Assembly (NCBI RefSeq): GCF_007991175.1
Contig: NZ_BJXV01000009.1
Span: 124,001 to 188,000, forward strand
Direction of reading: 5' to 3'
From: Halovibrio variabilis
Lineage (GTDB): Bacteria > Pseudomonadota > Gammaproteobacteria > Pseudomonadales > Halomonadaceae
Length of the DNA stretch: 64,000 nucleotides
A program made the translations under genes and the position numbers. Shown here in pieces: positions 1-64,000 of this stretch (the stretch's first letter is position 1; each line of letters begins with the position of its first letter). Under the pieces are notes generated by a model, which saw nothing but the letters and a program-made list of their open reading frames with translations, ran no database searches and was not told where the DNA came from.

Positions 1-1155
1 CCCCGCCAGCTGCATCATCTCGCCCCCCTGTCGCCAGGTCGCCTGCAGTCGTTGCGCGTAGCAAGAATGTTGAGCGCCTGGTGGAGACAGCATCACCTGC
101 CAGCCTAACGGCCCTAGCGGTGTCTCAAGTGGCGCCTGGCCGTCCCAGCTAACCGCCCAGGGCGGTAGCGTTGGCAGCGGCGCCATTAGATAGAGCCGCT
201 GTCGCCATAGGCGCGCCTGAGCGCCCGACCACTCAACGCATACCTCGGCATCCGCCTTGGCTGTGAGTTGATCCAACAGGCTTTCCAAGCGCTTTTGCGG
301 CGGTGTCGGCAAGCCCTGCTGTTGGCAAAGAGTGCGCACCAGCAGCCGCTGGCGCGAACGGGAGCGCTCGCCCAGCGCAGTCGCGTCGATGCTCAGGCTA
401 TCAAGATACTGGCTACCGACCAGCAGGGTTTGCAGCTCTTCTTGGGCGTATTCGCGCAGTAACGTATCGGCCTCACTGGCATGTTCTGCGCTGTTCGCCA
501 AGGCGGCAGCGGCGCTAGGCCAGCGCTCACGGAGTGCTGGCAGCACCCGGTGGCGCAGGCGATTGCGGTCAAGGCTAATATCGCGATTGGTGGGGTCATC
601 GCACCAGCTCAAATCGAGCAGCCCAGCCGCTGCTTCAAGCTCTGCTCGGCGCACGCTCAGCCATGGGCGCATCAGGGCAATGCCCTGGGCGTCGCGCCGC
701 AAAGGCATGCCCGCCAGGCCGCGCAACCCGCTGCCGCGCAGGGCGGCAAGCAGAAAGGTTTCCGCCTGATCATCCTGGTGCTGGGCCAGCCACAGCGTAT
801 CGCCCGCGGAAAGAGTGGCAAAAAAAGCCTTATAGCGGGCGTTGCGGGCGGCGCCTTCAATGCCCTCGCCGTGCGCTTCCACCGCTACATTGACCACCGT
901 TAGGGGTACGTTCAAACGCTCGCAGAGTGTTTGACAGTGTTCTTCGAATGTCTCTGCCGCCGCCTGGAGGCCGTGATTAATGTGGATGGCCCGCAGGTGG
1001 CGGTCTGCTTGTTCACAGACCTGGGCGGCTAACGCGAGCAGCAGACAGGAATCCAGGCCGCCCGAGAGTGCCACCCAAACAGCACGCCCCGGCGGGGTTT
1101 CCGCCAGGGCGTCGTTGAGAAGGCCTTGGAGTCTATTAAGCGGTGGGGGCGCCAT
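1..1155 (-). CDS. tilS: tRNA(Ile)-lysidine synthase, 3' part outside window
   Basis: Cytoplasmic ATP-dependent enzyme that turns C34 of the CAU-anticodon tRNA-Ile into lysidine, so the tRNA reads AUA instead of AUG. The 385 codons present start with ATG and carry the N-type PP-loop ATP-binding motif SGGLDS at residues 31-36. The last visible residues, including RQGGE, fit the C-terminal substrate-binding domain of the family. The frame is open to base 1, so the C-terminus is missing here. The start overlaps the end of accA by 20 bp, implying cotranscription with accA. Family recognition rests on the PP-loop motif, the tRNA-synthase-like body and the accA-tilS order. Confidence 0.93.
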
Positions 1156-2092
1156 AGCTCATTAAACGCTTGTAGCGACGCTCCAGCAGTGCGTCGGTGT
1201 CCATCGCCTGCAAACGTTCAAGGCTCGCTGACAGGGCTTCTTTAACCCGCTCAGCGGTCGTCAGCGGGTGGCGATGGGACCCGCCTAGCGGCTCTTTGAT
1301 CAGCGAATCGACAAACCCCAGCTCTTTTAAACGCTCGGCGGTAATCCCCATGGCCTGGGCCGCTTCGGAAGCTTTTTCAGCGCTTTTCCACAGAATTGAG
1401 GCGCAGCCTTCCGGCGAGATCACCGAGTAGGTGGAGTACTGCAGCATTTGCAGTTCGTCGCACACGCCAATCGCCAACGCCCCGCCGGAGCCGCCTTCGC
1501 CCACCACCGTCGAGATAATCGGCGTTTTCAGGCGCGACATCACCGCCAGGTTGTAGGCGATGGCCTCTGACTGACCGCGCTCTTCGGCGTCGATGCCGGG
1601 GTAGGCGCCCGGCGTGTCGATAAAGGTCAGCACCGGCATTTTAAATCGCTCGGCCATTTCCATCAGGCGACACGCTTTACGGTAGCCTTCAGGGCGTGGC
1701 ATGCCGAAGTTACGGCGCACTTTCTCTTTGACGTCGCGGCCTTTTTGGTGGCCAATGACCATCACCGGGGCATCGTTCAAGCGGGCAATCCCGCCCACCA
1801 ACGCCGCATCATCGGCGAAGTTGCGGTCACCGTGAAGTTCATCAAAGTCGGTGAACACGTGCTCAAGGTAGTCCAGCGTATAGGGCCGCTGGGGGTGCCG
1901 TGAAATCTGCGAAACCTGCCAGGGAGTCAAATCCTTGAAGATCGATTCCGTCAGCTTGCGGCTCTTCTCTTCCAGCCGAGCAATCTCGTCGGAAAGGTTG
2001 ACTTGGCTATCGGAGCTGACTAACCGCAGCTCCTCAATTTTTGCCTGAAGTTCGGCAATCGGCTGTTCAAAATCGAGATAATTAGGATTCAT
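1136..2092 (-). CDS. accA: Acetyl-CoA carboxylase carboxyltransferase subunit alpha
   Basis: Alpha half of the carboxyltransferase that moves CO2 from carboxybiotin on AccB to acetyl-CoA, giving malonyl-CoA for fatty acid synthesis; it works as an A2D2 complex with AccD. The product is 318 residues, matching the usual 315-320. It shows the glycine-rich [13 protein letters not shown] segment near residues 197-209 and the [10 protein letters not shown] segment near 157-166. A longer frame begins 42 bp upstream, but the start giving MNPNYLDFE matches the family N-terminus. It lies downstream of dnaE on the same strand, with a promoter candidate in the 125-bp gap, and tilS overlaps its 3' end. 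Confidence 0.97.
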
Positions 2093-2141
2093 CGGCTCTG
2101 CCTGTAAGCTGCTTGAAAAAACAAGCCTGATCAAAATAAGT

Positions 2142-2169
2142 ATTATCGCACCCTGACCCTGCCACGCAA
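2142..2169 (-). promoter_or_regulatory. Promoter candidate for accA
   Basis: On the minus strand a GATAAT -10 box (2142-2147) lies 16 bp from a TTGCGT -35 box (2164-2169), about 50 bp upstream of the accA start. The -10 matches five of six consensus bases and the -35 only three. accA could equally be read through from dnaE. Confidence 0.35.
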
Positions 2170-2177
2170 GGTGAGTG

Positions 2178-2215
2178 CCTGCCCTATCGCCTGCCCTATC
2201 GCCTGCCCTATCGCC
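2178..2215. repeat. 12-bp unit tandem repeat, three copies
   Basis: Three perfect head-to-tail copies of CCTGCCCTATCG (2178-2189, 2190-2201, 2202-2213), plus two bases of a fourth, lie immediately beyond the dnaE stop codon. The unit length is a multiple of three, but the repeat is outside the reading frame end. It looks like a slippage-generated microsatellite between dnaE and accA. Confidence 0.95.
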
Positions 2216-2217
2216 TT

Positions 2218-5200
2218 TTAACGATAACGCAGTTGTACACCTGTCTGGCCCTGGACATCCCGCAGCGCCAGCAGCAGGTCGTCACTGGGCGAGACCTTCC
2301 ACTCATCGGCGAGTTCCAGCCAGGCCACCGCCGAAGGATGGCGGTACTGCAAACGCACCGGCAGCCCCGCCTCATCGCGATAAGGGGACAAACTGTCGCG
2401 CAGGCTCTCAATTAAGCGCCCATTGATCTGCCCCGCGTCCAGCGCCAGCTCCACTGCTTGGCCGTAGCGAATACGCGCCGTCACCATCGGTGTAACGTCT
2501 TTACCGCGCAGCCGCAGGCCGCCAGAGAATTCATCGCTGGAGACCTCGCCCTCGACGATAAGCACCTGATCGGCCTCAATCTGCCCGCGCAGCTGCTCAA
2601 ATAGCTCGCCGAACAGCGAGGCTTCAATACGCCCGGTGCGGTCATCCAGGGTAATAAACGCCATGGTATCGCCGCGCTTGGACTTCATGGTGCGCACGCC
2701 GACCACCAGCCCCGCCACCCGCTGCGGGTCACGGGAGGGCTTTAGATCGCTGATTCGAGTTGACACAAAACGCTTTAGCTCCCGCTCGTACTCGTCGATC
2801 GGGTGGCCCGTGAGGTAAAGCCCCAGGGTGTCTTTCTCGCCTGAGAGCCGTTCGCGATCGGTCCACTCCCGGGCATGGATATACTCGGCGTAAGCGTTAC
2901 TGTCGCCTTCGTCTGCCTCTGCGTCGGTGCTAAACGCGTCCCCGAACATGTCCAGCATGCCCAGGTTTTGATTAGTGTGGTTCTGCGCGGCGGCTTTGAG
3001 CGCGTCTTCCATGGCCGCGAACAGAACGGCGCGATTGGGCCCCAGCTTATCCAGCGCACCGGAGCGAATCAGCGCCTCCAAGGTGCGTTTATTCATCCGC
3101 TTCGGATCCATACGACGGCAAAAGTCGAAGATATCCTTAAACGGGCCGTCTGCCTCACGGGCTTCGACAATGGCGCCAATGGGGCCTTCGCCCACGCCGC
3201 GAATCGCACCCAGGCCATACACCACGCGCGCGTCGGTATCCACGGTGAACTTGTAGCCACCGACGTTGACATCCGGCGGGGTCACGGTGAGTTTGAGGTT
3301 ACGGCACTCCTCAATCAGCGGCACCACTTTATCCAGGTTGTCCATTTCGGTGGACATAACCGCCGCCATAAAGGGCCCTGGATAGTGGGCTTTTAGCCAC
3401 GCGGTTTGGTAGGAAACCAACGCGTAGGCGGCCGAGTGCGACTTGTTAAAGCCGTAACCGGCGAATTTTTCCACCAGGTCAAAGATATTGCCGGCCAGGT
3501 CTTTATCGACACCGTTGGCGGCACAACCCTCCATAAAGCCGTCGCGCTGCTTGGCCATCTCTTCGGGTTTTTTCTTACCCATGGCGCGGCGCAGCATATC
3601 GGCCTGACCGAGACTGTAGCCCGCCATGACCTGAGCGATCTGCATGACCTGCTCTTGGTAGAGAATGATGCCGTAAGTGGGCGCCAGCACCGGCTTCAGC
3701 AACTCATGCTGGTAATCCGGGTGGGGATAAGAGACTTCCGCGCGGCCATGCTTACGGTTGATAAAGTCATCCACCATGCCCGACTGCAGCGGGCCGGGGC
3801 GAAACAGCGCCACCAGAGCGATCATATCGTCCAGGGAGTCGGGCAGCAGGCGCTTGATCAGCTCCTTCATGCCGCGGGACTCAAGCTGGAAAACCGCCGT
3901 GGTCTCAGCGCGCTTGAGCATCTCAAAGGTAGGCGCGTCATCCAACGGGATGCTTTCGATACTCAGCGGCCCCTGGCCGTTAACGCTACGCACCTTATCG
4001 ACCATCTCCAGGGCCCAGTCGATAATCGTCAACGTACGCAGGCCCAGGAAGTCAAACTTGACCAGCCCGGCTTCTTCGATATCGTTTTTATCGAACTGAA
4101 CCATCAAGCCGGAGCCGTCTTCATCGCAGAGCAGCGGCGAAAAGTCGGTCAACTTGGTCGGCGCAATCACCACGCCACCGGCGTGCTTACCCGTGCCCCG
4201 CGTGGTGCCCTCTAGCTTGAGCGCCATTTCCCAGATTTCTTCGGCTTCTTCGTCGTTGCCGATAAACTCTTTGAGCGCCGGCTCCTGCTCAATCGCCTTG
4301 GCCAGGGTCATGCCGACTTCAAAAGGAATCAGCTTGGAGAGCTTGTCGCCCAGCGAGTAGGGGCGACCTTGGGCGCGGGCCACGTCACGCACCACGGCTT
4401 TCGCCGCCATGGTGCCAAAGGTGACGATCTGGGAGACCGCGTTACGCCCGTAACGCTCGGCGACATACTCGATGACTTTGTCGCGCTTCTCCATGCAGAA
4501 ATCGACGTCAAAGTCGGGCATGGAGACACGCTCGGGGTTCAAAAAACGCTCGAACAGTAGATCGTAGCCAATCGGGTCTAAATCAGTGATCTTTTGTGCG
4601 TAGGCCACCAGCGAACCGGCACCCGAACCGCGCCCCGGGCCTACCGGCACGCTGTTGTCCTTGGCCCACTGGATAAAGTCCATCACGATCAGGAAATAGC
4701 CAGGGAAGCCCATCTGGATAATAACGTTGAGCTCGAACTCCAGCCGGTCGCGGTAGCGCTGGTCGATCGCCTGATACTCATCGCTGTCGCGAGGGTAACG
4801 CTGCGCGGGAAACAGAAAGTCGAGGCGATCCGTTAGGCCGTCGTGAGAGACCTTGCGGAAAAACTCATCCTGGGTCATGCCTTCAGGAATGCCAAACTCA
4901 GGCAGGAAAATCTCGCCCAGCCGCACGTCGACGCTGCAGCGCTCGGCGATCATCACGCTATTTTCCAGCGCTTCGGGAATATCGGAGAACAGCGCTGCCA
5001 TCTCGTCGGGGCTTTTTAGGTACTGCTCTTCGCTGTAGCGGCGTTCGCGGCGCGGGTCATCCAGCGCTTTGCCTTCGCCGATGGCGACCCGGGTCTCGTG
5101 GGCCCAGTAATCGTCGCGCTCAAGAAAGCGCACGTCGTTGGTCGCCACGACCGGCGTGCCTGTTTCAATGGCCAGCTTGACGCTGGCATGGACACAAACC

Positions 5201-5733
5201 TCTTCCAGCGGACGCCCGGTGCGAACGAGCTCCAGGTAAAAGCGCTCGGGAAATGCCGCCTGCCACTCTTCGAGCAGCAGCCGCGCGTCCTGTTCGTGAT
5301 CGGACAGCAGGTGGCGGCCAATCTCGCCCTCACGGGCCCCGGAGAGTGCAATCAGCCCTTCGTTCTGTTCAAGCACCCACTGCTTATCGAGAATGGCCCG
5401 CCCCTGGCGCTGGCCATGGGTCCAGCCTTTCGAGATCAACTCGGTCAGGTTGCGATAACCCACCTCGTTCATCGCCAGCAGCGTTAGCCGGTAAGGGTGG
5501 GATTCGTCATGGGGATTCTGCAGCCATAAATCGCTGCCGATAATCGGTTTCAACCCCGCCCCCTGGGCGGCTTTATAAAACTTCACCAGGCCAAACAGGT
5601 TGGTTTCATCGGTCAAGGCCAGTGCTGGCATCGCCCGCTCAGCCGTGGTGCTGACCAGCGATTTTAGCTTCACTAAGCCATCGACCAGGGAGTATTCACT
5701 GTGCAAACGTAAATGAACGAACGGAACCGTCAT
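2218..5733 (-). CDS. dnaE: DNA polymerase III subunit alpha
   Basis: Catalytic subunit of the replicative DNA polymerase. It has 1171 residues, close to the 1160 of E. coli. An N-terminal PHP domain starts at [15 protein letters not shown]. The C-family palm contains PDFDVDF near residue 400, holding two catalytic aspartates, and KFDFLG near 555, supplying the third. A helix-hairpin-helix region follows, then a clamp-binding-like LDMF segment near 925, an OB fold and the tau-binding tail. The ATG gives the canonical [15 protein letters not shown] start. It sits between rnhB (67-bp gap) and accA, an order widely conserved in gammaproteobacteria. Confidence 0.98.
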
Positions 5734-5800
5734 GACGCTCTCGCTGACTTCATAACACCCTCAACAAATTGGTAACATTCTCAGCAAAAAAAGAACGGAT

Positions 5801-6448
5801 TTAAAGCAGCGCTAACTGACGCTGAACGGGCGCAAAACTGCGCCGGTGGTCTGGCAAAGGCCCATGAACTGCCAGTGCGGCGAGGTGCTCTTTGGTGGGA
5901 TAACCCTTATGGCGCGCAAAGCCATACTCAGGGTAGCGCATATCCAGCGTTACCATTTGGGCATCGCGAGCGACTTTAGCCAAAATCGACGCGGCGGCAA
6001 TGGCACAGTGGCGTGAATCGCCCTTCACCACGGCTTGGCCGGGCAGTAGGTGCCCAGGTAATTTGTTGCCATCCACGAGTAGATATTCCGCCACGGGCGC
6101 CAGCGCATCAATAGCGCGACGCATGGCCAAGTGCGTGGCATGGTAAATATTCAGTGTATCTACTTCAGCAGCACTGGCTTCTGCCACGCCAAAGGCTAAC
6201 GCCCGCTCGCGAATCTGACTATCCAGCGCTTCACGTTTTCGCGCGGTCAACTTTTTGGAGTCGGTAAGACCCTCAATCGGCTGAGCGGGATCGAGAATGA
6301 CCGCCGCCGCGACGACACTGCCTATCAGCGGCCCGCGACCCACTTCATCCACCCCCGCCAGCCGCTCTCCATTATAGGCAATCTCAAGGGTTGGAAAATC
6401 CTTATGCTCAATCAGCCAGCGCTCAATGGCCAGGCCCTTATTTGTCAT
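5801..6448 (-). CDS. rnhB: Ribonuclease HII
   Basis: Endonuclease that nicks RNA-DNA hybrids and starts removal of ribonucleotides misincorporated into DNA. The 215-residue product contains the hallmark GVDEVGRGP with catalytic D34 and E35, plus DSKKL (63-67), LLVDG with D126, and a later acidic residue near 162 in AKVARD. The frame extends upstream inside lpxB, but the ATG at 6448 gives the usual N-terminal length and overlaps the lpxB stop by 11 bp, suggesting translational coupling. It stands between lpxB and dnaE. Confidence 0.97.
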
Positions 6449-7610
6449 AACCCGTCTCCAGCGGCTGACCTGCGGCAAGGAGGCTGACCGCCTCGGCAGC
6501 GCGACGGCTGGCGTTGCGCTGGAGAGTGGCATGCATCTCGGCAAAGCGTGTTTCCAAGGCATGGCGGCTTGCATCATCCGCCAGCATGGCGCTTAGCTGA
6601 TCAGCAATCGCCTCCGGTGAGGCGGCCTCTTGTATCAATTCGGGCACCAGGGTTTCTTGCGCAATCAAGTTGGGCAGTGAGACCCACTGGGTTTTGACCA
6701 TTCGCTTGGCCAGCCAATGCGTCATCGGTGCCATTTTATAGGCCACCAGCATGGTGCGGTGGCACAGCATGGCTTCCAGCGCGGCGGTGCCAGACGCCAA
6801 CAGCACGATATCGCTGGCCACCATCGCTTCGCGGGCCAAGCCATCCAGCAGCGTTATGCGCGCCGCCAACAGCGGGTAATTGGCAAGCAGGGCGCTGATT
6901 TCGCGGCGACGATCAGCCGTCGCTGCGGGGATCACCACCTTCAGCGTGGGGTGGCGCTGGCAGAGCTGTTCCGCGGCGGCCAGAAAGGTCGCGCCCAAAA
7001 AACGGATTTCATTGGCCCGCGAGCCCGGCAACAGCGCTAATACCTGGCTATCAGGCGCGAGCTCCAGGGCCTGGCGCGTGGCAGCACGGTCATTCTCCAG
7101 CGGCATTTCGTCGGCCAGCGGATGACCCACAAACGCAACGGGGACACGATGCTCGCGGTAAAAGGCGGCTTCAAAAGGCAGCAGTGTCAGCATGCCATCG
7201 ACTGACTTGGCAATGCCTTTTACCCGCCCTTGGCGCCACGCCCATACAGAAGGACTCACGTAGTGGGCGGTGATAATACCCGCTTCGCGAAGCTGGCGTT
7301 CCAGGCCCAAATTGAAGTCGGGCGCATCGATGCCGAGCATAATATCCGGCTGCCAGGCCAACGCTTCGGCTTTTAGGGTGCGCCGCACGCGGATCAGTTC
7401 GGGGAGGTGCTTAAGCACTTCCACCAGCCCCATTACCGCGAGGGTCTCTAACGGAAAGCGACTCTGCATGCCTACCGCCTGCATGCGCGGCCCGCCAATA
7501 CCACGGAACTCAACATCCGGATGGTGGGCTTTGAGTTCACGCATCAGGCCCGCACCCAGTATATCGCCGGAAAGCTCCCCGGCCACGAGGTAAACGCGTT
7601 GCAGGGTCAT
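6438..7610 (-). CDS. lpxB: Lipid-A-disaccharide synthase
   Basis: Peripheral inner-membrane GT-B glycosyltransferase (family GT19) that joins UDP-2,3-diacylglucosamine and lipid X into the beta-1,6-linked lipid A disaccharide. The product is 390 residues, typical for the family. The N-terminal AGELSGD segment (residues 10-16) corresponds to the family's AGExSGD motif; [10 protein letters not shown] and the C-terminal VAYKMAPMT region fit the nucleotide-binding half. It follows lpxA by 17 bp and overlaps rnhB, forming the conserved lpxD-fabZ-lpxA-lpxB-rnhB cluster. Confidence 0.97.
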
Positions 7611-7627
7611 AAGGTGGTTAGCATCGG

Positions 7628-8395
7628 TTAGCGGGTGATACCGCGAGTCGAACGCTCAATGGAGGCGGCAAAGTGCTCGACCTCAGGCAGTTCAAAACGG
7701 CTGCGCATTTCGACAAGCGCCTGCTCCGTGGTTAGCCCTTGGCGATAGACCATTTTATACGCGGCGGTGAGCGCGCTGATCGCTTCGTGGCTAAAACCAC
7801 GCCGCTTTAAACCCACCAGGTTAAGCCCCCGCGCTTCGGCCGGGTTGCCATTAATCATGATATAGGCAGGGGTGTCTTTGGTGATAATCGAGCCACCGCC
7901 GGCCATGGCGTGATCGCCGAAATGGCAGAACTGATGTACCGCCGCCAGACCGCCCAGAATAACGTAATCGCCAACCGTCACATGGCCCGCCAGGGTAACC
8001 TGATTAGCCAAGATGCAGTCGTTACCAATCACGCAGTCGTGACCCACGTGCACATAGGCCATCAACAGATTGCGCGAACCAATGGTGGTTTCGCTGCGAT
8101 CCTGAACCGTGCCGCGATGGATCGTGGCGCCTTCGCGAATGACATTGTCGTCACCCATGACTAGCCGCGTCGGCTCGCCCGCGTATTTTTTGTCCTGACA
8201 GTCTTCGCCCACCGAGGCAAACTGAAAGATACGCGTGCGTTTGCCCAGCGTGGTGGGGCCTTTAATCACCACGTGCGGGCCAATCACCGAGCCTGCGCCA
8301 ATGGTGACGTCAGGGCCAATAATGCTAAAAGGGCCGACCTCAACGTCGTCGGCAAGGCGCGCCGTCGAGTCGACCAGAGCAGTAGGATGTATCAA
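7628..8395 (-). CDS. lpxA: UDP-N-acetylglucosamine O-acyltransferase, TTG start
   Basis: First lipid A enzyme: transfers a 3-hydroxyacyl chain from ACP to the 3-OH of UDP-GlcNAc. It has left-handed beta-helix hexapeptide repeats through residue about 180, catalytic His119 in HVGHDC, and a C-terminal helical part. TTG at 8395 is preferred because a strong GAGGAAGGT lies just upstream, it overlaps the fabZ stop in the coupled TTGA form, and it gives 255 residues like other LpxA proteins; the longer frame also starts with TTG but has a poor context. Gly167 aligns with E. coli Gly173 of the acyl-chain ruler, so the pocket is not blocked by Met as in P. aeruginosa. Confidence 0.96.
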
Positions 8396-8835
8396 GCCAC
8401 CTTCCTCTCTGCACAAATAATTTCCGCTTCGCAGGCCAATTCACCATCAACGCTGGCGCGGCAGGCAAATTTCCAGATACCGCGTTTACCTTTAATCACG
8501 TCGGCTTCCAAGGTGAGCTTGTCACCGGGCATCACCGGACGTTTGAAACGCACTTTGTCGCTGCCCACTAGATAGTAGACGTAGCCATCGGCCGGCAGTT
8601 TATTTACCGTTTTAAAGCCAAGAATGCCGCATACCTGGGCCAGGGCTTCGATTACCAGCACCCCGGGCATGATCGGGTGATGGGGAAAATGGCCGTTGAA
8701 GAAGGGCTCGTTGATGCTGACATTCTTATACGCAACGATGGATTCACCGATGGCAAGCTGTGTTACTCGATCCACCAGCAAAAACGGGTAGCGGTGGGGC
8801 AAGTACTCGCGAATTTCATTGATATCCATAACCAT
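8392..8835 (-). CDS. fabZ: (3R)-hydroxyacyl-ACP dehydratase
   Basis: Hot-dog-fold dehydratase of type II fatty acid synthesis, acting on the same 3-hydroxyacyl-ACP pool that LpxA and LpxD draw on. The 147-residue product has the active-site signature [11 protein letters not shown] with the catalytic His, followed by the Glu in VIEALAQ. The ATG at 8835 has an AGAGGT about eight bases upstream; a second ATG two codons on is possible. The stop overlaps the lpxA TTG start, so synthesis of the two is probably coupled. A 146-bp gap separates it from lpxD. Confidence 0.97.
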
Positions 8836-8981
8836 CGTAGCGACCTCTAAAATGACAAAAACCCTGGAATCCCTAAAGGGACTCAGGCAAACACCAGCAC
8901 GCCGGCGGGCAAAAAGGCAGTGGATTATAACGCTTTGCTAGTTAGCCTCAAGCCAAGGGGGCAGTTTTCATTCAGCATGCA

Positions 8982-10016
8982 TTAATCACGCTGCTTTTTT
9001 TCCAATCTTGCCAAGCGCTTAGCGATGTCGTCGAGCTGTTTAAAACGCACTGCGTTTTTTCGCCACTGGGTGTTGGCCATAGCGCCAGTGCCCGAGGAGT
9101 AAATCCCAGGCGTGTGGATGGAGTTGGTGACCAAACTCATTCCCGTCACCTGAACACCGTCGCAGATGGTTAGATGCCCGGACAAACCTGCGCCACCGCC
9201 CAGCATACAGTGCTTGCCGACCTTGGTAGAACCGGCAATGCCGACACAGCCTGCCAAGGCACTGTGGTCGCCAATGGTGACGTTGTGGGCAATTTGTACC
9301 TGACTATCAATTTTAACGTCATTGCCAATCACCGTATCCCCCAGCGCACCCCGGTCGATGCTGGAACAGCTGCCAACTTCCACATCATCGCCGAGCACCA
9401 CCCCCCCTAGCTGGGCAATTTTATGCCAGCCTGCGCCGTCGTGGGCAAAGCCAAAGCCGTCGCCACCGATGACACAGCCACTTTGCAGAATGGCTCGCTT
9501 ACCCACCACCACACCATGGCAGACAGTGACATTGGCATGCAGACGCGTTGCTTCACCGATAATGCTATCGGCCCCAACAACACTGCCTGCCCCAATGACG
9601 GCGCGGTCGCCCAGCACCGCACCTGCTTCAATCACGGCGTGCGCTTGAATACAGACATCGGCGCCTAGCTGAGCATCCTCTGCCACGACTGCCGTGGGAT
9701 GAATGCCAACGATGTCCCGCGCTGGCAGCGGATCAAATAGCTGCGACAGCTGGGCATAGCCCAGGTAGGGATTATCAATTTCCAGGCGTGGCACCGGACA
9801 GTGCTTGCCGTGCTCAGGGTGCAGTAACACCGCTGCTGCCTGCGTCGTCGCCAAATCTTTCAGGTAGGCGCGATTGGCCAGGAAAGCCACTTGGTCCGGC
9901 TGCGCGTCTTTCAGCGTTGCCAGGCCGCGGATCGGCTGCTGCGTATTGCCGCTAAAAGCGATGCCTAGATGGTTCGCAATATCGGCAAGGGTAAGCTGAT
10001 GAGAAGTGTGCGTCAT
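8982..10016 (-). CDS. lpxD: UDP-3-O-acylglucosamine N-acyltransferase
   Basis: Third lipid A step: adds a 3-hydroxyacyl chain from ACP to the 2-amino group of UDP-3-O-acylglucosamine. The product has 344 residues against 341 in E. coli. An N-terminal uridine-binding domain is followed by a long hexapeptide-repeat beta-helix with the catalytic His in the SQVQIAHNV segment, and a C-terminal helix ending RLARLEKKQRD. The chosen ATG gives MTHTSHQLTLAD; another start six codons upstream cannot be excluded because neither has a clear ribosome binding site. It lies 53 bp downstream of skp. Confidence 0.96.
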   Translation of the reverse strand: MTHTSHQLTLADIANHLGIAFSGNTQQPIRGLATLKDAQPDQVAFLANRAYLKDLATTQAAAVLLHPEHGKHCPVPRLEIDNPYLGYAQLSQLFDPLPARDIVGIHPTAVVAEDAQLGADVCIQAHAVIEAGAVLGDRAVIGAGSVVGADSIIGEATRLHANVTVCHGVVVGKRAILQSGCVIGGDGFGFAHDGAGWHKIAQLGGVVLGDDVEVGSCSSIDRGALGDTVIGNDVKIDSQVQIAHNVTIGDHSALAGCVGIAGSTKVGKHCMLGGGAGLSGHLTICDGVQVTGMSLVTNSIHTPGIYSSGTGAMANTQWRKNAVRFKQLDDIAKRLARLEKKQRD

Positions 10017-10069
10017 GGGAACCCAGGGAAGCATTGGTGTGGCTAAGCCACACCCATCGTCGTTTAAAT

Positions 10070-10570
10070 TTAGTTCAGGGTATCAAATATCTGGGTAACT
10101 TCGTCGGTCACATTGGGTAGATCGACCCCGGAGTGAAGCACCCCTTGAGGCTCTACCAGCACGTCAATACCATGACGCTCCAGCACCTGCTCGACGGCGC
10201 GCTCAAGCTTAGGCTCGGCACCTTCTAAAAACTGCTGTTCAGAACGCTGCTGCGCCTGCATGACCTCTTGGCGACGTTGCTCAAAGCGACTGCCTTTCTC
10301 TTGTAACTCGCTAATCAGCGACTCGCGCTGCGACTGCGCCATGGTCTCGCCTTCGTTCTGCAGGCGCTGCTGAAGCTGCTGAAGCTCATTGCCCAGACTC
10401 TGCACTTCACGCTGCTGGTTGCCAATTTGCCCTTCCAGCCTACTTAGCGACTCCTGGGCGGACTGGGTATTCATCAGCGCTGCTCGCCAGTCAAGCACCG
10501 CCACTTCCGCCGCGTGAGCAGGCAAAATCATCGCCGCTAACAGGCATACAGCCGCTGTCAGTTTACACAT
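10070..10570 (-). CDS. skp: Periplasmic chaperone Skp/OmpH
   Basis: Periplasmic holdase that carries unfolded outer-membrane proteins to the BAM complex. The 166-residue precursor has a signal peptide (hydrophobic core CLLAAMILP, likely cleavage after AHA near residue 20). A Gln/Glu-rich region from about 40 to 115 forms the coiled-coil tentacles, and a short C-terminal beta segment follows. A good AAGGAG lies upstream of the ATG. It sits directly downstream of bamA, its functional partner, and upstream of lpxD, as in most gammaproteobacteria. Confidence 0.95.
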   Translation of the reverse strand: MCKLTAAVCLLAAMILPAHAAEVAVLDWRAALMNTQSAQESLSRLEGQIGNQQREVQSLGNELQQLQQRLQNEGETMAQSQRESLISELQEKGSRFEQRRQEVMQAQQRSEQQFLEGAEPKLERAVEQVLERHGIDVLVEPQGVLHSGVDLPNVTDEVTQIFDTLN

Positions 10571-10628
10571 CCTATTATCTCCTTAGATCACGCTAGCGCG
10601 CGCCGTCATGGCGCGCGGTCTAGCAAAA

Positions 10629-12980
10629 TTAGAACGATTGTCCCAGTGAGAACTGGAAGAACTGGGTGTCGTCGCCGCTCTCATCGTTCAAGGGTTCGGC
10701 AACGCTAAACGTCAGCGGACCCACGGGCGTCAGCCACGAGAGGCCGATGCCGGCGCTGTAGCGTAAATTGCCTAAATCAACGCCGGAATTACACCGCTGC
10801 CGATCTGCGTCTTCATCAAGCACATCGTAGCAAGAGCTTAAGAAGGTGTTACCACCGTCCAGAAACAGCGATGTTTGCAGCGAGCGCTGATTTTCAATAA
10901 ACGGCAGCGGGAAAATGATCTCGGCGCTGCCTTCGATGGAGACGTTACCGCCGAGGGTACGATCACGCCCGCCTTCGCGGGCTGGCGTGGTGCGCTGACC
11001 CAACGTATTGGACGTGAAGCCACGTACCGAGCCTAAACCACCGGCGTAGAAGTTTTCATAGAAGGGATACGGATCGCTGCCCCCCAACGTATCGGCATAG
11101 CCGACGTTGCCGGTAAACTTGAATGCCCAGGACTCATCATCGTTCATCGGGAACAGCTGCTGGGCGCGCGCGCGCAGCTTGTAGTACTCCGCATCGCTGC
11201 CCGGCACACCGGTTTCCAGCGATAGGCGCTGATAGCTGCCATCGGTTGGCATAATGCCCCGGTTAAGGTTGTTACGCGTCCAGCTAGCGGTGAGTTTCAG
11301 ACTTTGCGAATCTTCCCCCTGATCTTCCACATAGCGGCGGATCTCTGAAGCCGTATCGAAGTAGGTTTTAATCGACAGGTCTTCGATATTGGCACCGAAA
11401 TTCAATCGCGACAGCTCGCTGATCGGGTACCCAAAGTTGATACCGGCCCCATAGGCATCCGTCGAGTAGGTTGAGATATCCGAATCGGCATAATCGGTCT
11501 CGCGGTAGAACAGATTATAACCGCGGGAAATGCCATCGAGCGTCCAGTAGGGATCGGTGAAACCAAAGTTGACGCTGGTAAAGGTATCGCTGCGCTGAGC
11601 GCCCAGATTGACGCGATTACCCGTGCCCAGGAAATTGTTCTGCGACAGGCCCACGCCGTAAATCACCCCGGCACTCTGCGAGAAACCCACGCTCGCGGAG
11701 ACCGAGCCAGAAGGCTGCTCTTCGACGTTATAAGTAACGTCCAACAGGTTGGGCTCACCTGGAACAGGCTGGGTATCCACTTCGACCTGACTAAAGAAAC
11801 CGAGGCGCTCCAGGCGCTGACGCGATTGCGTGATGGCGTCGGTAGAGGCTGGTGCGCCCTCCAACTGGATCATTTCACGGCGCAGCACTTCGTCCTGGGT
11901 CGTGGTGTTACCAAAGAATTCAATACGCCGCACATAGGCACGATTACCGGGGTCAACGGCAATCACCAGATCGACGGTTTCGCCGTCATCGGCCATTTCC
12001 GGCATGCCCTGCACATCGGCAAAGGCAAAGCCTTCGGCACCCAAGCGCTGACGCAGAGCTTCGGTTGAGGTGTTGACGTCCGCACGCGAAAATATCTCGC
12101 CTTCTTCGACGGTGAGCAGCTGGCGGGCTTCATTTTCACTGATTTTCAGGTCGCCTGCGAAACGGATGTCGCCAACGCGGTACTGGGTGCCTTCATCCAC
12201 GTTGAGGGTAATAAAGATGTCGGATTTTTCGGGGCCAATCGATACCTGGGTCGAGGTAATATCAAAATTGACATAGCCGCGGTCCAAATAATAGGACCGT
12301 AGCCGCTCAATATCGCCCGATAGCGCTTCGCGGGAGTATTCATCGCTAGAAAACCAGCCGAAGAAACGCCCCGGCCGGTCGTTTAGCTCAAAGACGTTGC
12401 GTAGGGTTTCGTCGTCAAAGGCGTCGTTACCAACGATATTGATCTGACGAATCTTAGCGACTTCGCCTTCGTTGATATTGATGTTGACCTGAACGCGGCC
12501 CTCATCAACTTCCTCTACCTCAGTATCGATGCTGGCGCTGTAGCGACCTTGTGATTGATAGACGCCCTCCAGCTCGCGCTGGATCTCTTCCAGGGTCGAG
12601 AGTTCGAGCACTTGGCCCTCAGAGAGCCCTGACTGACGCAGGCCCGTACGCAAATCTTCTTCGGATATCTGATCGTTACCGCTAATCTGTAGCCGTGCGA
12701 TGGTCGGCCGTTCAACCACTTGAATGACAAGAACATCACCCTCGCGTGCTAGCGAAACATCGTCAAACAGCCCCGTCGCAAAGAGGTCACGTGCAGCCTC
12801 GGCCAGCTGTTGTTCGCTGACGCGCTCATTGGCACTGACTGGAAATGCGTTGAAGACCGAGGCGGCTGATACCCGCTGTAGTCCTTCTACTCGAATGTCT
12901 GAAACATCAAAGGATTGTGCTTGGGCGCCGCTGGCGCCTGCCAGCAAGAGTACCGCCATTCCAAGGGTCTTTATTTTCAT
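10629..12980 (-). CDS. bamA: Outer membrane protein assembly factor BamA
   Basis: Core Omp85 protein of the BAM complex, inserting beta-barrel proteins into the outer membrane. The 783-residue precursor has a signal peptide ending near AQA at residue 21, five POTRA repeats up to about residue 420, and a 16-strand barrel. The conserved VRGF motif of extracellular loop 6 is present (LGSVRGFTSNTLG), and the chain ends in the aromatic LGQSF signature of outer-membrane barrels. It is flanked by rseP and skp in an envelope biogenesis cluster. No clear sigma-E promoter was seen in the 100-bp gap upstream. Confidence 0.98.
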   Translation of the reverse strand: MKIKTLGMAVLLLAGASGAQAQSFDVSDIRVEGLQRVSAASVFNAFPVSANERVSEQQLAEAARDLFATGLFDDVSLAREGDVLVIQVVERPTIARLQISGNDQISEEDLRTGLRQSGLSEGQVLELSTLEEIQRELEGVYQSQGRYSASIDTEVEEVDEGRVQVNININEGEVAKIRQINIVGNDAFDDETLRNVFELNDRPGRFFGWFSSDEYSREALSGDIERLRSYYLDRGYVNFDITSTQVSIGPEKSDIFITLNVDEGTQYRVGDIRFAGDLKISENEARQLLTVEEGEIFSRADVNTSTEALRQRLGAEGFAFADVQGMPEMADDGETVDLVIAVDPGNRAYVRRIEFFGNTTTQDEVLRREMIQLEGAPASTDAITQSRQRLERLGFFSQVEVDTQPVPGEPNLLDVTYNVEEQPSGSVSASVGFSQSAGVIYGVGLSQNNFLGTGNRVNLGAQRSDTFTSVNFGFTDPYWTLDGISRGYNLFYRETDYADSDISTYSTDAYGAGINFGYPISELSRLNFGANIEDLSIKTYFDTASEIRRYVEDQGEDSQSLKLTASWTRNNLNRGIMPTDGSYQRLSLETGVPGSDAEYYKLRARAQQLFPMNDDESWAFKFTGNVGYADTLGGSDPYPFYENFYAGGLGSVRGFTSNTLGQRTTPAREGGRDRTLGGNVSIEGSAEIIFPLPFIENQRSLQTSLFLDGGNTFLSSCYDVLDEDADRQRCNSGVDLGNLRYSAGIGLSWLTPVGPLTFSVAEPLNDESGDDTQFFQFSLGQSF

Positions 12981-13080
12981 GCAGTCAATTCGCTCGCGTT
13001 GGTCTGCCTATTATTCCAGAAAGGCACCATATACATTTGTGCAGGCAGATGACAAGGCATCCTGCGCGCTACACGCGTCG

Positions 13081-14439
13081 TTACCACAGGCGCATCAGAT
13101 CAAAATAGAGGGCCATCAACATCAGGGTGCCGACCATGGCAAGCCCGATGCGCAATCCTACCGCTTGCGTTTTTTCAGATACCGGTCGTCCACGCACAAC
13201 CTCGATAAAGTAATACAGCAAATGACCACCATCGAGCACCGGAATGGGTAGCAAATTAAGCACCCCCAGGCTGATCGAAAGATACGCTATAAAGCCCACA
13301 AAAGCGTTCATGCCAGCGCGGGCTGAATCCCCGGATACCTGCGCAATGGTAATCGGCCCCGACAGGTTGGAAGGCGAAATCAGCCCGACCAACATCTTGC
13401 GGATAGCATCGATGGTGAGTAGCGTCATCTCGCCAGTGCGTGACAATGCCTGGCCGACAGCGTCAATAGGGCCATAACGAATTTCCCGCTGAAACTCGGC
13501 GGGCCACTCAACCTGCTGGGCACCCGCACCGATATAGCCAATCTCAACCCCGGTATCCAGGCGGTTTCGGCCGGGGGTTAAATCAACACTCGACTGCTCG
13601 CCGTTACGCTCATAGGTGAGCTGCAGCGTTTCACCTGGACTACTTCGCACCATATTAACGAAGTGCATCCAATCATCCACTGGTTCGCCATTAACCGCCA
13701 GCATTCTATCGCCCGCTTCCAGGCCTGCTTTTTCCGCGGCCTCCCCGCTCACTACTTGGCCTAAAACGGCTGGAAAGTCTGGCTGCCAAGGGGTAATACC
13801 CAGCGTCTGCAGCGGCTGCGGCGGGTCCTGGCGAACGAGATAATCGCTGACGGCCAACTCATAGCGCTGAGCGTCACTCGCCCCTTCGGGGCGCGCACCG
13901 ATCGCCAGCTCGCCGCTAAAGCCAATAATCGATACCAGCTTCAGATTAACATCTTCCCAGGAGCGCATCGTATCGCCCTGGACAGCCACGATCTCGTCAC
14001 CGTGAGCCAACCCGGCCTGTTCTGCCGGTGAGCCAGGCTCGACGCTGCCGACCATCGGCGACAACACCGTGGTGCCCGCTACAAACAGCGCCCAGTAGGC
14101 CACAATCGCGAGCAAAAAGTTAGCGATAGGCCCGGCGGCCACAATAGCAATACGCTGCCACACTGTCTTGCGGTTAAACGCCTGGTCGAGCTGCTCTTCG
14201 GGTACCGGCGCCTCGCGCTCATCGAGCATTTTGACATAGCCACCCAGTGGAATCGCGGCAATGGCATACTCGGTGCCTTGACGGTCTACCCGCGACCACA
14301 GCGGCTTACCAAACCCCACCGAAAAGCGCAGCACTTTGACCCCGCAGCGCCTCGCCATCCAAAAGTGGCCAAACTCATGGAAGGTCACCAAGAGACCCAA
14401 CACGACAACGACCGCTAAAATATTCTGTATCAGGCCCAC
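13081..14439 (-). CDS. rseP: Site-2 membrane metalloprotease RseP, GTG start
   Basis: Inner-membrane zinc protease that makes the second cut in the anti-sigma factor RseA during the sigma-E envelope stress response. Starting at GTG the product has 452 residues, as in E. coli (450). HEFGH (residues 21-25) lies in the first membrane helix and the second metal-site motif NLLPIPVLDGG near the C-terminus; two tandem PDZ domains lie between. GTG at 14439 is supported by AGGAGT five bases upstream; the longer frame would add 14 charged residues before the first helix. Gene order dxr-rseP-bamA is conserved. Confidence 0.96.
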   Translation of the reverse strand: MGLIQNILAVVVVLGLLVTFHEFGHFWMARRCGVKVLRFSVGFGKPLWSRVDRQGTEYAIAAIPLGGYVKMLDEREAPVPEEQLDQAFNRKTVWQRIAIVAAGPIANFLLAIVAYWALFVAGTTVLSPMVGSVEPGSPAEQAGLAHGDEIVAVQGDTMRSWEDVNLKLVSIIGFSGELAIGARPEGASDAQRYELAVSDYLVRQDPPQPLQTLGITPWQPDFPAVLGQVVSGEAAEKAGLEAGDRMLAVNGEPVDDWMHFVNMVRSSPGETLQLTYERNGEQSSVDLTPGRNRLDTGVEIGYIGAGAQQVEWPAEFQREIRYGPIDAVGQALSRTGEMTLLTIDAIRKMLVGLISPSNLSGPITIAQVSGDSARAGMNAFVGFIAYLSISLGVLNLLPIPVLDGGHLLYYFIEVVRGRPVSEKTQAVGLRIGLAMVGTLMLMALYFDLMRLW

Positions 14440-14485
14440 ACTGCACTCCTTACGCTCAGCTCTTAACGCCCTGCCCAGCAAATGC

Positions 14486-15694
14486 TTAAGCGGACCACCT
14501 TGTTACCAGCTCTAGCGCCTGCTGTCGCGCCCATTGATCGGTTGCTAATACACTTTCCAGGCTGTCAGCATGGCTCTGCGAAGGGCGCGACAGGACCTCC
14601 GCGACCAGCTGGCCGATCTGGGTGAAGCCGAGCCGCCGCTGCAGAAAGGCCTCAACGGCCACTTCATTGGCCGCATTGAGGATCACCGGCGCTCCGCCCC
14701 CTTGCTGCATCGCTGCCCGAGCAAGCCCCAAACAGGGGAAGCGAGCTTCATCGGGCGCTTCAAAATCTAGCCGCGCCACTTGAAAAAGATCCAGCGTTTC
14801 GACACCCGCAGCAATACGTTCTGGCCACGCCAGCCCGTAGGCGATAGGGGTGCGCATATCAGGATTGCCTAACTGCGCAATCACCGAGCCATCTTGGTAC
14901 GCCGCCATGGAGTGGATCACGCTTTGCGGGTGCACCACCACTTGAATCTGTTCGGGCATGGCATCAAATAGCCAGCAAGCTTCAATAAGTTCCAAACCTT
15001 TATTCATTAGCGTGGCGCTATCCACCGATATTTTACGCCCCATTGACCAATTAGGGTGAGCGCAGGCCTGCTCGGGAGTGACCTGATTGATATCCGCCTG
15101 ACACCACGTGCGAAACGGCCCTCCAGAGGCGGTTAACAGCAGCTGGGTGACGCCGTGGCGCGCCAAACCGCCGCGATGCTGCGCCGGTAGACACTGGTAA
15201 ATGGCATTATGTTCGGAATCAATTGGCAATAGTGTCGCGCCAGAGCGGGCAACGGCCTCCATAAACAGCGCGCCGCTCATCACCAGCGCCTCTTTATTGG
15301 CCAATAGCACACGCTTGCCCGCGTCAGCAGCGGCCAATGCGGGCAGCAAGCCCGCCGACCCTACGATCGCCGCCATCACACAGTCAACGCTTTCGTCGCG
15401 GGCCACTTCACAGAGAGCCTCTGGGCCGGCGCTGACCTCGGTTGGCAGACCAGCCCGCTTAAGCGCTTGGCGCAGCCAGACGGCATCGGCTTCAATATCC
15501 AGCACGGCCACCGCAGGCCGGTGCACCAAACACTGAGCGAGCAGGGCTTCTTTGGAGGTATGCGCGGTGAGGGCATGGACGCTATAGCGGTCGGGATGGC
15601 GGCCAATCACATCCAGCGTGCTAGTGCCCACAGACCCAGTCGATCCAAGCACCGTCACGCGCTGAACCGGTCGTTGTGTCGGCTGATGGCTCAT
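14486..15694 (-). CDS. dxr: 1-deoxy-D-xylulose 5-phosphate reductoisomerase
   Basis: NADPH- and metal-dependent enzyme that makes 2-C-methyl-D-erythritol 4-phosphate, the committed step of the MEP isoprenoid pathway (also called ispC). The 402-residue product has the Rossmann motif GSTGSVG (17-23), the metal-ligand segment [12 protein letters not shown], and the flexible-loop/substrate region with SGGPFR and HPNWSMG. It overlaps cdsA by four bases (ATGA), implying coupling, and the neighbouring uppS uses the isoprenoid product. The 46-bp gap to rseP carries that gene's Shine-Dalgarno. Confidence 0.97.
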
Positions 15695-16521
15695 AGTGGC
15701 TGCACCCGGTCAAGTAGCTGGACAAGCACTTCAACATAGAACAGGGCAAACAACGGAATCGCGGCGGTGAGGCTATCAACACGATCCAGAATCCCACCGT
15801 GCCCAGGTAACAGCTGGCTCGAATCTTTAATATTGCGGTAGCGCTTGAGCATGCTTTCCAGCAGATCGCCTAGCACTGAGGCCAAGGTGACCACTGCTGT
15901 GACCAGGATCAGGGCAATACTGCCAAGTCCACCCAGTGGCAACCACAGCGTAAACAAAATGGCCAGGACAGCGGTTGCCGCTAAGCCGCCCAAGACACCT
16001 TCGCAGGATTTACCCGGGCTCACCTGGGGCGCCAATTTGCGCTGCCCCCAGTGGCGCCCTACAAAATAGGCGCCAATGTCCGCACACCACACCAACAGCA
16101 ATACGAACAGCAACCATATAGCACCGCTTTCACGCAGGACGTTAAACCCCACCCAGCACGGCAGCAGGACCCATAGGCCCATCAACAGACGCCGCGCGGT
16201 GGCCTGCCACTGCTGCCCCGCTGCGGGGTAACGGATAACCCAATAGAAATTGGCTAACCAGCCAACGGCGGCCAGCCACAGCGGCCAAACGCTCGTGGCG
16301 GCATCGGTCAGCCACATTCCCAGCATTAAAAGCGCCATTATAGCGACTAACTGAGCGCGCTGTGACGAGCGGGCGACCCCGGCCAGATTGGTCCACTCCC
16401 AAGTACCGAGTAGCACAATGACCGCCGTAAACAGCGCATAGGCGCCGCCGTGTAATCCAAACAGGCCGATTAGCGTTAAAGGCACCAACCAGGCTGCGGT
16501 GATAATCCGCTGTTTAAGCAC
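15691..16521 (-). CDS. cdsA: Phosphatidate cytidylyltransferase, GTG start
   Basis: Integral inner-membrane enzyme that makes CDP-diacylglycerol from phosphatidic acid and CTP, the branch point to all bacterial phospholipids. The 276-residue protein is rich in membrane helices and carries the family signature near the C-terminus: [13 protein letters not shown], then KDSS and the [12 protein letters not shown] segment with its catalytic Asp residues. The start is GTG with AGAGG six bases upstream, overlapping the uppS stop by eight bases. It lies between uppS and dxr. Confidence 0.96.
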
Positions 16522-17302
16522 CTTGCGCCTCTATTTGTTCGTCGGTCATGCCAAAGCGGCGACGTCGCTGACAAAATTCGTTTAACGCCGAATCAAAGGC
16601 GTCCGCGCCAAAATCGGGCCATAGTAGCGATGAGAAGTGCAGCTCGGCATAGGCTAGCTGCCAGAGCATAAAGTTGGATAGCCGCTGTTCGCCGCTGGTG
16701 CGAATACACAAATCTACCGGCGGCACGTCAGCCCCCCCCATCGCGGCATCAAAGCACGCCTCATCAATCTGGGCAGGGGCTAACTCCCCGGCCGCCACTC
16801 GTTCAGCCAAGCTGCGCGCGGCGCGGGCAATATCCCACTGGCCGCCATAGTTGGCGGCAATCACCAAATGCATACCCGTGTTGTCCGCCGTTAACGCTTC
16901 AGCGCGCTGGATATGCTTTTGGATCGCGTGGGAGAAGCCTTGCTGCTCGCCAACAATCGAGAGGCGCACATTACGCTCATTGAGCTTTTTGACTTCGCGC
17001 TTAAGGGCCATCAAAAACAGCTCCATCAGCGCGTTGACTTCCGCCGCCGGGCGCTTCCAGTTCTCGCTGGAGAAGGCAAACAGGCTGAGCGTTTTCACCT
17101 CGCGTTCGGCCGCCCGCTGAATCACCGCGCGAACGGCTTCCACCCCAGCGCGATGACCACGCACCCCCGAAAGACCGCGCGCGCGCGCCCAGCGGTTGTT
17201 GCCATCCATAATAATGGCCACGTGAGACGGTGGAGCCTCCCCGGCCGAAGGAAGCGTGCAGGCGTCGCCCGGCTGTTCGTTAGGAAACTGCGGTGACGTC
17301 AT
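16514..17302 (-). CDS. uppS: Undecaprenyl diphosphate synthase
   Basis: cis-Prenyltransferase that extends farnesyl-PP with eight isopentenyl units to give the C55 lipid carrier for peptidoglycan and O-antigen. The 262-residue product has the signature IIMDGNNRWA with the catalytic Asp at residue 33, SVFAFSSENW-type motif (here LFAFSSENWKRP), and the C-terminal DLCIRTSGEQRLSNFMLWQ. The ATG at 17302 is chosen, but an in-frame GTG and TTG lie four and five codons upstream. A terminator-like hairpin and a promoter candidate lie just upstream, suggesting its own transcription start. Confidence 0.96.
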   Translation of the reverse strand: MTSPQFPNEQPGDACTLPSAGEAPPSHVAIIMDGNNRWARARGLSGVRGHRAGVEAVRAVIQRAAEREVKTLSLFAFSSENWKRPAAEVNALMELFLMALKREVKKLNERNVRLSIVGEQQGFSHAIQKHIQRAEALTADNTGMHLVIAANYGGQWDIARAARSLAERVAAGELAPAQIDEACFDAAMGGADVPPVDLCIRTSGEQRLSNFMLWQLAYAELHFSSLLWPDFGADAFDSALNEFCQRRRRFGMTDEQIEAQGA

Positions 17303-17323
17303 GGGTTCTCGCACCAAAAGTCA

Positions 17324-17352
17324 GTCATAAAAAACCAGCCAAAGTGTGGCAA
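17324..17352 (-). promoter_or_regulatory. Promoter candidate for uppS-cdsA-dxr and downstream envelope genes
   Basis: Minus-strand TTGCCA (17347-17352; five of six consensus bases) is separated by 17 bp from TATGAC (17324-17329; four of six). The predicted transcription start lies about 15 bases before the uppS ATG. It sits directly beyond the hairpin that follows frr, a sensible place for a new transcription unit. Confidence 0.55.
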
Positions 17353-17354
17353 AA

Positions 17355-17374
17355 CGGGCAGCCTAAGCTGCCCG
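17355..17374 (-). terminator. Terminator-like hairpin after frr
   Basis: Perfect 8-bp inverted repeat (17355-17362 and 17367-17374) with a four-base loop. On the minus strand it is followed by TTTTG, a short U tract, so it may be a leaky rho-independent terminator between frr and uppS. Confidence 0.6.
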
Positions 17375-17394
17375 CGGCTGAATAACGCACAGGC

Positions 17395-17952
17395 TTACAC
17401 CTGCATAAGGTCTTGTTCTTTGGCGGCCAACGCTTTATCGATCTCAGCGATATATTTATCGGTCAGCTTTTGAACGTCATCTTCGCCTTGGCGCTGATCA
17501 TCTTCGGTGATGTCTTTATCTTTTAACAACGACTTGAAGTCACCGTTCGCATCGCGGCGTACGTTGCGCACCGCAACACGGGCGTTTTCTGCTTCACTAC
17601 GCGCCTGCTTGATATACCCTTTACGGGTCTCTTCGGTGAGCATCGGCATCGGTACCCGAATCACCGTGCCGGCGCTGGCCGGGTTCAAGCCAAGATCAGA
17701 GGTCATGATAGCCTTTTCAATTTTCGGCACCATGCCCTGTTCCCACGGCACAATACTCAGCGTACGCGCATCTTCAACGTTAACCGACGCCACTTGGCTA
17801 AGCGGCACCTGGCTGCCGTAATACTCCACCGTCACGGCGTCTAAAATACTCGGATGAGCTCGCCCGGTACGAATTTTGTTGAAGTTGCTGTGCAGCGCCT
17901 CAACGCTTTTTTTCATGCGCGACTCAGCATCTTTCTTAATATCGTTGATCAC
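17395..17952 (-). CDS. frr: Ribosome recycling factor, GTG start
   Basis: Cytoplasmic tRNA-mimicking protein that, with EF-G and IF3, splits post-termination ribosomes. The 185-residue length is the family norm. Recognisable segments are the N-terminal [20 protein letters not shown] and the C-terminal helix with [19 protein letters not shown]. The start codon is GTG with GAGGGT six bases upstream; no in-frame ATG gives the conserved N-terminus. It follows pyrH by four bases, and a hairpin with a short T tract lies beyond its stop. Confidence 0.97.
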
Positions 17953-17956
17953 GTTA

Positions 17957-18736
17957 TTACCCTCTGTATATCAGCGTGCCTTCCTTGCCCCCTACGACCA
18001 TGTTCAGTAGGGCACCAGGCTTATTCATATCAAATACCCGCACCGGCATATTATGGTCACGTACCAGGCAGATAGCGGTCAAATCCATCACGCCCAACTT
18101 TTGATCCAGGGCGTCGTCGTAAGAGAGCTGGTCGTACTTCACAGCATCTGGATGTTTTACTGGGTCTTTATTGTAGACGCCATCGACCTTGGTCGCTTTG
18201 ATAACCACATCGGCGTCCACTTCAATGCCACGCAAACAGGCGGCTGAATCAGTCGTAAAGAAAGGATTGCCTGTGCCTGCAGAGAACAACACCACATCCC
18301 CTGAGGTTAAGTAGCGAATGGCGGTACGCCGATCATAGTGCTCTACCACACCGCTCATGGGAATCGCCGACATCACCCGTGAGCGAATGTTAGAACGCTC
18401 TAAGGCGTCGCGCATCGCCAGCGCATTCATCACGGTGGCCAGCATGCCCATATGATCACCGGTGACACGATCCATGCCGGCTTCATTGAGTGCCGCACCG
18501 CGGAACAGGTTACCACCGCCAATCACGATACCGACTTGCACGCCAATACCCACCAGCTGGCCGATCTCCAGGGCCATCCGATCAAGCACCTTGGGATCAA
18601 TACCAAACTCGTGTTCACCCATCAATGCTTCGCCAGAAAGCTTGAGCAAAATACGTTTGTATTTCGACTTCGAACTCTCAGCGCTGCTTTTGCTGGGCGC
18701 TACGTGGGGGGCGGACTCTTGAACATCACGTGACAT
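17957..18736 (-). CDS. pyrH: Uridylate kinase
   Basis: Hexameric bacterial UMP kinase of the amino-acid kinase fold, making UDP from UMP and ATP for pyrimidine supply. The 259-residue product has KLSGEALMG and [12 protein letters not shown], the phosphate- and nucleotide-binding segments, and [10 protein letters not shown]. The first 24 residues are a polar Ser/Lys-rich extension compared with E. coli; the ATG is supported by AGGAGA upstream, so the extension is probably real. It lies between tsf and frr, as in most bacteria. Confidence 0.97.
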
Positions 18737-18811
18737 GGCATCTCTCCTGAGGCAGACCTGAACACAGGCAGGCGGGGCAGCCCCACGTTATACCAGGGCC
18801 GGATACGCGAA

Positions 18812-18833
18812 GGCGTGCGCTAATGCGCACGCC
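18812..18833. other. Inverted repeat between tsf and pyrH
   Basis: Perfect 9-bp stem (18812-18820 with 18825-18833) around a TAAT loop. Only on the plus strand is it followed by a T run; on the coding (minus) strand there is none. It is more likely an mRNA processing or attenuation hairpin than a terminator for tsf. Confidence 0.55.
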
Positions 18834-18856
18834 ATCTTTTTCTGAAACTTCTGGCC

Positions 18857-19726
18857 CTAGCGACGGCCAGCCTGTTCCATCACTTCTTTAGCAAAGTCGA
18901 CTTCTTCTTTCTCGATACCTTCGCCAACTTCAAAGCGCGTGAAGCCAACCACTTCGCCGCCCGCCGCTTTGACGAACTCAGCGACAGTCTGGTTCGGGTC
19001 TTTAACAAACGGCTGCTCGGTCAGGCTGTTTTCTGCCAGGTATTTTTTCAAGCGACCCTGGACCATTTTCTCAGCGATTTGCTCCGGCTTACCGGCCATA
19101 TCCGGCTGTGCCAGGATAATGGCTTTTTCTTCATCCAACTGCTCTTGAGGCATATCAGCAGGATGGGCAACCGTCGGATTGATCGCTGCCACGTGCATGG
19201 CAACGCCTTTCGCGACGTCTGCAGTGCCGCCAGTCAGAACGGTCAGAACGCCAATGCGGCCACCATGGACGTATTCGCCCACTATGCCACCCTCGGCGGC
19301 GCTGACAACAGCGGCGCGACGAACGCCGATATTTTCACCGATTTTCTGAACCAGCTGCTCGCGCGCTGTTTCCAGCGCGCCCGCCATTACGGCAGCAACG
19401 TCATCGCTTTTGGCCGTAAAGAAAGCGGCGGCGATTTTGTCGGCAAACGCAATGAAATTATCATCACGGGCAACGAAGTCAGTCTCGGAGTTGATTTCAA
19501 CCATTACGCCGTAGCTGCTGTCTTCCGCTACGCGCGTGACCACAACACCTTCAGCGGCGATGCGATCAGCTTTTTTCGCCGCTTTTAGACCTGAGTTTTT
19601 GCGCAGGTTTTCGATGGCAACTTCGATATCGCCGTCGGTTTCGGTGAGTGCTTTTTTACACTCCATCATGCCGAGACCGGTACGTTCGCGAAGTTCCTTG
19701 ACCTGAGAGGCGCTAATAGCTGCCAT
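18857..19726 (-). CDS. tsf: Elongation factor Ts
   Basis: Guanine-nucleotide exchange factor for EF-Tu. The 289-residue product begins with the UBA-like EF-Tu-binding domain ([19 protein letters not shown]) and has the [10 protein letters not shown] motif near residue 80 that contacts EF-Tu. The C-terminal subdomain is complete (ends MEQAGRR). It lies downstream of rpsB on the same strand; the 226-bp gap contains a hairpin that may lower transcription into tsf. The ATG gives the standard [17 protein letters not shown]-terminus. Confidence 0.98.
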
Positions 19727-19889
19727 GAGAATTCACCTCTGAAATGATTCTATGAGAGTAAGACGCAACACAGAGTATAGGCATGATAAATGACCATCAT
19801 GTATCACTCTGCGCTGCGGGGCCGGCACGTGTCACCGGCAAATTCGTTCCGCCCAGACGCTTCCACCTATAGTGGGAGCCTGTAGCGGA

Positions 19890-19911
19890 AAAGGGGGACA
19901 TAGCCCCCTTT
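19890..19911 (-). terminator. Attenuator-like hairpin between rpsB and tsf
   Basis: AAAGGGGG at 19890-19897 pairs with CCCCCTTT at 19904-19911 around a six-base loop. On the minus strand it ends in TTTTCC, a weak U tract. As the ribosomal and EF-Ts genes are normally cotranscribed, it could allow partial readthrough. Confidence 0.5.
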
Positions 19912-19952
19912 AACACGATGCGGCACACCAGCTTACCGCACCCACTGCTGCA

Positions 19953-20702
19953 TTACTCAGCGGCAGTGCTGTCTTCAGCTGCAGCGGCCTCTTCGGTCAC
20001 TTCAACAAACTCTTCAGCGTTGCCTTCTTTGGCACGACCGCAAGCATCCGCAATCGCTTTTACGTAGATCTGGATAGCGCGGATAGAGTCATCGTTGCCG
20101 GGGATCACGTAGTCAACGCCATCGGGGTTGGAGTTCGTATCTACCACGCCGATAACCGGGATACCCAGTTTGTTGGCTTCGTTGATCGCGATGCGCTCGT
20201 GGTCAACGTCGATGACGAACAGTGCGTCCGGTAGGCCGCCCATGTTCTTGATACCGCCGATAGAACGCTCAAGCTTGTCCTGCTCGCGAGTCGCCACCAA
20301 CACTTCTTTTTTGGTCAGCTTCTCGAAGGTACCGTCTTCGCGCATGGCTTCAAGATCACGCAGACGCTTAATCGACTGACGGATGGTCTTGAAGTTAGTC
20401 AACATGCCGCCCAACCAGCGATGGTTGACGAAATGCTGACCGGCACGGTTGGCTTCTTCTTTAATTACCTTGCTAGCGCTGCGCTTGGTGCCAACAAACA
20501 AAATTTTGTTGTTGGATGCCGCCATCTTCTCGATCACATCGACCGCTTCGTTCAGCGCCGGAAGGGTGTGCTCAAGGTTGATGATGTGAATCTTGTTACG
20601 CGCGCCGAAGATATATTTGCTCATTTTCGGGTTCCAGTACTTAGTCTGGTGACCGAAGTGAGCGCCTGCTTTAAGCAGGTCACGCATATTAACGTGAGAC
20701 AT
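19953..20702 (-). CDS. rpsB: 30S ribosomal protein S2
   Basis: Small-subunit ribosomal protein, needed for S1 recruitment. The 249-residue product starts [20 protein letters not shown], the family N-terminus, and includes the conserved [12 protein letters not shown] and [10 protein letters not shown] segments. The C-terminal tail is acidic and Glu/Ala-rich. TAGGAG lies upstream of the ATG. It heads the rpsB-tsf-pyrH-frr run and is divergent from map. Upstream are a leader hairpin and an extended -10 promoter candidate with a GC-rich discriminator. Confidence 0.98.
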
Positions 20703-20833
20703 GGTAAAACTCCTAAAACTCGGGTTAGGCCTCCACGCACCCCATGGATCCGACCGTTGACGACGTTAGACGCTGCCAGCGGCACCCGGGACCATGTGCC
20801 GGTGCATGTGTGTTTTTAAGGCTTGGTCGTTAA

Positions 20834-20860
20834 GTAGTACGCCCCTTAGTGGCATACTAC
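20834..20860 (-). promoter_or_regulatory. Hairpin in the rpsB mRNA leader
   Basis: In the predicted leader of about 230 nt, positions 20860-20851 pair with 20843-20834 as a 10-bp stem (one G-T pair) with a seven-base loop. E. coli S2 represses its own operon through a structured leader, so this could be a similar S2-responsive element; that is inference. The 20703-21036 gap, the only one over 300 bp, otherwise holds just the two promoter candidates. Confidence 0.45.
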
Positions 20861-20939
20861 AGATTCATTGCCCCGCCCTTCAGCGTGCTACCCAGCCAAC
20901 AAAGAAGCTCGGAATCACGATTGCAGGAAAGCGCGCGGC

Positions 20940-20968
20940 TTTATACCATAGATCATTGCCAAGATGAA
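20940..20968 (-). promoter_or_regulatory. Promoter candidate for rpsB operon
   Basis: Minus-strand extended -10 TGGTATAAA (hexamer 20940-20945), 17 bp from a poor -35 TTCATC (20963-20968). The bases after the -10 are GCCGCGCG, a GC-rich discriminator typical of promoters under stringent control. The rpmB promoter candidate carries the same extended -10. Confidence 0.5.
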
Positions 20969-20980
20969 GTCGCACCCGGT

Positions 20981-21010
20981 TTGACGGTCTTAATTGCGCC
21001 ATTCTATTTT
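20981..21010 (+). promoter_or_regulatory. Promoter candidate for map-glnD
   Basis: TTGACG (20981-20986) and TATTTT (21005-21010) with an 18-bp spacer, ending 26 bp before the map start codon. Confidence 0.45.
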
Positions 21011-21036
21011 CCATTTTGAATTCATATCGAGTATTC

Positions 21037-21828
21037 ATGAACGTTCCTATCAAGACGCCTTCTGAAATCGAACACATGCGCGAAGCCGGGCGCCAGGCGG
21101 CCAGCGTCATCGAAATGATCACGCCGCTCGTGCAGGCCGGCATCAGCACAGGGGAAATCGACCGTCTTTGCCACGACTACATTGTTAGAGAGTTGGGCTC
21201 GACGCCGGCGCCCTTGAACTACCACGGTTTTCCTAAAGCGACCTGCACCTCGCTCAACCATGTGGTATGCCACGGCATCCCGGACGACGCCAAAAATCTC
21301 AAAAAAGGCGATATCATGAATTTAGATATCACCGTTAAAACCCGCGATGGCTACCACGGCGACTCCAGCGTGATGTTCGTGGTGGGTGAGACTATTCAGG
21401 GCGAACGCCTCTGCCGCATCACCCAGGAGTGCCTGTATAAAAGCATTGAATGGATCAAACCCGGCGTACGCCTTTCGGAGCTTGCCCAGGTGATTCAAAA
21501 GCACGCCGAAGAGCATGGCTACTCGGTCGTGCGCGACTTCTGCGGCCACGGCATCGGCGCTGATTTTCACGAAGAGCCGCAGTTTTTGCACTACGACGGC
21601 TACGCACCGGATGCCGACATCAAGCTCGCCGCGGGCATGTGCTTTACCATCGAACCCATGATCAACGTCGGTGGCTATAGAACCAAGGTGTTGCGCGATG
21701 GCTGGACCGCCGTCACCAAGGACCGCAGCCTCTCGGCGCAATGGGAACACACCCTACTAGTGACCGACGAAGGCGTTGACGTGCTGACCGCGCGCAGCGA
21801 TGAAGACTTCAGTTTTTTGACTAGCTGA
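21037..21828 (+). CDS. map: Methionine aminopeptidase, type I
   Basis: Removes the N-terminal methionine from nascent proteins. With ATG at 21037 the product has 263 residues, as in E. coli (264); the longer frame starts from TTG and is not needed. The five pita-bread metal ligands are visible: Asp in NLDITV, Asp in HGDSSVM, His in GHGIGADFH, Glu in TIEPMI and Glu in WEHTLLV. It lies divergent from rpsB, the classical arrangement, and its TGA overlaps the glnD ATG. Confidence 0.98.
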   Translation: MNVPIKTPSEIEHMREAGRQAASVIEMITPLVQAGISTGEIDRLCHDYIVRELGSTPAPLNYHGFPKATCTSLNHVVCHGIPDDAKNLKKGDIMNLDITVKTRDGYHGDSSVMFVVGETIQGERLCRITQECLYKSIEWIKPGVRLSELAQVIQKHAEEHGYSVVRDFCGHGIGADFHEEPQFLHYDGYAPDADIKLAAGMCFTIEPMINVGGYRTKVLRDGWTAVTKDRSLSAQWEHTLLVTDEGVDVLTARSDEDFSFLTS

Positions 21829-24503
21829 TGCTATTACATCACCACCGGTTTGAACCGGACACCTCGCTTTACGACCTGGACACCTTCCGCACCGAGCTTG
21901 CCGGTTCGCGCTCCCCGGTCGCCCCGTTTAAAACCGCCCTGCGCGAACTTCAAGCACGCCTGGACGAGCAGTTTCGCGCCGGGGCGGATATTCGTGATCT
22001 GGTGCGCGGCCGCGCCTGGTACATGGACCAGCTGCTGGCGATCGCCTGGGCGCAGCATGAGTGGCCTGATGACGGCATCGCCCTGGTGGCCGTGGGCGGC
22101 TATGGTCGGGGGGAGCTCCACCCCCACTCGGATATCGATCTGCTATTGCTGCTCGAGCACGACGATGACACCGCCTACCGCGAGCCGCTGACCGCCTTTA
22201 TCACCTTTCTGTGGGATATTGGCCTGGAAATCGGCCATAGCGTACGCTCGCTCAACGACTGCGAACGAGAAGCCGAAGCCGACGTCACGGTAATTACCAA
22301 CCTACTCGAATCGCGCTTGATCGCCGGGCCCGAAAGCCTGCGCGACGCCATGCGCGAGCGATTAAGCGCCGCGCACATTTGGCCCGCCGACCGTTTCTTT
22401 GAAGCCAAATGGCAGGAGCAAATCACCCGCCACTACCGCTACAACAACTCCGAGTACCACCTAGAGCCCAACATCAAAAGCTCCCCCGGCGGGCTGCGCG
22501 ATATCCAAATGATTGGCTGGGTCGCCAAGCGCCATTTCGGTACCGAGCAGTACACCGACATCGTCGCCAACGGCTTTATGAACGATGCCGAACTGCGCAT
22601 TCTAAGCCAGGGCCAGGCGTTCTTGTGGCAGGTGCGCTACGCCCTGCACATGCTCACCGACCGCGCCGAAGACCGCCTGCTGTTTGACCACCAGCGCACC
22701 CTTGCCGAGATGTTTGGCTTTCGCGATACGCCGGAGCGCTTGGCGGTCGAGCAGTTTATGAAACGCTACTACCGTCAGGTCACCGCGCTCGCGGGCCTGA
22801 ACGATATGCTGCTGCAGCATTTTGACGAAGTCATTCTGCGCGGCAAAGAGGCGCTGGAAACCGTCCAGCTGAACGAGCGTTTTGAAACCAAGGGCGGCTA
22901 TATCCAAGTGCGCTCGCGAACCCTGTTCCGCGAACGCCCGGCGGCGATGCTGGAGCTATTTCTACTGATGGCCAAGCACCCCGAAATTGAAGGCGTGCGC
23001 GCCGACACCATCCGCCTGATTCGTGACCATCGCCACCAGATTGACGACCACTACCGCGATGACCCACGCCATCAGCGGCTGTTTATGGCCATTATGCGCG
23101 CGCCCGGCAATGTGCCGCGCCAGCTTCGGCGCATGAACCGTTACGGCATTCTAGGCAAATACCTGCCCGAGTTTGGCCGCGCCGTCGGCTTGATGCAGCA
23201 CGACCTGTTTCATATCTACACCGTTGATGCCCACACCCTGCTGCTGCTTAAATTTCTGCACAATTTCCGCAAACCGGAAGCGAAGAGCGACTTCCCGGTG
23301 GCGGTGGCCCTGATGCAGCAGCTGCCCACGCTCGACTTACTCTGGATTGCCGGGCTGTTTCACGACATCGGCAAGGGCCGCGGTGGCGATCACTCGGAAA
23401 TCGGTGCCCGCGACGTTGAACAGTTTTGCCAGCGCCATAACGTCTCGGCCCACGATACCAATCTGGTCAGCTGGCTGGTGGAACACCACCTGCTGATGTC
23501 GATGACCGCACAAAAGCGCGATATCAGCGACCCTGACGTGATTCGCGACTTTGCCCTGATCGTGCGTAACGAAACCCGCCTGGACTACCTGTACGTGCTT
23601 ACCGTCGCCGACATCAATGCCACCAACCCCACGCTGTGGAACGGCTGGCGGGCGACACTGCTGCGTCAGCTTCACGCCGAGACCAAACGCGCCCTGCGCC
23701 GCGGCCTGAACAACCCACCGGATCGCGACGACTGGGTGCGCGAAACCCGCACCGAAGCCCGTTCGCTGCTGCAAACCATCGGCGTTAATCGGGCGCAGAT
23801 CGACCAGCTGTGGGAATCTCTCGGGGAAGACTACTTTCTGCAGTACGCACCCAGCGAAATCGTCTGGCAAACCCAGGGCATTCTCAATCACAACCAGTCG
23901 CCGCTACCGCTGGTGCTGATCAGCGCGCCGACTGCTGACATGTCCGAAGGTGGCACCAAGGTGTTTATTCACACCCGCTCGGTTGACGACCTGTTTGCCG
24001 CCACCGCCGCTGCCATGGAGCAGCTGGGACTTTCGATTCACGATGCGCGCATCGCTACTTCCCACAACGATTGGACGCTGAATACGTTTATCGTCCTCGA
24101 CAGCCACGGTCAGCCGATCCGGGATCCAGGTCACATTGAAGAGATGCGCCAGCACCTGGTCGAAGAGCTCGATGACCCGGACGACTATCCCACTATCGTC
24201 ACGCGCCATACGCCACGCCAGCTCAAACACTTCAAGGTCTCCACCGAAGTGCTGATTGAGCAGGATCCGGCCAATGAGCGCACCCTGCTGGAACTCACCG
24301 CCCCCGACCGCCCCGGCCTACTGGCCCGGGTAGGGCGTATCTTTATGGAGCAGGATATCTCACTCTCCGCGGCAAAAATCGCCACTCTCGGCGAGCGCGT
24401 CGAAGACGTGTTTTTCATCACCACCAAGGCAGGCGAACCGCTCCTCGACCCCGAACGCCAGCAGCAACTGCGCGAACGCTTGATTGACGTATTGGGGGTT
24501 TAA
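21828..24503 (+). CDS. glnD: PII uridylyltransferase / uridylyl-removing enzyme
   Basis: Bifunctional nitrogen sensor that uridylylates the PII protein when nitrogen is scarce and removes UMP when glutamine is plentiful. The 891-residue product has a nucleotidyltransferase domain with VGGYGRGELHPHSDIDLL near residues 85-105, an HD hydrolase domain with GLFHDIGKGRGGDHS near 510, and two C-terminal ACT domains that sense glutamine (the last begins near LLELTAPDRPGLLARVG). It is translationally coupled to map. A strong hairpin follows its stop. Confidence 0.97.
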   Translation: MLLHHHRFEPDTSLYDLDTFRTELAGSRSPVAPFKTALRELQARLDEQFRAGADIRDLVRGRAWYMDQLLAIAWAQHEWPDDGIALVAVGGYGRGELHPHSDIDLLLLLEHDDDTAYREPLTAFITFLWDIGLEIGHSVRSLNDCEREAEADVTVITNLLESRLIAGPESLRDAMRERLSAAHIWPADRFFEAKWQEQITRHYRYNNSEYHLEPNIKSSPGGLRDIQMIGWVAKRHFGTEQYTDIVANGFMNDAELRILSQGQAFLWQVRYALHMLTDRAEDRLLFDHQRTLAEMFGFRDTPERLAVEQFMKRYYRQVTALAGLNDMLLQHFDEVILRGKEALETVQLNERFETKGGYIQVRSRTLFRERPAAMLELFLLMAKHPEIEGVRADTIRLIRDHRHQIDDHYRDDPRHQRLFMAIMRAPGNVPRQLRRMNRYGILGKYLPEFGRAVGLMQHDLFHIYTVDAHTLLLLKFLHNFRKPEAKSDFPVAVALMQQLPTLDLLWIAGLFHDIGKGRGGDHSEIGARDVEQFCQRHNVSAHDTNLVSWLVEHHLLMSMTAQKRDISDPDVIRDFALIVRNETRLDYLYVLTVADINATNPTLWNGWRATLLRQLHAETKRALRRGLNNPPDRDDWVRETRTEARSLLQTIGVNRAQIDQLWESLGEDYFLQYAPSEIVWQTQGILNHNQSPLPLVLISAPTADMSEGGTKVFIHTRSVDDLFAATAAAMEQLGLSIHDARIATSHNDWTLNTFIVLDSHGQPIRDPGHIEEMRQHLVEELDDPDDYPTIVTRHTPRQLKHFKVSTEVLIEQDPANERTLLELTAPDRPGLLARVGRIFMEQDISLSAAKIATLGERVEDVFFITTKAGEPLLDPERQQQLRERLIDVLGV

Positions 24504-24513
24504 GCCTCTCCCC

Positions 24514-24546
24514 AGCCCCGGTTAGGTTTGAGCCTACACCGGGGCT
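24514..24546 (+). terminator. Hairpin after glnD
   Basis: A 13-bp stem with one bulged base (24514-24526 with 24533-24546) and a six-base loop, starting 10 bp after the glnD stop. It is followed by TTGCTTAT, not a true T tract. The loop contains the -35 box of the next promoter. Confidence 0.6.
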
Positions 24547-24556
24547 TGCTTATAAT
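24528..24556 (+). promoter_or_regulatory. Sigma-70 promoter for dapC
   Basis: TTGAGC (24528-24533), a 17-bp spacer and a perfect TATAAT (24551-24556), 37 bp upstream of the dapC ATG. The -35 box lies in the loop and stem edge of the glnD hairpin. Confidence 0.7.
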
Positions 24557-24593
24557 CGCCGGTTTACGCCAGCCAGCCATCAACGGACACGCC

Positions 24594-25790
24594 ATGAATC
24601 CCGATCTTGACGCCCTGCATCCCTACCCGTTTGAAAAGCTGGCCGCGCTCAAGGCAGCGCTCACTCCGCCAACCGGGATCGCGCCTATCTCGCTGACCAT
24701 CGGCGAACCTCAACACGCGCCCTACCCCGCGGCGCTTGAAGCGCTGGTGACGCACCAACTGGAAATGGCCCGCTACCCAGCGACCAATGGCCTGCCTGCG
24801 CTCCGCGAAGCCATCTCTAGCTGGGCCACTCAGCGCTTTCAACTACAGGGGCTGGATGCCGAGCAGCAGGTGGTCCCGGTCAACGGCACGCGGGAAGCGA
24901 TTTTTGCCTTTGTGCAGGCAGCGCTGGATCGCACCCGCCCGGCGAAAGTCGCGGTGCCCAATCCGTTTTATCAAATTTACGAAGGCGCGACGCTGCTGGC
25001 GGGTGGCGAGCCACTGTATTTAGACTGCCCCGCCGACAACGCTTTTCGTCCCGACATTAGCGCGGTGCCCGCCGCGACGTGGCGCGATGTGCAGATCGTG
25101 TTTATCTGCTCGCCGGGCAACCCCACCGGGGCGGTCACCCCGCTTGATGAGTTTAAACAGCTCATCGCGCTCGCCGACGAACACGATTTTATTATTGCCT
25201 CGGACGAATGCTATTCAGAGCTGTACCTGGACGAAACCAACCCGCCGCCGGGGCTCTTACAAGCCTGCGCCGAGCTGGGCCGCGATGACTACCGCCGCTG
25301 CGTGGTGTTTCACTCGCTCTCCAAGCGCTCCAACCTGCCGGGGCTGCGTTCAGGCTTTGTGGCAGGCGATGCGGCCTTGCTAACGCCGTTTAAGCGCTTT
25401 CGCACTTACCACGGCTGCGCCATGTCGCTGCCGCTGCAGCACGCCTCTATCGCCGCCTGGCAGGATGAGCAGCATGTGCGCGCCAACCGCGACGCCTACC
25501 GCGAAAAATTTAGCGCGGTGACCGATGTACTTGCCCCGGTCATGGATTTCCCCGCGCCTCAGGCCAGCTTTTATCTATGGCCGGCGGTACCCGGTGGAGA
25601 CGATATAGCCTTCACCCAGCGACTGTTTGCCGAGCAGCACGTTAGCGTACTGCCCGGCAGCCTAATGGGCCGCACGGGTGCAAACGGCATTAACCCCGGC
25701 ACAGGCCGTTTACGCTTAGCGCTAGTGGCTGAGCTGGCACCCACGCTGGAAGCCGCCCAACGCATTCGTCATCTTATAGAGCGCGGTTAA
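24594..25790 (+). CDS. dapC: Succinyldiaminopimelate aminotransferase
   Basis: PLP-dependent fold-type I aminotransferase forming N-succinyl-LL-2,6-diaminopimelate from the keto acid, in the succinylase branch to meso-DAP and lysine. The 398-residue product has SPGNPTG with Asn176, Asp204 and Tyr207 in SDECYSE, and the PLP lysine at 244 in HSLSKRSNLPG. Function is assigned from similarity to Pseudomonas DapC and the neighbouring dapD and dapE; a general class I aminotransferase is the alternative. The ATG at 24594 gives MNPDLDALHPYPFEKL; the longer frame runs through the promoter. Confidence 0.92.
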   Translation: MNPDLDALHPYPFEKLAALKAALTPPTGIAPISLTIGEPQHAPYPAALEALVTHQLEMARYPATNGLPALREAISSWATQRFQLQGLDAEQQVVPVNGTREAIFAFVQAALDRTRPAKVAVPNPFYQIYEGATLLAGGEPLYLDCPADNAFRPDISAVPAATWRDVQIVFICSPGNPTGAVTPLDEFKQLIALADEHDFIIASDECYSELYLDETNPPPGLLQACAELGRDDYRRCVVFHSLSKRSNLPGLRSGFVAGDAALLTPFKRFRTYHGCAMSLPLQHASIAAWQDEQHVRANRDAYREKFSAVTDVLAPVMDFPAPQASFYLWPAVPGGDDIAFTQRLFAEQHVSVLPGSLMGRTGANGINPGTGRLRLALVAELAPTLEAAQRIRHLIERG

Positions 25791-25831
25791 TTGATTGGCT
25801 GTTTACTTATTTAACATCCCATGGAGCTCGT

Positions 25832-26173
25832 ATGCTGACGCTGTATATCATCAATAACTGCGATACCTGCCGCAAAGCGCGCCAAGCCCTGGATGAGAAA
25901 GCGCTGCTGTATAAGACCCACGACCTGCGCAAAGACGGCCTTTCCGCTGCCCTGCTGGAACATATTTTACATCGCGTGCCGCTGGTCAAGGCCATTAACA
26001 AACGCAGCACAACGTGGCGCGCGCTTTCCGACGAAGACAAAGATTACGACGCCAATTCGGCACGCCAACTCATCCTAAAATACCCCACGCTACTCAAGCG
26101 CCCCTTGCTAGAAAGGAACGATGGCACCATTTTAGTCGGCTACCGCGACGGCGATTACGACAAACTGAGCTGA
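25832..26173 (+). CDS. Spx/ArsC-family thioredoxin-fold protein
   Basis: A 113-residue protein of the ArsC/Spx/YffB family, with a redox-type CDTC at residues 10-13 after strand LTLYIINN, and the family RPLLERNDGTILVGY segment near the C-terminus. YffB-type proteins are related to arsenate reductase, but their substrate is not established; nothing here indicates arsenic resistance. It sits between dapC and dapD, as in Pseudomonas, but no role in lysine synthesis is known. A second CDS is unlikely in the 41-bp gap to dapD. Confidence 0.88.
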   Translation: MLTLYIINNCDTCRKARQALDEKALLYKTHDLRKDGLSAALLEHILHRVPLVKAINKRSTTWRALSDEDKDYDANSARQLILKYPTLLKRPLLERNDGTILVGYRDGDYDKLS

Positions 26174-26214
26174 TAATCACTACCACCCACTTATTCACGA
26201 CAGGACAACCTCTT

Positions 26215-27240
26215 ATGCTGAGCTTTGCGCTTGGAATTGGCACCCAAAACACCCAGGGCGACTGGCTGGAAATTTACTACCCGTCACCGCTACTCAATCC
26301 GACAGCAAGCCTGGTGGAGGCTGCCCAACAGGCGCTGGATGCGCCCCAAGGCAATGCCGCCATCAGTTTTTTGCCAGAAGACTGCACCCGCCTGGCAAAA
26401 GCACTGGAAGCCGCCGGGCACGCTGACCAGGCGGCACTTGCCGAAGCGCTTTCTGCCAGCCAGCGCCCGCTGGTCGCGATGTTTCTGGACACCGACCAAC
26501 CACCACACACTGCGCCAGAGGTGTATTTAAAACTGCATTTGCTGTCGCACCGTTTAGTCAAACCGCACGGCCTTGATCTCACCGGCATGTTTGGCCTGCT
26601 GCGCAATATTGCCTGGACCAACGAAGGCGCGATCGATATTGAAGAACTGCCTGCACGTCGCCTGAAGGCCCGCATGGCAGGCCGCGCGCTGTCGGTCGAC
26701 TGCGTGGATAAATTCCCCAAAATGACCGACTACGTGGTACCTACCGGCATTCGCATTGGCGATACCGCTCGCGTACGTTTGGGCGCTTACCTGGGCGAAG
26801 GCACTACCGTGATGCACGAAGGCTTCGTCAACTTCAATGCAGGTGCCGAAGGCCCCGGTATGATCGAAGGCCGCATCTCGGCGGGCGTAATGATCGGCAA
26901 AGGCTCAGACTTGGGCGGCGGCGGTTCCACCATGGGCACCCTCTCCGGCGGCGGCAATATCGTCATCAAGGTCGGTGAAGGCTGCTTAATCGGCGCCAAC
27001 GCGGGCATCGGCATTCCGCTGGGCGACCGCTGCACGGTAGAAGCTGGCCTGTATATCACCGCCGGCGCCAAAGTGACGCTGCTGGATGACCAGGGCCAGG
27101 AAGTAAGCACCGTTGCCGCCCGCGAGCTGGCTGGCCAAGACGACCAGCTGTGGCGCCGCAACTCGCAGAATGGTCGCATTGAGTGCTTGACCAACAAGAG
27201 CGCTATCGCCCTGAACGAGGCGCTGCATGCCCACAACTGA
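26215..27240 (+). CDS. dapD: Tetrahydrodipicolinate N-succinyltransferase
   Basis: Transfers succinate from succinyl-CoA to tetrahydrodipicolinate, opening the succinylase branch of DAP/lysine synthesis. The 341-residue product belongs to the longer Pseudomonas-type DapD, with an alpha/beta N-terminal domain and a hexapeptide beta-helix from about residue 170 ([17 protein letters not shown], then [18 protein letters not shown]). An AGGACA precedes the ATG at 26215; the frame upstream overlaps the previous gene and is not used. The dapE start lies 14 bp inside its 3' end. Confidence 0.96.
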
Positions 27241-28399
27241 GCCAGAAGCACTGTCGCCGACGCTCAAGCTCGCCTTTGAACTGCTCAGCCGGGCCTCGGT
27301 AACGCCAGACGACGAAGGCTGCCAGGAGCTGATGATCGAGCGCTTAGCCGCGCTGGGTTTTCATATTGAGCGGCTACCGTTTGGCGACGTAAAGAACTTC
27401 TGGGCCATACGCGGCCATCACGGCCCGGTGGTGGCCTTTGCGGGGCACACCGACGTGGTGCCCTGCGGCCCGTATATCAACTGGCAGTACCCGCCGTTCG
27501 AGCCCTGCATTGATGATGAAGGTATGCTGTGCGGGCGCGGCGCGGCGGACATGAAGGGCAGCCTTGCCTCAATGTTGACCGCCGTTGAGCGCTTTGTGGC
27601 CAAGCACCCGGACCACGATGGGCGTATCGCCTTTTTGATCACCTCCGATGAAGAAGGCCCGGCGGTCGATGGCACCCGCGCCGTGGTCGAGCATCTGCGC
27701 GAGCGCAACGAGCGCCTTGATTACTGCATTGTCGGCGAGCCCTCATCTACCGACCGGCTGGGCGATATGATCAAAAATGGTCGCCGCGGCTCGCTGGGCG
27801 GCACCCTGCATATTAAGGGCGTACAAGGCCACGTGGCCTACCCACATTTGGCCCGCAACCCGATCCATCAGGCCATGCCAGCGCTGGATGCCCTCGTCAA
27901 CGAGCACTGGGATGCGGGCAATGCCTTTTTCCCCGCCACCAGCTTTCAAATCTCTAACCTGCGCGCAGGCACCGGCGCCACCAATGTGATTCCCGGCGAC
28001 GTGGAAGCGGTGGTTAACTTTCGCTTCTCCACCGAGGTGACCGCTGATCAGCTCAAAGCGCGCGCGGAGGCTATTCTCGACCAGCATGGACTGGAGTATC
28101 AGGTAGACTGGACGCTCAACGGTGAACCGTTTTTAACCGCAGAAGGCGCGCTTGTCGATGCTGCTATCAAAGGCGTTGAAACGGTAACCGGCCAGCGGCC
28201 AGCGCTCTCCACTAGCGGCGGCACCTCGGATGGTCGCTTTATTGCCACCCTGGGCACTCAAGTGGTCGAGCTAGGCCCGCGCAACGACACCATCCACAAG
28301 GTCAATGAACGCGTACGCGCCAGCGACCTGGACGACTTAAGCCGGATGTACGAGGCAACGCTGCAAGCGCTGCTCACCTCCGGCGAGGTAAAGCTATGA
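27227..28399 (+). CDS. dapE: Succinyl-diaminopimelate desuccinylase
   Basis: Di-zinc M20 peptidase-family enzyme that hydrolyses N-succinyl-LL-DAP to succinate and LL-DAP. The 390-residue product has the zinc-site motifs AGHTDVVP and RGAADMKGS, the catalytic/bridging [11 protein letters not shown], and GGTSDGRF near the C-terminus, with a dimerisation domain between. It overlaps dapD by 14 bp and the next gene by four bases, so all are likely translated from one mRNA. Confidence 0.97.
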
Positions 28400-28785
28400 T
28401 GGAGCGGTACCCCGATATCGAGATTTACCTGGCCAACGTCTCACTGGAGACGCTCAACGAGTGGCTGAAAAACGCGCTGCGAGCGCCGCCGCTCAGCCCC
28501 GTAGGCAAAGGCCAATGGCAAACCCGCGGCCAATACCAGGGTGACTGCGTGCCGGTATTGCTGGTCGATAAAGCCGCCGATGGCTTTGCCAGCCTATGGT
28601 TTAACAGCAACCATACCCCCTGGCTGACCGACCAGGACTGCGCCCAGCAGGCCGCCGAGGCGTTGCAAACCGAGGTGCGCTGCTCGTTAGGCGGCTGGAA
28701 CCCGGGCGATGACCCGGACCGCTTCTGGCAAGTGCTGCCCGGCGGCAAAGAAGGCGCGATTGAGTGGCCGGACTCAGGTCGCTGA
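28396..28785 (+). CDS. Unrecognised 129-residue protein coupled to dapE
   Basis: I do not recognise the family. It is a soluble, Trp-rich, acidic protein with no signal peptide or membrane segment. Notable parts are an N-terminal [20 protein letters not shown] helix-like stretch, a central segment with SLWFNSN, and a C-terminal [13 protein letters not shown]. Its ATG overlaps the dapE stop (ATGA), and a strong bidirectional terminator follows, so it is the last gene of the dap operon. Codon use resembles the neighbours, so it is a real gene; involvement in DAP metabolism is only suggested by position. Confidence 0.85.
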
Positions 28786-28821
28786 CCGCTGCTGCTCGCT
28801 CAACAATGACGACCCTAAAAC

Positions 28822-28853
28822 GACAACGACCCCGCCGAGACGGGGTCGTTGTC
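28822..28853. terminator. Bidirectional terminator between dap operon and cold-shock gene
   Basis: A perfect 13-bp stem (28822-28834 with 28841-28853) around a six-base loop, lying between two converging genes. There are A's on the left and some T's on the right, though no long uniform tract. Confidence 0.85.
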
Positions 28854-28870
28854 TGTTACTTTATTTAAAC

Positions 28871-29419
28871 TTACTCAATAATACTGACATCGTCGGCCTG
28901 CAAACCACGCTCATTTTTAATCACGTGGTAACGCACGATTTGGCCTTCAGCCAACATACGCGGGCCACGGCCACGAATGGCGCGAAAATGGACAAACACA
29001 TCCTCGCCATTGTCGCGGGTAATAAAACCGTAACCTTTGTTGGTGTTAAACCACTTTACTTCACCCTCTTCACGGCCATCGTTGGGATCGATGATATCTT
29101 CTTCCTCATCGTCGTCCAAAGGAGCCGCTGCAGCTTGAGGCTGGCGCGCGGCAGGCTTAGGCCGCGCAGCAACCTCCGCCGCTACCACCATCGGTGGTGC
29201 CAAAGCCGCCGCGGCCAAGGTGCCAATCCACAAAACAATAAAACTACCAAACGCAACTGCAATATAGACACCGCTAACACCGCTGATGGCTAACTCGGTC
29301 AACCACAGCTCGGCGAGGGCACTATCGGTTAAATGAACAATCCCCGCCAGCAAAAGTGGCGTGGGGGCGGACAGTAATACACTGATTAAGAAACAGCGAA
29401 ACACAACTTTTGGGTTCAT
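28871..29419 (-). CDS. Membrane-anchored cold-shock-domain protein
   Basis: A 182-residue protein with two predicted membrane helices (about 5-29 and 46-78), a Pro/Ala-rich linker (83-100), an acidic stretch LDDDEEEDIIDP (101-112) and a C-terminal cold-shock domain (about 117-182). The domain has both RNA-binding motifs, KGYGFITR (RNP1, 128-135) and DVFVHF (RNP2, 140-145). By family knowledge this fold binds single-stranded RNA or DNA; tethering it to the inner membrane, with the domain presumably on the cytoplasmic side, is inference. It faces the dap terminator and is divergent from slyX. Confidence 0.9.
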   Translation of the reverse strand: MNPKVVFRCFLISVLLSAPTPLLLAGIVHLTDSALAELWLTELAISGVSGVYIAVAFGSFIVLWIGTLAAAALAPPMVVAAEVAARPKPAARQPQAAAAPLDDDEEEDIIDPNDGREEGEVKWFNTNKGYGFITRDNGEDVFVHFRAIRGRGPRMLAEGQIVRYHVIKNERGLQADDVSIIE

Positions 29420-29531
29420 AGAAAAAAAAGGCTCTCTTGTTGTATGGGTAACAGACGAAGGACAATACCTGCGCTATCAGGCCCATTCCCAATAGCACTG
29501 GCATACTACTACATAAGGTTGCAATGTTATC

Positions 29532-29780
29532 ATGACCGACGACTTATCGCCTGCTGAGCTGGCTCAACGTTTTGAATCGTTAGAGAGCCGCTTAGCCCAC
29601 CAGGAACACTGGCTGGACACCTTAGACCAAGCGGTGGTTCAACAGGAACGCCGTCTGGAAAAACTTGAGCAGCTTAGCGGGATGATGCGCGAACGCCTGC
29701 GCGAGCAGCATCAAGCACTCCAAGCAAGCGAACCCCAGAGCGACCAGCGCCCTGAGGATGATATTCCGCCGCATTATTAA
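29532..29780 (+). CDS. slyX: SlyX family protein
   Basis: An 82-residue, entirely coiled-coil-like protein with heptads of Leu (ESLESRLAHQEHWLDTLDQ and QERRLEKLEQLSGMM), ending in the diagnostic IPPHY tail of SlyX. Its biochemical function is unknown. It is close to the 72 residues of E. coli SlyX. It stands alone on the plus strand, divergent from the cold-shock gene and convergent with ald. Confidence 0.9.
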   Translation: MTDDLSPAELAQRFESLESRLAHQEHWLDTLDQAVVQQERRLEKLEQLSGMMRERLREQHQALQASEPQSDQRPEDDIPPHY

Positions 29781-29807
29781 GTTTACGCTTGCCTCTTTGA
29801 GGCTCGG

Positions 29808-30926
29808 CTAGCTTGCCACAACACTGGCGGGATCGATACTTTCCAGCCCAAACGCTTCGGCCACGGCCAGGTAGGTCACTTGACCTGCGTGCACGTTCAG
29901 GCCCGGCAGGAAATGCGGGTCATCGCGTAATGCCTGCTGCCAACCTTTATCCGCCAGGGCGAGCACAAAGGGCAGCGTGGCGTTAGTCAGCCCCTGGGTA
30001 GACGTCCGCGCAACCGCGCCGGGCATATTGGCAACGCAGTAGTGCACCACCCCATCAACGATATAGGTCGGCGCCGCGTGGGTGGTAGGCTTGCTGGTTT
30101 CAAAACAGCCGCCCTGATCGATCGCCACATCGACCAGCACGCTGCCGGGCTGCATATCGGCCAGCATGCGGCGGGTGATCAATTTTGGCGCGGCAGCGCC
30201 GGGCACCAGCACCGCGCCAATAATCATATCCGACTCACGGGCGGCCGTTTCCAACGCATCGGCGGTGGAATACACCGTTTTGATACGTCCCTGGTAGCGG
30301 TCATCCAGCACCTCCAGCCGCGCCAGGGATTTATCCAGAATAGTCACCTCTGCGCCTAACCCCAGCGCCATACGGGCAGCATTTTCGCCCACAACACCAC
30401 CCCCGATGACGGTGACCTTACCCGGCGCCACGCCGGGCACGCCGGGCAGCAGCACCCCTGCACCGCCCTGGGCTTTTTCCAGGCTATGGGCACCCGCCTG
30501 CACCGCCATGCGCCCTGCCACGGTGCTCATCGGCGCCAGTAGCGGCAAGCCGCCGCGGGCGTCGGTAATGGTTTCATAGGCGATACAGGTCGCACCGCTT
30601 TCCATTAGCCCACGGGTAAGGGGCTCTTCGGCGGCAAGGTGCAGGTAGGTGAACAGGGTGTGCTGCGGGTTCAGGCGCGCCACTTCGTCCGGCTGCGGTT
30701 CTTTCACCTTGAGGATCAGCTCCGCGTTGCGCCACAGCGTGTCTACATCGGCTTCTATCTGGGCGCCGGCAGCCTGGAAATCAGCATCGGTAAAACCTGC
30801 GCCTTCACCGGCACCCGCTTGAACGCTCACCTGGTGACCACGCCCGGTGAGTTCCCGTGCGCCGGTAGGCGTTAATGCTACCCGGTATTCGTGATTTTTA
30901 ATTTCTTTGGGAACGGCGACTTTCAT
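29808..30926 (-). CDS. ald: Alanine dehydrogenase
   Basis: NAD-dependent oxidative deamination of L-alanine to pyruvate and ammonia, reversible. The 372-residue product is typical in length. Seen are the N-terminal [20 protein letters not shown] signature, the catalytic His in TYLHLAAE (about residue 95), the Rossmann motif [12 protein letters not shown], and the catalytic Asp in [14 protein letters not shown] lies upstream of the ATG. It is transcribed alone; a terminator for the upstream thioesterase lies beyond its start. Confidence 0.96.
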
Positions 30927-31017
30927 TAGCTGATTCCTGTGCTGTTAAGGGTCAATGGTCTTGTACGCAAATTACAGCACAGCTGACGGTGACCACCACC
31001 CCGGAAACACAAAACAA

Positions 31018-31043
31018 AAAAAACGCCGGTTAAGGCGTTTTTT
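31018..31043 (-). terminator. Rho-independent terminator after the thioesterase gene
   Basis: AAAAAACGCC (31018-31027) pairs with GGCGTTTTTT (31034-31043) around a six-base loop. On the minus strand the stem is followed by further T's (31016-31017 and beyond), a classical terminator 57 bp past the thioesterase stop. Confidence 0.88.
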
Positions 31044-31099
31044 AGGAGAAAAATCCAGTGATTGCCGGTTTTGCACGAAAAAATCCACTTCATTCCAGG

Positions 31100-31534
31100 T
31101 CATTCCTCAATAACCACGCCGCCGTAAATGCGCCGATACTCCTCGGGCAAGCGTTTAGGCCGACCGGTTGAGAGCGCCACGCAGGCAAAGCGGGTGCGGG
31201 CCTGCAGCAGCGTTTTTGCGTCTTTAACGCGGACGAGCTGAAAACGACGCGTCAGGCTGAACCGCCCATCGCACTCGACGATCCAGGTCGCCAGCTGTAG
31301 CTCGTCGCCTGCAAAGGCAGGCGCGAGGTAATCCAGCTCATGGCGGTGAACCACCATGGCGCGGTCGAGCTGCCGGTAGCGCTCCAGCGTCAGCCCAAGC
31401 GCTTCAGAGTGGGCCCAGCTACTCTGCTCAACCCAGCGCAGGTACTCGCTGTTGTTGACGTGCCGGTATGCATCAATGGCCTCATCGGCCACGCGGATAT
31501 CGATCACGAAGGGGTCTGGCAGTGCCCACGCCAT
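31100..31534 (-). CDS. 4-hydroxybenzoyl-CoA-type acyl-CoA thioesterase
   Basis: A 144-residue hot-dog-fold protein of the 4HBT/YbgC/FadM group, likely a cytoplasmic acyl-CoA thioesterase. The VADEAIDAYRHVNNSEYLRW region contains the Asp/His/Asn site of the family, followed by HRHELDYLAPA. GGGGAG precedes the ATG, which gives the usual short N-terminus. It is transcribed alone, followed by a terminator. The natural substrate cannot be told from sequence. Confidence 0.9.
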   Translation of the reverse strand: MAWALPDPFVIDIRVADEAIDAYRHVNNSEYLRWVEQSSWAHSEALGLTLERYRQLDRAMVVHRHELDYLAPAFAGDELQLATWIVECDGRFSLTRRFQLVRVKDAKTLLQARTRFACVALSTGRPKRLPEEYRRIYGGVVIEE

Positions 31535-31603
31535 GTCGTTACTCCCCGTTGTTGCACTAAGCTGTTTAACTGTTTAACCCAATGCCCGACCGCCTTATGC
31601 GGT

Positions 31604-32794
31604 TTAATCGCGGAACACACGGACACCGAGCGCTTTCAAGTAAGACGTTTCGGGGATGGCCGGATGCACCGGGTGGTCAGGGCCTTGATGACCCTGGAAA
31701 ATCACCTGGCCATGGCGGTCCTGATGGCGCACCGCACCGCGTACCACCTCCATTAGCCGCTCTGGCGCCAGGTGCATGGAGCACGACGCCGACATTAACA
31801 GGCCATCGCGTCCTAACAAGCGCATAGCCTCACGGTTCAAGCGGGCATAGGCGCGCTCGCCGTTGGGGATATCCTTGCGTTTTTTGATAAACGCGGGCGG
31901 ATCAAGAATCACCACGTCAAACTCCTCGCCGTCCAACTTCAATGCCGCCAAGGCTTCAAACGCATCTCCCTCGCTAACCGCCACCTTCTCCTGTACGCCG
32001 TTCAGCGCGGCGTTGCGTGCCACCTGGTCTAGCGCCGGGCCTGAAGAGTCCAAACACAGCACCTCTTTCGCGCCATGGACGGCCGCCTGCACCCCCCAGC
32101 CGCCTACGTAGCTGAATACATCCAGCACGCGCTTACCTTCCACATGCTGATTAACCCATTCGCGGTTAACGCGGTGGTCAAAGAACCAGCCGGTTTTCTG
32201 ACCATTAAGCACCGGCACCACAAAGCGGGCGCCGTTCTCTTCGAGCACCACTTCGTCAGGCAGCGTGCCTTTGATGACTTCAACGTTGGCTTCCAGGCCT
32301 TCCTGACGGCGACCGCCGGTATCGTTGCGGAAAACAATCACTTCCGGCTTGAGGACTTTGTCTAACGCATCCACAATCTCTTCGGCCAGCGTTTGCATAC
32401 CCGCGGTATTAAGCTGCACCACCACCACATCGCCAAAACGATCGATCACCAAACCTGGCAACAGATCGCCTTCGCCATGAATCAAACGGTAGAACGGCTG
32501 CGCATAAAGGCGCTGACGCAAGGCTAACGCCTGATTAAAGCGGTGTACAAACAGCGAACGGTCCAAGCGCATTTCCGGGTCGCGTGACATGACGCGCGCG
32601 GCAATTAACGAATGGGGGTTCACGTACGCGACGGCCATCACTTTGCCATTGGAGGCTTCTACCAGAGCGGTTTCGCCTGCGGTAAAGTTTTTTAGCGGCG
32701 TCTCCTTGATATCCACCTCGTTGGAGTAGATCCAAAGATGCCCCTCTTTAAGACGACGATCGGCATTTTTATTTAGGCGCAGGCGTTGGGTCAC
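31604..32794 (-). CDS. rlmI: 23S rRNA (cytosine(1962)-C5)-methyltransferase, GTG start
   Basis: SAM-dependent methyltransferase making m5C1962 in 23S rRNA. Starting from GTG the protein has 396 residues, exactly the E. coli length. An N-terminal PUA domain (residues 1-75) precedes a Rossmann domain with DVFSYVGGWGVQAA (SAM site), DPPAF and the SCSM motif holding the catalytic cysteine. GGAG lies seven bases before the GTG. The longer frame begins inside mutM and codes for a 55-residue hydrophobic head that does not belong to the family. Confidence 0.95.
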   Translation of the reverse strand: MTQRLRLNKNADRRLKEGHLWIYSNEVDIKETPLKNFTAGETALVEASNGKVMAVAYVNPHSLIAARVMSRDPEMRLDRSLFVHRFNQALALRQRLYAQPFYRLIHGEGDLLPGLVIDRFGDVVVVQLNTAGMQTLAEEIVDALDKVLKPEVIVFRNDTGGRRQEGLEANVEVIKGTLPDEVVLEENGARFVVPVLNGQKTGWFFDHRVNREWVNQHVEGKRVLDVFSYVGGWGVQAAVHGAKEVLCLDSSGPALDQVARNAALNGVQEKVAVSEGDAFEALAALKLDGEEFDVVILDPPAFIKKRKDIPNGERAYARLNREAMRLLGRDGLLMSASCSMHLAPERLMEVVRGAVRHQDRHGQVIFQGHQGPDHPVHPAIPETSYLKALGVRVFRD

Positions 32795-32852
32795 AGCAAT
32801 CTCCAAAAGACGTAGGCTTAGCAAACAACTTACATAAAACGTTGGGTCGCCA

Positions 32853-33692
32853 TTAGCGCTGGCAACCGGGACAAAAGACGCTAGCACGCTGACCGAGCGT
32901 AATGCGACGAAGCTCAGCGCCACAGCGCAAACAAGGCTGGCCGTGGCGACCGTAAACATTCAGGCGCTGGGCAAAGTAGCCGGGCTCGCCCTGGCCGCTG
33001 ACAAAATCCCGCAGCGTGGTACCGCCTTGGGTAATCGCCGCCGCCAACACCTCTTTGACCGCCAGGGCCAAGGCGTCATAGCGAGCACGGGAAACCCTAC
33101 CCGCGGCGCGGCGCGGATCAATACCTGCCATAAACAGCGCTTCCGCCGCGTAAATATTACCGGCGCCAACCACCACCTGGTTATCCATCAGAAACTGTTT
33201 GACCGCCACCCGCTTATTGCGCGAAAGGGTGTAGAGCCATTTGCCGTTAAACGCCTCCGACAGCGGCTCAGGGCCTAGGTGGGCAAGGCGTTTATCCAGC
33301 GCTTCGTCCTCTAACTGCCAATCGACAAAACCAAACCGACGCGGATCGTGGTAGCGCAGCACATAGCCGCTGGTGGTCACCACATCGACATGGTCGTGTT
33401 TTTTAGGCAAATCGCCCACCCTGGCAATACGCAGGCTGCCCGACATACCCAAGTGCCACAGCAGCGTTGCGCTGGCAGTACCCGGCGGTGATAGCGGCTG
33501 AATAGGAATCTGTAGGTATTTCGCCCGCCGTTTCAAGATACCAATGCGCGCACCCACCAATCGATCGGCTAAGTCATCGGGCACGGGCACACGCAGCCGT
33601 GGCTGACGCACCAACACCTCGGTAATTTCCTGGCCTTCCAGGAAGGGGGCAATTCCGCGCCGGGTGGTTTCAACTTCGGGAAGTTCAGGCAT
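32853..33692 (-). CDS. mutM: Formamidopyrimidine-DNA glycosylase
   Basis: Bifunctional glycosylase/AP lyase that excises 8-oxoguanine and formamidopyrimidines. The 279-residue product starts [12 protein letters not shown] after the Met, with the N-terminal proline nucleophile (P2) and the catalytic Glu3. RRAKY holds the conserved lysine, and the C-terminal zinc finger uses Cys254, Cys257, Cys274 and Cys277. It lies upstream of rlmI by 58 bp, and rpmG and its terminator lie 199 bp before it. The gap upstream contains only the rpmG terminator and short imperfect repeats. Confidence 0.97.
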
Positions 33693-33816
33693 ATTTGGGC
33701 GTAGTTATGGACGACATAGCTTTGAACGACGTAGCTTTAAACATGGTACCAGCCTGTGATGACAACCTAGTGAAGATCGCTTGATGACGCATGCAGTATA
33801 CAAAAGGCATGCATGC

Positions 33817-33843
33817 AAAAACCCGGCTTGGGGCCGGGTTTTT
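33817..33843 (-). terminator. Terminator after rpmG
   Basis: AAAAACCCGGC (33817-33827) and GCCGGGTTTTT (33833-33843) form an 11-bp stem around a five-base loop, 48 bp past the rpmG stop. On the minus strand the stem itself ends in T's. Confidence 0.88.
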
Positions 33844-33891
33844 GAACAGGCACTCGCCTGCAGGGAAAGCCGATCATCATCGCAAAAGCGA

Positions 33892-34047
33892 TTACTTGAT
33901 CTTGGCTTCCTTGTACATAACGTGCTTACGGACGACCGGGTCGAATTTTTTGAACTCGAACTTATCCGGGGTGTTCCGCTTGTTCTTATCAGTGGTGTAG
34001 AAGTGACCGGTACCGGCACTAGACACCAACTTGATTTTATCGCGCAT
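33892..34047 (-). CDS. rpmG: 50S ribosomal protein L33
   Basis: A 51-residue large-subunit ribosomal protein. The translation starts [19 protein letters not shown] and ends [11 protein letters not shown], which is the zinc-free L33 form lacking paired cysteines. The usual gammaproteobacterial head is a few residues longer, so this copy lacks the MAKGI-like lead. It follows rpmB by 53 bp; the two likely form one transcript. Confidence 0.96.
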
Positions 34048-34100
34048 GGTTTAACCCTTCCAAAATGCTTGGTCCGAAACGCTTGGCCCAAAAAGCTGGC

Positions 34101-34337
34101 TTAGATAGCGTCGCCGCGCTTACGAATATCAACCAAAACCGTGTCAATACCGTTTTTATCAATAATGCGCATTCCTTTGGTAGAAACGCGCAGCTTGACG
34201 AAGCGGTTTTCAGACTCAACCCAAAAGCGATGGGTGTGCAGGTTTGGCAAGAAACGACGACGTGTCTTACGCATTGAGTGTGAAACGTTATTTCCAGTTA
34301 CCGGACGCTTACCGGTAACCTGACATACTTTGGACAT
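34101..34337 (-). CDS. rpmB: 50S ribosomal protein L28
   Basis: Large-subunit ribosomal protein L28. Starting at the ATG of [12 protein letters not shown] it has 78 residues, the E. coli length; four codons of the longer frame are left out. The [19 protein letters not shown] and GMRIIDKNG segments are characteristic. A promoter candidate lies about 160 bp upstream, leaving a leader of about 150 nt in which I see no certain regulatory structure. Confidence 0.97.
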
Positions 34338-34493
34338 GAGAGCCTCCAACTGCTTGGCCAGGATATACTTGACCGGGATTAATAGCCTGAGTGTTCAAAA
34401 CTGTCGGGCAAACCGGAGCAGGGAGGGAGTCGACGCAGCTAACCGCCAAGCTTTACCCAAGTCCGTTATTCAACCCAAGTTTAAAGGTGGCAC

Positions 34494-34522
34494 TTTATAC
34501 CAGAGTGGCCGACCAGCAGCAA
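34494..34522 (-). promoter_or_regulatory. Promoter candidate for rpmB-rpmG
   Basis: Minus-strand TTGCTG (34517-34522), a 17-bp spacer and TATAAA (34494-34499) preceded by TGG, an extended -10 also found upstream of rpsB. Confidence 0.6.
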
Positions 34523-34606
34523 GAAAAACCAACTAAAACGGCTTAAAAACGCGCTTTCGTTCATTTTGCTTAGTCAACGTAGTGCCATGCACTTTGATGA
34601 TTCTGC

Positions 34607-35281
34607 TTATAGCCAGCCGCGCTCGGCAAAAGAGACCACTTCCCCATCCCCCACCACGAAATGATCCAACACGCGCACTTCAAAAAGTGCGAGGGCGTCT
34701 TTTAAACGTTCAGTGATACGACGATCAGCATCGCTTGGCTCTGCCACACCAGAAGGGTGGTTGTGCGCCAGGATAACGGCGCCAGCGCTAAGTTCTAATG
34801 CGCGCTTGGCAACTTCGCGGGGGTAAACAGATGCGCTGTCTAGGGTACCGCGAAACAGCGATTCATAGCGAATAATTCGGTGCTGAGTATCCAAAAAAAG
34901 CACCGCAAATTCCTCATGCCCTAAATGGCGTAGCTGCGAACTTAAATAATGGCGCACCAAGGCAGGCGATGTCAGCGCATTCCCGCGCGCCAACTGGCTG
35001 GCCAGATGGCGCCGCGACAGCTCAAGTGTCGCCTGCAGCTGAGCGTACTTGGCGCTGCCCAAACCACGGGCGGCACAAAAGCTGGCTTGGTCTGCCTCGA
35101 GCAGTTGGCGCAGGCCGCCAAAATTACTCAGCAAGTCACGCGCCAAATCAACCGCTGAGCGCCCCTGCACGCCAACGCGTAAAAAAATTGCCAGCAATTC
35201 GGCGTCTGAAAGCGTCTGAGCGCCGGTGTTTAATAATTTTTCCCGCGGCCGCTCACCCGCCGGCCAGTGATTGATACCCAT
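34607..35281 (-). CDS. radC: RadC-type JAB/MPN domain protein
   Basis: A 224-residue protein with an N-terminal helix-hairpin-helix-like region ([18 protein letters not shown]) and a C-terminal MPN/JAMM domain whose zinc ligands are in [12 protein letters not shown]. The historical link to DNA repair is doubtful; its molecular function is not established. The ATG giving [17 protein letters not shown] matches the family start, so the 16 extra codons of the longer frame are omitted. It is divergent from coaBC. Confidence 0.95.
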
Positions 35282-35454
35282 CGCGCTTTCCTCCGCTATC
35301 CCACCCTTGATCATTAACGCCAGCCGCACACAAGCAAGCCTATCACCACTAGCCTCAGTAAACCTAGCTTACCCTTATTACCCCCCAACATGCCAAATCG
35401 GCGGTGCCAATGGTATGGTAAGCGTCCTAACATACGCTGATGTGGATCACTGAC

Positions 35455-36786
35455 ATGGCCTCTGTTGTAGATACCCCCACTAACGCTTTCGCAACAGCAT
35501 CGACGCTAGCGGGCAAACGGGTGTTACTCGGTGTTAGCGCGGGAATCGCTGCCTATAAAAGCGCGTTGATTGTGCGCTTGCTCAAGCAGGCGGGCGGCGA
35601 AGTACGCGTAGTGATGACCGACGGTGCTCAGGCATTTATTACCCCGCTGACGCTACAGGCGCTTTCCGGCGAGCCGGTGCGCACCTCCCTGCTCGACCCC
35701 GAAGCCGAAGCCGGCATGGGACATATTGAGCTGGCCCGCTGGGCGGATGTGGTGCTGGTTGCCCCAGCCACCGCCGACCTAATCGCCCGCTTGGTGTACG
35801 GCATGGCCGACGACCTGCTCACCACGCTCTGCCTGGCCTCTGAAGCACCCAAGCTGATTGCCCCGGCGATGAACCAAGCCATGTGGCGCCATCCCGCCAC
35901 CCAGCGCAATGTGGCGCAGCTGCAGCGTGACGGCTGGCAACAGATCGGCCCCGCCGCTGGCGACCAAGCCTGCGGCGACGTGGGGCCTGGGCGCATGAGC
36001 GAGCCTGAGGAAATTTTTAACGCGGTGACGGCACTGTTTGCCCCGCCTCTTACCGATGCTCACCCTGGGAACGCCCCTCATATTGTGATTACCGCCGGGC
36101 CTACCCGAGAGCCACTGGATCCCGTGCGTTATATTTCCAACCACAGCTCGGGAAAAATGGGCTTTGCCTTAGCCGCAGCGGCGGTGGCCGAAGGGGCCAA
36201 GGTGACGCTGATCAGCGGTCCGGTTAATCTACCCACGCCCGAGGGTGTCACGCGGGTCGACGTCGAATCTGCCGAGCAAATGCACGCCGAGGCCCAGCGG
36301 CTGGCGCCCCAAGCGGCGCTGTTTGTCGGCTGCGCGGCCGTTGCCGACTATCGCGCGGCGGCCCCCGCTGAGCACAAACTCAAAAAACAGCAGGACAGCG
36401 ACACACTCACCCTGACGTTAATTAAAACCCCCGATATTATCGCCAGCATTGCGGCGCTACCTGCCGAGCAGCGTCCCCTGGTGGTCGGCTTTGCCGCTGA
36501 GACCCAGGAAATTGAGCACTACGCACGCGATAAATTACAGCGCAAAGGGCTCGATATGATCGTCGCCAACGACGTCTCCCAGGCGGGCCTGGGCTTTGGC
36601 AGCGACCAAAACGCCGCATGGCTACTCTGGCGAACTCCCCAAGGCGTTGAAAGCCAAGCCGAGCCACCACAGTCCAAACACCAGCTCGCCGCGACCGTTG
36701 TTCGCCAAGCGCTCGCGCTGCTGAACACAGCACCTGAAACAGCCCTTGAAAAAGCCCCTACGAAAAATTCTGGAGAGTCCTCATGA
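35455..36786 (+). CDS. coaBC: Phosphopantothenoylcysteine synthase/decarboxylase
   Basis: Bifunctional flavoprotein of coenzyme A synthesis (also dfp). The N-terminal CoaC domain decarboxylates phosphopantothenoylcysteine: catalytic His in [18 protein letters not shown], and the substrate-clamp [10 protein letters not shown]. The C-terminal CoaB domain ligates cysteine with [16 protein letters not shown] and the Lys in HKLKKQ. The product has 443 residues from ATG at 35455, versus 406 in E. coli, partly from a 20-residue N-terminal lead. It overlaps dut by four bases. Confidence 0.96.
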
Positions 36787-37241
36787 GTGCCCACCCCCGG
36801 CTGCAGTGCAAACTGCTGGATGAGCGCCTGAACGATTATTTACCCCACTATGCAACCCAAGGCTCGGCGGGCATGGACCTACGCGCCCTGCTGGATGAGC
36901 CGTTAACCTTGGCCCCCGGCGAATGCCAGCTCGTACGCACCGGCATTGCCATCTATATTGAAGACCCCGGCTTGGCGGGCATGATTCTGCCGCGCTCCGG
37001 TTTGGGCCATAAGCACGGCATTGTACTGGGCAATTTAGTGGGTTTAATCGACTCTGATTACCAGGGCGAACTGATGATTTCGGTCTGGAACCGCGGTCAG
37101 AGCACGTTTACGCTGGCGCCCTTCGACCGGCTGGCACAGTACGTGCTTGTGCCGGTGGTGCAGGCTGAACTCTCACTAGTAGACGCATTTGAAGACTCCT
37201 TACGTGGCAGCGGTGGGTTTGGCAGCACCGGAAGCCAGTAA
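36783..37241 (+). CDS. dut: dUTP diphosphatase
   Basis: Homotrimeric dUTPase that hydrolyses dUTP to dUMP and keeps uracil out of DNA. The 152-residue product shows all five motifs: [38 protein letters not shown] and the C-terminal [10 protein letters not shown]. The ATG overlaps the coaBC stop (ATGA). It lies in the conserved coaBC-dut-algC-argB cluster. Confidence 0.98.
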
Positions 37242-37289
37242 CGCTTGGCAACGCATATTTTGAACTGGAAAGCTTAGCTGGGAAGCCTT

Positions 37290-38675
37290 ATGAACGCACA
37301 AAGCGTACCCGCGTCGATTTTTCGCGCCTACGACATTCGCGGCATTGTTGACGACACCCTCACTGAAGAGACGGTAGCAATGATCGGCCGCGCCGTTGGC
37401 TCTGAAGCCACCGCTCAGGGCGAATCCCATGTAGTGGTGGCCCGCGACGGCCGCCTTTCCGGCGCTCGGCTGCAAGCAGCGCTAATGCGTGGCCTGAACG
37501 CCGCCGGGTGTGATGTGATCGACATCGGCATGGTGCCCACCCCGGTGCTCTACTTTGCCACCCATATTTTACCGGGCACCCAATCCGGCGTGATGGTCAC
37601 CGGTAGCCATAACCCGCCCGACTATAACGGCTTCAAAATCGTGCTTAACGGCGACACGCTTTCCGGCGATGCGATTACTGGCCTTTTCGAGCGCATTCAG
37701 TCCGGTAACCTAGCGGATGGCCATGGCAGTATCACCCAGCAGGATGTCCGTGAACGCTATTTAGCGCGCATTTTAGGCGACGTTACCGTTAGCCGGCCGA
37801 TCAGAGCCGTGGTTGACTGCGGCAATGGCGTTGCCGGCGAGCTGGGCCCGCAGCTGCTGGCCCGCCTGGGGGTCGACACCATTCCACTGTTTGCCGAGAT
37901 CGATGGGCATTTTCCCCATCACCACCCCGATCCTGGCAAACTGGAGAATGTTCAAGACCTAATTCGCAAGGTAGCGGAGATCGGTGCGGATATTGGCCTT
38001 GCCTTTGATGGGGACGGTGACCGTTTAGGCGTTGTTACCCCCAATGGCAAGCTAATTTATTCTGATCATTTGCTGATGGTCTTTGCCGCCGATATGCTCG
38101 CGCGCCAGCCCGGTGCCAAAGTGATTTTTGATGTTAAGTGCACCGGCAATCTGGCTAAAGTCATCAGCGAGGCAGGCGGGGAGCCTGAAATGTGGCGTAC
38201 CGGGCACTCGCTGATCAAAGCGCGTATGAAGGAAACCGGCGCTCAGCTTGGTGGTGAGATGAGCGGGCATATCTTTTTTAAAGAGCGCTGGTATGGTTTC
38301 GACGACGGGCTCTATGCCGCCGCCCGGCTCGTAGAGATCCTGGCTAACCAAACCGACGACGCGAATACGTTTTTTGCCCGCTTTCCCCAAGACGTCGGCA
38401 CACCGGAAATTAACATCGCGGTTACCGACGCTAACAAGTTTTCTCTGGTAGATAAGCTTGCCCGCGAGGGCGACTTCGGCGAAGGTATCAAAACGACCTT
38501 AGACGGCATTCGCGTCGACTATGTGGATGGCTGGGGGTTATGTCGCGCTTCTAACACCACACCAGCACTGGTCATGCGCTTTGAAGGCAAAGACGAGGCC
38601 GCACTTTCACGCATCCAAACGGTTTTTTATAACGCGTTAAAACGCGCTGCGCCTGACATTGAACTACCCGGCTAA
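37290..38675 (+). CDS. algC: Phosphomannomutase/phosphoglucomutase
   Basis: Alpha-D-phosphohexomutase that interconverts the 6- and 1-phosphates of mannose and glucose, feeding LPS core and exopolysaccharide sugars. The 461-residue product has the phosphoserine loop VTGSHNPPDYNG, the metal loop FDGDGDRLG and the sugar-specificity region GGEMSGHIFF, plus a phosphate-binding loop near the C-terminus. It is equal in length to Pseudomonas AlgC (463) and sits in the same dut-algC-argB neighbourhood. The symbol is by similarity to that enzyme. Confidence 0.94.
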   Translation: MNAQSVPASIFRAYDIRGIVDDTLTEETVAMIGRAVGSEATAQGESHVVVARDGRLSGARLQAALMRGLNAAGCDVIDIGMVPTPVLYFATHILPGTQSGVMVTGSHNPPDYNGFKIVLNGDTLSGDAITGLFERIQSGNLADGHGSITQQDVRERYLARILGDVTVSRPIRAVVDCGNGVAGELGPQLLARLGVDTIPLFAEIDGHFPHHHPDPGKLENVQDLIRKVAEIGADIGLAFDGDGDRLGVVTPNGKLIYSDHLLMVFAADMLARQPGAKVIFDVKCTGNLAKVISEAGGEPEMWRTGHSLIKARMKETGAQLGGEMSGHIFFKERWYGFDDGLYAAARLVEILANQTDDANTFFARFPQDVGTPEINIAVTDANKFSLVDKLAREGDFGEGIKTTLDGIRVDYVDGWGLCRASNTTPALVMRFEGKDEAALSRIQTVFYNALKRAAPDIELPG

Positions 38676-38752
38676 ATAGACAGCCAGGCGCTAAAGGGAT
38701 CGCGCCCACCTAGAAAGCGCGGCCCGAACCACACAATCAGCATCAACGTTAG

Positions 38753-39682
<930 letters not shown>

Positions 39683-39701
39683 CCGCGACGGAGGCCACAT
39701 T

Positions 39702-40310
39702 ATGAGCGAAGATCAAAAACCTCGCCGCCGCGAGCAGATTCTCCAGGCATTGGCATTAATGCTTGAGGAAGACAGTGGCAAGCGTATTACCACCGCCGCC
39801 CTGGCCCGCCAGGTCGGCGTTTCAGAAGCAGCTCTCTACCGCCACTTCCCCAGTAAAGCGCGAATGTTTGAAGGGCTGATCGACTTTATCGAAGAGAGCA
39901 TTTTTGCCCGCATCACGCGCATCTTAGAAGATGTTCCCGACGCCACCACCCGCTGCGGCACCATTTTAGCGCTGCTGCTGGGCTTTGCCGAAAAAAACCC
40001 GGGGCTGGCCCGCATTATGGGCGGCGACGTACTCACTGGCGAAACCGCCCGGCTGCGCCAGCGGGTTAACCAGCTGTTTGAACGCCTGGAAATGCAGCTC
40101 AAACAGATACTGCGGGAAGCCGAGTTGCGTGAAGGCCTGCGCCCGACTATTCCTGCCGCCGCCGCCGCCAATTTGCTGAGCACCCAAGCGGAGGGACGCA
40201 TTTCCCAGTATGTGCGCAGCGACTTTAAGCGCCTGCCCACCGAACACTGGGAAGATCAGTGGTCGCTGTTGTCTGCCCACTTACTGCGCGCCACGGCCCA
40301 GCCAGCGTAA
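39702..40310 (+). CDS. slmA: Nucleoid occlusion factor SlmA
   Basis: TetR-fold DNA-binding protein that blocks FtsZ assembly over the nucleoid. The 202-residue product has an N-terminal helix-turn-helix (ITTAALARQVGVSEAALYRHFPSKARMFEG) and the SlmA-type C-terminal domain (EGRISQYVRSDFKRLPTEHW). It follows argB by 19 bp, plausibly in one transcript. In E. coli slmA also neighbours dut and coaBC, so the context supports the name. Confidence 0.92.
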   Translation: MSEDQKPRRREQILQALALMLEEDSGKRITTAALARQVGVSEAALYRHFPSKARMFEGLIDFIEESIFARITRILEDVPDATTRCGTILALLLGFAEKNPGLARIMGGDVLTGETARLRQRVNQLFERLEMQLKQILREAELREGLRPTIPAAAAANLLSTQAEGRISQYVRSDFKRLPTEHWEDQWSLLSAHLLRATAQPA

Positions 40311-40350
40311 GCCAACGCTACCCAGCTTAGCGATAAAAAATCGGGCAATA

Positions 40351-40385
40351 AAAAAACCGGCTCCTTTTACAAGGGCCGGTTTTTT
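40351..40385. terminator. Bidirectional terminator between slmA and rpoH
   Basis: A run of A's and ACCGGCTCC on the left pairs with GGGCCGGT and a T run on the right (one G-T pair, nine-base loop). It lies between converging genes and has A/T tracts on both sides, so it can end both transcripts. Confidence 0.85.
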
Positions 40386-40413
40386 AATGCTTTCAAAGCG
40401 ACAAATGCTGACT

Positions 40414-41286
40414 TTAAGCCACCATCGCCTCGCCCATTTTCTGACGCAACTTTTTCATGGCATTTTTTTCAAGCTGACGGATACGTTCCGCGCTGACCCC
40501 GTAAACATCGGCCAGATCGTGCAGCGTTTCCTTGCTGTCCGCCAGCCAACGGCGCTGCAGAATGTCCCGAGAACGATCATCAAGCCCTTCCAGGGCAAGC
40601 TGTAAACGCCGCGTTGAGTCTTCCTCGAAGTTGCTATCTTCAAGCTGCGTAGCAGGGTCTGAAGCCGCGTCGTCCAGGAAGTGCACCGGCGCTTGATAGG
40701 TACTCTCTTCATCGTCGCCTGCCGGGGCATCATAGCCTGCGTCATAAGATGACAAGCGCCCTTCCATATCACGCACGATCTCGGGCTTGACGTCGAGATC
40801 TTTGGCGATGGCGTCCACTTCGTCGTTGTTCAACCACGCCAAGCGTTTTTTCGCCCCGCGTAGATTAAAGAACAGCTTGCGCTGGGCTTTGGTGGTGGCG
40901 ATTTTGACAATCCGCCAGTTGCGCAGCACAAACTCGTGAATTTCCGCTTTGATCCAGTGCACGGCAAAAGAGACCAAGCGAACGCCCTGATTCGGATCGA
41001 AACGCTTGACGGCTTTCATCAAGCCAACGTTACCCTCTTGAATCAAATCTGCCTGGGGTAACCCATAGCCTGAATAGCTGCGCGCAATATGTACCACAAA
41101 GCGCAAATGCGACAGCACCAAACGCCGCGCGGCTTCAAGGTCGCCCTCATCGTAAAGACTATAGGCAAGGTCACGCTCTTCATCGGCTGTTAATACCGGA
41201 ATGCTATTGACCGCACGGGTATAACCGCCCAGGTCGCCACCTGGTGAAAGTTGCCCCACTGGTAGAAGACTAGTGCTCATTTGCAT
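40414..41286 (-). CDS. rpoH: Heat-shock RNA polymerase sigma factor
   Basis: Sigma-32, directing RNA polymerase to heat-shock promoters. The 290-residue product has region 2 with the [14 protein letters not shown] segment, the RpoH box QRKLFFNLR (target of FtsH/DnaK control), and region 4 with [18 protein letters not shown]. The ATG at 41286 is chosen because GGGAG lies five bases upstream; another ATG two codons on also fits. It lies beside ftsX-ftsE-ftsY on the same strand, as in E. coli. Confidence 0.97.
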
Positions 41287-41478
41287 ATGGTCTCCCCTGT
41301 AACCCATGATGGTTGACGTAGCACGCTGTAAAATAGACTATTATTGATAAACTGCACCTAAGACCTGATCATCTGGATAAGGTTCATGTGGCGCCGCATT
41401 GATCATGGGTTGGTCACGTTAATAGGTGGATGCAACCACATAACATAATACGCCCCAACTAGATCAATGTGGGCGAAA

Positions 41479-42522
41479 TCATTGTGGTCGAATGCTTGAA
41501 AGGTGGCGAGTCACCGCCAACCAAGCACCCAACCACCCTAACAGTGTACTGCAAGATAGCAGAATTGTAGAGCCTGTCACGTCGAGTTGAGGCAATGAAA
41601 AACTGGCGCCATAGCTTGCGGCTAGCGCGGCGACCGGCAACGACAGCCAATGGTTGCCTAAGCCTAATAAACCCAACGCTAATAGCCCGCCACCCAAGCC
41701 GTACCAAGCGCCGCTGTACAGGAAAGGCCGCCTGACAAACGCATGCGTAGCGCCGATAAGCATGACCACTTCAATTTCCCGGCGGCGGCTTTCCACCGAT
41801 AGGCGGATGGTATTGCCGACCACCAGCAGCACCCCTAAACCAAACAGCACACCCAACGCCAGGGCGACGCGACGCCCAAGCTCGGCGAGGTTTCTAAGCC
41901 GTTCCACCCAGGCTAAATCAAGGCGCACCTCATCGACGCCAGCAAGCGCTTCCAGCTGGCTGGCCAATTGCTGCATCGCGGCGGGCTCAACGCTTTCAGG
42001 ACGCACCACAATACTGATCGGCAACGGATTACTCTCCAGACCCGCTAAGGCATCATCGAGTCCCAACGACTGCTGGAACTCGGCCATGCCCTGCTCGGCG
42101 CTGATCATCTGGGTTTCGAGCACACTGGGTTCAGCGTTAACCGCCTCTTCGATGCGTAGCGCCTGGGCGTCATCGGTGCTCAAGGCGAGGTAGACCGTAA
42201 GCGTGGCGCTTTCATCAAGCTCCGCATCCAGCAGGCGCGCGCTATCCAAGGTTAGCCACAGCGCCGCTGGCAGCACCAGTGCGATCGCAATCGCCAGCAT
42301 GGTCAGCAGATTACCCAGCGGATAGCGCACTAAGCGCTGAAAACTGTCCCACGCCATGCTGCGGTGGTGGCGCCCCCAGGCGCGCAGGCGGCTGGAAAAG
42401 CGCGTTTGCTGCGACCGGGCACCGCGCCGTGGGGTTTTATCGTCGGCGGGTTTGGTGGCGGCTTGGCGGGACGTTTTTAACGCGGCTCCCTGCCGGCGCT
42501 TTGACGTCGCGGATGACTTCAT
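41479..42522 (-). CDS. ftsX: Cell division protein FtsX
   Basis: Inner-membrane partner of FtsE that activates septal peptidoglycan hydrolases (through EnvC) during division. The 347-residue product has a cationic cytoplasmic N-terminus, a first membrane helix near 75-97, a periplasmic loop to about 230, then three more helices, the FtsX/MacB-like four-helix layout. Its ATG overlaps the ftsE stop by four bases. The 192-bp gap to rpoH downstream holds the rpoH leader. Confidence 0.94.
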   Translation of the reverse strand: MKSSATSKRRQGAALKTSRQAATKPADDKTPRRGARSQQTRFSSRLRAWGRHHRSMAWDSFQRLVRYPLGNLLTMLAIAIALVLPAALWLTLDSARLLDAELDESATLTVYLALSTDDAQALRIEEAVNAEPSVLETQMISAEQGMAEFQQSLGLDDALAGLESNPLPISIVVRPESVEPAAMQQLASQLEALAGVDEVRLDLAWVERLRNLAELGRRVALALGVLFGLGVLLVVGNTIRLSVESRRREIEVVMLIGATHAFVRRPFLYSGAWYGLGGGLLALGLLGLGNHWLSLPVAALAASYGASFSLPQLDVTGSTILLSCSTLLGWLGAWLAVTRHLSSIRPQ

Positions 42523-43187
42523 ACGCCCCCCTCGTCGGCGACTAGGCGGCCATCGCTTAAGCGCAGAGTGCGGTGGTGCAGGCGTGCAATCAGCGCCAAG
42601 TCGTGGCTAGCCACCATCACCGTGGTACCAATCCGATTAAAATCCTCAAACAGCGCCATGATATCCGCCGAAAGCTGGGGATCAAGGTTGCCGGTGGGCT
42701 CGTCCGCGAGCAGTAACGCTGGTTTGTTGACCACTGCCCTGGCAATGCCCACCCGCTGCTGTTCGCCACCAGAGAGCTCGATGGGCAGGGCCTTTTCACG
42801 ATGCAGCAGCCCTACCTTATCCAAAGCAGCGCGCACGCGGCGAGCGGCTTCGCGGGGTTCAACCCCCTGGATTTCCAGCGGCAGTGAGACATTATGAAAA
42901 ATGTTGCGGTCAAAAAGCAGCTGATGATCCTGAAAGACCACACCAATTTGGCGCCGATAGAACGGCACTTGGCTGGCATGCAGCTGAGCGATATCGTGCC
43001 CGGCCACCACCACTCGCCCTCGGCTGGGCTTTTCAAGGCGCATAATCAAGCGCAAAAGCGAGCTCTTGCCGGCCCCGGAGTGGCCGGTGAGAAACACCAT
43101 TTCCCCACGGGCAACGCGAAAACTGAGGTGCGCCAGCGCTTCAAAGCGACCGCCGTAGCGTTTACCTACGTGCTCAAAGGCGATCAT
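42519..43187 (-). CDS. ftsE: Cell division ATP-binding protein FtsE
   Basis: Cytoplasmic ATPase of the FtsEX complex. The 222-residue ABC protein has Walker A GHSGAGKSSLL (about 36-46), ABC signature LSGGEQQRV, and Walker B LLLADEPTGNLD. It overlaps ftsY upstream and ftsX downstream by four bases each, so the three are translationally coupled in the ftsYEX order. Confidence 0.97.
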   Translation of the reverse strand: MIAFEHVGKRYGGRFEALAHLSFRVARGEMVFLTGHSGAGKSSLLRLIMRLEKPSRGRVVVAGHDIAQLHASQVPFYRRQIGVVFQDHQLLFDRNIFHNVSLPLEIQGVEPREAARRVRAALDKVGLLHREKALPIELSGGEQQRVGIARAVVNKPALLLADEPTGNLDPQLSADIMALFEDFNRIGTTVMVASHDLALIARLHHRTLRLSDGRLVADEGGV

Positions 43188-44407
43188 GCGCTGGCATCAT
43201 CGCCTTGGCGATCAAACAGCGCATGGACAAAATCATCCGCCTCGAAGGGGCGCAGATCGTCGAGCCCCTCGCCGACGCCAATAAAGCGAATCGGCGTTTC
43301 CAGTTGCTTGGCCAGCGCAAAAATAATCCCGCCTTTGGCGGTACCATCCAGCTTGGTCAAGGTGATGCCGCTAACCGGTACGGCGTCGTTAAAGGTGCTG
43401 GCTTGAGAAATAGCGTTTTGCCCGGTGCCGGCATCCAGTATCAGCATCACTTCGTGAGGTGCGGTTTTATCCAATTTCTGCATTACCCGATGGACTTTTT
43501 TGAGCTCTTCCATCAGGTGGCTTTTATTATGCAGACGCCCGGCGGTATCAGCGATCAGCACATCCACTCCGCGCGCAGTGGCGGCCGCGACCGCATCGTA
43601 AATGACCGAGGCGCTGTCTGCGCCGGTGTGCTGGGCGATGACCGGCACGTTGTTGCGGTCGCCCCACACCTGGAGCTGCTCGACGGCGGCAGCACGGAAA
43701 GTGTCACCGGCGGCCAACATCACGCTTTTACCTTCGCGCTGAAAACGCTGGGTGAGCTTGCCGATGGTAGTGGTTTTACCCACGCCATTGACGCCCACGA
43801 CTAAAATAACAAACGGACCACTACCCTGTTTGTCGAGTACAAGCGGCTTGGCGACCGGCCCCAGCATGGTGGTTAACTCTTCTTGCAGGCCGCGATAGAG
43901 CGCCTCGGGATTATTCAGCTCTTTGCGCGACACGCGGGCTTCCAGGCGGCCAATAATCTCGGTAGTGGCGTCGATGCCTACATCGGCCATCAGCAGTTGC
44001 GTTTCCAGGTCTTCCAGCAGCTCATCGTCGATCTGTTTTTTGCCCAAAAACAGGTCGGCGATGCCGTCGGTTAGATTGGCGCGGGTTTTGCCCAGGCCAG
44101 ATTTGATACGCGCAAACCAGCCCTTTTGTTCACCTGGCTGCTCGCTTTGCTTAGCGACCGGCTTTTCTTGCAGGGCAGGCGTCGGCTCTGGCGTGGACGT
44201 CGGCTCTGGTAAAGTATCCGGCGCCTTTGGATGCTCTGCAACGGCGTCAGTAGTAGCGTCGGGTGCCTCAACGCCCCCTTCGTCGGCTCGCTCTTGAGAC
44301 GGTTCTTGAGGCGGTTCTTGTGAACGCGGCTCGTCAAGACGCGCATCGTCCTCTTGGGGCGCCTGCTTAGGGTCGTGCTTATCTTTACGCTTAAAAAAAC
44401 GAAACAT
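43184..44407 (-). CDS. ftsY: Signal recognition particle receptor FtsY
   Basis: GTPase that docks SRP-ribosome complexes at the inner membrane. The 407-residue product has a charged, Glu/Pro-rich A domain (residues 1 to about 100) and an NG domain with GVNGVGKTTTIGKL (P-loop), DTAGRLHNK and TKLDGTAKGG. It begins with MFRFFKRKDKH, a membrane-targeting basic head. Divergent from rsmD, a usual arrangement. Confidence 0.96.
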   Translation of the reverse strand: MFRFFKRKDKHDPKQAPQEDDARLDEPRSQEPPQEPSQERADEGGVEAPDATTDAVAEHPKAPDTLPEPTSTPEPTPALQEKPVAKQSEQPGEQKGWFARIKSGLGKTRANLTDGIADLFLGKKQIDDELLEDLETQLLMADVGIDATTEIIGRLEARVSRKELNNPEALYRGLQEELTTMLGPVAKPLVLDKQGSGPFVILVVGVNGVGKTTTIGKLTQRFQREGKSVMLAAGDTFRAAAVEQLQVWGDRNNVPVIAQHTGADSASVIYDAVAAATARGVDVLIADTAGRLHNKSHLMEELKKVHRVMQKLDKTAPHEVMLILDAGTGQNAISQASTFNDAVPVSGITLTKLDGTAKGGIIFALAKQLETPIRFIGVGEGLDDLRPFEADDFVHALFDRQGDDASA

Positions 44408-44497
44408 GAGAGTTATCCGGCATAAATAGTGAACATTAGGGTTATGCTAACACCGTCACCCAAGACTTTGGATAAGCAGCCCGCTACAATCCGCGTT

Positions 44498-45130
44498 ATG
44501 AAACGACAACGCTCTTCCCGCTCATCCGCCTCTCGCCGTTCGCCTGATCAGCGGGAGGGCAATCGACTTGGCAAAAAGCTTGGCAAACTGCGTATTATCG
44601 GCGGTGAATTTCGTCGCCGTCAGCTACCGGTGCTGGATATCCCCGGCTTGCGCCCAACGCCAGACCGCGTGCGTGAAACGCTGTTCAATTGGCTAGGGCA
44701 GCAGCTCGACGGCCAGCAGGTACTCGACTTGTTCGCGGGCACCGGTGCGCTGGGCATTGAAGCGGTGTCCCGCGGCGCGGCGTGGGTAGATTTTGTCGAG
44801 CGCGACCCGCGGGCGTCGGCACAGCTAACGGCCAATCTGGCACTACTTAATATTACCGCAAGCGGGGTGCATATTGACGATGCTCAAGCCTACCTGACCC
44901 GCCCTGCCAAGCCCTATACGCTGGTATTTCTCGACCCGCCTTTCCATCAACAGCTCGCCGCGCCGTGCTGTTTCGCGCTGGAAAGTAACGGCTGGCTCAC
45001 CACAGAGGCGATGATTTATCTCGAAACCGAGACATCGCTAACGCCCGAGGTGCCCGCCAACTGGCAGTTACAGCGCGAAACCCAGGCGGGCGAAAGCACG
45101 GCAAGGCTTTATCAACGCCAAGCACCGTAA
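44498..45130 (+). CDS. rsmD: 16S rRNA (guanine(966)-N2)-methyltransferase
   Basis: SAM-dependent methyltransferase that modifies G966 of 16S rRNA. With ATG at 44498 it has 210 residues; the SAM motif is DLFAGTGALGIEA and the catalytic motif is FLDPPF. The body after GKLRIIGGEFRRRQLPV matches the E. coli protein (198). Two earlier in-frame starts (GTG, ATG) exist within the ftsY-rsmD divergent gap; none has a convincing ribosome binding site, so the exact start is uncertain. The first 30 residues are a basic Ser/Arg-rich lead. Confidence 0.94.
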   Translation: MKRQRSSRSSASRRSPDQREGNRLGKKLGKLRIIGGEFRRRQLPVLDIPGLRPTPDRVRETLFNWLGQQLDGQQVLDLFAGTGALGIEAVSRGAAWVDFVERDPRASAQLTANLALLNITASGVHIDDAQAYLTRPAKPYTLVFLDPPFHQQLAAPCCFALESNGWLTTEAMIYLETETSLTPEVPANWQLQRETQAGESTARLYQRQAP

Positions 45131-45263
45131 ACAGCGCTTGCCGCCACGCGGCGGTGGCGTTACGCTCGCCTCATTCGTGCCGATTGACACGCTTGGCGCT
45201 TGTTGTTGGGTCGTTTTTTATTAACTATTTGTGAGTTCTCGTTTTTACACTAGGGAGATAGAC

Positions 45264-45458
45264 ATGAGTTTGGAACTATTTAACCAGCTTGAACAGAAAG
45301 TCACCGATACCGTTGACGCGCTGGAAATGATGAAACTGGAAAACGAAGAGCTACGCGATGAGAACGCCAAGCTGAAAGCGGAGCGCGAAGACTGGGAACG
45401 CCGTCTCAACAGCCTGCTCAGCAAATTCGACAGCCTCGATACCTCCAGCACGTCCTAA
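45264..45458 (+). CDS. zapB: Cell division protein ZapB
   Basis: A 64-residue, fully coiled-coil protein with Leu/Met heptads (MSLELFNQLEQKVTDTVDALEMM), matching the ZapB/TIGR02449 pattern. ZapB of E. coli (81 residues) binds ZapA and links the Z ring to the chromosome terminus. AGGGAG lies just before the ATG at 45264; the 11 residues of the longer frame are left out. It follows rsmD by 133 bp containing a perfect TTGACA (45184-45189) but no acceptable -10. Confidence 0.8.
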   Translation: MSLELFNQLEQKVTDTVDALEMMKLENEELRDENAKLKAEREDWERRLNSLLSKFDSLDTSSTS

Positions 45459-45502
45459 CCAGCGGATAAATGCGCTGCTGCCTACCGTACTTGCCTAAGT
45501 AC

Positions 45503-45955
45503 TTAAGAAAGCACTTGCGACATCAGCAGCGCATCCTCACGCCCGGCGGCGGCTAGCGTTGGTAGCGGTGGATAATAGCCTTTGCGGCGCCCGTCTTCGC
45601 TAAAGCCACTGCGCTGATAAAGCCGAATAGCGCTAAGGTTGCCCACCCGCACTTCCAGCAGCAGCCGTTCACTGGACCAGCCTTGTGCCGTGGTCAGTAC
45701 CGCGTCCAGCAGCGCCAGACCCGTACCGTTTCGGCGCTGCTCGGGCAGTACGCCAATCGCTTGCAGTTCTGCCTCAAACGGCAGCCGCGCCACGATGGCG
45801 TAACCCACCAAGACGTCGCCCTGCCACCCGCCCAACACGCAGGTATCTTGGCTGCCTAACGCTTCAAGCATCTGCGACTTAGCGGTGCCGCTCTGCGCCT
45901 GCTGTTCGAGTGCCATTAGCTGCGTAAGATGTTCAACATTGAGTTCAGTGATCAC
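45503..45955 (-). CDS. rimI: Ribosomal protein S18 alanine N-acetyltransferase, GTG start
   Basis: GNAT acetyltransferase that modifies the N-terminal alanine of S18. Starting from GTG at 45955 the protein has 150 residues, versus 148 in E. coli. The acetyl-CoA site is IGVLPEQRRNGTGLALLD, followed by the LLLEVRVGNLSAIRLYQRSGF signature. It overlaps the probable holD gene by 11 bp, the same pairing as in E. coli. The longer frame would add 53 Arg-rich residues read across holD and is rejected. Confidence 0.94.
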   Translation of the reverse strand: MITELNVEHLTQLMALEQQAQSGTAKSQMLEALGSQDTCVLGGWQGDVLVGYAIVARLPFEAELQAIGVLPEQRRNGTGLALLDAVLTTAQGWSSERLLLEVRVGNLSAIRLYQRSGFSEDGRRKGYYPPLPTLAAAGREDALLMSQVLS

Positions 45956-46811
45956 CCGTCGTCTGCCTCTCGCCAATAGAACCAACGTCCGCCCACTGCC
46001 GACCCAGCGCCTGCAGCGCCGGCCAGAAATCGCGCTTGCTCTGGGCACCCTCGAGCAGCGAGGCAAGCGCAGGACCCTGCCACACGGGCAGCGAGAGCGT
46101 TTGGCTTTGCCCATCGCTCACGTTGAGTATACGGTCCAGCGGCGCTTGGTCGGGGCCCAGCTCGCCCCACCAAAGCAGCCGCTCTAGCTGCCACCCCTGC
46201 CGGCTCACACTGCCGGCGACAAACGCCGCCAAGCCTTCGCGGGCTTCGTCCAATGGGTCCTCTACCGCAAAGGCGTTGGCCATTTGCGGCCAGGTAAAGT
46301 GGGTCACTGGCGGCAACGCCCCTCGCTGAATGCCCGCCGCCTGGAGCAAGTTGCCCAGCAGCTGCTGCTCAAGCGAACTCATTTCACCCGCCTGCAGCAC
46401 CAGCCAGCGCCCCGCTAAGCACACACACGCGAGTGAAAACTTTAACGGCTCGGCAGGCGCCGCTGTTTCAGCACTCGGGGGCGCGGGTTGGGCCGCTGGC
46501 TGTTTTGCACTGCCCTGCGGTTCAGTATCCAGCAGTGCCCGCACCGCCGCAGGAGAAGCAATGGCTTCATCTGGCGGTTGGCGTTCGGGTGCTTGGGGTT
46601 TGGCCGTTTGAGGCCTGGCCATTTGTGATCTAGGCGCAGGGGCGTCGTCCAGCAACGCCTGCAGCCGCTCGCGTGGTGGCGTCGCGGCAGGCGTCGTGTC
46701 CTCCCACTCGCAGGCCTCGGTGGGCAGTGCATTGGGCAGCTGGTATTTAGCGGCCCAGGCGGTAATCCCCATGGCGTCCAGATAGTGACGCCGAGTAACT
46801 TCCTGGGTCAC
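45945..46811 (-). CDS. holD: Probable DNA polymerase III psi subunit, divergent and long
   Basis: A 288-residue protein immediately upstream of and overlapping rimI. Its start RRHYLDAMGITAWAAK resembles the N-terminus of HolD (the LGITxW pattern) that contacts the clamp loader. A Pro/Ala/Gln-rich linker (about 40-125) is followed by a globular C-terminal part (about 126-288) with LVLQAGEMSSLEQQL, and FWPALQALGRQW. HolD of E. coli has 137 residues, so the difference is an inserted linker and larger C-domain; large psi subunits are known in Pseudomonas. Assignment rests on the N-terminal pattern and on holD-rimI synteny. It overlaps the bolA-type gene by four bases. Confidence 0.6.
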   Translation of the reverse strand: MTQEVTRRHYLDAMGITAWAAKYQLPNALPTEACEWEDTTPAATPPRERLQALLDDAPAPRSQMARPQTAKPQAPERQPPDEAIASPAAVRALLDTEPQGSAKQPAAQPAPPSAETAAPAEPLKFSLACVCLAGRWLVLQAGEMSSLEQQLLGNLLQAAGIQRGALPPVTHFTWPQMANAFAVEDPLDEAREGLAAFVAGSVSRQGWQLERLLWWGELGPDQAPLDRILNVSDGQSQTLSLPVWQGPALASLLEGAQSKRDFWPALQALGRQWADVGSIGERQTTGDH

Positions 46812-47116
46812 TGCCCGCCGCCGCGACAGTTGGGTGAATTGGGTCGTTCACCGCCCCGCGCCTGCCACTCGCTGGGGGTGTAAAGATGCAGCGCCAAGGC
46901 ATGCACCGGGCCCGAGAGCTCATCGGCCAACAGTGCATAAATCTTTTGATGGCGCTTCACCGGCATCAGGCCGTCGAAAGTGTCGCTGACCAGGGTCACT
47001 TTGAAGTGGGTTTCCGAGTTAGCGGGCACGTTGTGCATGTGGCTTTCGTTTTCTACCTGCAGCACGTCGGGCGCGAGCGCCGTTAACTTCTGCTCAATCT
47101 GTGTCTGCAGCGTCAT
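46808..47116 (-). CDS. BolA family protein
   Basis: A 102-residue protein with the BolA fold signature: HMHNVPANSETHFKVTLVSDTFDG and MPVKRHQKIYALLADEL, including the conserved His used to bind Fe-S clusters with monothiol glutaredoxins. It is closer to BolA than to the shorter IbaG by length; which paralogue it is cannot be settled. The ATG at 47116 gives MTLQTQIEQKL; the longer frame adds nine residues. It precedes holD by a four-base overlap. Confidence 0.9.
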   Translation of the reverse strand: MTLQTQIEQKLTALAPDVLQVENESHMHNVPANSETHFKVTLVSDTFDGLMPVKRHQKIYALLADELSGPVHALALHLYTPSEWQARGGERPNSPNCRGGGQ

Positions 47117-47157
47117 GAGGTTCTCCTTGGGATCATAAACCACTTTATTGTACGCGC

Positions 47158-48561
47158 TTACTGCGCCTTAGACGATGCCCGACGGGCGTGTAAGGCGCGT
47201 CTTGCCAGCGGCATGCGCGCTACGCTGGCCAATAGCGCCAGCAGCGTGGTTGCCGCGCCCAGCCAGAGCGTCACCTGCACCGGCCAACCCAGCGCCAGCG
47301 CAGCGCCGACGAGAGCCACCCCAAACGACTGCCCCACCGTGCGCGTGGTGCTCATTACGCCCGAGACGTTGGCGCTGCGCTCGGGTGGCAGGCTGCCCAT
47401 CATCTCGCGGTTATTGGGCGGCTGAAACAAGCCGAAGCCAATCCCGCACAGCGCGGTGCGCCATAAGCTGCCGGCCACACCGGTTGCCTCATCCACCAGC
47501 GCTAATGCAATCAGGCCAACGATCAACAGCCCAAGTCCGCTGCTGGACAGCACACTGGGGTTAATATGATCGGCTAAGCGCCCTGCTATCGGCCCGACAA
47601 TCATGATCGCCAATGGCCAGGGGGTGAACAGCCAGGCGGTTTCGAGCGGCGTAAACCCCATCTGCTCCTGGTAAAAAAACGACAGCGCCACAAACGTCAG
47701 CCCCTGGCCGATAAAGGCAAGCCCAGAGGCAGAGACGGCCAGCGTGAAACGCCGCTCGGCAAAGACACTAAGCGGTAATAACGGGTAGGGAGCACGCCGC
47801 TGACGCACGATAAACCCGCTACAGGCGATGGCCGCCAACATTGCCCAGCCCGCGCTTTGCCAAACCGGTGCGGCATGGCTCACGGCATCCATGGCAATAA
47901 AGAAGCTGGCCAGCATCACCATCGAGAGCAGCGCCCCGGCCACATCAAAACTGCCTTTGCGCGGTTCTTCCCGGGGCAAGGCCCGCTTGGCCAGCCACAG
48001 CGAGCAAAGCCCCAGCGGCACATTTAACGCAAACAGCCAGGGCCAGTCAGCAAAAGAGAGAATCACTCCGCTTAGCGTGGGGCCTGCGGCGTAACCACCG
48101 GCCACGACCAAGGCGCTTAATCCCAACGCACTCCCCAACAGCCGCGAGGGAAAAATTGCCCGATAGAGCGATGGCCCGATCGACAGCGTCGCGGCCGCGC
48201 CTAGCCCCTGAAGGGCACGAAATACCAGCAGCGTTTCCAAATTGCGCGACAAGGCAGCGCCCAGCGCGGCGGCGACAAAGGTGCCCAACCCGAATAGATA
48301 AAGCCGACGGCGGGTAACCAGTTCACTGATACCCGCAAACACCAGCAAGAAAGCGGCACACACCACCTGAAACAGGTTGGTGATCCATACTGCCCGGGAA
48401 GCCGACACGTTTAAATCGGCGGCAATGGTAGGCAGCGCCAGGTTGATCATGGTGGTATCAACCACTGCCATTAACGTGCCGGTCACCAGCGCCAACACGG
48501 CAAGGACGCGCTCAGGGCCTGGCAGGCCATCGTCGCCGGGGCGGGTTTCAAACAGTCGCAT
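47158..48561 (-). CDS. MFS transporter, DHA2 (EmrB/QacA-like) family
   Basis: A 467-residue inner-membrane proton-driven exporter with about 14 hydrophobic segments. The first helix has VVDTTMINLALPTIA, the pattern of the DHA2 14-helix group; motif C-like GGYAAGPTLSG is in the fifth helix. Substrate is likely a drug or toxic compound, but cannot be inferred further. The ATG at 48561 (MRLFETRPGDD) is chosen; the longer frame lacks a clear ribosome binding site. It lies between the unknown 128-residue gene and bolA. Confidence 0.9.
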   Translation of the reverse strand: MRLFETRPGDDGLPGPERVLAVLALVTGTLMAVVDTTMINLALPTIAADLNVSASRAVWITNLFQVVCAAFLLVFAGISELVTRRRLYLFGLGTFVAAALGAALSRNLETLLVFRALQGLGAAATLSIGPSLYRAIFPSRLLGSALGLSALVVAGGYAAGPTLSGVILSFADWPWLFALNVPLGLCSLWLAKRALPREEPRKGSFDVAGALLSMVMLASFFIAMDAVSHAAPVWQSAGWAMLAAIACSGFIVRQRRAPYPLLPLSVFAERRFTLAVSASGLAFIGQGLTFVALSFFYQEQMGFTPLETAWLFTPWPLAIMIVGPIAGRLADHINPSVLSSSGLGLLIVGLIALALVDEATGVAGSLWRTALCGIGFGLFQPPNNREMMGSLPPERSANVSGVMSTTRTVGQSFGVALVGAALALGWPVQVTLWLGAATTLLALLASVARMPLARRALHARRASSKAQ

Positions 48562-48632
48562 GCAAGAGTTCCTAGGGAGGATAGCGGCTAAACGAAACGG
48601 CCAAGCGTCTAAAACCAACTGACCAACACAAT

Positions 48633-48654
48633 GAAACCGGCCTAAGCCGGTTTC
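48633..48654 (-). terminator. Hairpin after the 128-residue gene
   Basis: Perfect 9-bp inverted repeat GAAACCGGC (48633-48641) and GCCGGTTTC (48646-48654) with a four-base loop, 54 bp past the upstream gene's stop on the minus strand. T's are inside the stem end; the following tail is not a long T tract. Confidence 0.6.
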
Positions 48655-48665
48655 GAAGTGCGCTG

Positions 48666-48697
48666 TTTAGCTTACTTAAAATTTAGCTTACTTAAAA
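48666..48697. repeat. 16-bp tandem repeat, two copies
   Basis: TTTAGCTTACTTAAAA occurs twice in a row (48666-48681 and 48682-48697), just outside the stop codon of the 128-residue gene. Perfect copies. Confidence 0.9.
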
Positions 48698-48707
48698 TAT
48701 TAGCATG

Positions 48708-49094
48708 CTAATCCTGCTCGCTGTCGAGTAGTAACGCATCATCGACTTCTGAGATTTCCAGGGGTGTTTCGTCGTCCAGGTCAATCGCTAGATAGCTGTG
48801 TTCGACGCGCACAAATTCCTGAAATAGCGCCCAATCCAGTTTATCCGGCCACTGGCGCTCGTCCTCTTCCCAAGCGCGCAGCTCGGTCTCGAGGATTGCC
48901 ACGTAGCGCTCGCGCACAAAGGTTTCCAGCGCTTCAGGCGTATCCATTTCAGGAATCAGGTAAATGGTACTTTCACGTTCGACGTCGTCCAGGGTCAGGT
49001 CGTCATCTCCCATGGTGGGTTCCAGCGCGTTGATCCAGTCCACAAAGGGCTGGGTCGGCCTGACGCTCAGTGCGGAGCGGTTAAGCAGTTTCAT
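48708..49094 (-). CDS. Unrecognised acidic 128-residue protein
   Basis: I do not recognise a family. It is a cytoplasmic, highly acidic, aromatic-rich protein without signal peptide or membrane segment. The sequence from MKLLNRSALSVRPTQPFVDW continues to a helical middle (ETFVRERYVAILETELRAW) and an acidic tail (DDALLLDSEQD). GAGGAG lies six bases before the chosen ATG; the 20 residues of the longer frame are dropped. It is next to lysS in the same direction, separated by 95 bp with a perfect inverted repeat around TATAAT. Codon use looks native. Confidence 0.85.
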   Translation of the reverse strand: MKLLNRSALSVRPTQPFVDWINALEPTMGDDDLTLDDVERESTIYLIPEMDTPEALETFVRERYVAILETELRAWEEDERQWPDKLDWALFQEFVRVEHSYLAIDLDDETPLEISEVDDALLLDSEQD

Positions 49095-49129
49095 GGGATT
49101 CTCCTCGCCGTCGAAACGTTGATCATTAT

Positions 49130-49147
49130 GGGCGCTATAATGCGCCC
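49130..49147. repeat. 6-bp inverted repeat around TATAAT
   Basis: GGGCGC (49130-49135), TATAAT (49136-49141), GCGCCC (49142-49147): perfect arms around a TATAAT spacer in the 95-bp gap between lysS and the unknown gene. It could be a short hairpin after lysS or an operator-like site; no matching -35 was found. Confidence 0.5.
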
Positions 49148-49189
49148 TTACCAACTTTTCATCCGCTATCTGGCTAGATAAGCGTAGGT

Positions 49190-50701
49190 TTAGCCTACTT
49201 CAGGGCGCATTGCCGGAAACAGCAGCACATCACGAATCGAGGCGCTGTCGGTAAACAGCATTACCAGGCGGTCAATGCCGATGCCCTCACCGGCAGTAGG
49301 CGGCATGCCATACTCCAACGCGCGCACGTAATCGGCGTCGTAATACATCGCTTCCAGATCCCCGGCGTCCTTTTCCGCAGACTGCTCACGGAAGCGCTCG
49401 GCCTGGTCTTCGGCGTCGTTAAGCTCCGAGAAACCATTGGCGATTTCGCGGCCACCGACAAAGAACTCAAAACGGTCAGTGACGAAGGGATTCGCGTCAT
49501 TGCGCCGTGCCAAGGGGCTGACTTCCGCTGGGTACTCGGTAATAAAGGTCGGCTGATCGAGCTTCTCCTCGGCCACCGCTTCAAAGATTTCCGTTTGCAC
49601 CTTACCCAGGCCCCAACTCGCTTTGACCTTAATGCCGAGCTTTTCCGCGGTGACAGCTGCCGCGTCCAGCGAATCCAAATCGCTGTCGGCAATACCCTCA
49701 CCATGATCAAGAATCGCCTGGCGCAGCGTCAAACGGGCAAACGGTTTGCCGAAATCGTAGCTGGCGCCCTGATACTCAATCACCGCACTGCCCAGCACTT
49801 CTTCGGCCGCGGTGCGCAGCATGGCTTCGGTCATGTCCAGCAAGTCGCGGTAATCCGCATAGGCCCAGTAGAACTCCACCATGGTGAACTCTGGGTTGTG
49901 ACGGGTCGAAAGCCCTTCGTTGCGGAAATTGCGGTTAATTTCAAACACTTTTTCGAAGCCGCCCACCACCAGCCGCTTGAGATACAGCTCCGGCGCAATA
50001 CGCAGATACATGTCGATATCAAGCGCATTATGGTGGGTGATAAAGGGACGCGCTGCGGCACCGCCAGGGATCGGCTGAAGCATCGGCGTTTCTACTTCCA
50101 TAAACCCGCGGGCTTCAAAGAAGCGGCGCATGGAGCTGATCACCGCGGCGCGGGTTTCAAATACCTTGCGCGACTGCGGATTCATGATCAGGTCCACGTA
50201 GCGCTGGCGGTAGCGGGCTTCCGTGTCGGTGAGGCCGTGGAACTTATCCGGCAGCGGGCGCAGGCTCTTGGTGAGCAGCTGCGCCTCTTTCATCATCACG
50301 TACAGATCGCCCTTGCCGGATTTATGCACCGGACCATGGGCGGCGACGATATCACCGATATCCCAGCTTTTAACGTCTTCCAGCACTTCAGCAGGCAGGC
50401 CTTTTTTATCCACGTAGAGCTGGATTTGCCCGGCCACATCCTGAATCACGATGAAAGGCCCGCGTTGGCGCATCACACGGCCCGCCACCGAGGCGTGGTG
50501 GTCCAACGTTTCCAGCTCGGCCTTGTCTTTATCGCCGAAGGCGTTTTGCAGCTCGACGGTTAGGCTGTCGCGGCGAAAATCATTGGGAAAGGCACTCTTG
50601 CCCTGCTCAGCAGCACGCTCGCGGCGAGTGGCAAGCTTGGCTCGGCGCTCGGCGATCAGGTGGTTTTCGTTATCGAGAGAAGACGCGTCTTGGTTCGCCA
50701 T
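49190..50701 (-). CDS. lysS: Lysyl-tRNA synthetase, class II
   Basis: Charges tRNA-Lys with lysine. The 503-residue product has an N-terminal OB-fold anticodon-binding domain ([17 protein letters not shown]) and a class II core with motif 1 near [15 protein letters not shown], motif 2 [18 protein letters not shown] and motif 3 [11 protein letters not shown]. It lies downstream of prfB, a conserved prfB-lysS pair. The ATG at 50701 gives [12 protein letters not shown]; the prfB stop is 33 bp upstream. Confidence 0.98.
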
Positions 50702-50734
50702 GGGGCACCCTGTTCATGTTCAAACGCTAAAAAA

Positions 50735-51833
50735 TTACAAGCCTTGCTTCAAGCTGGCGACGATAAATTGGTCAATATCCCCGTCGAGCACTTTTTCGCA
50801 GTTGCTGGATTGCACGCTGGTGCGCAAATCCTTGATGCGCTGATCATCAAGCACGTAAGAGCGGATCTGACTGCCCCAGCCGATATCGGCCTTGGAGTCC
50901 TCGGCCTCCTGCTTGGCGGCATTGCGCTTTTGCATCTCGTGTTCCCACAGCCGCGCTTTCAGCTGCTTCATGGCAAAATCGCGGTTGGCGTGCTGGCTGC
51001 GTTGCCCCTGGCAGGCCACCACGATGCCGGTCGGCTCGTGGGTAATCCGCACCGCTGAATCGGTGGTGTTAACGTGCTGACCGCCCGCGCCGCTGGAGCG
51101 GTAGGTATCAACGCGCAAATCCGAGGGATTAATCTCCACCTCAAAGCTGTCATCAATTTCCGGTGACAAAAACACCGAGGCAAAGGAGGTATGCCGACGG
51201 CCGCCGGAATCAAACGGGCTTTTGCGTACCAGCCGGTGTACGCCGGTTTCGGTGCGCAGCCAGCCAAAGGCGTAATCGCCCTGGATATGCACCGTGGCCG
51301 ACTTTATACCCGCCACGTCGCCGGCGGAGATTTCGCTGATATCGGCTTTGAAACCGTGGCTCTCCGCCCAGCGCAGGTACATGCGCAGTAAAATATTGGC
51401 CCAATCCTGCGCTTCGGTACCGCCAGAGCCGGACTGAATTTCCAGGTAGGCGTTATTTTGATCCATTTCGCCGGAAAACATGCGACGAAATTCCAGCTTT
51501 TCTAACGCCGCCTGCATGCTATCCAGCTCTTTGCGCACTTCATCAACCGTGCTTTCGTCGTCTTCCATTTCGGCAAGCTCAAGCAGATCCCGGCTATCGC
51601 CCAAGCCCTGTTCAAGGTCGTCAATGGTGGCCACGATGGCTTCGAGGGAGGCGCGCTCTTTGCCTAACTTCTGCGCGTAGTCTGGATCGTTCCAGACATT
51701 GGGGTCTTCCAGCTCGCGGGTGACCTCTTCTAGCCGATCTTTCTTTTCGGCATAGTCAAAGATACCCCCTAAGAACGGCTGTCCGCTCAGACAGGTCCTT
51801 GAGCTGGTTGTGAATCGGATTAGTTTCCAACAT
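50735..51833 (-). CDS. prfB: Peptide chain release factor 2 with programmed +1 frameshift
   Basis: Recognises UAA and UGA stop codons. The gene starts ATG at 51833 and codes for 25 residues ending LRGYL, then an in-frame TGA (51758-51756); after a +1 shift it continues DYAEKKDR to give 365 residues, the E. coli length. The shift removes base 51758. The stop-codon-recognition motif SPF is in KSPFDSGG, and the catalytic GGQ is in [10 protein letters not shown]. The shift allows the level of RF2 to regulate its own synthesis. It is followed by lysS. Confidence 0.97.
51755..51770 (-). promoter_or_regulatory. prfB programmed frameshift site
   Basis: Minus-strand AGGGGGTATCTTTGAC: a Shine-Dalgarno-like AGGGGG, spacer, CTT slippery codon, TGA stop and following C. 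This matches the well-known bacterial RF2 autoregulatory site. Confidence 0.95.
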
Positions 51834-52075
51834 GGAATCGCCCTTGCTTGGTCTGCGCCGGATCGTAAAAGGTGTATCGATCCGAAAGCGCACAGTGTAG
51901 CGAAATTGGCTGCCAACAGCCATGCGAGCCTGTCGGGCGTAACGCCTTCAGTATCGAAATTGCGCATAGCTGCATGTTTAATTTCTTATAGACGCCTGCT
52001 TTTCAGCGATGCTAATACTTAACTAGCAAGCAAATAGTCAAACAACCGTATTAGAACAATATTGGAGGGATCAAT

Positions 52076-53650
52076 ATGCTAAACACTCGCACTCTCGTGG
52101 GCTCTATAGCGCTGGCGTTAAGCGCCGCGGCCCCTCTCCAGGCGGACACGCTTCGCTTAGCGATTATGGGCGAACCGGCCTCGCTCGACCCGCATAAAAT
52201 CAGCGGCACCTGGGAAAACGACGTGGTGGGCGACCTTTTTGAAGGGCTTGTCACTGAAGCCGCCGATGGGTCGCGTATCCCCGGCGTTGCAGAGTCCTGG
52301 GAAGTCTCCGCTGACGGCACCGTGTATACCTTCACATTGAGAGACGACGCCAAATGGTCGGACGGTGAACCCGTCACTGCTGATGATTTTGTATTCGCCT
52401 TTCAGCGCATTTTAGCGCCAGCCACCGCCGCTAATTACGCCTATTTGCTGTATCCGGTTAAAAACGCCGAAGCCGTCTACGCGGGCGACGCTGAAACAAG
52501 CACGCTGGGTATCGAGGCCTTAGACGCGACCACCCTGCAAATAACCCTTGAACGTTCAACGCCTTACTTTTTAGACCAGCTCTCCCACTATACCGCCTAC
52601 CCGTTGCCCAGCCACACGGTAGAGACGTACGGCAACGACTGGTCACAACCAGACAACATGGTCTCAAATGGCGCTTTTCAGCTAGATGAATGGCAGTCAC
52701 AAACGCGTATAACGGCATCGCGCAACCCTTACTTTCACGACGTTGACAACGTCGCCCTTGAAGAAGTCGTCTACTACCCTATCGAAGAGCGCAATACGGC
52801 ACTAAACCGCTTCCGTGCCGGCGAAATCGATATTGCCCGGGAGTTCCCCACCCAGCGCTACGACTGGCTGATGGATAACCTACCCGAGGCGGTTCAGGTA
52901 GCCCCTTACCTGGGCATCTATTACTACGCTTTCAATACCCGCAATGGCCATCCAACGGCGGATCCGCGAGTGCGTGAAGCCCTCAGCCTCGCCGTCCGCC
53001 GGGAAGTCATTACCGACCAAATACTGGGTACCGGCGAGGTGCCTGCGTATAGTTTCGTGCCGCCTAACGTCAGCCATTACGAGGCGCCCACGCTTAGTTT
53101 CGCCGAGCTTTCTCAGGATGAGCGACTGGAGCGCGCCCGGGATTTGCTGCAAGAAGCGGGCTACGGCCCTGATAATCCGCTAGAACTCATGCTGCGCTAT
53201 AACACCAGCGAGGATCACCGCAAGGTCGCCATCGCCCTTGCCGCGATGTGGAAGCCCCTTGGCGTTGAGGTTGATCTGTTTAATTCAGAGGTTGCCGTTC
53301 ACTACTCGGATATTCGTCAGGGTGACTTCGACGTTGCCCGCGCAGGCTGGATCGGTGACTACAACGACGCGCAAAACTTCTTAAGCCTGTTGGAAAGCAA
53401 CGTGGCGAATAACTACGGCGCCTACAGCTCGGCTGAATTTGATGCGTTGATGAGCGAGGCAGCCAATACCCAAGACATGGATGCCCGCGCCGAACTGATG
53501 GCCGAGGCTGAAGCCATCGCCCTTGAGGATAGCGCAACGTTGCCCATCTATTACTATGTCTCGCGCAACCTTGTCAGCCCTGACCTGGAGGGCTGGGAAA
53601 CGAATATTGAGGATATCCACCGCTCACGCTGGATTCACTTTGACAATTAA
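52076..53650 (+). CDS. oppA: Periplasmic oligopeptide-binding protein
   Basis: Family 5 solute-binding protein for the ABC importer encoded downstream. The 524-residue precursor has a signal peptide (residues 1-23, ending LQA). The mature part shows the family head RLAIMGEPASLDPHK, then a long two-lobed body with WSDGEPVTADDFVFAFQRIL. GGAGGG precedes the ATG. Substrate by family is oligopeptides; dipeptides or other peptides are possible. A strong stem-loop separates it from oppB. Confidence 0.92.
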   Translation: MLNTRTLVGSIALALSAAAPLQADTLRLAIMGEPASLDPHKISGTWENDVVGDLFEGLVTEAADGSRIPGVAESWEVSADGTVYTFTLRDDAKWSDGEPVTADDFVFAFQRILAPATAANYAYLLYPVKNAEAVYAGDAETSTLGIEALDATTLQITLERSTPYFLDQLSHYTAYPLPSHTVETYGNDWSQPDNMVSNGAFQLDEWQSQTRITASRNPYFHDVDNVALEEVVYYPIEERNTALNRFRAGEIDIAREFPTQRYDWLMDNLPEAVQVAPYLGIYYYAFNTRNGHPTADPRVREALSLAVRREVITDQILGTGEVPAYSFVPPNVSHYEAPTLSFAELSQDERLERARDLLQEAGYGPDNPLELMLRYNTSEDHRKVAIALAAMWKPLGVEVDLFNSEVAVHYSDIRQGDFDVARAGWIGDYNDAQNFLSLLESNVANNYGAYSSAEFDALMSEAANTQDMDARAELMAEAEAIALEDSATLPIYYYVSRNLVSPDLEGWETNIEDIHRSRWIHFDN

Positions 53651-53696
53651 TTCCCGTTAATTCGTCGTTCTATACCACGACTGACTGCCGCTACAT

Positions 53697-53717
53697 CCTC
53701 AGGCCCCTGGCCTGAGG
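53697..53717 (+). other. Stem-loop between oppA and oppB
   Basis: Perfect 9-bp inverted repeat CCTCAGGCC (53697-53705) and GGCCTGAGG (53709-53717) with a three-base loop, 14 bp before the oppB start. No T tract follows, so it is more likely an mRNA-stabilising or processing hairpin that lets the binding protein be made in excess. Confidence 0.6.
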
Positions 53718-53731
53718 AGCGAGGCCCGATA

Positions 53732-54661
53732 ATGCTCAGCTACACTCTTAAACGCTTACTGCAGGCGATCCCGACGCTATGGATTGTGATTACCCTGTCG
53801 TTCTTTTTAATGCACCTGGCGCCCGGCGGGCCTTTCGACGGCGAGCGTCAACTCCCGCCGGAAATAGAGGCCAACCTACTGGCCTCGTACGGCCTGGACA
53901 AACCCGTTTGGGCGCAATATTTCACCTATATGGGGAACCTACTTCAAGGCGACCTGGGCCCCTCGTTTAAATACAAGGATTTTTCGGTCACTGAACTCGT
54001 CGCTCAAGGCTTCCCTGTCAGCCTTGAATTGGGTATGTGGGCGATCGGCCTAGCACTTCTGGTGGGGATTCCCATGGGGGTGATTGCCGCACTTAAACGC
54101 AACTCTACCGTGGACTATATGGTCATGGGCACGGCGCTGGCCGGGGTGGCCATTCCCAACTTTGTGATTGCCCCGCTACTGGCGCTGGTATTCGGTGTCT
54201 TTCTCGCCTGGTTACCGGTCGGCGGCTGGAACGACGGTCATTGGAAAAACATGATTCTCCCCGTTGTAGCGCTCTCTATACAGCAGATTGCGTATATTGC
54301 GCGGATGATGCGCGCCAGCATGATCGAAGTACTGGGCAGCCATTTTGTTCGCACGGCCCGCGCCAAAGGCCTTAGCGAGATCGCCGTGATCTTTCGTCAC
54401 GCCCTGCGTCCGGCAATGCTCCCGGTTATCTCCTACCTAGGGCCCGCCATTGCTGGGATTATTACCGGCTCGGTGGTGATTGAACAGATTTTCGGTATTC
54501 CCGGCATTGGCCGCTACTTTGTCCAGGCTGCGCTCAATCGCGACTACACCCTGGTGATGGGCACGGTGGTTTTTTACGGCGCTCTGATTGTCCTTTTCAA
54601 CCTAATTGTCGATTTACTCTACTCGGCTCTGGACCCGCAAATTCGCTATGATAATGAATAA
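53732..54661 (+). CDS. oppB: Oligopeptide ABC transporter permease B
   Basis: First membrane subunit of the peptide importer. The 309-residue product has six predicted helices, the OppB-type N-terminal MLSYTLKRLLQAIPTLWIV, and the permease EAA loop with FVRTARAKGLSEIAVIFRHALRPAML. Length matches OppB (306). An AGCGAGG lies before the ATG. oppC starts inside its last codons. Confidence 0.94.
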   Translation: MLSYTLKRLLQAIPTLWIVITLSFFLMHLAPGGPFDGERQLPPEIEANLLASYGLDKPVWAQYFTYMGNLLQGDLGPSFKYKDFSVTELVAQGFPVSLELGMWAIGLALLVGIPMGVIAALKRNSTVDYMVMGTALAGVAIPNFVIAPLLALVFGVFLAWLPVGGWNDGHWKNMILPVVALSIQQIAYIARMMRASMIEVLGSHFVRTARAKGLSEIAVIFRHALRPAMLPVISYLGPAIAGIITGSVVIEQIFGIPGIGRYFVQAALNRDYTLVMGTVVFYGALIVLFNLIVDLLYSALDPQIRYDNE

Positions 54662-55532
54662 TGCAACCTCGGCCCCGCCGGTCGCCAGCAACAGCCTGGG
54701 GCGTGAAGCCTGGCGGCGGCTTCGCCAAAACAGTGCGGCGACCGCTAGCCTGGTACTCCTCATCATTATTGCCCTGGCCTGCTTATTGGGCCCCTGGCTA
54801 ACCCCTTGGGCACTTGATGAAGTGGACTGGAACGCCTTTTTAGCCCCACCCAGCATCGAAAGTGGCCACTACGCCGGCACTGACGCCAACGGCCGCGACT
54901 TGCTCACACGGGTATTTCACGGCGGGCAAATTTCGCTCTCGGTGGCCTTGGTGGCAACCCTCGTTTCCCTGGTTATCGGCGTTCTTTACGGTGCGATTGC
55001 GGGTTACGTGGGTGGCCGAGTCGACAACCTGATGATGCGCTTTGTCGACATCATGTACTCGCTGCCGTTTATGTTTATGGTGATCCTGCTGATGGTGGTG
55101 TTTGGGCGTAACATCCTGCTGATCTACGCCGCCATTGGCGCCGTTGAATGGCTCGATATGTCGCGCATTGTGCGCGGACAGGTACTCGCCTTAAAACGTC
55201 GCGAATTCGTAGAAGCCGCCCATGCGCTGGGCGTCAGCAGCTTTAAGATCGTCACACGCCACCTGATTCCCAATGCCATTGGGCCGGTGATTATCTACGT
55301 AACCCTCACCGTCCCCAAGGTCATTTTGCTGGAAAGCTTTCTCTCCTTTCTGGGCCTCGGTGTTCAAGAGCCCCTGACCAGCTGGGGAGTACTGATTAGC
55401 GAGGGCAAAGACATGATGGAAACGGCGCCGTGGATGCTGATTATCCCCTCTGCCTTTCTAGCCATCACGCTGCTGTGCCTAAACTTTCTCGGCGACGGTC
55501 TGCGTGACGCCTTAGATCCCAAAACTCGCTAA
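54648..55532 (+). CDS. oppC: Oligopeptide ABC transporter permease C
   Basis: Second membrane subunit. From ATG at 54648 it has 294 residues, near the E. coli 302. The cytoplasmic N-terminus (MIMNNATSAPPVAS) leads into a first helix, and the EAA loop is REFVEAAHALGVSSFKIVTRHLIPNAIGPV. A second ATG lies six bases on. It overlaps oppB by 14 bp, so translation is coupled; the ATPase gene follows 34 bp downstream. Confidence 0.93.
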   Translation: MIMNNATSAPPVASNSLGREAWRRLRQNSAATASLVLLIIIALACLLGPWLTPWALDEVDWNAFLAPPSIESGHYAGTDANGRDLLTRVFHGGQISLSVALVATLVSLVIGVLYGAIAGYVGGRVDNLMMRFVDIMYSLPFMFMVILLMVVFGRNILLIYAAIGAVEWLDMSRIVRGQVLALKRREFVEAAHALGVSSFKIVTRHLIPNAIGPVIIYVTLTVPKVILLESFLSFLGLGVQEPLTSWGVLISEGKDMMETAPWMLIIPSAFLAITLLCLNFLGDGLRDALDPKTR

Positions 55533-55566
55533 TAAAAGACGCGCTAGCAAAACGCAAGGAATCTTC

Positions 55567-57180
55567 ATGTCACAGCCATTATTGGAATTCGACCGTCTGC
55601 GGGTCGACTTCGACCTTCCCAATGGCACCGTTACGGCTGTCAAAGACGTTAGCTTTACCCTTCGTAAAGGCGAGACGCTGGCGTTAGTCGGCGAATCGGG
55701 CTCGGGCAAGTCGATCACGTCGACCGCCGTGATGGGGCTACTCCCCGAGCTGGCTCGCGCCACCGGCACCATTCGCTGGCATGGCGGCTCGGGCGATGAA
55801 AATTTACTCACCGTCAACCGTAAGCGCCTGCGGGCCATCCGCGGCAACGAGATCTCAATGATCTTCCAGGAGCCGATGACCTCGCTCAACCCCATGCACC
55901 GCGTGGGCAGGCAGATTCGTGAAGTCCTGCATAAGCACACGCCCTTGCGGGGCAACAACGCGTATCTGCGGGTAGTGGAGCTACTCGAACAGGTGGGGAT
56001 TCCCGAGCCCAAGCGCCGCATCGACAGCTATCCTCACGAGCTATCCGGCGGCCAACGCCAGCGGGTAATGATTGCCATGGCGCTGGCTTGCGAACCGCAG
56101 CTGCTGATTGCCGATGAGCCGACCACTGCCCTGGATGTCACCGTCCAGGCGCAGATTCTTGCGCTGCTGAAAGACCTCCAGGCCCGCTATGGCATGGCGA
56201 TCCTGTTTATCACCCACGACCTGGGGGTTGTTCGTCACTTAGCTGATAGCGTGTGCGTTATGCAACACGGCGAAATCGTCGAAGCCGGGGCCACCAAGGC
56301 GCTGTTTCAAGCGCCTCAACACCCTTACACCCAGATGCTGATTGACGCCAATCCCAGTGGCCATAAGGCAGCCGTTCCCGACTCAGCGCCCGTTCTGCTC
56401 ACCGCGCAGCACATTGGCGTTCGCTTCCCGATCACAAAACGCCTGTTTGGCCCCAACCGCTATTTTGAAGCGGTGAAAAACATCGACCTCACGCTGCGCA
56501 AAGGCCAAACCCTAGGCATCGTAGGCGAATCCGGGTCAGGTAAAACCACCCTAGGCCGCGCACTTCTTCGCCTGGTAAAAAGTCACGGCAATATACATTT
56601 CGATGACATTGACGTTGGCCAACTTGACCGCGCGGGCATGCGCCCGCTGAGATCGCGTATGCAAGTGGTCTTTCAAGACCCCTTTGGCTCGCTTTCCCCA
56701 CGCATGACGGTGGGCGAGATCATTGGTGAGGGGTTGCGCGTTCATCAGCCGCTGCTAAGGCGCGCCGAACGCGACGACCAGGTTATCCAGGCCCTTGAAG
56801 AAGTCGCCCTGGACCCAGCTCACCGGCACCGCTACCCCCATGAATTTTCCGGTGGCCAGCGCCAACGCATTGCCATCGCTCGGGCCCTGGTCGTTAAGCC
56901 CGAGTTTCTGCTGCTTGACGAACCGACTTCGGCCCTCGACCGTTCGGTGCAAATGACCGTGATTAAGCTGTTACGCGATTTACAGCAGCGCCACGGGTTA
57001 ACCTACTTATTTATTAGCCATGACCTTGCCGTGGTGCGCGCACTGGCCGATGAGGTCATCGTGATGCGCCAAGGCGAAATCATTGAGCAAAACGACACCC
57101 AATCGCTGTTCAACGCCCCCCGCGAGACGTATACCCGCGAACTGATGCGCGCGGCTTTCCTGGACAGCCCAGCGGCATAG
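55567..57180 (+). CDS. Fused double-ATPase of peptide ABC importer (OppD-OppF type)
   Basis: A single 537-residue protein holding two complete ABC modules. The first (about 1-270) has Walker [12 protein letters not shown], signature [15 protein letters not shown] and Walker [10 protein letters not shown]; the second (about 280-537) has [26 protein letters not shown] and [11 protein letters not shown]. The oligopeptide-type C-terminal extensions ([12 protein letters not shown]) are present between modules. OppDF are usually separate genes; the fused form resembles YejF. It follows oppC by 34 bp with an AAGGA. It lacks the iron-sulfur-type extra cysteines of typical OppD. Confidence 0.94.
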
Positions 57181-57203
57181 GCGGCAGCACGCTATTAACC
57201 AAA

Positions 57204-57225
57204 AAACCCGGCCGAGGCCGGGTTT
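57204..57225. terminator. Bidirectional terminator between opp operon and fadL
   Basis: AAACCCGGCC (57204-57213) and GGCCGGGTTT (57216-57225) form a stem of up to 10 bp with a very short loop, between converging genes, with extra A's on the left. Confidence 0.85.
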
Positions 57226-57247
57226 ATCGCTACTGCTGATTAGCGCA

Positions 57248-58561
57248 TTAGAAACGGTAGGTCAGCTGAGCACCGAAGCCGTGGGCTTCGTTTTTGTAGT
57301 CGGCTGAGTAGGTTGAAGTTATTGTACCGCCAGCATCAGTACGGCTTTGGTCAACTTGGGTGCTTCGCTCTGTTAAATAAGAGTAAGCCACATCAATCGT
57401 CATGTCCTCAGTGGGGCTCCAGCCAGCACCAAGAGAGAATATCCGACGGTCATCAGACGGAATACGTGCACTGCGGAACTGGTCACTGGTTGGAGTTTTG
57501 TCCAGTGTTACCCCAGCACGAAGGACAAGCTGTGAGTTCCATTGGTACTCACCACCCACAGCGTAAGCCCAAGCATCTGAATAATCCTGCTCTTCAAACG
57601 TAATGGTTTCCCCACGTGGACCGGTTACTAAAATTTCATCAAAACGATCCCAGCGAGTCCAAGATGCACCAAACATCAGTTTCAGCTTCTCACTCATTTG
57701 CTGAGTAACTGAAAAGTTGATTGTTTCAGGCGTATCCAAATCCAGTTGAGCACTTTTATCCTGGCTCTCACCAGTGAGAGGGTTTACATAGACATTGCCA
57801 TCAGAATCTACAGCCTTATAGTCACCCTCCAGGGTATAACTCACCTTTGAACGGTAGGTAAGACCTAATGTTGTTTCGGGAACAGGCCGATAAATAGCAC
57901 CTATATTGTAACCAATCCCATCGTCTTCCCCATCAATGCGAGCATCAAGCTCTTGAAAACCTGTAGGTGTTGCACCTGTAAAAGTAAACGTCGGCACCTG
58001 CCGCTTGAGCTCACCTTCCACTCGATTAAACGTAACCCCGGCGCCCACTGAAAACTGATCATTAAAACGATAAGACACCGTCGGCTGGGCGCTCATGACT
58101 GTTAGCTCGGTATAATTACCAAGGTTTCGCCCGATAAATCCATCTTCGTAATCTGTTTTAGAGCCAAAGGGCGCATAAACACCGAAGCCAAACGCTAATT
58201 GTTCGTTCACCGGATGTGCATAGAAAGCATAGGGAATTAACGTCCCTGGGACCATATCGCCTTCGCTACTTCCTGTCACAGGTGCGCCATTGCGTGTGGC
58301 GCTAGCATTATCGATATCACTATTGACGTTTAGATATGTCCCGCCTACAGAAATTTGCGCTCGATCCAAGAAAGACATGCCGGCAGGGTTGCCGTAAACA
58401 ATGGTCGCGTCTTCCACATTCGAGCTTCGCCCGGCGTGGCCATAGCCCTGCCCACTGACGCTCTGCTCGTTGATTTGATATCCGCCCGCGTGTGCTTGGC
58501 TGGCGAAGGCGGCGGCTGTAATAGCAGCGGCCAGGGTGAGCTTATTAAATTTATTATTCAT
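57248..58561 (-). CDS. FadL/OmpP1-family outer membrane transporter
   Basis: A 437-residue precursor from ATG at 58561 with a signal peptide (1-25, ending AHA) and an outer-membrane barrel ending YRF, the aromatic terminal signature. The mature N-terminus GGYQINEQSVSGQG and the NPAGMSF motif are typical of FadL/TodX long-chain-fatty-acid and hydrocarbon transporters. GAGAGG lies before the ATG. Substrate is probably long-chain fatty acids, though aromatic hydrocarbons are possible. It is divergent from the metal-responsive regulator. Confidence 0.92.
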   Translation of the reverse strand: MNNKFNKLTLAAAITAAAFASQAHAGGYQINEQSVSGQGYGHAGRSSNVEDATIVYGNPAGMSFLDRAQISVGGTYLNVNSDIDNASATRNGAPVTGSSEGDMVPGTLIPYAFYAHPVNEQLAFGFGVYAPFGSKTDYEDGFIGRNLGNYTELTVMSAQPTVSYRFNDQFSVGAGVTFNRVEGELKRQVPTFTFTGATPTGFQELDARIDGEDDGIGYNIGAIYRPVPETTLGLTYRSKVSYTLEGDYKAVDSDGNVYVNPLTGESQDKSAQLDLDTPETINFSVTQQMSEKLKLMFGASWTRWDRFDEILVTGPRGETITFEEQDYSDAWAYAVGGEYQWNSQLVLRAGVTLDKTPTSDQFRSARIPSDDRRIFSLGAGWSPTEDMTIDVAYSYLTERSTQVDQSRTDAGGTITSTYSADYKNEAHGFGAQLTYRF

Positions 58562-58610
58562 AGTGGGCCTCTCTTCCCGATGATCCAGTGGATAACGTCG
58601 ATCCACCCTC

Positions 58611-58638
58611 ATTATTTTACATGACTGTTTTCTCGCAA
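58611..58638 (-). promoter_or_regulatory. Promoter candidate for fadL-type gene
   Basis: Minus-strand AATAAT (58611-58616), 16-bp spacer, TTGCGA (58633-58638), about 50 bp upstream of the start. Five of six and four of six consensus matches. Confidence 0.4.
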
Positions 58639-58755
58639 CTGGGCCAAAGGTTCAAGGGCAAACGCTCGTTTTATTTCATTTTTGACTTATACATTAGTCG
58701 CACGGTCGTTTTAAATCAGTGTTTTAGTCATTTTAGCGGTTCCATTACGCTACGC

Positions 58756-58787
58756 TTGACCTATGGGTTACCCATAGGTTTTACACT
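58756..58787 (+). promoter_or_regulatory. MerR-type promoter and operator of the copper operon
   Basis: TTGACC (58756-58761) and TACACT (58782-58787) are separated by 20 bp, longer than the optimal 17. The spacer holds a perfect 21-bp palindrome (58759-58779, arms ACCTATGGGT and ACCCATAGGT around a central T). An overlong spacer with a central dyad is the hallmark of promoters that MerR-family regulators activate by untwisting DNA. It lies 47 bp before the regulator's ATG. Confidence 0.8.
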
Positions 58788-58834
58788 AAATAAACACATT
58801 AGTATCCCAGCTATTGATCCTGGCGAGGACCGCT

Positions 58835-59263
58835 ATGAAAGTGAACGAGCTTGCCAAACGCGCTGGCGTCACCGCTGAAACCGTACGCCACTATGCTCGC
58901 GAACAGCTACTAGCCCCCGAGCGCCATCCGGATAACGGCTACCAGCTGTTCTCAGATACCGACTTAGAGCGGCTACACTTTATTCAACGAGCACGCAAAT
59001 TAGGTTTTAGCGTGGCGGAAATTCGCGAAATACTCGCCCACGCCGACCAGGGCGACTCACCCTGCCCGCTGGTTCGCGACCTGCTGGCTAGCCGCCTGCC
59101 CCAGGTTCGGGCCCGCATCGCCGAGCTCGAAGCGCTAGCCCAGCGCATGGAGCATGCCCTCGCCAGCTGGCAAGACATGCCCGACGGCACCCCAGACGGT
59201 CACAGCGTGTGCCGGCTGATTGAAAGCTTTCCCGATGCAGCGCCCGCGAAGGAGACACCATGA
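58835..59263 (+). CDS. MerR-family metal-responsive regulator, atypical ligand set
   Basis: A 142-residue MerR-type regulator. The winged helix-turn-helix ([22 protein letters not shown]) is at the N-terminus, then a dimerisation helix, then a metal-binding loop. Cys77 (GDSPCPL) aligns with ZntR Cys79, which is Ser77 in CueR, suggesting a divalent-metal type. However the loop has His123 and Cys126 ([10 protein letters not shown]), while the residue matching ZntR Cys114 is Trp112 and no C-terminal CC occurs. GAGG lies six bases before the ATG. It is coupled to copA by an ATGA overlap; the palindrome in its promoter implies autoregulation. Confidence 0.9.
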
Positions 59264-61863
59264 GTGACACTAACGCCTCTACTAACGCCCCTAATACAGC
59301 GCGTCACATCGCCAGTGGTGACCCGACGCCTACCACCCGCCATGTGCCGGACATGAGCTGCCAAGGCTGCGTAAAGCGTATGCGCGAAGCCATTCAGCAA
59401 ATCGATCCTAATGCTGATGTCACAGGTACGCCTGACGATAAACGCCTGGAGGTCACCTCCCGCTTAGCGGATGACCAGCTTGACCAGGTATTGGCCGAGG
59501 CAGGCTATCCGCCAGCGGAGGCGGCTTTGGACGAAACAACCCCAGAAGCAACAGCCCCGGCAGAAACAGCAAAGCAACCCGAGACCGCGGCACCCGCTGA
59601 TGCTGAAAAGACCACAAGCGCCCATCGCCAGGGCCAGAAGCAGCGCCTGGCGATTAGCGGTATGACCTGCGCCAGCTGCGTTAAGAGCGTTCAGAAAGCG
59701 CTTGAGCGTACTGAGGGCGTCGATACCGCCAGCGTCAATTTTGGCAGCCACTCCGCCCAGGTGTTTGGCAATGCTAAGCCCCAGGCGTTGGTCGCCGCCG
59801 TGGAATCGGTGGGCTACGGAGCGGAGCCCATCGTCGATATGCGTGAAGCCGAACGTACCCGCGCCGAGCGGGATGCTAAGACCTACCAGCGACGGCTGCG
59901 TGGCAGCGCGATCTCGCTGGCCCTGGCGATCCCCTTGATGCTGAGCATGTGGTTTTTTCACCCTCACCCCGTGGGGCTGGGGCGTGTTTACTGGCTGGTG
60001 ATTGGCCTGCTCACGCTGGGCATTATGGCCTTCCCCGGGCGGCACTTTTTCGTTAACGCCTGGAAGCAGTTCAAGCACCATCAAGCCAATATGGATACGC
60101 TGGTGGCCATGGGCACCGGCACCGCCTGGCTGTACTCCACGGCGGTAGTGCTGTTGGCGCCCTGGCTACCGGACATCGCTCAGGGCATCTATTTTGAAGC
60201 CTCAGCCATGGTGATCGGGCTGATTCTGATCGGCAATGCCATGGAGCTGCGCGCCCGGGGCCGCACCAGCGACGCCTTAAAGCGCCTGCTAGACCTGCAG
60301 AGCCCCACAGCGCGAGTGATACGCGACGGCCAAGAGCAGGAGGTTGAGATTGATGCCGTGCAGACTGGCGACCAGGTACGGGTGCGCCCCGGCGAGCGCT
60401 TGCCGGTGGACGGTGACGTTGTTGAGGGCCAAAGCCATATTGATGAGTCGATGCTTACCGGCGAACCACTACCGGTAGCCAAGCACGTCGGTGATGAGGT
60501 CAGCGCGGGCACAGTGAATGGCCGCGGCGGGCTGGTCTACCAAGCGACCCGAGTGGGCACCGACACCCGCCTGGGGCAAATTACCGAACAGGTCGCCAGC
60601 GCCCAGAACTCGCGCCCGCCGATTGGCGAGCTCGCCGACCAGGTTTCCAGCGTGTTCGTCCCTTCGGTGATGATTATTGCCGTACTCACCGCCCTGGCGT
60701 GGTTCAATTTTGGCCCTGCCCCCGTGGTGATCCATATGCTGGTCACGGCAACAACGGTGCTGATTATTGCCTGCCCCTGCGCACTGGGCCTGGCGACGCC
60801 GATTTCGACCATGATCGGCGTTGGTAAAGCCGCGGAACACGGCGTGCTGGTGCGCAGCGGCGAAGCGCTGCAAACCGCCAGCAAACTCACCACGCTGGTC
60901 GTCGATAAGACCGGCACGCTCACCCAAGGCAAGCCCAGCGTCACCGATGCACAGATGTTTGACGTCGAGCAATCTACCGCGTTGGCGTTGGTGCACGCGC
61001 TGGAGCGCGGCTCCGGACATCCGCTGGCAGCAGCGTTAATGGCCTACGTGGATGAGCACAACGCTGAACCGGCCGAGATCCATGATTTCGACAGCGTGAC
61101 CGGTGGTGGGGTAAAAGCCCAAACCAGCGACGGCCGTGCACTGCTACTCGGCAATGCGCGCCTGCTGAAAGAGGCCGGCGTGGATCTTACAGCGGGTGAA
61201 GAGCAGGCCCGCGCTCTTGAGGAACAGGCCCGCACGCTGGTGTATCTAGCGGTGGATGGCAAACTTGCCGCCCTGTTTGGTATCAGCGACCCGCTTCGCC
61301 ACGACACCTTGGCCGCGATTAAACGCCTGCAAAAAGACGGCTTAACCATTGTGATGTTAACCGGTGACAACGAGCACACCGCCAAGGCCATTGCCCAGGA
61401 AGTCGGCATTGATGAGTACCGCGCGGGCCTGCTACCCGAAGACAAGCACGCCGAGATCGAGCGCCGCCAACAGGCAGGGGAAATCGTTGGCATGGTGGGC
61501 GATGGCATCAACGACGCCCCCGCGCTGGCCCGGGCGAATGTCGGCTTTGCGATTGGCCAAGGCACCGATGTGGCCATCGAGAGCGCAGGCATCACGCTAA
61601 TGCGCGGCTCGCTGCATGGCGTAGCGTCAGCGATAGAGATCAGCCGCGCCACGCTGCGCAATATCAAGCAAAACCTGGTGGGTGCGTTTGGCTATAACGT
61701 GCTGTGCATCCCCATCGCCGCCGGAGTGCTCTACCCGCTCACCGGCACGCTGCTCTCACCCATGATCGCAGGTGCCGCCATGTCGCTGTCATCGATTACC
61801 GTCGTCAGTAACGCCAACCGCTTACGGCTATGGACATCACCCAGCCAGGAGGACGACGCATGA
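59260..61863 (+). CDS. copA: Copper-translocating P1B-type ATPase
   Basis: Pumps Cu(I) out of the cytoplasm. The 867-residue product has two N-terminal metal-binding domains: MSCQGC (Cys34, Cys37) and MTCASC (Cys137, Cys140), joined by an Ala/Glu-rich linker (about 90-125). Eight helices follow with the CPC metal site (505-507), the phosphorylation motif DKTGT (Asp549), [16 protein letters not shown], and the Cu(I) signature GYNVLCIP and [17 protein letters not shown] His-rich HPHP loop is present between the first helices. It overlaps the regulator by four bases, and the next ORF starts in its stop codon. Confidence 0.96.
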
Positions 61864-61931
61864 GTATATTGATCAACTTGGCAGGCCTGGGACTGATCGC
61901 ACTGATTGTGTGGTGGTTCTGGCTTAGATAG
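61860..61931 (+). CDS. 23-residue hydrophobic peptide translationally coupled to copA
   Basis: ATG overlaps the copA TGA (ATGA), and AGGAGG sits seven bases before it, a strong ribosome binding site within the copA end. The product is a single membrane helix (start MSILINLAG, then [12 protein letters not shown]) ending with TAG. Similar LIVWWFWL segments head small membrane-anchored cupredoxin-like proteins that, as I recall, can follow copper ATPases, so this may be a remnant or a stand-alone accessory peptide. The YitT gene's stop codon lies only six bases further, on the other strand, so no cupredoxin domain follows. Confidence 0.6.
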
Positions 61932-61937
61932 ATGTTT

Positions 61938-62567
61938 CTAGCTAACCCCAATATAACGCCCTGGCTTATGGTTAAGGGCGATGATTAGGTTGAGGGTCAG
62001 CGCCCCCAGTACCGAGTAGCCCACACGATCCAGTGGCAGCTGAGTCAGCGCAATCAGCAGAATGACGCCATCGATGGCTAGTTGAACATAGCCTGCGCGC
62101 AGGCCGTGTTTATCCTGCAGGTAGAGGGCGAGGATATTGATACCGCCGAGGCTGGTGCGGTGGCGAAACAGCATCAGCATGCCAATGCCCATCAGCGCGC
62201 CGCCCATTAAGGCGGCGTAGAGCGAAGGCACGTTGGCAAACTGCACCCAGCCTTGGGTTAACTCTGAAAACAGCGATACCAAGCCGATGGCGGCGAAGGT
62301 GCGCAGGGTAAAACTCCAACCCATGCGTTTAACCGCCAAGTAGTAAAACGGCAGATTAATGGCAAAAAAGTACACCCCAAAGCCCCAGCCGGTGACACTG
62401 CTGGTCATATAGCTCAACAGCAGCGCCAGGCCCGCCGTACTGCCGGTGAGCAGCACCGCATGGGTGTAAAAGGTGACGCCCAGGGCGACAAAGAAAGTGC
62501 CCAGTAGCATCGCCATGACATCTTCATAGGGGCGATGTTGATCCTTGGGTAAATCTTCCACGCGCAT
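61938..62567 (-). CDS. YitT family membrane protein
   Basis: A 209-residue inner-membrane protein with about five or six hydrophobic segments (first near residues 18-38: MAMLLGTFFVALGVTFY). The pattern LLTGSTAGLALLLSY and RHRTSLGGINILALYLQDKHG marks the YitT/DUF161 family. Its usual C-terminal soluble DUF2179 domain is absent, so this is the short form. Substrate unknown. It converges on the copA operon and is 42 bp from the end of recJ. Confidence 0.88.
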   Translation of the reverse strand: MRVEDLPKDQHRPYEDVMAMLLGTFFVALGVTFYTHAVLLTGSTAGLALLLSYMTSSVTGWGFGVYFFAINLPFYYLAVKRMGWSFTLRTFAAIGLVSLFSELTQGWVQFANVPSLYAALMGGALMGIGMLMLFRHRTSLGGINILALYLQDKHGLRAGYVQLAIDGVILLIALTQLPLDRVGYSVLGALTLNLIIALNHKPGRYIGVS

Positions 62568-62609
62568 GGGGCGTCCTTACTTAGTTGTTAAGGTTATAAA
62601 GCACGTCGT

Positions 62610-64000
62610 TTAAATAGCGCTGGCGTGCTCGACCATCAATTGCAGCGTCTCGCGGCCGCGCCAGCGGTTGCGATTGAGCTTATAGGCGCAGTGTAGCGTA
62701 TCGCCGACGCTAAACCCGGGCAGTTCCCCCGGCGTTAAGGCGCGAAACCAGATCGCTTTGCAGGTCACCGGGCCGGTGGAGAGCTCCAGCATCAGGTGGG
62801 CGCCGTCGGCGCCCACCGGGCGCAGCGCTTCGACGATAAAACGTCCTTCAAACAGCGGCGGGTCGAATTCGCGCCCGTAGGGGCCGAGCGTTTCAATCTC
62901 TTGCAAGGTGGTCAGCGATAGCTGCGCCGTGGAAAGCTCTCCATCGGTCCATAAACGCGGATAGAGCGCCCGACCGCCTAGTTGCTCGCCGACTGCCTGC
63001 AGGAAAGCCGCCTTGAAGGCGTCAAGCTGATCCCGTGGCACGCCCACGCCTGCCGCGCCACTGTGACCACCAAAGCGCGGCAGCGCCTGAGGGGCAATCT
63101 CATAGGTGCGCTGTAAGGCATCGCGTAGGTGTAAGCCATCAATCGAGCGGCCTGAGCCGGTGAGCATGCCCGGCGCCGATGCCTGGGTCAGCACCAGCGC
63201 CGGGCGCCCGTAGGCCTGCACCAACCGCGACGCGACAATCCCCTGCACCCCGGGGTGACCATCTTCCAACAGCACTATCACGGCAGGCTCATCGGCGCTT
63301 AACGCACTCACCGCCAGGGCGCGCGCCTCTTCGGCCATATCGGCCTCAATGGCTTTGCGGGACTGGTTATCCTGATCCAGCACGTCGAGCTGGCGATTGG
63401 CAACGCCATCGTTCTCGGCGAGCATAAAGTGCAGCGCCGCGTAGGGGTCGTCCAGCCGCGAGCGGGCGTTGATGCGCGGCCCCATCTGAAACGCTAGCGT
63501 CTCGGCGTTAAACGGCACGCTGTCAGCACCCAGCCGTGTGGCCATGGCACGCCAGCAAGCGGCGTCCATGCGGTTAATCAGCGTTAAGCCGTGATTGACC
63601 ACCGCGCGGTTGGCGGGGCTGCCGCCCAGCGAAACGCAATCCGCAACCGTACCCAGCGCTACGTAAGAGAGCCAGGGCGACAGTTTGGGCGTCGACGCCG
63701 AAAGCGCGCCCCACTCGATCAGCACGCCACGGGCGAGTGACATCAACAGCCACGCCACCATGCAGCCGGCGATGGTTTTGTCGGGGTAGTCGCAGTCGTC
63801 GCGAGTGGGGTTAACGCAGGCGTAGGCGGAGGGGGGCGGCCCTTCAATCGGCAACGCATGGTGATCGCTGACCACCACATCAATACCCGCGGCTTTTAAG
63901 CGCGCAATGCGCGGCTCATCACTACTGCCACAGTCGGCGGTAATCACCAGGGTGGGAAACGGCTTTTGCGCCAGGGCACGTTCAACCAGCGGCAGGCTAA
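62610..64000 (-). CDS. recJ: Single-stranded-DNA-specific exonuclease RecJ, 5' part outside window
   Basis: 5'-3' exonuclease acting on single-stranded DNA in recombination and mismatch repair. The 463 codons present cover the C-terminal part of the DHH domain, with ITADCG, the DHH motif VVSDHHALP, GTVADCVSLGG, and the DHHA1 domain with RFGGHSGAAGVGV; the last part is the OB fold. The frame runs open to base 64000, so the N-terminus lies outside. The product would be about 570 to 580 residues if full length. Confidence 0.96.
   Translation of the reverse strand, partial: SLPLVERALAQKPFPTLVITADCGSSDEPRIARLKAAGIDVVVSDHHALPIEGPPPSAYACVNPTRDDCDYPDKTIAGCMVAWLLMSLARGVLIEWGALSASTPKLSPWLSYVALGTVADCVSLGGSPANRAVVNHGLTLINRMDAACWRAMATRLGADSVPFNAETLAFQMGPRINARSRLDDPYAALHFMLAENDGVANRQLDVLDQDNQSRKAIEADMAEEARALAVSALSADEPAVIVLLEDGHPGVQGIVASRLVQAYGRPALVLTQASAPGMLTGSGRSIDGLHLRDALQRTYEIAPQALPRFGGHSGAAGVGVPRDQLDAFKAAFLQAVGEQLGGRALYPRLWTDGELSTAQLSLTTLQEIETLGPYGREFDPPLFEGRFIVEALRPVGADGAHLMLELSTGPVTCKAIWFRALTPGELPGFSVGDTLHCAYKLNRNRWRGRETLQLMVEHASAI

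Follow-up and report, generated by a model that had tools for sequence, protein, structure and literature searches.

The window analysed here, a stretch of 64,000 nucleotides from Halovibrio variabilis (contig NZ_BJXV01000009.1, positions 124,001 to 188,000), carries a 23-codon gene at the end of its copper operon, directly behind copA. This is a genuine, strongly conserved protein gene under purifying selection. We consider it probable that its product is a stripped-down descendant of a CupA-type chaperone, acting as a single-helix accessory subunit of CopA in the way KdpF or sarcolipin act on other pumps.

Organization of the operon

A merR-type regulator gene, copA, and the 23-codon frame form a compact operon on the plus strand, with two ATGA overlaps (Table 1). 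A preliminary description, made from the DNA letters, had placed the ATG of the small frame over the copA stop, a well-spaced AGGAGG before it, and the end of the frame six bases short of where the opposite gene (61938-62567, minus strand) has its stop codon. All three were borne out, the six bases being 61932-61937. The peptide has no Cys, its Met1 is the only Met, and the frame ends at residue 23. It is the start given in the table that is conserved, and not an in-frame ATG at 61830, which would give a product of 33 aa.

Table 1. Features of the copper operon in the window
Feature	Positions	Strand	Remark
23-residue single-helix membrane protein (bare CupA-type leader helix)	61860-61931	+	ATG at 61860, TAG ending at 61931; read from sequence, relatives and selection
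AGGAGG ribosome-binding site	61847-61852	+	Within the 3' end of copA, 7 nt 5' of the peptide ATG
ATGA overlap of peptide start and copA stop	61860-61863	+	copA TGA at 61861-61863
copA, Cu(I) P1B-type ATPase, 867 aa, two HMA domains	59260-61863	+	Pfam and NCBIfam scans
MerR-family metal regulator	58835-59263	+	ATGA overlap with the copA start; nearest NCBIfam models ZntR, MerR and CueR, each below its equivalog cut-off

Pfam and NCBIfam scans of the peptide and 58 trimmed relatives gave no model covering it and only sub-threshold matches, which we rejected as due to chance (the best being Ost4, 0.014, in 4 of the 58; MgtU, 0.024, in one; ATP_synth_reg, 0.054, in one). The KdpF family was absent from these matches. 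A scan for promoters and terminators gave one promoter-like site (1.3 expected) and seven terminator-like sites (3.6 expected, sd 2.1), with neither kind of site directly 3' of the peptide.

Conservation and selection in the host genus

We searched a sample of 61 genomes of the host genus and found the peptide in 60 of them (E from 2.6e-9 to 1.8e-4). All 60 copies are intact, start with ATG, and have 23-26 aa. Each has CopA directly upstream and a ribosome-site motif (AGGA, GGAG, or GAGG) at -16 to -5. The ATGA overlap with copA is kept in 59 of the 60 loci. In the exception (L006, genome G054), the CopA frame is broken in its 3' part, which is also seen at L244, where the peptide is identical. 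The 60 stretches of DNA are all distinct and encode 44 different 22-residue peptides. Across them, pS is 0.69 and pN 0.12, with a codon-bootstrap pN/pS of 0.09-0.27, and dN/dS is 0.069, with dS near saturation. For comparison, the part of CopA near its end has a dN/dS of 0.047 (100 codons, 59 genus genomes), and the value of the peptide is not far off.

The preliminary description had offered a genuine small accessory of the ATPase as one possibility, suggesting a test for purifying selection and naming an absence of conservation or a broken frame in relatives as evidence to the contrary. That this is a genuine small gene was supported. The gene is intact in 60 genus genomes, is constrained in its amino acids, and has its own ribosome site; selection is purifying, with a dN/dS of about 0.07 in the genus; and the peptide is conserved there, with 60 of 60 frames unbroken.

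G036, the sole genus genome in which the peptide is missing, also lacks a CopA ortholog: of its three P-type ATPase matches, the best is 33% identical to CopA. As this best match is followed by an overlapping FixS/CcoS gene, we took it to be CcoI.

Distribution beyond the genus

The profile of the genus peptides (E up to 0.01) matched 103 of 121 genomes of the family and 70 of 369 genomes sampled in the class, three of which belong to the family; a few of the weakest matches are doubtful. A broader profile, A2, built from rows pre-selected for the motif [WYG][WY]F[WLRF], matched 75 of the 369 class genomes at E up to 0.01, spread over 61 of 271 genera; at the level of the phylum, with E up to 0.001, it matched 37 of 398 genomes. 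We also scanned named genomes, which overlap in part with the sampled ones, and kept the best 80 of 319 confirmed stretches. Among these 80, carriers include Vreelandella, Halomonas, Onishia, Billgrantia, Salinicola, and Kushneria, as well as Marinobacter, Tamilnaduibacter, Alcanivorax/Alloalcanivorax, Marinobacterium, Thalassolituus, and Hahella, and also Microbulbifer, Seongchinamella, a Competibacteraceae, and a MAG of a Zetaproteobacterium.

Three matches were set apart during this search. L155 (E 0.0072, "long" by its length) is a false match; the broader profile does not match its genome, G219. L156, which adjoins an unrelated gene, and G140, which matches at E 0.0051 across half of the profile, are doubtful.

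CopA lies directly upstream of the helix in 39 of 39 further family loci, in 63 of 68 loci of the class sample, and in 77 of the 80 named loci (the best 80 of 319). Five of the eight loci where this is not the case are within about 1.1 kb of CopA, which is 0.5-1.1 kb upstream at L137, L141, L196, and L221 and converging at L223. At L114, L155, and L156, CopA is absent from the locus stretch examined. In the class sample, only 36 of the 63 CopA-linked loci have the ATGA overlap and 41 of the 68 loci the ribosome-site motif, while the peptide motif persists.

The helix was unmatched in 18 of the 121 family genomes, all of which have related P1B ATPases (43-53% identity). A second look at these genomes revealed a diverged helix in one only (L273, genome G081). 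On the CopA tree, the CopAs without a helix form few groups (3 changes), and the helix thus seems to be a part that certain lineages of CopA have. Since some CopAs lack the helix, and 75 of the 369 class genomes have it, CopA does not need it in general.

Three forms of the helix and homology with CupA

Outside the genus, the helix behind copA is found bare (23-32 aa), extended by a short His-rich tail, or fused to a cupredoxin domain (about 120 aa). We classed loci by length, as bare up to 32 aa and long from 100 aa. This gave 38 bare, 28 long (counting the false L155), and 2 intermediate loci in the class sample, and 52 bare, 21 long, and 7 intermediate loci in the named set (best 80 of 319). 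The 60 genus loci and the 39 further family loci are all bare; one named Kushneria copy, L256, has 34 aa. Six named intermediates, from Marinobacter and Tamilnaduibacter, have 34-40 aa and a His-rich C-terminal tail.

The long form is the helix followed by Cupredoxin_1 (PF13473; E 1.2e-25, 2.5e-29, and 2.2e-25 in the three copies tested). Its best sequence relative in the PDB is pneumococcal CupA (4f2e/2mry, E 1.4e-15), a further one is the cupredoxin domain of pneumococcal CopA (E 8.5e-10), and its Cys and Cys-x-Met-x-Met positions align with those of CupA. The AlphaFold2 model of a Marinobacterium long form (mean pLDDT 86) has a helix at residues 2-22 and then strands, and a fold search with it placed CupA 4f2e at the top (E 6.8e-11) and 4f2f second. 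Bare and long forms are recovered by one profile. In addition, plasmids of Streptomyces and of Ca. Manganitrophus (Nitrospirota) encode helix, cupredoxin, and ATPase in a single chain. Judged by these comparisons, the peptide and the N-terminal helix of CupA-type proteins are homologous, the likeness having been measured against the helices of the long relatives. As the long form is a CupA homolog, the peptide is a CupA-type leader helix without its copper domain. The preliminary description had mentioned the surviving anchor of a cupredoxin-type protein and proposed to look behind copA in relatives for the same peptide, alone or fused to a cupredoxin. Both arrangements were found, and in other Gammaproteobacteria the helix runs on into Cupredoxin_1, in agreement with that suggestion.

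CupA of Streptococcus pneumoniae (4f2e, 2mry; PF13473) thus shares with the peptide an N-terminal single helix and a gene in the copA operon, and the long relatives of the peptide match CupA in sequence, predicted fold, and copper ligands (Cys and Cys-x-Met-x-Met). The window protein differs in having neither the cupredoxin domain nor the Cys...Cys-x-Met-x-Met ligands. The gene order also differs: it is copY-cupA-copA in the pneumococcus, according to passages of PMC3849628, whereas the peptide gene of the window comes after copA.

We found no match to PF13473 over the cut-off in the genome of the window, the single match having 17.9 bits against the 27 required. Nor was a separate cupredoxin gene found near bare helices (L001-L177 and L187-L266, E 1e-3): the only non-long loci with cupredoxin matches are L151, which holds a remnant, and L143, a broken or frameshifted long form. 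In 36 annotated plasmid records with the helix, 28 copies are in genes listed as cupredoxin or plastocyanin, three in "hypothetical" genes, two in genes of TPR proteins, and three in Ca. Manganitrophus (one within the ATPase gene, two without a listed gene). None of these 36 is a clear bare form.

We asked whether bare and long forms go with different numbers of HMA domains in CopA, counting these by motif in loci with an adequate N-terminus (84 bare, 30 long, 8 intermediate). In the class sample, CopA mostly has one HMA domain in both bare and long loci; differences in the other sets track lineage and vary with the motif used. The correlate was dropped.

Constraint on the helix and its orientation

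To describe the constraint on the helix, we tabulated 82 diverse copies, placed by positions 3-17 with the aromatic motif unused, 49 of which are bare and 29 long, the others being intermediate. As the loci were found by profiles containing the conserved residues, conservation is somewhat favored in the counts that follow. N6 is present in 81 of the 82 (49 bare, 28 long), F20 in 82 (49 and 29), W19 in 80 (49 and 27), W21 in 78 (45 and 29), W18 in 74 (43 and 27), and G9 in 76 (44 and 28), the other six having Ala at this position. L139 has Thr in place of N6, and N6 is absent from the two fused ATPases (Streptomyces and Ca. Manganitrophus) and from the Anabaena protein. The conserved face consists of N6, G9, I13, I16, and F20. 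In the part within the membrane (positions 4-17), conservation is concentrated on one side of the helix, centered at 200 degrees (p 0.0011, 82 rows), or at 199 degrees in the bare form alone (p 0.0006) and 205 degrees in the long form alone (p 0.007). The signal is weaker over positions 4-22 (p 0.021 for all, 0.006 for bare, and 0.10 for long). Hence, the helix is under nearly the same constraint in the bare form as in the cupredoxin-fused form.

For the orientation of the helix in the membrane, we counted charges in rows that were selected by motif (186 of 188 bare and 47 of 49 long), in which a strain present in both the named and the sampled set is counted twice. Lys or Arg never occurs N-terminal to the helix (0 of 47 long, 0 of 186 bare), and is found within 8 residues after WWFW in 46 of the 47 long and 90 of the 186 bare rows. 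The tail has only acidic residues in 11 of the 186 bare rows; that of the window peptide ends in Arg. Given these counts, the long form is likely to be oriented N-out/C-in, and the same orientation is plausible in the bare form. The core of P1B pumps starts in the cytoplasm, and in the chains where helix, cupredoxin, and ATPase are fused this suggests that the cupredoxin is cytoplasmic too.

Loss of the copper-binding domain

We built a tree of 124 CopA sequences, from 117 loci and 7 plasmid records, leaving out 16 loci with insufficient CopA and the named Halomonadaceae, which are repeats. The outgroups have a long (Anabaena, Deinococcus) or fused (Streptomyces) protein. On this tree, the bare, long, and intermediate states require 13 changes. 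The label "bare" requires 11, at least 4 of them forced by starred branches, and none of 500 shufflings of the labels equaled this. When the 18 family CopAs scored as helixless were added (including L273, with its diverged helix), "bare" required 16 changes, at least 8 of them forced. Both trees were built quickly (LG+G4) and contain many weak forks, and the counts of changes by themselves are without direction and may include horizontal transfer. With this reading of the CopA tree, the bare form looks to have been derived more than once.

A direct trace of the loss is provided by L133 and L151, from two genomes of one genus. L133 is long and intact. L151 has kept the helix, with Leu at position 21, and about 150 bases of the domain are gone; after the stop, a short piece of the C-terminal end of the domain, CQMQMYRGSLIVH, remains out of frame. 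The copper-binding domain has thus been lost in at least one relative.

Possible role of the helix

We propose the following mechanism for the peptide. Translational coupling would let it be made in step with CopA. The helix would insert N-out/C-in, its WWFW cluster lying where the membrane meets the cytoplasm, and bind CopA, the N6-G9-I13-I16-F20 face packing on the membrane domain of the pump. By analogy with KdpF and sarcolipin, which accompany other P-type ATPases, it may then stabilize the pump or tune its copper entry. Lineages that have the long form might also use this docking helix to carry the cupredoxin to the copper entry site.

This reading of the peptide as a CopA subunit is favored by the linkage to CopA, the joint absence of helix and copA in G036, purifying selection, a constraint that is nearly the same after loss of the domain, and the natural fusions of helix, cupredoxin, and ATPase. 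It is weakened by the CopAs that lack the helix and by the missing N6 in the fused ATPases and the Anabaena protein. Since a mere anchor would need neither a fixed face nor retention after loss of the domain, the helix seems to be more than an anchor of a soluble domain. It is also unlikely to serve such a domain encoded elsewhere, as the genome of the window has no PF13473 match over the cut-off and no stand-alone HMA protein (all 5 matches to PF00403 are in frames of 722-879 aa). In S. pneumoniae, deletion of the CupA leader raises copper sensitivity, and passages of PMC5646241 put forward a contact with CopA as speculation. A CupA helix bearing the Bacillus subtilis CopZ failed to replace CupA in the pneumococcus, as stated in a section of PMC7558416, and the helix is therefore not sufficient there.

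Two other roles would also fit a conserved helix. Placed directly behind copA and coupled to it by ATGA, the gene could encode an aid to the membrane insertion or folding of new CopA instead of a lasting subunit. A precedent is the small membrane protein CcoS, whose gene directly follows that of the copper ATPase CcoI; the activity of cbb3 oxidase depends on it, with partial rescue by copper (passages of PMC8267372), and G036 likewise has a CcoI-type ATPase gene overlapping a FixS/CcoS gene. We find a folding aid unlikely, since CcoS is no homolog, the helix having no FixS match, and the copper-binding domain of the long form points to copper handling. Alternatively, the helix might dock a protein other than CopA, such as its own oligomer, a soluble copper chaperone, or a further membrane partner. 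The conserved face says only that the helix packs against something, and the Asn conserved in it is of a kind that drives contacts between membrane helices. Such a partner is quite unlikely, however: CopA is the only constant neighbor among those tested, natural fusions link the helix to the ATPase, and the genome of the window lacks both a stand-alone HMA chaperone (PF00403) and a PF13473 protein over the cut-off.

The peptide is the leftover of a longer protein, and the loss at L151 looks recent, with Leu at position 21 of its helix; yet a functionless anchor remaining after loss of the cupredoxin is very improbable given a dN/dS of 0.069, zero broken frames in 60 genus genomes, and fixed residues and a face that are nearly those of the long form in many genera. 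That the genus keeps the ATGA overlap in 59 of 60 loci and the ribosome site in 60 of 60 would suit a translated spacer shielding the 3' end of copA, where the coupling or the RNA matters and the peptide does not. This is hardly credible when synonymous positions are free and residues fixed (pS 0.69, pN 0.12) and when, in the class sample, the peptide motif persists with the overlap in 36 of 63 linked loci and the ribosome motif in 41 of 68. Equally hard to credit is a small hydrophobic toxin or an unrelated stress peptide, which size and hydrophobicity alone would suggest, against the homology with the CupA-type leader and the constant place behind copA.

Comparison with other small membrane proteins

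The peptide can be compared with tiny proteins that go with other P-type ATPases. The parts of a review of these pumps (PMC10654040) that bear on single-helix subunits describe them for the animal Ca2+ and Na+/K+ pumps and, with KdpF, for the K+ pump, and name none for heavy-metal pumps. One figure legend prints 'P1B' for the pump bearing KdpA, which the text calls P1A. KdpF, of the potassium pump KdpFABC, is a tiny single-helix protein encoded beside a P-type ATPase, as is the peptide; the class of the ATPase differs, and KdpF is an established subunit in the passages of PMC10654040, whereas binding of the peptide to CopA is something we infer. Sarcolipin and phospholamban are likewise single-helix small subunits of P-type ATPases, the animal Ca2+ pumps (passages of PMC10654040), but they are eukaryotic and of class P2A, and their likeness to the peptide is one of form. 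CcoS (FixS, PF03597) resembles it as a small membrane protein whose gene, in G036, is directly behind and overlaps that of a P1B copper ATPase. It differs in being longer (67 aa in G036), in having a charged soluble tail, and in serving the cbb3 oxidase. PF03597 gave no match to the helix, whereas the CcoS of G036 matches at E 6.6e-23.

Full-text literature searches, some of which covered the best-ranked papers only (20 of 76, 12 of 41, and 15 of 731), returned no report of the bare and His-tailed forms. CcoS is not mentioned in PMC8475189, nor copper in PMC10903887. An Alteromonas merR-copA-cupredoxin cluster has a long neighbor listed as "cupredoxin domain-containing protein" in passages of PMC8478169, and these do not use the name CupA. 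CupA and its leader are already known, and the bare helix, a CupA-type protein cut down to the helix, is new as far as we could find.

Implications

According to passages of a 2020 review (PMC7558416), CupA-like proteins are found in only a few streptococci besides S. pneumoniae. Our results extend them to many Gammaproteobacteria, to Deinococcus, and to cyanobacteria. For annotators, they add a 23-residue gene that lies outside every Pfam and NCBIfam model. The bare form is a natural experiment that reverses the deletion of the CupA leader in S. pneumoniae, with the domain gone and the helix and its face kept, and it occurs in a genus that can be cultured and is largely non-pathogenic. That the helix is kept without the copper domain suggests that it alone still serves the pump. 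Should it prove to be a subunit of CopA, then, as far as we could find, no single-helix subunit of a heavy-metal P-type ATPase would have been described before it. On a wider proposition our confidence is evenly split: copper P1B-ATPases may have a dedicated single-helix regulatory subunit, the CupA leader, to which the cupredoxin would be an add-on, dropped more than once or swapped for a His-rich tail (Marinobacter) while the helix stays bound to CopA.

Organization of the copA operon

In the window, the gene of the MerR-type regulator and the start of copA share an ATGA (59260-59263), so that start-to-stop overlaps run across all three genes of the operon, the last of which encodes the helix, i.e., the 23-residue membrane peptide. 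A search of the whole genome with the HMA domain model PF00403 found no stand-alone HMA-type copper chaperone (CopZ); all five matches lie inside frames of 722-879 aa.

At L223 (2633-2704), the helix gene lies on the strand opposite to copA and converges with it, rather than following it. One genome (G415) carries two copies of the helix, at C2:2893562 and C2:2899823, around 6 kb apart. In two loci (L196 and L221), copA is separated from the long form, in which the helix bears a cupredoxin domain, by around 650 bases, a stretch that may contain another gene.

Fusions and variants of the helix

Several plasmid-borne proteins carry cupredoxin domains.

Cupredoxin-bearing proteins encoded on plasmids
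Feature	Location	Source
Copper-type ATPase, helix and cupredoxin fused N-terminally	L178:3986-6790	Streptomyces plasmid pFRL4
Copper-type ATPase, helix and cupredoxin fused N-terminally	L356:2501-5063	Ca. Manganitrophus plasmid
Cupredoxin protein near copper-type ATPase gene	L183:2581-3513	Anabaena cylindrica plasmid

The Streptomyces fusion also has a C-terminal YHS domain. The Anabaena protein has two cupredoxin repeats, an additional N-terminal hydrophobic stretch, and a helix of the same kind as the window peptide, lacking its conserved asparagine (N6).

The genus member lacking both copA and the peptide (G036, locus L285) retains a CcoI-type ATPase, whose gene overlaps that of the small protein CcoS/FixS by an ATGA. 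This layout is identical to that of the copA-helix pair.

In Marinobacter and Tamilnaduibacter (L212, L214, L248, L252, L254, and L259), the helix occurs in a version of 34-40 aa with a His-rich C-terminal tail. It looks as if this tail were a short metal-binding substitute for the cupredoxin domain.
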